Positions 1 to 32,402 of a stretch of 32,402 nucleotides of DNA are shown here, piece by piece. Source of the DNA: Desulfuromonas sp. (GTDB lineage Bacteria > Desulfobacterota > Desulfuromonadia > Desulfuromonadales > Desulfuromonadaceae); assembly GCA_028685815.1 (NCBI GenBank), contig JAQUDG010000017.1:1-32402 (forward strand). Reading direction: 5' to 3'. A model generated the notes under the pieces. The model did no database searches. It was given only the letters and a program-made list of their open reading frames with translations, and had not been told where the DNA came from. Position 1 is the stretch's first letter. Each line of letters opens with the position of its first letter. A program made the translations under genes and the position numbers.

Positions 1-92
1 GGAAAGGTTCTTTTATATGATATTTATGGAGAAGAAAAAAGGGAAATTGTTTCTTTTGATAAAATTTCAAACAATATAAAAAATGCAGTACT
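1..92 (+). other. AT-rich segment encoding a fragment resembling the N-terminal part of a class A penicillin-binding protein; probably a foreign or chimeric end
   Basis: Frame 1 reads GKVLLYDIYGEEKREIVSFDKISNNIKNAV, similar in pattern to the region just before the ED..F..H motif of PBP1A-type transglycosylases. Composition differs sharply from the adjoining sequence. Confidence 0.45.
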
Positions 93-908
93 CCCTTCGC
101 CTAGCATACGGCGCAATACGCGCAACTCTTCCGCACGTGGGTGCGCGCGCCCTTCGGTACGCCAAGCCAATTGCAGCGTAAGCTGCGAATCAGAGTCATG
201 AACCCAGTCCACCTCCGGACCGGAAAGGGGGTGAGATGGAGCTGCCACTTCCGGCACAGGATTGGTTCGCGCTTCCCATGCGCCGAAATGCTCCGCTACC
301 GCCTGCTGCACCGCTTGCGGTTCTACCGGCCCGGCCACACTTATCACCATGTTGTCCGGCGTATAATGCTGATGATACCAGCTCTCCACCTCTTTATTCC
401 CAAAGGTGCGGATGGTGGCAGGGGTTCCGATCACCGTCTGAGCCAGCGGGTGTTCCTGCCACAACAGGCGTGCCATGCGGTTGTCCGCACAGACATCTGC
501 ACCAACTTCGTTAAAATCCCCCAGGGCCTCCTCAATAACGATAGCGCGTTCGATTTCAAGATAAAGAAACTTGGGGGTACGCAGCATTATGCTGAATAGC
601 TCCAGTCCCCCAGCAACCGCGTCAGGGTGTACCCGCGCAAAATAACTGGTTGATTCAGCATCGGTACCGGCGTTAATGCCACTACCGAGTTGTTCGAAGG
701 CCTGCTCCAACGCCGGACCAGAAGAGTAGCGGGAGTTGCCACGAAACATCATGTGTTCGACAAAATGTGACAACCCGGATTGGGCTGGACTCTCGTAGCG
801 GCTGCCAACCTTGACGTAGCAGATTATCTCGACACTATGGAGATAGCTGAGGGGAGCAACGACTAGTTCAAGGCCGTTATCTAGGGTAGTGCGTTGATAT
901 TCTGGCAT
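88..908 (-). CDS. M16-family zinc peptidase (insulinase/processing-peptidase-like), 3' end truncated at the left edge
   Basis: Translation from ATG at 908 (MPEYQRTTLDNGLELVVAPL...) contains the M16 zinc motif HxxEH (HFVEHMMFRG). Homology-like sequence stops at ...RRMLGEGSTA near nt 88-95 and is followed by unrelated residues. Confidence 0.85.
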
Positions 909-983
909 GTTTATCCTGAAAAAAGGGGGCAACTCCTGCGGATGAAAACCACACGGTTTAGAGCATTTGTAAACGACATGATA

Positions 984-1019
984 CACAAGGGGAGCCTGCC
1001 GCGACAGACTCCCCTTGTG
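984..1019. repeat. Inverted repeat with perfect 11-bp arms (CACAAGGGGAG / CTCCCCTTGTG) between hemB and the M16 gene
   Basis: Arms read directly at 984-994 and 1009-1019. No T-tract follows on the minus strand. Confidence 0.8.
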
Positions 1020-1063
1020 CATAACGTTCTCCGGCCTTCACCGGTTTTCTCTTGAATAAACTC

Positions 1064-2041
1064 TTAACTGTCTTGTAGCAGGCGCGCAGCCTCTTTGGCG
1101 TGATAGGTGATGATCAGATCCGCGCCGGCACGTTTGAATCCGATCAGGGTCTCCATAACCACCTTGTCATGGTCAATCCACCCTTGCGCCGCGGCGGCTT
1201 TTACCATCGAATACTCGCCGGAGACATTGTAGACCACCAGGGGCAGATCAAAACGCTCCTTGATATCGCGGATAATATCCATATACGCCAGCGCTGGCTT
1301 TACCATCAGAAAATCAGCACATTCTTCCACATCAAGGGCCGCTTCGCGGATCGCTTCGAGCCGGTTGGCCGAATCCATCTGGTAGCTGCGTCGATCTCCA
1401 AACTGTGGGGTTGAATCAGCGGCATCGCGGAAAGGCCCATAATAGGCGCTGGCGTATTTTACTGCATAGCTCATGATGGGGATGTGACTGAAACCGTTGT
1501 CATCCAGAGTCTCGCGCAGGGCGGCGATGCGTCCGTCCATCATATCGCTGGGGGCCACGATGTCAGCCCCGGCCTGCGCGTGCGACAGCGCTTCAGCAGC
1601 CAGCAGCTTCAGGGTGGAGTCGTTGTCCACGTCGCCATCCTTGATGACGCCACAGTGTCCATGGTCGGTATACTCACACATGCACACATCGGTGATGACC
1701 GTCAATTCCGGCACTTCCTGCTTTAAAGCGCGGATGGTGCGCTGAATGATGCCGGTGTCACTGTAGGCGTCCGTCCCCACCGAATCCTTACACTCGGGGA
1801 TACCGAACAAGACTACCGCCGGAATTCCTAGGGCATGCACTTCACGCGCCTCCTCCACCAGATTTTCGATGGAATGCTGATAGATGCCAGGCATGGAATG
1901 AATTTCTTTTTTGATATTTTCCCCGAAGGCGCTAAACATGGGGTAAATGAGATCATCGACGCGTAGATGATTTTCGCGCACCATACGGCGCAGGGTTTCA
2001 GTTTTGCGGGTACGCCGGGCGCGGTAGCGAGGGAAATACAT
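1064..2041 (-). CDS. hemB: Delta-aminolevulinic acid dehydratase (porphobilinogen synthase)
   Basis: 325 aa; [36 protein letters not shown]..., [17 protein letters not shown]..., [14 protein letters not shown]; characteristic HemB sequence. Confidence 0.97.
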
Positions 2042-2108
2042 ATATCAAACTCCTGTGTTTGGGTTCACATTTGGGCTCTTGTTCGGATTCTTGGCCAGTC
2101 CCTACCGC

Positions 2109-2897
2109 TTACTCCTGCGCTGTCATAGCATCGACCAATCCAGCGATGGTATAAGGACAGGCTTCAAAAGCAAGGGGCAAGGCATACTCATGCATAGTAG
2201 CGCTGGTTATGGGGCCAATGGAAGCGTACTGCACCTTAGCGGGCACTTGCGCAAGGCGAGGTCCAAGCAGCGCTACATAGTTGTGTACTGCAGATGATGA
2301 GGTAAAGGTGACAATATCAATACCTCGCAGTAGAAGATCAAGGAGGGCGTCGGCCTTCCCAGTTGTAGCCACCGTACGATAGGCAACGGGAGCATCAACA
2401 AAGGCACCACGTTCTCTTAAGCCTGGCACTATGAGATCACGCGCCTGTTCCGCACGGGGGTAGAGCACTTTTAGTCCCGCGACCTCTGAGCCCTTAAGCA
2501 ACTCCAGCACTCCCTCAGCGGTATAGTCTGATGCCGGTGCAGTGGAGCTATGCCCCCAACGCTGCAAACAGTGTTGGGTCGAGGGGCCGACACTAACGAA
2601 ACGCAGTGTTTCTGGCACAGCGATACCGTGATCTTTTATATACTGCATGGCGATATTTACCGCGTTAACCGAAGTAAGCAAAAGGATATCGTAGGTGGGT
2701 AGTTGCGCCAGTGCTGCTTCGAGGAGATGCGGCTGTGTTGGGGGAACAATTTCTATAAGTGGAAACACCTTGACGTGCAGGCCAACCTGTTCCAAAGCGC
2801 TAACCATCTGCTGCGCCTGATGTTGGGGCCTTGTCACCAGCACGCAGGGGGCGAACACTTCCGCTGCAGTGGAGGCTGTGCCCGGTAGCACCTTCAT
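2109..2897 (-). CDS. hemD: Uroporphyrinogen-III synthase
   Basis: 262 aa; LVTRPQHQAQQMVSALEQVG..., LLTSVNAVNIAMQYI, VTFTSSSAVHNYVALLG; lies in a heme operon. Confidence 0.88.
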   Translation of the reverse strand: MKVLPGTASTAAEVFAPCVLVTRPQHQAQQMVSALEQVGLHVKVFPLIEIVPPTQPHLLEAALAQLPTYDILLLTSVNAVNIAMQYIKDHGIAVPETLRFVSVGPSTQHCLQRWGHSSTAPASDYTAEGVLELLKGSEVAGLKVLYPRAEQARDLIVPGLRERGAFVDAPVAYRTVATTGKADALLDLLLRGIDIVTFTSSSAVHNYVALLGPRLAQVPAKVQYASIGPITSATMHEYALPLAFEACPYTIAGLVDAMTAQE

Positions 2898-2898
2898 C

Positions 2899-4206
2899 TC
2901 AGTCTAGATCCATCTGCTTCATTTCCCCCTGCTCAGGAGGCTCAATCTTAAGCTCGAACAGTTCCTGCAGCGCATCCACGTATGGTTGGGCAGCCGCATC
3001 TTTTTGCGCTCTTTTTAGCCCCGCCGTGGGCTGATGGAGAATCTTGTTAACCAGTGCCTGACTCATGGCCTCAACAGCTTTGCGCCCTTGTTCGTCTAAG
3101 TTCTTAATCTGCCCCAGGGTTTTTTCCACTTCGCGCCGGCGCATACGCTCCATCTTCTGGCGCAACGCCACAATGGTGGGAACCACCTCCAAGCTGTTTA
3201 CCCAGCTATTGAACTGAAGCAGCTCTTGTTCTATGATCGCCTCTGCCGCAACCGCTTCCTTCTGGCGCTCATCTATATTGGCACTGACAACCCCCTGCAG
3301 GTCGTCCACGTCGTAGAGGTATACATTGCCGACATTGTTTACCCGTGGATCAATATCCCGCGGTACCGCAATATCGATAAAAAACATGGGCTTTTGCTTG
3401 CGCTGCCGCAAAGCCTGCTGCACCTCTTCGGGGTGAATAATAAAATTAGTGGCGCCAGTAGAAGAGAGGACGATATCCACTTGGTGTAGATGATCGGCAA
3501 AGTTATTAAACAACACCGCTCGCCCGCAGAATTCCTGCGCCAAAGCCTCTGCCCTAGCGAAGGTTCTGTTGGCGACCAGCACCTCTTTGACCCCATTATT
3601 GACAAAGTGGCGCGCCGCGAGCTCACACATCTCCCCGGCTCCGAGCAGCATGACCGTCTTGCCTTCGATGGTGTCAAAAATCTTGCGGGCCAACTCCACC
3701 GCAGCAAAAGCGACAGACACCGCATTCCCCGCAATGTTGGTTTCAGTGCGCACCCGCTTGGCCACCGAGAACGCCTTATGCAAAAACCGATTCATGATGA
3801 GGCCAACGCTCTGATGCTCTACCGCGTAGGCATATGCGTCCTTGATCTGTCCAAGGATCTGCGGTTCCCCTATCACCATGGAATCAAGGCTGGCCGCAAC
3901 CCGAAACATATGCCGCACCGCCGCATCCCCCTGGTGTGCATACAGGTGCTTGTTCAACTGTTCCGCATCGAGATTGTGGTAGCGCGCAAGGAAACCCCTG
4001 ACGGCCTCAATCCCCTGTGCACCCTGATCCGCGGCAGCATAGATCTCCACCCGATTGCAGGTAGAGACCACTACCACTTCAGCTATGCAGGGGATCTGCT
4101 TGAGCTGAGCCAGCGCGGTTCCGATGTGCTCGGGGGCAAACGCGACCGTTTCACGAATGGAAACCGGGGCGGTTTTATGACTTAAACCGACAACGAAAAT
4201 ATCCAT
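2899..4206 (-). CDS. hemA: Glutamyl-tRNA reductase
   Basis: 435 aa; MDIFVVGLSHKTAPVSIRE, VVVSTCNRVEIYA, GEPQILGQIKDAY, MLLGAGEMCELAARHF. Confidence 0.97.
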   Translation of the reverse strand: MDIFVVGLSHKTAPVSIRETVAFAPEHIGTALAQLKQIPCIAEVVVVSTCNRVEIYAAADQGAQGIEAVRGFLARYHNLDAEQLNKHLYAHQGDAAVRHMFRVAASLDSMVIGEPQILGQIKDAYAYAVEHQSVGLIMNRFLHKAFSVAKRVRTETNIAGNAVSVAFAAVELARKIFDTIEGKTVMLLGAGEMCELAARHFVNNGVKEVLVANRTFARAEALAQEFCGRAVLFNNFADHLHQVDIVLSSTGATNFIIHPEEVQQALRQRKQKPMFFIDIAVPRDIDPRVNNVGNVYLYDVDDLQGVVSANIDERQKEAVAAEAIIEQELLQFNSWVNSLEVVPTIVALRQKMERMRRREVEKTLGQIKNLDEQGRKAVEAMSQALVNKILHQPTAGLKRAQKDAAAQPYVDALQELFELKIEPPEQGEMKQMDLD

Positions 4207-4281
4207 ATATCTTTCCAGTTATCACCATAGGCAGGCAGTATGCATACTGCGTCCCTTAACGGTTGAGATTGACGTAAAACT

Positions 4282-5109
4282 TTATCCGGCCATGGTGCTG
4301 TAGCTGTGGAGCCCAGGAAGGAGAAGATTCACGCCGAGAAAGGTAAAGAGTAAAAAGCAAAACCCAATAATTGCAAAGATAGCCGCCCGGCGTCCGCGCC
4401 ATCCCACGGTGAGGCGCCCATGCAGCAACGCCGCATACAAAAACCAAGTTATCAGCGCCCAGGACTCTTTCGGATCCCAACTCCAGTAGGTACCCCACGC
4501 CGATTCTGCCCAAACCGCTCCGGAGATTATTCCCATGGTCATCAGTGGAAACCCAAATTTAAGACAGCGATAGTTGACCCGATCCAAAGTTTCGAGGGAA
4601 GGGAGACGGTAATGCAGAGCAGAGAACTTCTTGCTCTTGAGCATCCGTTCCTGAATTAGGTACAGAATAGCCGCAACAAAAGCCACGGTGAACACGGCGT
4701 TGCCCATAAAAGCCAGCCCCACATGCACCGGAAGCCAGAAGCTGTCTAGCGCTGGATTCAGATCCTGGGTTTGCATGGGCATGAGGCTGCCAAACAACAT
4801 AAATACAGTTACGATAGTAGATGTTACCGCAGCCATCACCTGCATGCGCATCTGTAAGTCAATCAGCATGAATACCCCAGCCAGGGCCCAAGCGAAAAAC
4901 GACAGGGATTCATGTAAATTGGTGACCGGAGTATATCCCGCTTCGAAATAGCGCACTGTAAGGGTGATGGTGTGAACCCCGAAGGCAAGCAGCAGAAACA
5001 GCCTCGATCTACTTCTGTCATTCTTCCGATTGCGTACCACTGCCACCAACGACAGCAGGGTCACAGCGGCGTACATCAGCAATGCAACCTTGTACAGCAG
5101 GATACTCAT
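4282..5109 (-). CDS. Cytochrome c biogenesis protein, CcsA/HemX/ResC-like (CcmC-type tryptophan-rich domain)
   Basis: Multi-TM protein with WGTYWSWDPKESWALITW WWD-domain motif. ATG at 5109 with GGAGGGAG upstream; immediately upstream of hemA. Confidence 0.9.
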   Translation of the reverse strand: MSILLYKVALLMYAAVTLLSLVAVVRNRKNDRSRSRLFLLLAFGVHTITLTVRYFEAGYTPVTNLHESLSFFAWALAGVFMLIDLQMRMQVMAAVTSTIVTVFMLFGSLMPMQTQDLNPALDSFWLPVHVGLAFMGNAVFTVAFVAAILYLIQERMLKSKKFSALHYRLPSLETLDRVNYRCLKFGFPLMTMGIISGAVWAESAWGTYWSWDPKESWALITWFLYAALLHGRLTVGWRGRRAAIFAIIGFCFLLFTFLGVNLLLPGLHSYSTMAG

Positions 5110-5212
5110 GTTCTCCCTCCTCGGGTGTGCATCTGAATTACATTCAATAGCATTCCAATGTGTAGTTTTTGCCCAACCCACCCTGTCAGTTTAAAAAACA
5201 ACCACGGAGGGC

Positions 5213-5242
5213 ATTCTAGGCGTGCATGAAAAACGGTGTCAA
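5213..5242 (-). promoter_or_regulatory. Predicted sigma70-type promoter for the ccsA-hemA-hemD-hemB operon
   Basis: Minus strand reads TTGACA - 18 nt - TAGAAT, about 100 nt upstream of the ccsA-like start. Confidence 0.65.
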
Positions 5243-5248
5243 CCCAAT

Positions 5249-5821
5249 TTAAAAACCAAACAACTCTGCTTCCACCATTTCGCACATAACATTGCCATAA
5301 TACAGAAGCGCTTCGGCTCCGCGCGCCAGCGAGGGTGCTTCCAAAGCTATTACCGTGTCGGCACCTGCTTCGATCCAAGGCTGTGCGTCTGCGGCGGACA
5401 GAACCAGCGTAGCACAGTTCAGCTCTCGTGCAGCTTCCACCCCAGCCAACAGCGCCGCGCTGACCTCGGCGGTAATGAACATCACCATATCGCCGCTCCG
5501 TGCTGTGGCTTGGATACGAGCAGTATAGAATTGCTCAAAGGCATTTGCGCTACTCAACGCCGCAATCAAACCTGCATTTCCGCTAAGAGATAAGGCGGGC
5601 AGAGGGGGGCGCTCTATTTCAGGATTGTGCATAAATGCCTGCGCGATGGTATCACCTACTCCCATCATGGTCCCAGCGGCAACAATAACAAGATGCCCCC
5701 CTGACGCAAACGTCTGTGCCAACTGGCGCGCGCTGAGCTCGAGTTGCTCTGCATACTGCACCAGCGACTGTTCTAATACGGCGGTATGCTGCTGCAGAGT
5801 TTCTATAACTCTATCTGACAT
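5249..5821 (-). CDS. SIS-domain protein (GmhA/DiaA-like phosphosugar isomerase family)
   Basis: 190 aa; N-terminal helix, then GGHLVIVAAGTMMGVGDTIAQAF and SGDMVMFITAEVSAALLAGVEAARELNCATLVLSA, typical of the SIS fold. Confidence 0.75.
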   Translation of the reverse strand: MSDRVIETLQQHTAVLEQSLVQYAEQLELSARQLAQTFASGGHLVIVAAGTMMGVGDTIAQAFMHNPEIERPPLPALSLSGNAGLIAALSSANAFEQFYTARIQATARSGDMVMFITAEVSAALLAGVEAARELNCATLVLSAADAQPWIEAGADTVIALEAPSLARGAEALLYYGNVMCEMVEAELFGF

Positions 5822-6146
5822 AGGCAGTGCCCCTTTTTATTTCTCTTTTTTTGTCCTTTTTACCTACCCTTGGCAACGCTCCGAGCAAACCACGGCATGG
5901 TCGCACGAGAGCAGCGGGTAAGAACAATCTGATTTGGCCTTGCATTTTTCGGACGATATCCTATCATTGGACGCAGATAGTTATCCACTTGGAAAGTACT
6001 GGGAGTTGCCCATCTTTCGGTTCTTTAAGTTTATCACACCCCGCCGGTTTCGGCATGTAGGTATGCTACCTTCACAACACATGCTGCAACGCAAAGGCAA
6101 TGTCTACGTGGGGTCTGCATTCAAACCAACGCAAAGGAGTTTAAAC

Positions 6147-6476
6147 ATGGCCAGCGACAAGGTTTTAGAGTTCACTGACGCAAATTTTGACACTGAGGTT
6201 CTTAAAGCTACAGAGCCGGTGCTTGTAGACTTTTGGGCCACGTGGTGTGCCCCATGCAAAGCGCTGACCCCTGTAATTGACGACCTTGCGACTGAATTTG
6301 ACGGCAAGGTTAAAATTGGCAAGGTCAATGTAGATGACAACCCTGAGACTCCGGGTAAATATGGGGTGCGTGGCATCCCGACCTTGGTGTTATTTAAGGG
6401 CGGCAAAGTTGTGGATCAACTCGTAGGAGCGGTTCCCAAAAGTCAGCTGCAAGATCTGATCAAAAAAGGGCTTTAA
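6147..6476 (+). CDS. trxA: Thioredoxin
   Basis: Translation from ATG 6147 (AAAGGAG RBS at 6133-6139): MASDKVLEFTDANFDTEVLKATEPVLVDFWATWCAPCKALTPVID... with a WCAPCK active site. Confidence 0.96.
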   Translation: MASDKVLEFTDANFDTEVLKATEPVLVDFWATWCAPCKALTPVIDDLATEFDGKVKIGKVNVDDNPETPGKYGVRGIPTLVLFKGGKVVDQLVGAVPKSQLQDLIKKGL

Positions 6477-6500
6477 TAACTAACCCAACAAATTCTCTTC

Positions 6501-6535
6501 AAAGGGCTCGCTTTATCGCGGGCCTTTTTTTATTC
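6501..6535 (+). terminator. Rho-independent terminator after thioredoxin
   Basis: AAAGGGCTCG...CGGGCCTTTTTTT: about 10-bp stem with two G-U pairs and a T-run, just after the stop codon. Confidence 0.75.
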
Positions 6536-7036
6536 CTCACCGTCCTGTATTTCTGCAGCCTTGCGCAATAAGGTAAATATCTGGCGGTAGCATTTTTTAT
6601 CCTCCGGTCCCTGGTAACCATGCAGCAGTTTATCCAATGCTCCCATATCCAGGGCTGGCAACGCCTGAGCTATTTCACTTTGTACCTCAACACGCCGCTT
6701 AGGATCACACAACCCCTCACGCCAGTTCTCCAGCGCATGGAAGTGGCTGTTATCCTCCAGTTGCTGCTGCGACACGCCGTGATGAAAGCGGCGAATAGTC
6801 TCCAACTGCTCGCTATCATTACGCAACAGCCCCGCAAGATGTTTTATTTCACGCTTCCGCGCCCCCTTGCGCAGATCGCGCGCTCGCTCCACAATGGTCA
6901 ACAGCTGGGGCTCGAGCTTCAGGCGACCGACACTCGCCGCCGGCATCTCCACCAAGTCGCGGGCCAGCTCCTCTATCTCCTGTGCCTGGCGTTTGAGCGC
7001 CGTTTTACTCGGAACTTGAAGACCTTGCTCGTCCAT
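6530..7036 (-). CDS. YjgA/DarP family (DUF615) ribosome-associated protein
   Basis: SKTALKRQAQEIEELARDLVEM..., GARKREIKHLAGLLRND, KKCYRQIFTLLRKAAE; matches the DUF615 pattern. Confidence 0.85.
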   Translation of the reverse strand: MDEQGLQVPSKTALKRQAQEIEELARDLVEMPAASVGRLKLEPQLLTIVERARDLRKGARKREIKHLAGLLRNDSEQLETIRRFHHGVSQQQLEDNSHFHALENWREGLCDPKRRVEVQSEIAQALPALDMGALDKLLHGYQGPEDKKCYRQIFTLLRKAAEIQDGEE

Positions 7037-7042
7037 CTGAAT

Positions 7043-7492
7043 TTAAAACTCCTTTTTGCTGTCAAGCAACATAGTAACCGGACCATCGTTACTTAACTCT
7101 ACCTGCATATCCGCCTGAAACACTCCAGTGGCCACTTCGATATCCATGCCACGTAACCTGCCTACCACTGCTTCATACAGGGCGTTGGCCTGCTCACAGG
7201 GTGCAGCCTGTGAAAATCCGGGTCTGCGCCCCTGGCGACAATCACCCAGCAGGGTAAATTGGGATACCACCAGCGCCGCCCCCCCAACCTGCGCCAGACT
7301 CAGATTCATTTTATCCTCAGCATCAGGGAAGATGCGCAGTCCGGCAATTTTAGTCGCCATATATTCCACATCGGCCTGAGTATCCGCGTGCCCTACCCCC
7401 AGCAAAACCACCAGACCGCGCCCAATACTGCCGACCTGTGTTTCGTCAACCGTCACCTTGGCTCGCGTTACCCGCTGGATTACTGCGCGCAT
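7043..7492 (-). CDS. dtd: D-aminoacyl-tRNA deacylase
   Basis: [33 protein letters not shown]..., [33 protein letters not shown]. Start at the internal Met preferred over the ORF Met at 7513. Confidence 0.95.
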
Positions 7493-8142
7493 CGCTGCCT
7501 CTTCTTGCGCCAAGATTTAATAACCTCAGCGGCATGTCTGGCGCTAGGCACCACCGCATCGATATCTGCGACATCACTTTGCGCTGCGGAATCAACCAGA
7601 ATCGTAGCCATGTTTAGCCGCGCCGCCGTACGCAGATTGGGGAGTGAATCTTCCACCATGATGCATTCGTCCCCGCGCATACCGCTGTGCGCCAAGGCGG
7701 CACGGTATGGATCTGGCTGCGGCTTAGGTACATAGTTGCTGATTCGAATATCGTAAATATGTTCAAAACAATCTGCGATATCTAGGCAACTCAACACCCG
7801 CCGTGCGTGATCGGATGAGCCGTTGGTAAATACAAAGCACCGCTCCGGCAGAGTGCACAGGGAATGTTTGAGTTCAGGATTTGGCCCCAATCGACTTGAC
7901 ACATCGATGTCGTGTACATATTCAAGATAGTGCTCGGCATCGGTGCCATACTCATGCATCAACCCCCGCAGGGTGACGCCGTACTTGTCCCAGTAATGGC
8001 GCCGAAGATAATCAACTCGGCTGGTTTCAATCCCCACCACATCGCGCATGTAGGAATTGATCCTGACGTCGATAAGACCAAACAGATCACTTTCAGCAGC
8101 GTACAAGGTATTGTCGAGATCGAAAAATACCGCTTTCATCAA
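7480..8142 (-). CDS. HAD-superfamily hydrolase, pyrimidine 5'-nucleotidase type
   Basis: [21 protein letters not shown]..., [42 protein letters not shown]. Confidence 0.88.
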
Positions 8143-9014
8143 CGCTCTCCATGTGGATCATTCGGGCCATGTGAGCCATGAGGGGAATATTCACCCTGGA
8201 ACACCTCCGTGGCACCTCCAGTCATATGGACGCTACCACCTGGGGTGTATTCCATCTGCAGATCACCGCCGCGAAGGTGATTGACAATGCTCCGCTCGGT
8301 GCGCTCGGTAAGATAAGCGGCCACCACCACTGCCGAAGCCCCGGTGCCACATGCCAGGGTTTCACCGGCTCCTCGTTCCCAGGTGCGTTGCTTGACTGCG
8401 GTACGGGATAAAATCTCCACAAATTCAACATTGGTGCGCTCAGGAAAGCTCTTGTGCACTTCAAGCAGTGGTCCCCATTTTTCGACCAGAAACGCCTCAA
8501 CATCGGGGACAAACACTACACAATGTGGATTGCCCATGGACACGCAACACACTTCAAATGTTTCGCCCCCAACCTTAAGCTCTACATTCAGCGCCTGGGT
8601 GTCTGGATCCCCTTGCATGGGGATATCTCCCCGCCGCAATTGGGGTGTGCCCATATCGACCAGTGCTTTTTCTACTTTTCCATCTGCACCGGGCACCACT
8701 TGAATGGTGCGAATGCCGGCTGCGGTTTCAATTCGGATGGTGGTATCAGGTACGCGCTGGCGATCGTACAGATATTTAGCCACGCAGCGGATTCCGTTAC
8801 CGCACATCTGCGCTTCAGAACCATCGGCATTGAACATCCGCATCCGCGCGTCGGCGACCTCTGAAGGCATAATGAGGATCAACCCATCCGAGCCTATACC
8901 GAAATGACGCGAGCTCACCTCAACAGCAAGGGCACTGGGGTTATCAACCTGCTCTATGGAGGTATCTACATACACGTAATCGTTACCGGCACCATGCATT
9001 TTCACAAACTGCAT
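8139..9014 (-). CDS. dapF: Diaminopimelate epimerase
   Basis: MQFVKMHGAGNDYVYVD..., MRMFNADGSEAQMCGNGIRCVAKYLYD, ERGAGETLACGTGASAVVVAA. Confidence 0.97.
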   Translation of the reverse strand: MQFVKMHGAGNDYVYVDTSIEQVDNPSALAVEVSSRHFGIGSDGLILIMPSEVADARMRMFNADGSEAQMCGNGIRCVAKYLYDRQRVPDTTIRIETAAGIRTIQVVPGADGKVEKALVDMGTPQLRRGDIPMQGDPDTQALNVELKVGGETFEVCCVSMGNPHCVVFVPDVEAFLVEKWGPLLEVHKSFPERTNVEFVEILSRTAVKQRTWERGAGETLACGTGASAVVVAAYLTERTERSIVNHLRGGDLQMEYTPGGSVHMTGGATEVFQGEYSPHGSHGPNDPHGER

Positions 9015-9073
9015 ATCAGAATCTCCCCCTATCTTCCCTAGCAAGCCAACCACTAACGGCAGTAACGCCCCCG

Positions 9074-9886
9074 CTAGTCATCTATGTTAATTTCTTCACT
9101 ACTTATCACCTCGGTATCCGCCAGCACATCATTCCAACCGCGCTTGTTGGCGGAAAACCAAATCAGCATATATCCATACCCAAGACACAACGCGGAAACA
9201 AACCCACCACATGTCCGCAACAGTACTTGGGTCAAGCTCAGAGGTTCTCCATCAATGGATACCACCCGAACATGGGTCAACATCTTCCCCAGCGTCTGTC
9301 CATTCATGTAGTGGAATATGTTGAAATATCCAAGTGCAATTAGGATAAACAGCAGATAAAAACCACCCCTAACGCCAGGATTATTCAGAAGCGGGTCAAA
9401 AAACGGGGTCTGAGGTTCCCAGAGGAGTTTGTCCACCAGCACATAGAATAAAAGCCATGTTCCCAGTATAGCAGCTATGTCAACCACTGATGCGACGAAA
9501 CGCCGCGTCACAATGGAGTAAGACTTCCCTACAACTGGCTTGAACACAACGGGCTTGGGCGTACCCCTATCCATCTCACGCTTATCCTCTGCACCCCAAA
9601 GCAGAAACAAATCCTCAGGAGTTAAAGCGGGCGCGTACTGCGACAATGGATCCGTAGCTGCCCATTTTGATTCAACTTTTGTTTGTAACTTAGGTGTCGC
9701 CTCTAGCTGGGCATCTGTCGTGGGGATAACTTCTTGAGTTAAGGCTTCATTGATGGGCGTTTCTGCCGCTACGGCGCTGTCTGTGAGCGCACGAGACAGG
9801 GGACGTATTTCATGCAACTCCCTACCGCATGTTTTACACCTAGGCAGGTGGGCAAAGCTATTATAACCGCAATGAGGACAACGCAT
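9074..9886 (-). CDS. RDD-family membrane protein with N-terminal zinc ribbon
   Basis: N-terminus MRCPHCGYNSFAHLPRCKTCGRELHE; C-terminal TM segments with RRFVASVVDIAAILG and NGQTLGKMLTHVRVVSIDGEPLS, typical of RDD domains. Confidence 0.82.
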   Translation of the reverse strand: MRCPHCGYNSFAHLPRCKTCGRELHEIRPLSRALTDSAVAAETPINEALTQEVIPTTDAQLEATPKLQTKVESKWAATDPLSQYAPALTPEDLFLLWGAEDKREMDRGTPKPVVFKPVVGKSYSIVTRRFVASVVDIAAILGTWLLFYVLVDKLLWEPQTPFFDPLLNNPGVRGGFYLLFILIALGYFNIFHYMNGQTLGKMLTHVRVVSIDGEPLSLTQVLLRTCGGFVSALCLGYGYMLIWFSANKRGWNDVLADTEVISSEEINIDD

Positions 9887-9953
9887 ACCTTCTCCATTTT
9901 ATGCACCACTCCACCAGCATTTGCGTAGGTTTCGCACAGGTGCTGTAGAGACT

Positions 9954-10745
9954 CTATCGAGGTTCATCCTCTTGCTGAGGCGATGCGCCAGTATCTCCAT
10001 ACAGGTACTGTAACACTGAATTGACCGCAAAACCGGCGGTTTCGGTACGTAAAATTCTGGGACCGAAGCGTACCGGAACAAACCCGTAGCTACGCGCCTG
10101 CGCTAGGTCATCCGGCGCAAGCCCCCCTTCTGGCCCGATTAAAACTGCAATAGTACTCCGCTCACGTCCCTCTACTTGTTCCCCGTCATGCTCTAGTTTA
10201 GCAGGAAGCACCGCATTCAATGCGGTCTCCGCCTCTTCCCACAACACCAAGCGTAATCCGGCGGTGCATGCCTGCAGGGCAGCCTCCAATGGCGTTGGAT
10301 TCTCCACTTTTGGCATCCAACTGCGCCCAGACTGACGTGCAGCCTCCTGTACAATCTTCTCCCAGCGCTGGCGTTTTTTCTCTTCTTTTTCGCGCGCAAT
10401 GCGTCCCTGGCAACGCTGGGTATACACCGGGATAAACCGACTCACCCCAAGCTCGGTGTTTTTTTGCAGCACAAGGTCAAAACGTTCCCCTTTTGGCACC
10501 CCTTGCAGCAACTCGATGTACACGGCAGTTTCCGCTTCAGTGCGTTGCTCAAGGACACGCACCCGTGCCTTTTTTGCATTATCTACTTCAAGCTCAACAC
10601 GCCAGCAGTGCCCAGCACCATCGCACAGATCAAAAACATCTGTTGGACGCAAACGCAGCACCGTTACAATGTGATGGGATATTTCAGCAGAGAGCTCCAC
10701 CGTTTGGGCCGTTGCTTCCAAGCACGGCACATAGAAGCGGCGCAT
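9954..10745 (-). CDS. rsmE: 16S rRNA (uracil(1498)-N(3))-methyltransferase
   Basis: MRRFYVPCLEATAQ..., LQKNTELGVSRFIPVYTQRC, AARQSGRSWMPKV, VLIGPEGGLAPDDLAQA, LGPRILRTETA-type ending (FGPRILRTETAGFAVNSVLQYLYGD). Confidence 0.95.
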   Translation of the reverse strand: MRRFYVPCLEATAQTVELSAEISHHIVTVLRLRPTDVFDLCDGAGHCWRVELEVDNAKKARVRVLEQRTEAETAVYIELLQGVPKGERFDLVLQKNTELGVSRFIPVYTQRCQGRIAREKEEKKRQRWEKIVQEAARQSGRSWMPKVENPTPLEAALQACTAGLRLVLWEEAETALNAVLPAKLEHDGEQVEGRERSTIAVLIGPEGGLAPDDLAQARSYGFVPVRFGPRILRTETAGFAVNSVLQYLYGDTGASPQQEDEPR

Positions 10746-11662
10746 CAGGTTGTGCGACGGTACTTGATGCACGCCCATTCCTCGGCGTAATCAATCGCCG
10801 CAGGCGTGGCGAAGCGGGGAGAAAAAGCCGCAGTGACATAGCCTACCTTCTCATCTAGAATTCCGGAAAGTACCAAATAGCCTCCGGGGGCCACACGCGC
10901 GCACAGCTCAGAGATAAGGCGCACATTTTCCTCAGCCAGAATATTTGCCACCACCAGATCAAAAGTTCCACCTATATCCTGCACCAAGTCAAGGGTCACT
11001 TCTATCCGGTCGGCACAACCGTTGAGGGCAGCATTGTCCTGGGCTGTCTGTACCGCTACCGGATCAATATCGCAGGCAATTACACACTCTGCGCCCAGGG
11101 CTGCTCCGGCTATAGCCAGTATGCCAGATCCGGTTCCGACATCGAGAATGCGCCGAGCGGCATGCCCAGAATCGTGCAGGTGGGCAATAAACTCAAGGCA
11201 CAAACGCGTGGTGCCGTGGGTGCCAGTACCAAACGCCATTCCGGGGTCGAGGGTTACCGTCACCGCGTCGTCGAACTGGGTTTGCTCCCAACTTGGTTTA
11301 ATCACTAGTTTTTTTCCGATGCGAACCGCAGTGAAATATTGCTTCCAACCTTCGGCCCAGTCCTGGTTGCCAATCTGGCGCCACGCTAGATGGATACTAG
11401 CATCGCGCAGCTCTGGCACCTCACTGAGAACGCGCGTATGGACTGCTGCTAGCAGCGGATCTACTGGGACATTCGCCGAGAAAAAAGCCTTAATAACGTA
11501 GGTGTCAGAAGATATTTCATCAGGATCGGGTACAATGAAGGTGTCGAGCTTACGCTCGTCTACAATAACCCCTGAACTTCCCATTTCGACCATCACTTCA
11601 CACACCGCATCGGTGCAGGCTACAGGGATAGTGCAGGATATTTCATACCAGTTTTCAGTCAT
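10745..11662 (-). CDS. prmA: Ribosomal protein L11 methyltransferase
   Basis: DPGMAFGTGTHGTTRLCLEFI, ILDVGTGSGILAIAGAALGAECVIACDIDPVAVQTAQDNAALNG, VVANILAEENVRLI. Confidence 0.96.
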   Translation of the reverse strand: MTENWYEISCTIPVACTDAVCEVMVEMGSSGVIVDERKLDTFIVPDPDEISSDTYVIKAFFSANVPVDPLLAAVHTRVLSEVPELRDASIHLAWRQIGNQDWAEGWKQYFTAVRIGKKLVIKPSWEQTQFDDAVTVTLDPGMAFGTGTHGTTRLCLEFIAHLHDSGHAARRILDVGTGSGILAIAGAALGAECVIACDIDPVAVQTAQDNAALNGCADRIEVTLDLVQDIGGTFDLVVANILAEENVRLISELCARVAPGGYLVLSGILDEKVGYVTAAFSPRFATPAAIDYAEEWACIKYRRTT

Positions 11663-11783
11663 TTTGCTTATGTAACAAATCGAAGCCGGAAAGGCAATGA
11701 AAGAGACGGCGAAAACGCTATCGAAAGGGGGCAGACAAAAAACTTACCCAGGGATGATGAACAAAAAATCCCAATGAAATCAC

Positions 11784-11811
11784 TTGACATCACCCAAAAA
11801 AAAGGGATACT
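11784..11811 (+). promoter_or_regulatory. Candidate sigma70-type promoter upstream of the ppsR-like gene
   Basis: TTGACA (11784-11789) - 16 nt - GATACT (11806-11811); consensus -35, partial -10. Confidence 0.45.
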
Positions 11812-12014
11812 GGTTACGCTTAACTAATGAGCAGGACAGCGCAACATGTTCACGTCTCTACCAGATGAGGTATTTTAACGCGGTTACCCAAGCAAATTAA
11901 GCACTGAAATCATTAAAATCTAGCAGGGGCTTAAGCGCATATAAAACGTGTATTTTCAGCTGACTTTCTTGCATAACCACCTTTTTCTGTTATAGGAAAT
12001 GAAACACTAAAAAA

Positions 12015-12845
12015 ATGCAACCACCTGTTGAAGCTAATATAAGTACCGGCAAAAAGGTCCTGCTCCTCTCTGATGCCACTGGTGAAACCGCAGAAAAGAT
12101 AGTTTCAGCGGCCCTGACCCAGTTCCAACACCGGGAAGCGCAAGTAACTAGGGTAAGCAATGTGCGGAGCAAAAACCAGATATATGCCGCCCTAGACAAA
12201 GCCGCCCAGCAGCAAGCGATGGTGATTTATACCATGGTGAACCGAGAGCTGTCGCGCTTGGTACATGAAGAGTGCAGCGCAATGGGCTTGATAAGCATCG
12301 ACGTTATAACCCCGCTGCTGGTGCGGCTGTCAGAGTTTTTGGGGACAACCCCAAATGAAACCCCGGGATTGCTCCACAGTGTCGATGATGACTATTTCCG
12401 CCGTATTGACGCCATAGAGTTTACCGTGCGCAACGATGATGGACAGGAAACCCGCTTCCTCAACAAAGCGGATATCGTCTTGGTTGGAGTGTCACGCACG
12501 AGCAAAACACCTCTTTCCATGTATCTGGCCCATCGCGGGTGGAAGGTTGCCAACATTCCCCTGGTGAGCGGGATCGCCCCACCACCGGAGCTCCTAACCC
12601 TAGAGCACAATCGCGTTGCCGGGTTGCTAATTAAAGCTGAGCGCTTGGTCGAACTTCGCGCTGCGCGCCTGCGCAATCTCGGACAAAACCCGCGCGAGGC
12701 TTATGCCCAGTTTGAACAGGTTGAAGAGGAACTTCAGGATGCCAGAAAGTTTTTTCGGCGCCAGAAGTGGGCCATTGTCGATGTAACCGGCAAGGCGGTT
12801 GAAGAAACAGCTAACGAAGTGCTCGTAAAACTTAAAATGATCTGA
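12015..12845 (+). CDS. PEP synthase / pyruvate phosphate dikinase regulatory protein (bifunctional kinase-pyrophosphorylase, DUF299)
   Basis: [81 protein letters not shown]. Confidence 0.94.
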
Positions 12846-12993
12846 CTCTGAAAGCAACAGCACGCCCATAACCACAGGTCCAATGCTATATGCATCAACT
12901 AACTATAAACACTACTTAAATGGAACTAGCTACACACCATTGAACTCTACCCTAAAACTTAAGCACCGAACCAACCAAAAGGAGCCTAAAAAC

Positions 12994-13665
12994 ATGAAAA
13001 TTCTAGTTGTTGAAGATGAAAAAAAAGTAGCCAGCTTCATCAAACGCGGCTTGGAAGAGGAAAATTTTTCCGTAGATATTGCCGCCAATGGCGAAGAGGG
13101 TCTGTACATGGCCGAAGCGAACCGCTATGACCTGGTTCTCATGGATGTCATGCTTCCCAAAAAAGACGGCCTCACGGTTATCCGAGAATTACGTGAAAAA
13201 GGGGTCAAGACTCCTATCCTGTGCCTAACCGCCAAAGACAACGTCGATGACATCGTGGCTGGACTTGACAGCGGCAGCGATGACTACCTCACCAAACCCT
13301 TCGCTTTCGCCGAGCTGCTTGCCCGCGTTCGAGCGTTGGTACGCCGTAGCGGTGAAGACCGCGGGGCTGAGATATTCTTTGCCGACCTGCGTCTCGATCC
13401 GGTAACCCATAAAGTGTGGCGCGGCGAAAAAGAGATCGACCTGACTGCTAAGGAATATGGCTTACTTGAGTACTTCATGCGCTCACCAAACCAGGTACTG
13501 ACCCGTACCATGATCGCTGAACACGTGTGGGACTACACCTTCGATTCTTTCACCAATATCATCGATGTATATGTCAACTATCTGCGTAAAAAGATTGACA
13601 AAGATTACGACAAGAAACTGATTCATACCATCCGTGGTGTCGGGTATGTTCTTAAGGAAGCTTGA
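12994..13665 (+). CDS. OmpR/PhoB-family response regulator
   Basis: MKILVVEDEKKVASFIKRGLEEENFSVDIAANG...LVLMDVMLPKKDGLTVI...DDYLTKPFAFAELLARVRALVRR...; C-terminal winged helix ...DVYVNYLRKKIDK..KLIHTIRGVGYVL. RBS AAAAGGAG upstream. Confidence 0.97.
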   Translation: MKILVVEDEKKVASFIKRGLEEENFSVDIAANGEEGLYMAEANRYDLVLMDVMLPKKDGLTVIRELREKGVKTPILCLTAKDNVDDIVAGLDSGSDDYLTKPFAFAELLARVRALVRRSGEDRGAEIFFADLRLDPVTHKVWRGEKEIDLTAKEYGLLEYFMRSPNQVLTRTMIAEHVWDYTFDSFTNIIDVYVNYLRKKIDKDYDKKLIHTIRGVGYVLKEA

Positions 13666-14743
13666 TAAATGTCTGAGCAGTAAAGCCGCGCTTGGATGTA
13701 TTTTTGGCCTGGCACTGGCTGTTGCTGTAACAGCCGGTGCCGCCCTTTATAAAGGGCGGCAGGCCATAGAGACATCCTGCATCTGCAGCGGGATGTCTTC
13801 GCTCATTCTATCTTTGGTCCTCATTCTAACGCTGTTGCTCCTGGCCTTTGCCTTAGCGTGGAAAATAAGCGCGTGCAAGGCCGCTCTGGATAAATTCACC
13901 ACCCACTGCAACAACACCGAAATCGACTCCCTCACCGCCCCTTACACGCCGGAGTATAACTGCGCTGCGCTCGCCGCTGTGTTTGCGGCACACAATGCCA
14001 TGTTCAAACGACTGCATAATTCGACCAGTCGCATCCGCCAGTTTTCTGGCGACGCCTCGCACGAACTACGCACACCACTGACCATCATGCGCGGAGAAAC
14101 TGAAGTAGCCCTGCGCTGGGGCAAAACTGCGGAAGATTACCACAACACCCTAGTCTCCAACATGGAAGAGATAGAGCGCATGGGGCGAATCATAGAAGAT
14201 CTGCTGACTCTGGCCAAAAGCGAGTCTGGAGAGTTGCCCCTGTCTATTAGCCATTTAAGCCTGAGCGATCTGTTGCAGGAGATGTATATCCAAGCACGCA
14301 AACTTGCGGCAGAAAAAAACATTGAAGTCCATCTCCAGCACGAGGTAGACAAGGAGATCTGGCTCAACGGCGACGACCTGCGCCTGCGCCAGCTGTTCTG
14401 GAACATACTCAGCAATGCGTTGCGCTACACGCCGGAACATGGCAGCGTCGGCATTGAACTCAAGTGTACTGAAAACTCCGCGATTGTGTCGATTAGCGAC
14501 ACCGGCATCGGTATTGAACCCGAACATATCGAACATATTTTTGAGCGTTTCTACCGCACCGACGCCGCGCGTAACCGCACCGATGGTGGAACCGGCCTCG
14601 GTCTGGCCATTGCAAAATGGATTGTGGAATCTCACCACGGCAGCATCCATGTCAAATCAACAATCGACGGCGGCAGCACCTTTGAAGTAACCCTACCGCT
14701 AATTTGGGCCGAGACCCCCATTTTGTCACCCACACAGCCCTGA
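13634..14743 (+). CDS. Sensor histidine kinase with two TM segments and a very short extracytoplasmic loop; start overlaps the upstream RR
   Basis: HisKA FSGDASHELRTPLTIMRGETEVAL; HATPase NILSNALRYTPEHGSVGI...ISDTGIGIEPEHIEHIFERFYR...GGTGLGLAIAKWIVESHHG. GTG at 13634 or ATG at 13646. Confidence 0.95.
   Translation: MVSGMFLRKLDKCLSSKAALGCIFGLALAVAVTAGAALYKGRQAIETSCICSGMSSLILSLVLILTLLLLAFALAWKISACKAALDKFTTHCNNTEIDSLTAPYTPEYNCAALAAVFAAHNAMFKRLHNSTSRIRQFSGDASHELRTPLTIMRGETEVALRWGKTAEDYHNTLVSNMEEIERMGRIIEDLLTLAKSESGELPLSISHLSLSDLLQEMYIQARKLAAEKNIEVHLQHEVDKEIWLNGDDLRLRQLFWNILSNALRYTPEHGSVGIELKCTENSAIVSISDTGIGIEPEHIEHIFERFYRTDAARNRTDGGTGLGLAIAKWIVESHHGSIHVKSTIDGGSTFEVTLPLIWAETPILSPTQP
13739..13760. 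repeat. Perfect 22-bp palindrome inside the histidine kinase gene
   Basis: GCCGCCCTTTA|TAAAGGGCGGC read directly. Confidence 0.9.
13771..13797. repeat. Second inverted repeat (GACATCC ... GGATGTC) directly after the palindrome
   Basis: GACATCCTGCATCTGCAGCGGGATGTC; 7-bp arms, 13-nt loop (alternative internal CTGC/GCAG pairing). Confidence 0.8.
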
Positions 14744-14875
14744 CGAGCCCTAGTGGCGTAAGCAGGAGCGTTGCCCTCTGATCTGTTGCCTACGCCGGTA
14801 AAGTCTGCTAAACATCTTGCCCAACATTGCATCACCTGTACTCGACTGTTAACTCCCAGTGTTAGGAAACATCCC

Positions 14876-16273
14876 ATGCACCCTCTGCGCTTCTACCTGC
14901 TGCTGAGCATTCTTTGCATTTTATCTGTTCCGACATCCGGCATAGGCCACCCAGACTTTGTCGACCTGAGCAAAAAACTCAAGCCTGCCGTAGTCAATAT
15001 TAGCACCTTACGCAACAACGCCGAACCTGCCAACGCAGGTGGCAACTCAACTATGCTGCACGATTTTCTTGACAGTCTCATCCCTTCGCGGGGGAACAAA
15101 GCCAACCTACATCACTATCTTGGCTCAGGATTTATCATTTCTGAGGACGGATATGTGCTGACCAATAAGCATGTGGTCGATGATGCGCGTAAGGTGACGG
15201 TGAAAATTTCCGATGGTCAAACCTTTCCGGCAACCATTGTCGGTACGGATCAGCAGTTGGATATTGCGTTGCTGAAGATAAACACGACGGCGCAACTGCC
15301 CACGGTTACCCTTGGCGACAGCAACAAACTCGAGGTTGGGCAATGGGTGCTGGCCATCGGCAACCCTTTCGGGTTGGAGCATACGGTTACAGCAGGGATC
15401 GTTTCAGCAAAGGGGCGCGTAATCGGTGCGGGCCCATACGACAACTTTATCCAGACGGATGCCTCCATCAACCCCGGCAACTCCGGCGGTCCGCTGTTTA
15501 GCACCAATGCAGAAGTGGTGGGAATAAACACCGCTATTGTGGCTCACGGACACGGTATTGGTTTCGCCACCCCCATCAACTCTGTCACGGCTATTTTGCC
15601 GCAACTGCGCCACAATGGTCATGTAACTAGAGGCTGGCTGGGGCTCACTGTCCAGAACATCTCCCCAGCACTAGCCGAATCTTTTGGATTGCAAAATACT
15701 CATGGGGCCCTGGTCGCCGCAGTACACGACCCATCCCCAGCCGCAAAAGCTGGAGTGCACCATGCTGATATTATCTTGGGGTTTAATGGTCAGGAGATAA
15801 AGCAAATCAACGATCTATCCTGCCTCGCAGCGCAGGTCCCGCTTGGCGAGAGCGTAGCGCTTACCATTCTACGCCAAGGGGAAAAACTGCAGATTCAGGT
15901 GGAAATCATCGCCCAGGCTGTCCCTGCTCCCCCCCCACTCGAAACTACACCGACAGATGCATTAGTGGCGGCAGAGGCACCCGCTTCGCTAGGCTTGACC
16001 CTACACAACATAACCCTAGAGTTGCGGCGCCAATATGGCATCCTAGCCAATCACGGTGCGGTGATAACCTCGATTACTCCAGACTCACTTGCCGCTGCTA
16101 CAAGTTTGGCGCCGGGCGATGTCATCCTTGAATACAACCAAATCCCGGTAAACAACGCGTTCGAACTGCTCCATGCAACTCGTCAGGAAGATGAGGCTCC
16201 GGATAAGAGCGTGCGACTACTGGTGCAACGCGGAGAAAACCTATTTTTTGTCGGGATATCCCGCCGGGAGTAG
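14876..16273 (+). CDS. HtrA/DegP-like periplasmic trypsin-like serine protease with C-terminal PDZ domains
   Basis: Signal peptide, then catalytic triad context TNKHVV, LDIALLKI, NPGNSGGPL; PDZ-type RGWLGLTVQNISPALAESFG and a second PDZ-like repeat. ATG at 14876 preferred. Confidence 0.95.
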   Translation: MHPLRFYLLLSILCILSVPTSGIGHPDFVDLSKKLKPAVVNISTLRNNAEPANAGGNSTMLHDFLDSLIPSRGNKANLHHYLGSGFIISEDGYVLTNKHVVDDARKVTVKISDGQTFPATIVGTDQQLDIALLKINTTAQLPTVTLGDSNKLEVGQWVLAIGNPFGLEHTVTAGIVSAKGRVIGAGPYDNFIQTDASINPGNSGGPLFSTNAEVVGINTAIVAHGHGIGFATPINSVTAILPQLRHNGHVTRGWLGLTVQNISPALAESFGLQNTHGALVAAVHDPSPAAKAGVHHADIILGFNGQEIKQINDLSCLAAQVPLGESVALTILRQGEKLQIQVEIIAQAVPAPPPLETTPTDALVAAEAPASLGLTLHNITLELRRQYGILANHGAVITSITPDSLAAATSLAPGDVILEYNQIPVNNAFELLHATRQEDEAPDKSVRLLVQRGENLFFVGISRRE

Positions 16274-16342
16274 CGGCGTAGACATAACATATCTGTGGGT
16301 TTACACAGTGTGCAAATCTAGACGCTATGCTAATTTTTCGGT

Positions 16343-17716
16343 ATGCGAATAAAATTAAAACACCAGGTTTTCATGGCTCCGGCCACCGTCTTACTTATTG
16401 CGGGCTTGCTGCTTATCTTCATGCAGTATACCTACTGGGATCTATCCGTAAAACGGCGGCAAGCCAGCGATCTAGGTAAGTCCTTTATCGCGCTGGCCGA
16501 GGCAGATCTGGCGGCGAAGCGCATCCAGGGGCTGGCGCTGGCGCTGCGACATAACTTCGCCATCGACGCCAACCGTCTCGAAGAGATGGACATGCTCTAT
16601 TCTCACCTTGCTGATGCGCTGGAGCGCTCGGCTGACTATCTGGATATCGAGCCTGAACGCCTTCTGAGCCTGAGATCGATTGTCGCAAAACTCAACCCAG
16701 AAGAAGGTGTCGACACCGATCGTTTTCTCGCCACCCTAGATATTCTGCGCCCGCAGCTGATGCACCTGATAGAAAAAGCACGCAGCCAGCGGGGCAAGCT
16801 CAAGAGCCTGCGCAATCAGAGCATGGATGAACTGGTGGCGCGCACCACCTTGGTTTCACTAGTGGTCATGAGTGTCGCCATCATCATCGGGATTCTACTT
16901 TCCTGGTTTTTTTCGCGCCGAATTCTGCGCCGAATTCAAGTTATCTCCCATGGAGCGAACAATCTGCTGCGCGGAGAAAGCTCTCAAACAGACTCACCGG
17001 AAACCATCAGTGACGAACTGGACGATTTGACCGTATCGCTCAACACCATGGCAGAAAAACTAGTCCGCGTAGTGGGAGCAGAAAAGCTACTACAGGGGGC
17101 CGAAGATGAGCGCCGGCGTATCGCCCGCGACCTCCACGACCAAACCCTCGCCGACCTTTCCAACGTGCTGCGTGATATCCAGAGCCTCAAACAGGATAAC
17201 AGCTGCCACGATGCCGTTGAAGAGTTGGAAACCCGGCTCCAAGGGACTATCAATAATCTGCGTGAGGTGATGGACGATCTACACCCCCAAACCCTGGACG
17301 TACTCGGCCTGACCGCTGCTCTCGAAGCACACCTGGCGAGCCACGAAAAAAATAGCAGCGTCGAAACCAACTTTTTTGCTTCCAGCGCCGCCGAGGAACT
17401 GGATCTACCCAAGACCACGCAGTTGCAACTGTACCGCATTGTCTCTGAAGCAGTGCATAACGTGTATAAGCATGCCGATGCTACGCGGCTTGAGCTCACC
17501 TTTGACTGTACCGATAACGAGCTGATTTTGACCGTAGAAGATAATGGACGCGGGTTTGAAGCACGCCCTGATTCGAGCGGCAGAGGCTTACACAACATCC
17601 AAGAGCGCGCCCGCATCATCGGCGCGCTCTACATCTGGAAACCGTCACGCTTTTCTTCCGGCACTTGCTTTGAACTCAGCTTGCCGCTACAACAGCCCGC
17701 AACGTCCCCGAACTGA
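16343..17716 (+). CDS. NarX-like sensor histidine kinase (HAMP + HisKA_3)
   Basis: TM at N-terminus and near residue 170; HAMP-like region; DERRRIARDLHDQTLADLSNVL; ATPase LYRIVSEAVHNVYKHADATRLELTF...VEDNGRGF. Confidence 0.93.
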   Translation: MRIKLKHQVFMAPATVLLIAGLLLIFMQYTYWDLSVKRRQASDLGKSFIALAEADLAAKRIQGLALALRHNFAIDANRLEEMDMLYSHLADALERSADYLDIEPERLLSLRSIVAKLNPEEGVDTDRFLATLDILRPQLMHLIEKARSQRGKLKSLRNQSMDELVARTTLVSLVVMSVAIIIGILLSWFFSRRILRRIQVISHGANNLLRGESSQTDSPETISDELDDLTVSLNTMAEKLVRVVGAEKLLQGAEDERRRIARDLHDQTLADLSNVLRDIQSLKQDNSCHDAVEELETRLQGTINNLREVMDDLHPQTLDVLGLTAALEAHLASHEKNSSVETNFFASSAAEELDLPKTTQLQLYRIVSEAVHNVYKHADATRLELTFDCTDNELILTVEDNGRGFEARPDSSGRGLHNIQERARIIGALYIWKPSRFSSGTCFELSLPLQQPATSPN

Positions 17717-17794
17717 AATGTGGCTAGAATCAGGGCGAGGCACGGCTGAGGCCGATGTTATCTGCTCTTAATTTATTGATTTAAGGAGCTACCC

Positions 17795-18550
17795 ATGGAA
17801 ACTATTCGGGTAATTATTGCTGAAGACAATCCCCGAGATTATGAATTTCTCGAACAGCTGCTGCACAACTCCACTCAGGCTGAATTTGATATTGTGCGTG
17901 CCGCCGATGGCGATGCCGCCCTGCAGTTGGCGCGGAAGATGGAAAACCCCTTGGTGGTAAGTGACATCCAGATGCCAGGACTCAATGGCATCGAGTTTGC
18001 GAAAACGCTATGGAAGGAAAAACCCCAAGCACGCATTGTCTTCTGGAGCCAGTTCAAGGATGAGATGTATATCCGTGCCCTGCTTAAAATTGTGCCGCCA
18101 GAAACCGTCTACGGCTATATCCTGAAATCTAATACAGCGGAGCGAATTGCCGCAGCGGTAACCACGGTGCTGCTGGATGAACAGTGCTGGATAGATCCGG
18201 ACGTACGCAAGGTACAAGGACGCAGCGGCCACACCCAGACTGGGCTGTCAGATATCGAATTCGAGGCTCTGCTGGATATATCGCTCGGCCTCACGGACAA
18301 TCTTATAGCCCAGCGTCGCTATCTGTCCCGCCGTGGGGTGCAGAGTAGACTCAATTCACTCTACAATAAGCTATGTATTGATCAGGAGCAGTTTCAGGCA
18401 GAAAAAGTAGGAGACGCCTTCAATCCGCGTAATCGGGCGGTGGCGGTGGCGATTCAACGCGGGCTTATCAATGCCTTTGCCATGGAGCATGAGGAGGCGC
18501 AGCTGCAGCAATGGCTAGCAACCTTTAAAAAACGCCACAAAATAGCTTAA
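17795..18550 (+). CDS. Response regulator with receiver domain and divergent LuxR-like C-terminus
   Basis: METIRVIIAEDNPRDYEFLEQLL..VVSDIQMPGLNGIEFAKTL..YGYILKSNTAERIAAAV; C-terminus GLTDNLIAQRRYLSRRGVQSRLNSLYNKL resembles a LuxR HTH. RBS AAGGAG upstream. Confidence 0.88.
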   Translation: METIRVIIAEDNPRDYEFLEQLLHNSTQAEFDIVRAADGDAALQLARKMENPLVVSDIQMPGLNGIEFAKTLWKEKPQARIVFWSQFKDEMYIRALLKIVPPETVYGYILKSNTAERIAAAVTTVLLDEQCWIDPDVRKVQGRSGHTQTGLSDIEFEALLDISLGLTDNLIAQRRYLSRRGVQSRLNSLYNKLCIDQEQFQAEKVGDAFNPRNRAVAVAIQRGLINAFAMEHEEAQLQQWLATFKKRHKIA

Positions 18551-18588
18551 AACAGCTTGGCGTATCCACGCACGGATGTGCTGAGGCG

Positions 18589-19599
18589 CTAGTTACCCTG
18601 TTGGCGATACCGCCGCACGGCGTTATTGTGCTCACGCAGGGTTTTGGAAAAGTAATGCCCACCATCGCGGGTAGCAACAAAGTACAGCGCATCATCCTCA
18701 GCGGGGAAAGCAGCAGCATGGAGCGCCACCACCCCCGGGCTTGCTATCGGCCCCGGTGGCAACCCGAATACAACGTAGGTATTGTACGGATGCACCGCGC
18801 GTAGATCCGCACGGGTTATCTTACCGTCTAAAATGTCCAGTGCATAGATGGTGGTAGGATCGGCCTGGAGGCGCATGTTGCGGTGTAAGCGATTATGAAA
18901 CACGGCAGAGATTCGCGCCATTTCCGCATCATTGGCCGCCTCTTTCTGAATGATTGAAGCCAGGGTTACTAAAGCGTGCACATCGAGACCGTTACGCGCT
19001 GCTTCCTCTAGCAGTTCCGGAGTCAACTGTTTTTGCATCTGAGCCACCATGGTTTTCAGCACCGTAGCTTCGCTGGTTCCTGGGGCAAAGTGGTAGGTTT
19101 CCGGAAACAGATACCCCTCAAGTCGTGGCGCAGCCACCCCTGTTGCGGCAATAAAATTGCTATCCTGCAGCAGTTGGATATAGCTCTCATTGCGTCCTAA
19201 TCCAGCAGCGCTACACCGGGCCGCAATCTCTACCGCATTCAATCCCTCAGGGATAGTACAGCTCAGCATCTCCCCCTTGCCGCTGTGCAGAGTCTCCAAC
19301 ACCCCTAAGGGGGCATTGTTCCCGGCAAAACGGTATACCCCCGCTTGAATACCGCGATCAACCCCTTGCAGACGTGCCAGTAAACGCAGCGCACGTGAAT
19401 CTGCCACCACTCCGGCATCTTCAAGTTCATGCGCCACCGATATAAACGCCCGCCCCGGTTTGATCTCCAGCACATAGGGTTGCGGCGCAGCAATCGGGCG
19501 CAGGCTGAACCACGTCAATACCCCGACAGGTATCCCCACCAACACAATTAACCCCACTGCAATGGCAAGCAGTATCTTTCGGATTCCACACATCGACAT
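18589..19599 (-). CDS. mltG: Endolytic peptidoglycan transglycosylase MltG (YceG-like)
   Basis: PRLEGYLFPETYHFAPGTS, LASIIQKEAANDAEMARISAVFHNRLHRNMRLQADPTTIYAL, YNTYVVFGLPPGPIASPG. Confidence 0.96.
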   Translation of the reverse strand: MSMCGIRKILLAIAVGLIVLVGIPVGVLTWFSLRPIAAPQPYVLEIKPGRAFISVAHELEDAGVVADSRALRLLARLQGVDRGIQAGVYRFAGNNAPLGVLETLHSGKGEMLSCTIPEGLNAVEIAARCSAAGLGRNESYIQLLQDSNFIAATGVAAPRLEGYLFPETYHFAPGTSEATVLKTMVAQMQKQLTPELLEEAARNGLDVHALVTLASIIQKEAANDAEMARISAVFHNRLHRNMRLQADPTTIYALDILDGKITRADLRAVHPYNTYVVFGLPPGPIASPGVVALHAAAFPAEDDALYFVATRDGGHYFSKTLREHNNAVRRYRQQGN

Positions 19600-19629
19600 C
19601 CTCCCCCTTCAATGGGGTAAAAATGGGGG

Positions 19630-20250
19630 TTAAAAACTAAAACGACTCTCCGAACCAAGACGCAGGCGTTCTATATTGCCACGGTGGCGATACACAACCA
19701 CGGCCGCTATCACACAGGTGACCAGCACCAAGGCCCATGAGTACCCACCCCCGAGCACCGTAAAGGGCAGCACCGTGGCGGCACTTATAGACGCCAGGGA
19801 AACATAGCGCCAGCGCCACAGCACCAGGATAAAGACAACCAAGGAAGGAAGCAACGCCAGCGGAGCCAGGACAAGAAAAACACCAAGCGCCGTTGCCACC
19901 CCTTTCCCCCCTTTAAAGCGTAGATACACCGGATAACAGTGCCCGCCAAACAAGGCCAGAGCAGCAAGGGCTGATATTGACGTTTCCAAACCTGGAGCAG
20001 TTACGGTTCCGCTATCTAGCAAATATTGTAGCAGCAGCAGCGGCAATACCCCTTTAAGGATGTCCAGAATCAGGGTGAGAATCCCCAGGCGTTTGCCCGC
20101 GACCCGGTACACGTTGGTCGCGCCTACGTTCCCACTGCCCAAGCGCCTGATATCTGCAATACCAGCCATGCGGGTGAGAATAACACCACTTGGGATAGCC
20201 CCGATCAGATACGCTAACGCTACGATTCCGAATATCTCCATCCCACACAC
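19630..20250 (-). CDS. plsY: Glycerol-3-phosphate acyltransferase PlsY
   Basis: LIGAIPSGVILTRMAGIADIRRLGSGNVGATNVYRVAGKRLG, FGGHCYPVYLRFKGGKGVATALGV, VYRHRGNIERLRLGSE. Confidence 0.96.
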   Translation of the reverse strand: MCGMEIFGIVALAYLIGAIPSGVILTRMAGIADIRRLGSGNVGATNVYRVAGKRLGILTLILDILKGVLPLLLLQYLLDSGTVTAPGLETSISALAALALFGGHCYPVYLRFKGGKGVATALGVFLVLAPLALLPSLVVFILVLWRWRYVSLASISAATVLPFTVLGGGYSWALVLVTCVIAAVVVYRHRGNIERLRLGSESRFSF

Positions 20251-20330
20251 CTTCTCATCAATAGGGAGATTCCAGCTTCTATGTGCTGAGACCAGGGTAA
20301 AAAGGCGCCAGCTCAGGATGCTGTTTTAAA

Positions 20331-21089
20331 TTACTTAACCGCTATGCCGCTGTAAGCCACACCGTAGTTGTTGGTCTGGATATCCGCTGCAGTAAAAACA
20401 ATGCGGTAGTTACCGCGGTGTTGCGGCACATAGGTTGCGTTGAAGATGCCATTTTCACTCCCCAACTGCATTGTTACCGTCTCCACCAATTTCTCTTCAT
20501 CCCAGATTGCCGCCTCCACCTGGTAGCTATTGGCATCCCACATCCCGCCGTCAGTGATTGGGCAACCGCAGAGCATGGTCACGTAGGTACTGAGATTTAC
20601 CACTTCCCCGACTTCTACCTGCGTGTTTGCATGCGGGGAGAGCGGAACCAGCACAAATCCGTATAGATTAAACACTATCCCGTCCCCGACAATATCTTTT
20701 CCAGGAAGCATCCACACACTCTGACTCGCGTCTACGCTAGTTTTTCCGCTAGCCAAAGGCCCATGTAGGCGAATATTCAGCTGGGTAGGCGCGTCAATAT
20801 CCAGCACGGTGGTAAAAGCTGCGCCACCTTCGGTGCTGAGACGTTGCCCACGCACAATCGGGTTCTCCATTAAATCCTTTGTGCTGCCAGTACCCCCTGT
20901 TATCAAACCTTGCGCTAGCAATTCATGGGTAAATGCATGGGTAACACTCACCTGTACTCCAGCCATTGCGGTTCCGATATACTTGGCGTCATTGGCCTTG
21001 GCCCTGACAGTCAACGTTGTTTCCTGTGCCCACACATTTCCAATTGTGCTCAATAGAAATATCCCCAAGACCAGCGCGACTCTATGCAT
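20331..21089 (-). CDS. Secreted/periplasmic protein of unknown function with beta-sandwich-like C-terminus
   Basis: ATG 21089 with AAGGAGC upstream; Sec signal MHRVALVLGIFLLSTIGNVWAQ; mature region contains MLCGCPITDGGMWDANSYQVEAAIWDEEK. Confidence 0.75.
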   Translation of the reverse strand: MHRVALVLGIFLLSTIGNVWAQETTLTVRAKANDAKYIGTAMAGVQVSVTHAFTHELLAQGLITGGTGSTKDLMENPIVRGQRLSTEGGAAFTTVLDIDAPTQLNIRLHGPLASGKTSVDASQSVWMLPGKDIVGDGIVFNLYGFVLVPLSPHANTQVEVGEVVNLSTYVTMLCGCPITDGGMWDANSYQVEAAIWDEEKLVETVTMQLGSENGIFNATYVPQHRGNYRIVFTAADIQTNNYGVAYSGIAVK

Positions 21090-21254
21090 AATAAAATGCT
21101 CCTTCAAAGATAGGAATTCAAGTTTCAACAAAATCCTGGCTTGTCCTTCTCGCCTGAAAAGGCTAGCACGGCCCCTAGCTAAACAGCAAGATCAGCTAAA
21201 GATTGGCGCTAAAAATTTCATGCTGTAGCGAGGCTGGCGAAAAAGACGCAAAAA

Positions 21255-21280
21255 GCCTCACCACCAAAAGGAGGTGAGGC
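21255..21280 (-). terminator. Rho-independent terminator downstream of tRNA-Pro
   Basis: GCCTCACC...GGTGAGGC stem; on the minus strand followed by TTTTT. Confidence 0.8.
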
Positions 21281-21319
21281 TAAATATGGAGGCGTAGTAG
21301 TTCTACCTAGTTTCTAAAA

Positions 21320-21396
21320 TGGTCGGGATGAGAGGATTTGAACCTCCGGCCCCCTGCTCCCGAAGCAGGTGCGCTACCAGGCTGCGCTACATCCCG
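21320..21396 (-). tRNA. tRNA-Pro (anticodon CGG), CCA encoded
   Basis: Minus strand CGGGATGTAGCGCAGCCTGGTAGCGCACCTGCTTCGGGAGCAGGGGGCCGGAGGTTCAAATCCTCTCATCCCGACCA; cloverleaf with CCTGC-TTCGGGA-GCAGG anticodon arm. Confidence 0.97.
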
Positions 21397-21529
21397 TTGT
21401 GCCCGTTTGGGTATCTGTGTTTTTCAGAACGCACTTTTTGCATGCGACTAATGCTATAGTTTTTACCGCCAAATCGTTGCTGTTTCTACCATGAGGTAAC
21501 TTAAAAATCAAGCAGGATTCGGATACAAA

Positions 21530-23797
21530 CTACTCCCCAATTAGCCCATGTCCCTGATTTCTTGTATGGCTTCGCGCATGAGAGCTCTCTACCTCAGCCC
21601 GTAAGGTAAAGCGCTGGACCACGTCTCGAAGTTGCAAAGCCTGACTGCTTAACTCCTCACTGGCAGCAGCACTCTCTTCTGAGCGCGCGGTATTCTGTTG
21701 GGTCACTTGGTCGATCTGGCTCAGCCCTTCATTCACTTGAGAAATCCCCAGCGCCTGTTCTCTACTTGCCGCCGCAATATCGACAACCAGATCAGCCACT
21801 TTGGAAATCACAGCGCCAATCTCAACCAAAGAGGCCTCTGTCTGCTGTGCTATTTCCGCACCGTGAGCCGTTTTCTGCACGGTGCCTTCTATCATTTCAG
21901 CTGTTTCGCGTGCTGCCTTGGCACTGCGGGCTGCCAAATTACGCACCTCTTCGGCAACCACCGCAAAACCTTTGCCGTGCTGCCCAGCCCGAGCTGCCTC
22001 CACCGCAGCATTTAAGGCCAATAGATTTGTCTGGAAAGCTATTTCATCTATCACTTTGATGATCTTTGAAATATTTTCCCCCGTTGCGTTTATGTCATCC
22101 ATAGCTTCGACCATCTTACGCATCTGCTCGTTGCCTAGTTGAGCGGCGGCGCGCGATTGGACAGATAAATCGCTGGCCTGCTTCGCGTTTTCTGCATTGT
22201 GGTGTGTCTGCGACGCCAACTGGGTCATTGACGCCGAAATCTCTTCAATTGAACTGGCTGACTCGGTCGCCCCCTGTGACAGTGCGTTGCTGGAGTCGGC
22301 GATCTGTTCACTGCTAGAAGCAATCTTCTCGCTCGATGCCCAAATCACTCGCATCACTCCATTTAGCGCCTGGTTTGCCTGCGCTAGAGGTTCACGAATT
22401 ACCCCTTCGGCGTCAAAAGTAAGATCCCCCTCTGCTAATTTTTCGAATGCGAGCAATACCTCTTTTTGCAGATGCTCGGCAAAGGTATTGAGGGCTGCCG
22501 CAAGCTGCCCCATCTCATCTTGGCTTAACACCTGCAAGCGCTCATCTAGGTTGCCCCGCTCCAATTCGTGTAGCATGGCAATACTCGCCTTGATTGGAGC
22601 ACTAAATCTACTCGCCAGCATATAGCCAATCAGCATGGCCAGCGCCGTAGCTACAGCCGCGATGGAGATGATCCACAGCACTAGTCCGGTCAGAGACTGG
22701 TCAACCTGATCAAAAAAGGCCGCAAAATCATCTTCGTAATAACTTGCAACAATAATCCAGTCCCATGCCTCAAAATAACAGATGGACGCCCCCTTCATTC
22801 GCGCCGCTGTTTCTCCAGGATTCTTCCATGGATAGCGTTCATGCATCAGCGGGATATCGCGGATGCCATCGGTTTTCAGCTGTAGTGCCTTGGCGACCAT
22901 ATCCTGAATGAAGAGCCGTCCACTGCTGTCTCTAGCATCATAGATGTTCGAGCCATCACTCTTACCGCCAGGAGAGATGATATATTCACCCCTCTCCTTG
23001 CCCTTGCCCCCCAGCACGTACACGTAACCGGTCTGGCCAACGACGGTATTCATAATGCCGCTGCGCAAGCTCTCGACGCTCTCCTGTTTTTCACCAAAAA
23101 AGAGGGTGCCAATCACGCGCTTGTGTTCTGCATCCCAAATGGGTTGGTACGCCGTCACATACCACGCGTTGACCACATAGGCGCGCCCATAAAATGTCTC
23201 TCCACGCAAAACCGCATCAATCATTGCGCTTGAGCTGCCATCCACGTTTTTGCGTGGGATGAAGGAACCAATCGCCCGCTGACCATCGAGTTGCGCAACG
23301 TTTGTTGCAACACGTAACATGTCGCCAGCTTCATTCATACGCTGGAAGATGGTAGAGGCACCCCCCACCAGCTTCGCCACATCATCCACCAGAGGTGAAT
23401 GTTTCTGCATGGAGCGGTTTTGCCCTAACCACTGACTTCCTACCCGCATTTCAGGCAACTGAATCTGCTTTTTTTCTTTAGTGAACTGATTTATTGCAGT
23501 CCAAGTAAGAGTGTCAGTGTCGCTATCAACGTGAACGCCCCCCTGCTGCTCGAGCAGATTGCTCGCTACCTGGAGGTTATCGGCAACGGTTTTTTCTACC
23601 GCTTCACGCATTGTTTCACACAATAGATAGGCACTGCGCGCAGATTGATCGGCCTGAGCCTTGATGAGGGTGGTGACCTCGTTGTTGATATCACCCTTGA
23701 CTTGATGGTTCTTAAATAATGCCACTCCCACGATAGAAAGTGACGTCAATACAACGATCAATGCGATAAGGAGGGTCAACCTTGCTTTGATATTCAT
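21530..23797 (-). CDS. Methyl-accepting chemotaxis protein with Cache-type periplasmic sensor (Cache3/Cache2-like), HAMP and signalling domain
   Basis: Signalling hairpin [50 protein letters not shown]; long periplasmic domain with [29 protein letters not shown] and [20 protein letters not shown]. Confidence 0.95.
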
Positions 23798-23832
23798 AGC
23801 CACAAGTCCTTTGCCATGTAATTAAAAACTGC

Positions 23833-23864
23833 GCAAAAAAATTGCCCTCCGAAAAGGGCAATTT
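23833..23864 (-). terminator. Rho-independent terminator after ileS-lspA
   Basis: AAATTGCCCT / AGGGCAATTT 10-bp stem, 6-nt loop, T-run on the minus strand; just past the lspA stop. Confidence 0.88.
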
Positions 23865-23906
23865 AAAGCATAAATAAAATTTTGTACTCCTAGGTAACTC
23901 TATTTC

Positions 23907-24398
23907 CTAATTACCACTGCGGCGACTCCACAGCAAATCCAGCAGCATACATGTCACCCCCAGCGTGATGGCAGAATCGGCTACGTTGAACGCAGGCCAG
24001 TGATACTGGTACCAGTGAACATCGATAAAGTCGATCACCGCCCCAAAGCGCAGCCGATCAATCAGGTTGCCCAAGGCACCAGGTAGCACTAGCACCAACC
24101 CCAATCGCAGCCAGCGCTGCTGCGGTTCGAGGCGGGGCAGAATCCACACAATGACGGCAATGGCCAGAATCGCAATGGCAGACAAAAACGGCACGCGGAT
24201 GGCGCTGTCGGCAAAAATACCGAACGCCGCTCCACTGTTCTGTACATACACCAGATTAAGGTAGTGCTGCACGATGGTGCGACTCTGGTACAGTTCGAAA
24301 TGCTGTATCACCAGATATTTGGTCCACTGGTCTAGCGGCACCACCACCAGACACGCCAGCAACAACAGACCATAGCGCCGTTTAAAATTAGGCGACAA
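23907..24398 (-). CDS. lspA: Lipoprotein signal peptidase
   Basis: [68 protein letters not shown]. Confidence 0.97.
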
Positions 24399-27210
24399 GG
24401 TGCATCTCTTTTAGCGCCTGCAGACAACGCGCGCACATGGTCGGGTGAGCAGAATCATCTCCCACGGCGGTGGAGTAGTTCCAACAACGTTCACACTTGT
24501 CGCCGGTGGCCTTTTCGACTTTTATCTTCAATCCGGCCACCTTTTCGGCCACATATCCGTCCGGGCAGCTATCTGTTAGTTCTGCCGCCGAGACAATGAA
24601 CAGGGTGGGCAATTGGGACGCATATCTCTGCAGCAGAGGGAGGATTTCTGCATTATCCACCTCCAGCTTGACGTGGGCTTCGAGGGAATTACCGATCAAT
24701 TTTTCCACCCGCGCTATCTCCAGCGCCTTCGACACCTCGGAGCGCACCTGCCACAGTTTTTGGTAGGTTTCGTCTAGGTCGGCATCCACCAGCGCTGCTT
24801 CCGTTTTGGCAAAATCTGCCACATGGACACTCTTTTCCCGCTGCCCTGGCAGTTGTTCCCAGATCTCTTCGGCGGTAAAGGTCAGGATAGGCGCAATCAT
24901 CCGCGTAAGTTCGTCGAGGATGCGATACATGGCGCTCTGCGCACTGCGGCGTGCAAGACTACAGGTGGGCGCGGTATACAGGCGATCCTTCAAGATATCC
25001 AGATAAGTGGCACTGAGTTCACCACTGCAGAAGTTATGTACCACTTGGTAAATAACGTGAAAATCATACTCGCGATAGGCTCTGTCGACCCTGGCACCAA
25101 GGTGGGCCAGGCGCGACAGCACCCAGCGGTCCAATTCCAGCATCTGCTCAGGTGGTACTGCATCGAGCGCCGGATCAAAGTCGTGGATGTTACCGAGAAT
25201 ATAACGTGCGGTGTTGCGAATACGCCGGTACGCATCGGAGAGGCGCAATAGAATCTCATCACTGATACGGATATCGTCCTGGTAGTCCTGTGCCGCAACC
25301 CACAGACGCAGTACCTCGGCGCCAAATTTTTGAATCACCTTCTCTGGAGCGACGACATTACCCTGTGATTTAGACATCTTGCGCCCGTTGCCATCCACCA
25401 CAAACCCATGGGTTAACACCGCCTTATAGGGTGCGACATCGCGGGTGCCCACAGAAGCAAGCAGGCTGGAATGAAACCAGCCGCGATGCTGATCGCTCCC
25501 CTCCAGATACATATCCGCCGGAGTGTGCAGTTCGGGCCGCTGCTCCAGCACCGCCGCATGGGATACGCCAGAATCGAACCACACATCGAGAATGTCGGTT
25601 TCCGGGGTAAACTCTGCATGCCCGCAGGCGGCGCACACGGTTCCTTCAGGTAACAGCTCTGCTGGGCTTTTTTCAAACCACTGGTCGCTACCCCCGTTCT
25701 CGAACAAATCAGCGATATGGTACATCACCTTACTATCACACAGGGCTTCCTCACACTTTGCGCAATAAAACACGGTGATAGGGACCCCCCAAGTGCGCTG
25801 GCGGCTAATGCACCAGTCGGGACGCTTTTCAATCATGCCGTAGATGCGTTCCTGCCCCCAAGCGGGGATCCACTCCACATCCTTTATGTGCTCGAGCGCC
25901 TTACGGCGCAGATCGTTTTCTTCCATGGAGATAAACCACTGCGCTGTGGCACGAAATATAATCGGTTTTTTGCACCGCCAGCAGTGCGGATAGCTGTGGC
26001 TCATCTCGCTCTGCTGCAGCAACGCTCCTACTTCTTCGAGCTTAGTGCATACCGCTGCGTTCCCTTCAGTAATCTTCATCCCGCCGAAGAGCTCCACCTC
26101 GTCTCGATAGCGCCCGTAATCATCCACGGGGTTGTAGATATCTAGCCCGTATTTAAGCCCTACAACATAGTCATCTTGTCCATGGCCGGGAGCCGTATGC
26201 ACACAGCCAGTACCGGCTTCGAGGGTGACGTGGTTGCCAAGAATCAGCACTGAATCACGCGCATAGAAGGGATGCCGACAGAGCTTGTTTTCGAAGATAT
26301 CCGCCTTGAAGGTTGTCAGTACGGTACCGTTGAGGCCTAGCTGGGCCTGAACCTGCTCGTGCAGCCCTTCAGCCAGCATCAGCACTTCACCGTTCTCCAT
26401 CTCCAGAGCGACATAGTCCAGCTGGGGATTGAGGCAGATACCCAAGTTGGCTGGGATAGTCCAAGGGGTGGTGGTCCAGATGACAAAAGAAACCTGTTTG
26501 CCTTCAAGCATGCTCAGCTCAGATGGGAGCACATCGGTATACGCAAAACGCACATAGATAGACGTAGATTTATGCTCGGCGTATTCAACTTCCGCTTCGG
26601 CCAGAGCGGTCACGCACGAAGGGCACCAGTGTACCGGTTTCTTCCCCTTGTACAGCCCGCCGCGCTCGGCAAAGCGCGCCAGTTCGCGTGCAGTGGTGGC
26701 CTCGTAGCTATCCTTCATGGTCAGATACGGGTCGTCCCAATTGCCGAATATCCCCAGACGCTTGAACTCGTTGCGCTGAATATCCACCCACTCTTCGGCG
26801 TATTTACGACACTCGCGCCGAATCTCGGTCTTGGTCATCTCGAGCTTTTTCTTCCCCAGCTTTTTATCCACCATCAGTTCGATGGGGAGGCCGTGGCAGT
26901 CCCAGCCGGGAACATATGGGGCGGCAAAGCCTTGCATACGCCGGCTCTTAATTACGATATCTTTAAGGATTTTATTCAGGGCATGCCCGATATGAATATG
27001 CCCGTTGGCATACGGAGGACCATCGTGCAGAACAAACCGCGGCTTCCCCTGCTCCGCCTGCTCAAGCATGGCGTTCAGATCCATTTCCAGCCACTTATGC
27101 AGCATTTGCGGCTCGCGCTTCGGTAAATTCCCTCGCATGGGGAAATCTGTTTTAGGCAGGTTCAGGGTGTCTTTATAATCCAAGCTGTTTGTGTCACTGC
27201 TGTTTTCCAT
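24388..27210 (-). CDS. ileS: Isoleucyl-tRNA synthetase
   Basis: 940 aa; [20 protein letters not shown] (HIGH), [10 protein letters not shown] (KMSKS), C-terminal CERCWN...CARC zinc motif. Confidence 0.98.
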
Positions 27211-27456
27211 GTGATCCTCACTGTAGCGTTTCGCGTAGCATTGGCTTCATCGAGGGAGCTCAAAATACTACTGTGGTCTAAATTAACAGGGCTGGTAACC
27301 TACCAGAACAAGGGATAAAGTCAAGAAAAAGCACGGGCTACAACGCCGCTGCTCCCACAATAGATGACTATAATGGTGAAACAAAAAGGGAGCAGGGCAC
27401 AAAGAGGGGACAGGGGGTGTAAATAAAATACCCACCCCGACTTGATGCCCCCTGGC

Positions 27457-28143
27457 TCAAGAGGAGAAAGAACAAAGCTCCTGCAAGGGACATGCTTCAC
27501 ACGTGGGACGAGCTTTGGTGCAGCAGCGCTTGGCGAGGACAACCAGTAGGGCGTGATATTCATTGTATTTTTGCGCATCGGGGCACAGGTGCGTCATAAA
27601 CATCTCCTGCACTTGTGCATACGATGCCTCTGCGCCACACAGACCGAGACGGCTGCAGATCCGGCGCGTATATGCATCAATAACAAATATCGGGTGCTGC
27701 GCGCCGTATAAAAGGATACTGTCTGCGGTTTCAGGGCCTATCCCCTTGATATCCAACAGACGCGTACGCACGTGCTGGGTGTCTCCGCGCAGCATGGCAT
27801 CGACTTCTCCGGCATAACCATCCATCAACACTTGCAACATGCGGCGCAGGGTAGCGGCTTTCTGGCGAAAGAAACCTGAAGGGCGGATCAATTCCTGGAG
27901 TTGCAGCTCATCCAGAGCGGCAAGGGCTTGCGGTTCAAGTGCCGCTGCCGCGCGCAGATTATCCAGCGCCATGCGCACATTTTCCCAGCGGGTGTTCTGG
28001 GTCAGAATGGCACCAAGGATAACCTCAAAAGGGGTCTGCGCTGGCCACCAGTCCTGCGGTCCGTATGCCGCATACAGGCGGTGGTACACTTCGTTCAACA
28101 TGTCTTTCACTGCACTCGCACACATCTCTGACCGGTTCCCCAC
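27457..28143 (-). CDS. Endonuclease III-like HhH-GPD DNA glycosylase with 4Fe-4S cluster
   Basis: ILGAILTQNTRWENV, LLDIKGIGPETADSILLYGAQHPIFVIDAYTRRI, C-terminal C-x6-C-x2-C-x5-C (CTKARPTCEACPLQELC). Confidence 0.92.
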   Translation of the reverse strand: MGNRSEMCASAVKDMLNEVYHRLYAAYGPQDWWPAQTPFEVILGAILTQNTRWENVRMALDNLRAAAALEPQALAALDELQLQELIRPSGFFRQKAATLRRMLQVLMDGYAGEVDAMLRGDTQHVRTRLLDIKGIGPETADSILLYGAQHPIFVIDAYTRRICSRLGLCGAEASYAQVQEMFMTHLCPDAQKYNEYHALLVVLAKRCCTKARPTCEACPLQELCSFSS

Positions 28144-28208
28144 GCCTGCCTACCTCCTGTTTAAGTCTTCCTATTAAACATTCTCTTTATGTATGTAAAT
28201 CTATCTAC

Positions 28209-29117
28209 TCAAAGAACTACTGCATTTTTAAGATAGAAACTCCGAGTACATGCCATGAAGTCCTGCAGCAACGCCGAGGCATCGCACAGGCGCGTCACCA
28301 TACTGCGCTGACGCACATTGTTAAACCCTTCAAGGCGATACTCCACCAGCTCTCCACTACGCAGGTATCTTGCCACTACCGCTTCAGATACATAGGCTAT
28401 CCCTCGCACTGCCAGCAAGTCTTTGCACATCAACGCGTAATCATCGCTCATCATGACGTAACTGAACTTGCAGATATTGCCGCCCCTCTCAATGAGATTA
28501 CGGCATAGCAGATCGTAACAGCTACACCCGTCGCGGCGCGTGAATAGCTTGAAAGGATATAACTGTTCAAGGGTTACCTCTGCGGCGTCCAACCCCAACT
28601 GCGGCGAACCGACAAACACCATCCGATCTGGGGGTAATGGCTCAGACCTGAGGACGCTAAAATCTTGATCGCACAGATGTTCAACAATGGCGACATCGAA
28701 TTCGCCCGCCCGCAGTCCATCCAGGGCCTGCTGGGGGGTATTGAACAAAAAGCGTAAATCGTCCACATCCGGATGGGCAACAGAAAACTCATGCAACAGG
28801 TCGGGCATGTGTGCCACCCCCGTTGCCATGGTACAGCTTATGGCTAAGTTTTTCCGCTGCGCTAGTCGTTCCAATCCAGAAAACATTGCCTCTTCAAGGG
28901 CAATAATCTGGCGCGCTACCTCCAACACGTGCTGCCCCGCTGCCGTGGGTTTAAGCACTGGCCCGGAGCGATCAAGCAACTGAACGGCGCAACAGGCTTC
29001 CATGTTTTTCAGGCGCTGCGAAACCGCCGACTGAGTCAGATGCAGCTTTTCCGCAGCGCGGGAAAAACTCCCCTGTTCCGCCACCATTATCAGAGTGCGA
29101 AGATATTGTGTTTCCAT
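28209..29117 (-). CDS. LysR-family transcriptional regulator
   Basis: METQYLRTLIMVAEQGSFSRAAEKLHLTQSAVSQRLKNMEACCAVQLLDRS (LysR HTH); ATG 29117 preferred over the ORF start at 29204. Confidence 0.93.
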   Translation of the reverse strand: METQYLRTLIMVAEQGSFSRAAEKLHLTQSAVSQRLKNMEACCAVQLLDRSGPVLKPTAAGQHVLEVARQIIALEEAMFSGLERLAQRKNLAISCTMATGVAHMPDLLHEFSVAHPDVDDLRFLFNTPQQALDGLRAGEFDVAIVEHLCDQDFSVLRSEPLPPDRMVFVGSPQLGLDAAEVTLEQLYPFKLFTRRDGCSCYDLLCRNLIERGGNICKFSYVMMSDDYALMCKDLLAVRGIAYVSEAVVARYLRSGELVEYRLEGFNNVRQRSMVTRLCDASALLQDFMACTRSFYLKNAVVL

Positions 29118-29219
29118 GTTGTGTATGTCCCGGAGATGCGTGCGCAGAAGAGGGTGCCCTACTGGTTTAAAGCGGACACAACCTTTGATACCGTCTGATT
29201 TCACATCCTTACGTAACCC

Positions 29220-29240
29220 TATAAGCGTTGCTTATAAGCG
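29220..29240. promoter_or_regulatory. Candidate operator in the LysR/cytochrome divergent region: two TATAAGCG repeats and a GCTTATAAGC palindrome
   Basis: TATAAGCG at 29220-29227 and 29233-29240; perfect palindrome at 29230-29239. Confidence 0.4.
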
Positions 29241-29362
29241 CATAAGAATGATTCGTTTTACTCTAGCATTCGCCATAAGTATTGTACACAGCGCATCAAT
29301 GGTGAGAATGCGGTATTGCAGCTGTGGTTTTGCACACACGTTGTGCTACATGCATCGGAAAC

Positions 29363-29430
29363 TCCTGACCTAAAAAGACACAACGCAGCGGAGGCAGAGA
29401 TCCCGCTGCTTACGGTTGTTTAGGTCGGGG
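29363..29430 (+). promoter_or_regulatory. Long imperfect stem-loop in the leader upstream of the decaheme cytochrome gene
   Basis: GACCTAAA(29367-29374)/TTTAGGTC(29419-29426), CAAC(29381-29384)/GTTG(29415-29418), GCAGCGG(29385-29391)/CCGCTGC(29403-29409), with possible C-G and G-U extension at the base. Confidence 0.7.
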
Positions 29431-29468
29431 ATATTTAATTCATTGTAGGAAGAACGAAAGGAGAGAAC

Positions 29469-30554
29469 ATGCGAAGGAAGTTCAACACCAAGGCCTCATG
29501 GCTGGTGAAGGCCCTTCCCCTGCTACTGGTTCTGGGCGCGTGCGCCACAGGTACCATTCGGGAGAAGGTTCTGACCCTACCGGTTATCGAGGGGGCAACC
29601 TATGTGGGAGCAGATTCCTGCTACGGTTGTCATGACGGCATGGCCGGCGAGATGTTTGCAGCATCCACCGGTGAAGAAGGTTTCGCCAGAACCATCCACG
29701 GTCGCCTGGCAGACTGGGAGCTGATGGGTGCCGAGCAGGGTTGTGAGGCATGCCATGGCCCAGGGAGCCAGCACGTAGAGAACTACGGCGATTCTGACTA
29801 CATTATCCGTCCCGCCAAACTGACTTCGGATCAGGCATCCGCCATCTGCGTTAAATGCCACACCGATGGCAAACTGATGGACTATGTCCACAGTGAGCAC
29901 GCCCTAGGCGATGTCGGCTGCGCAGACTGCCACGACATTCATGCTGGCGTAGGCAAATTCAGCCTCAAAGCCAAAGACCCCGAGCTCTGCTACTCATGTC
30001 ACCAGGAAGAGCACGCCAAGAGCCACTTCCCCTCAACCCACCCAATTAAAGAAGGCAAAATGAACTGTTCCAGCTGCCACAATGTTCACGGCGCCGTGGG
30101 GGAAAGCCTCAATACTAACGAACGTCTCAACGACCTGTGCCTGAACTGCCACACCCGCTACCAAGGGCCGTTTGTATTCGGTCATGCTCCGGTTGAAGAC
30201 GATTGCACCATCTGCCACGATCCGCACGGTAGTGTCGTCAACAATCTGTTGGTGCAAAACGAGCCATTCCTGTGCCTGCAGTGCCATGAAGGACACTTCC
30301 ACATCCTGCGTGCTTCCAACCACGCGGTTGATCCAGCTGATTTTGCTACGCACAACGGTACTGGCGGACTCTATAGTGACCCCAAAAATGTCCTCACCAA
30401 TGCAGCTGGCCAAGCTAAGTCAGACCTCGTCAACGTACATGGCAGTGAAGGGTTCCAGACCTCGTTTGGCACGAAGTGTACCACCTGTCACAAAGTGGTG
30501 CATGGCAGTGACTATCCGTCTCAGCCACTTACTGGCGGCGGTCTGACCCGTTAA
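29469..30554 (+). CDS. DmsE/MtrA-family decaheme c-type cytochrome, predicted lipoprotein
   Basis: Ten CxxCH motifs counted (CYGCH, CEACH, CVKCH, CADCH, CYSCH, CSSCH, CLNCH, CTICH, CLQCH, CTTCH); lipobox LGAC in LLLVLGACATG; RBS AAAGGAG upstream. Confidence 0.95.
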   Translation: MRRKFNTKASWLVKALPLLLVLGACATGTIREKVLTLPVIEGATYVGADSCYGCHDGMAGEMFAASTGEEGFARTIHGRLADWELMGAEQGCEACHGPGSQHVENYGDSDYIIRPAKLTSDQASAICVKCHTDGKLMDYVHSEHALGDVGCADCHDIHAGVGKFSLKAKDPELCYSCHQEEHAKSHFPSTHPIKEGKMNCSSCHNVHGAVGESLNTNERLNDLCLNCHTRYQGPFVFGHAPVEDDCTICHDPHGSVVNNLLVQNEPFLCLQCHEGHFHILRASNHAVDPADFATHNGTGGLYSDPKNVLTNAAGQAKSDLVNVHGSEGFQTSFGTKCTTCHKVVHGSDYPSQPLTGGGLTR

Positions 30555-30574
30555 ATTAAAAGGAGGCAATTACT

Positions 30575-32402
30575 ATGAAGCAAAGCCAATTATGGCTGCT
30601 TGCACTGTTGTCGGTGCTGGCGCTTATGGTCACCACTTCCGTAGCTGTAGCCGGCGCAGATAATGCCCGTATCAGCGGTTTTTGGGAAATGGGGATGAGC
30701 GGCATCACCACCGACAAGAATGCAGCACGTGTTAATGAGTACGGTTCAGTCCGAAACGATGACGGTATCGCTTTAGCACCCAAGCTGAACCTTGATCTTC
30801 AAGTAGACAAATTCCTGCTCGAAGTTGAGAGCGAAACCAAAGGCCCCCGCGATCAAATGCATGAACTACGCATCGACGCTGGGCGCATCTTCCGCCTTGA
30901 TAGTGAGCTCAACATCTTAGAACACCGCAAGGACCACGAAACCCTGAGCCAAATGGGCGCAACAGGTCGCAACGATATCGGCGGTTCACAACCGAGCGTA
31001 ACTACCGATAAAATCTATGCGGACCTTATCAAGGCTACCGGTGACCCCAATGTTAGCATTGGTGGCGCTCAGATGAACACCTACGATCCGGCTGCCGCTT
31101 GGGATCAAGAAGTCAGCAACAATTATATTGTTACCCGGCGCGAATGGAAAAACGAAGCAGAACTGGTAATACCGCAACTTTCCAACATCACCTTCAAAGC
31201 AGGTTCTAGAATTGAAACCCGTGAGGGGATGGAGCAGGCGATCGGTCTGTCCAAATGTGACGGATGTCATGTGTCTGCCGCAGGAAAGAAGATTGATGAG
31301 CGTACCGAAGAATTTACCTTTGGAGCCACGGGTAAATTCGGCATCCTGACCGCTGACTACGAGTACATGAATCGTAGCTTCAACGAGGACGCCAACGCCC
31401 CCACCCGCTTTTACGATGTAATGCAGAATGGCAGTGCCGCCCATCAAATGCTATACGGTGGCGACAACTTCGAATTTGGTCGTACCCCAGATTCAGAAAA
31501 AGAAAGCCACATGCTCAAAGCGCGGGTTGATCTACCCCGCGACACCAGCATTTCTGCCAGCTACGTAAAATCAGATATTGAAAGCTCCAAATCATCCACT
31601 CAGGGCGATTACTTCCTGCAAGGAAGCAACAAGCTGAAAAGTGAGTACGAGTCCTTCGCGGCGAAGTTGGCGACTAAGCTCGGCAAATCTGCCACCTTTT
31701 CTCTGCGCGGCAAATATTACGAGATCGATGCTGATAGCAACTCGATCTATTACCCTGCGCGTGAAGCAGCTAACACCGTAAAATTCATTAACAATTTAGG
31801 CGTTACTGACAGCTACAGTTCCTCAGCGGCACGTGAAGTAAGTGAATTTGGGGCAGACATGATGTTCCGTCTGGCGAAATCCACGACCTTGCGCCTTGGG
31901 TATGAATATGAAGAAATTGATCGGGACGATAAAGAGCTTGGGAGAACTGAAACACATACCCTCAAAGGAGCTCTTAAGACTCGTATCAACAAAACCCTCT
32001 CTGCACGTGTCAGCTACAAATACCAGAGCATCGATGATCCCCTGCCTGGTGCCCACGTTGGCATCGCACAGCTCCGAGGCACTCCGGATGGCTTTGGATC
32101 AGGTCTGATGACTCTGCCTACCATTCAGGATACATCGGGCAACACCTTGTACTGGAACGATGTTTACCCCGCACGCGACCTCAGCTCTACCAGCCTGCCG
32201 GAAGATGTGCACGAAGCTAAATTCAGCAGCACCTGGGCTCCCTCTGCCAACATGGCTGCTACGATATATGCACGTCTACGCTATGAGGAGAACGATAGCG
32301 TCAAGTACGAACAGACCACCATCGTACCGGGAGCAACCTTCTGGTATGCACCAACCAGTAAGCTCAACCTCACCATGGCGTACAATTTCAGCAAACAGGA
32401 TA
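30575..32402 (+). CDS. MtrB/PioB-family decaheme-associated outer-membrane beta-barrel protein, incomplete (runs off window)
   Basis: Open from ATG 30575 (RBS AAGGAGG 30560-30566) to the window end; signal MKQSQLWLLALLSVLALMVTTSVAVAGA; alternating beta-strand pattern (e.g. TTLRLGYEYEEIDRDD...HTLKGALKTRINKTLSARVSYKYQS); directly follows the decaheme gene. Contains CDGCH at 31256-31270. Not listed in the supplied ORF track. Confidence 0.88.
   Translation, partial: MKQSQLWLLALLSVLALMVTTSVAVAGADNARISGFWEMGMSGITTDKNAARVNEYGSVRNDDGIALAPKLNLDLQVDKFLLEVESETKGPRDQMHELRIDAGRIFRLDSELNILEHRKDHETLSQMGATGRNDIGGSQPSVTTDKIYADLIKATGDPNVSIGGAQMNTYDPAAAWDQEVSNNYIVTRREWKNEAELVIPQLSNITFKAGSRIETREGMEQAIGLSKCDGCHVSAAGKKIDERTEEFTFGATGKFGILTADYEYMNRSFNEDANAPTRFYDVMQNGSAAHQMLYGGDNFEFGRTPDSEKESHMLKARVDLPRDTSISASYVKSDIESSKSSTQGDYFLQGSNKLKSEYESFAAKLATKLGKSATFSLRGKYYEIDADSNSIYYPAREAANTVKFINNLGVTDSYSSSAAREVSEFGADMMFRLAKSTTLRLGYEYEEIDRDDKELGRTETHTLKGALKTRINKTLSARVSYKYQSIDDPLPGAHVGIAQLRGTPDGFGSGLMTLPTIQDTSGNTLYWNDVYPARDLSSTSLPEDVHEAKFSSTWAPSANMAATIYARLRYEENDSVKYEQTTIVPGATFWYAPTSKLNLTMAYNFSKQD

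Follow-up and report, generated by a model that had tools for sequence, protein, structure and literature searches.

In Mtr conduits as described, the outer-membrane barrel is a passive insulator. The locus analysed here raises the question whether such a sheath may itself be a redox protein. Near the end of a 32,402-nt stretch of Desulfuromonas sp. DNA (the window), a gene for an MtrB/PioB-type barrel carries a CXXCH motif, which an earlier note, made from the letters of the window, had proposed as an extra heme site within the porin. We followed this motif through the translation, the missing gene end, relatives across the phylum, structural models and gene neighbourhoods.

A CXXCH motif in an MtrB/PioB-type barrel

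The bases and the translation bear out the reported in-frame CDGCH: tgtgacggatgtcat at 31256–31270 encodes C228-D-G-C231-H232 (codons 228–232 of the ORF starting with ATG at 30575), and C228 and C231 are the sole two cysteines among the 609 visible barrel residues. Protein shuffles yielded a CXXCH in 13 of 300,000 cases (~4e-5); this frequency, together with the conservation described below, rules out a chance motif. With a putative signal sequence preceding the motif, the barrel has the exported CXXCH expected of a c-type cytochrome (Table 1).

The barrel is a member of NCBIfam NF041027, the "GSU2204 family CXXCH-containing (seleno)protein" (cut-off 350 bits), and also passes Pfam MtrB_PioB (cut-off 23 bits). 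It stays below the cut-off of the TIGR03509 MtrB/PioB subfamily (41.8 versus 240 bits) and is, by these scores, a relative of that subfamily and not a member. The features of NF041027 checked here are present, namely a score above the cut-off, a CXXCH in the barrel and a UGA after the modelled region, the last of these on the continuation contig.

Table 1. Coordinates and supporting evidence for the predicted features of the barrel locus in the window
Feature	Position	Strand	Evidence or remark
Divergent LysR-type regulator, "multiheme cytochrome-associated" family	28209..29204	-	NF041036, 391 bits (cut-off 210)
GSU2203-family decaheme c-type cytochrome, 10 CXXCH, lipobox	29469..30554	+	NF041028, 453 bits (cut-off 325); translation
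GSU2204-family MtrB/PioB-type barrel, first 609 codons	30575..32401	+	NF041027, 571 bits; PF11854, 45.8 bits; cut by contig end
Putative Sec-type signal peptide, ~residues 1–26	30575..30652	+	Sequence inspection; N-terminal helix in models
His117, invariant in 75/75 selenocysteine (Sec) members	30923..30925	+	At the end of strand 5 predicted to be extracellular; may ligate the heme distally or contact it
His121, present in 65/75 Sec members	30935..30937	+	Lost in all four CXXCH-lacking cousins; alternative distal ligand
CDGCH, predicted heme-c attachment motif	31256..31270	+	C228/C231/H232; loop joining strands 7 and 8, extracellular by parity

The barrel gene continues through an in-frame UGA

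The window does not hold the full-length protein assumed in the earlier note: its contig, C76 of the host genome, stops at base 32402 and cuts the barrel. A protein search that used the C-terminal region of the closest relative located the missing gene end in the same genome, on the minus strand of contig C80 (L105/L107). Read in the reverse direction, the start of C80 runs ...SCVGWYHG-UGA-ANDVSSAQFGSIC... and continues to ...AIGYKF-stop, with ~4 codons uncovered in the gap between C76 and C80. Since the window stops before this UGA, the earlier reading missed the selenoprotein nature of the barrel.

Relatives were gathered, with their DNA, from the order, class and phylum; a single-sequence scan of genome contigs gave no match, and the alignment-based contig scan yielded 34 named loci. 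In every complete main-group relative the apparent ORF ends in CxG(W/F)Y(H/D)G (e.g. CVGWYHG) or a variant, followed by an in-frame UGA. Past it the frame is conserved for ~140–160 codons and closes with a C-terminal Phe, a residue typical of outer-membrane barrels. The UGA occupies one alignment column in 46 of 46 class members, and six Sec-free paralogs, which read straight through, have Cys at exactly this column. The host genome encodes SelB, SelA adjoining SelB, and a tRNA-SeC with anticodon UCA. The GSU2204-type barrel of the window is, on this evidence, a predicted selenoprotein, with Sec at the UGA. An initial guess taken from the family name, that Sec sits inside the CXXCH, is ruled out: the UGA lies ~390 codons downstream and both cysteines of the motif are encoded as Cys.

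A SECIS hairpin is predicted across 42 loci, with a 7-bp stem and an AGUUU loop that starts 22 nt after the UGA. Standard pairs fill 95.2% of the stem cells, and five of the seven pairs have changed on both sides. Covariation scored 0.412; shuffles scored 0.129 ± 0.020, and sliding the partner gave no more than 0.121. Folding of the host SECIS as a single sequence was not significant against shuffles (z = -1.15), and the case for the predicted element rests on covariation, not on this fold. The hairpin agrees with what is described for bacterial SECIS elements, that is, a loop of 3–9 nt, a stem of 4–16 bp, G in the first two loop positions and a distance of 16–37 nt from the UGA (PMC13188914).

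Were the UGA an ordinary stop, the barrel would be a 620-aa protein and the downstream frame a separate or decayed piece. Standard annotation would indeed close the ORF here, and the NF041027 model itself ends at the residue before Sec. Yet we find this reading scarcely credible: it is all but ruled out by the UGA in 75 of 75 members of a group defined by having it, with a conserved frame that continues to a C-terminal Phe, by the SECIS covariation, by the Cys paralogs, by the Sec machinery of the host and by strands 22–26 of the modelled barrel, which are encoded after the UGA.

Several loci stand apart. L013, a locus from the same genus as the window, was left out because its barrel frame is broken ahead of the UGA, through assembly error or gene decay; L165 has no intact reading of the barrel either. 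Two related genomes (L067, L073) have a SelB-like gene, recognized from its N-terminus, a short distance downstream of the Sec barrel.

Conservation of the motif across relatives

All 75 Sec-bearing members, drawn from across the phylum and averaging 35% pairwise identity, have Sec, CXXCH and H117; as the group is defined by the UGA, the counts for CXXCH and H117 are the independent ones. The earlier note had proposed aligning C228, C231 and H232 with homologs, and all three prove invariant in these 75 members and in the Cys paralogs. A 49-sequence alignment that includes the Cys paralogs retains only 13 invariant columns, five of which are His, Cys, Cys, His and Sec/Cys. Additional cysteines surround Sec in most members (C611 in 66/75 and C631 in 47/75, L007 numbering); Sec is more conserved than these flanking residues, which one clade lacks.

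Sec-free cousins of 611–637 aa (L150, L151, L153, L155, L159) keep both CXXCH and H117, more distant Sec-free cousins have CX2CH (L076, L077, L078), and distant cousins have CX3CH in the same place (L082, L087, L088; CATACH, CAGACH, CTTACH). In four cousins (L081, L083, L084, L085) the two Cys, the His and H121 have all been lost, and H117 remains. The Cys, Cys and His are thus kept across spacing changes and lost jointly, as expected of a heme c site. Because Sec-free cousins keep it, the CXXCH is, judged from these sequences, independent of Sec and the older or broader feature.

The same comparison bears on the distal heme ligand, for which we have no confident candidate. H117 persists in the four cousins without CXXCH, so its role is not specific to the motif, and its designation as a proven distal ligand is unsupported. 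Loss of CXXCH correlates better with H121 than with H117, but one Sec-bearing clade lacks H121.

A second, Sec-free paralog operon (L014–L019, L074, L075, L148) encodes a decaheme cytochrome and a barrel that has CTPCH and, in place of Sec, Cys. In L074 and L075, a gene with two CXXCH stands divergently beside it.

Fold and topology of the barrel

Two relatives were modelled with AlphaFold2: L007, which shares 72% identity with the window protein (mean pLDDT 79), and L128, a distant one (mean pLDDT 77). Each model contains 26 strands, and the best PDB match of both is 6r2q_B (MtrB), with TM scores of 0.76 (L007) and 0.73 (L128) and the next matches below 0.5. Odd-to-even strand connections are long (median 14 and 17) and even-to-odd connections tight (median 3 and 2). 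Strands 7 and 8 are joined by the connection that holds the CXXCH, strands 21 and 22 by the one that holds Sec, both odd-to-even and of the long class; by strand parity, the models support an extracellular position for both loops.

These models also address where the motif sits. The earlier note had placed it between predicted strands and named burial in a strand as evidence against heme; in both models of relatives it occupies an inter-strand loop, outside the strands. Of the two positions then offered for the heme, the periplasmic pool is disfavoured, because MtrB-type topology places the CXXCH loop extracellularly. The other, where the wire meets a surface cytochrome, holds for the location at the outer face and fails for the partner, as the two-gene operon has no surface cytochrome gene.

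The CXXCH of the L128 model is folded as a short helix, the usual form of heme c motifs. The Sec loop has pLDDT <50 in the models and is of low confidence. Since the two loops are ~14 of 26 strands apart, roughly on opposite walls by strand count, a heme and Sec could touch directly only if the hairpins bent over the pore.

Gene neighbourhood

Among loci with sufficient flanking sequence, nearly all have an ORF with 10 CXXCH immediately upstream of the barrel, whether they belong to Sec members or to Sec-free cousins. A multiheme ORF downstream is almost never found. The conserved unit therefore consists of the LysR-type regulator, the decaheme cytochrome and the barrel, without an MtrC-type surface cytochrome; the regulator of the window occupies the same position as in related loci. 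The clearest exception is L122, which has a 12-heme ORF downstream, a possible surface partner.

The decaheme cytochrome is expected to occupy the barrel. Its lipobox (LLLVLGAC; LVLGAC) makes it a probable lipoprotein; MtrA is a soluble periplasmic protein. In Geobacter sulfurreducens, GSU2203 and GSU2204 transcripts are up 2.7- and 2.4-fold with hematite (PMC4070692). Elsewhere in the window, a 266-aa ORF at 20331–21131 matched no family, and the other genes examined between 18589 and 28143 are ordinary (mltG, plsY, a chemotaxis receptor, lspA, ileS and a DNA glycosylase).

Proposed role and alternatives

We propose, with a probability of roughly 0.6, that the locus encodes a two-gene Mtr-type conduit in which an extra extracellular c-heme and a Sec redox site on the barrel replace the MtrC-type partner. 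The barrel would form the outer-membrane half of this conduit, made up of the decaheme lipoprotein and the 26-strand barrel. During periplasmic passage of the unfolded barrel, the CXXCH would be loaded with c-type heme by cytochrome c maturation, giving an eleventh heme at the outer mouth that the decaheme wire would feed with electrons. Sec, in a long hairpin across the mouth from this heme, may serve as a selenolate redox or catalytic residue and help to pass electrons to an extracellular acceptor, for which iron oxide and zero-valent sulfur are guesses. The barrel would replace a separate MtrC-type surface cytochrome. The suggestion of the earlier note that the CXXCH, if loaded, supplies an extra c-heme site is partly supported. 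A more far-reaching proposal, that the barrel acts as the extracellular terminal oxidoreductase through a surface c-heme, Sec above the pore and the decaheme wire, with no separate surface cytochrome, is tentative, and we put it at clearly less than even odds.

Two alternatives do without a heme on the barrel. The CXXCH might be a heme-free dithiol or metal site that works with Sec, and with the flanking Cys where these are present, in an extracellular thiol–selenol redox or metal-binding enzyme. Sec often pairs with thiols in known selenoproteins, and the invariant-looking C611 and C631 found around Sec in most members would suit such a pairing. A plain CXXC needs no His, however, and here the His is as invariant as the Cys pair; Sec-free cousins keep the CXXCH, and CX3CH occurs. 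Cytochrome c maturation, moreover, normally acts on exported CXXCH motifs, and the host also produces decaheme proteins. We consider the heme-free site unlikely. It is quite improbable that the motif is a structural or quality-control element, such as a disulfide or folding check, with Sec as the sole redox site. Barrels need folding checkpoints, and Shewanella MtrB reportedly has an N-terminal CXXC that would offer a precedent, but the motif studied here follows strand 7 instead of lying at the N-terminus, its His is invariant, and Cys, Cys and His were lost along with H121 in four cousins.

The third alternative accepts the heme and changes its role: it would be an internal component of the wire, near the last heme of the decaheme cytochrome, and the true terminal reductase would be a surface cytochrome encoded elsewhere in the genome, which could dock on the barrel. 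In MtrB, electrons normally travel only through the partner proteins (PMC7198977), and many multiheme cytochromes are encoded in genomes of the class. The operon itself lacks such a gene in nearly all loci, L122 with its downstream 12-heme ORF being the exception noted above, and this arrangement seems to us somewhat unlikely.

Relation to known systems

Membership of the family is already known. The window protein is a full match to NF041027 over its visible length and shares the CXXCH, nothing found sets it apart, and, as CXXCH stands in the name of this curated family, the motif was already catalogued; the entry comes without mechanism, topology or Sec context. A 2026 review places the GSU2204 family among prokaryotic selenoproteins and states neither motif nor function (PMC13188914). 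In the searchable literature, outside which likely relevant papers fall, we found no described function or published mechanism, and no account of the shared face of CXXCH and Sec or of the missing surface cytochrome.

MtrB of MtrCAB (PDB 6R2Q) and PioB resemble the GSU2204-type barrel in the 26 strands, the best structural match and the adjacent decaheme gene. They differ in that the 20 hemes of MtrCAB belong to MtrA and MtrC, with none in MtrB (PMC7198977), whereas the GSU2204-type barrel has a CXXCH and Sec and its operon lacks MtrC. Cyc2 likewise combines a single CXXCH and an outer-membrane barrel in one chain, as an N-terminal cytochrome domain on a 16-strand porin (PMC8406198). The GSU2204-type motif, in contrast, lies at residue 228 after seven strands, in a loop predicted to be extracellular, on a 26-strand barrel that has a decaheme partner; identification of the window barrel as Cyc2 was rejected, since it has neither the N-terminal cytochrome domain nor the 16-strand porin. 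In Geobacter, ExtKL (NF040886) is predicted to be a c-type cytochrome with selenocysteine and is linked to genes for extracellular electron transfer (PMC5877670), but it is a 5-heme cytochrome of another family and not a barrel.

Should both sites be loaded, the barrel would be an outer-membrane selenoprotein that takes part in extracellular electron transfer, and the conduit would terminate without a surface cytochrome. Dependence on Sec predicts a selenium requirement of the conduit. Standard annotation stops at the UGA and drops the last five strands, so earlier work may have handled a truncated protein. The invariant CXXCH and predicted Sec are kept by a large group of anaerobes (75 Sec-bearing members in the sample, across the phylum). 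A Sec barrel of the same type also occurs in a MAG labelled Spirochaetes (L166), through transfer or mis-binning.
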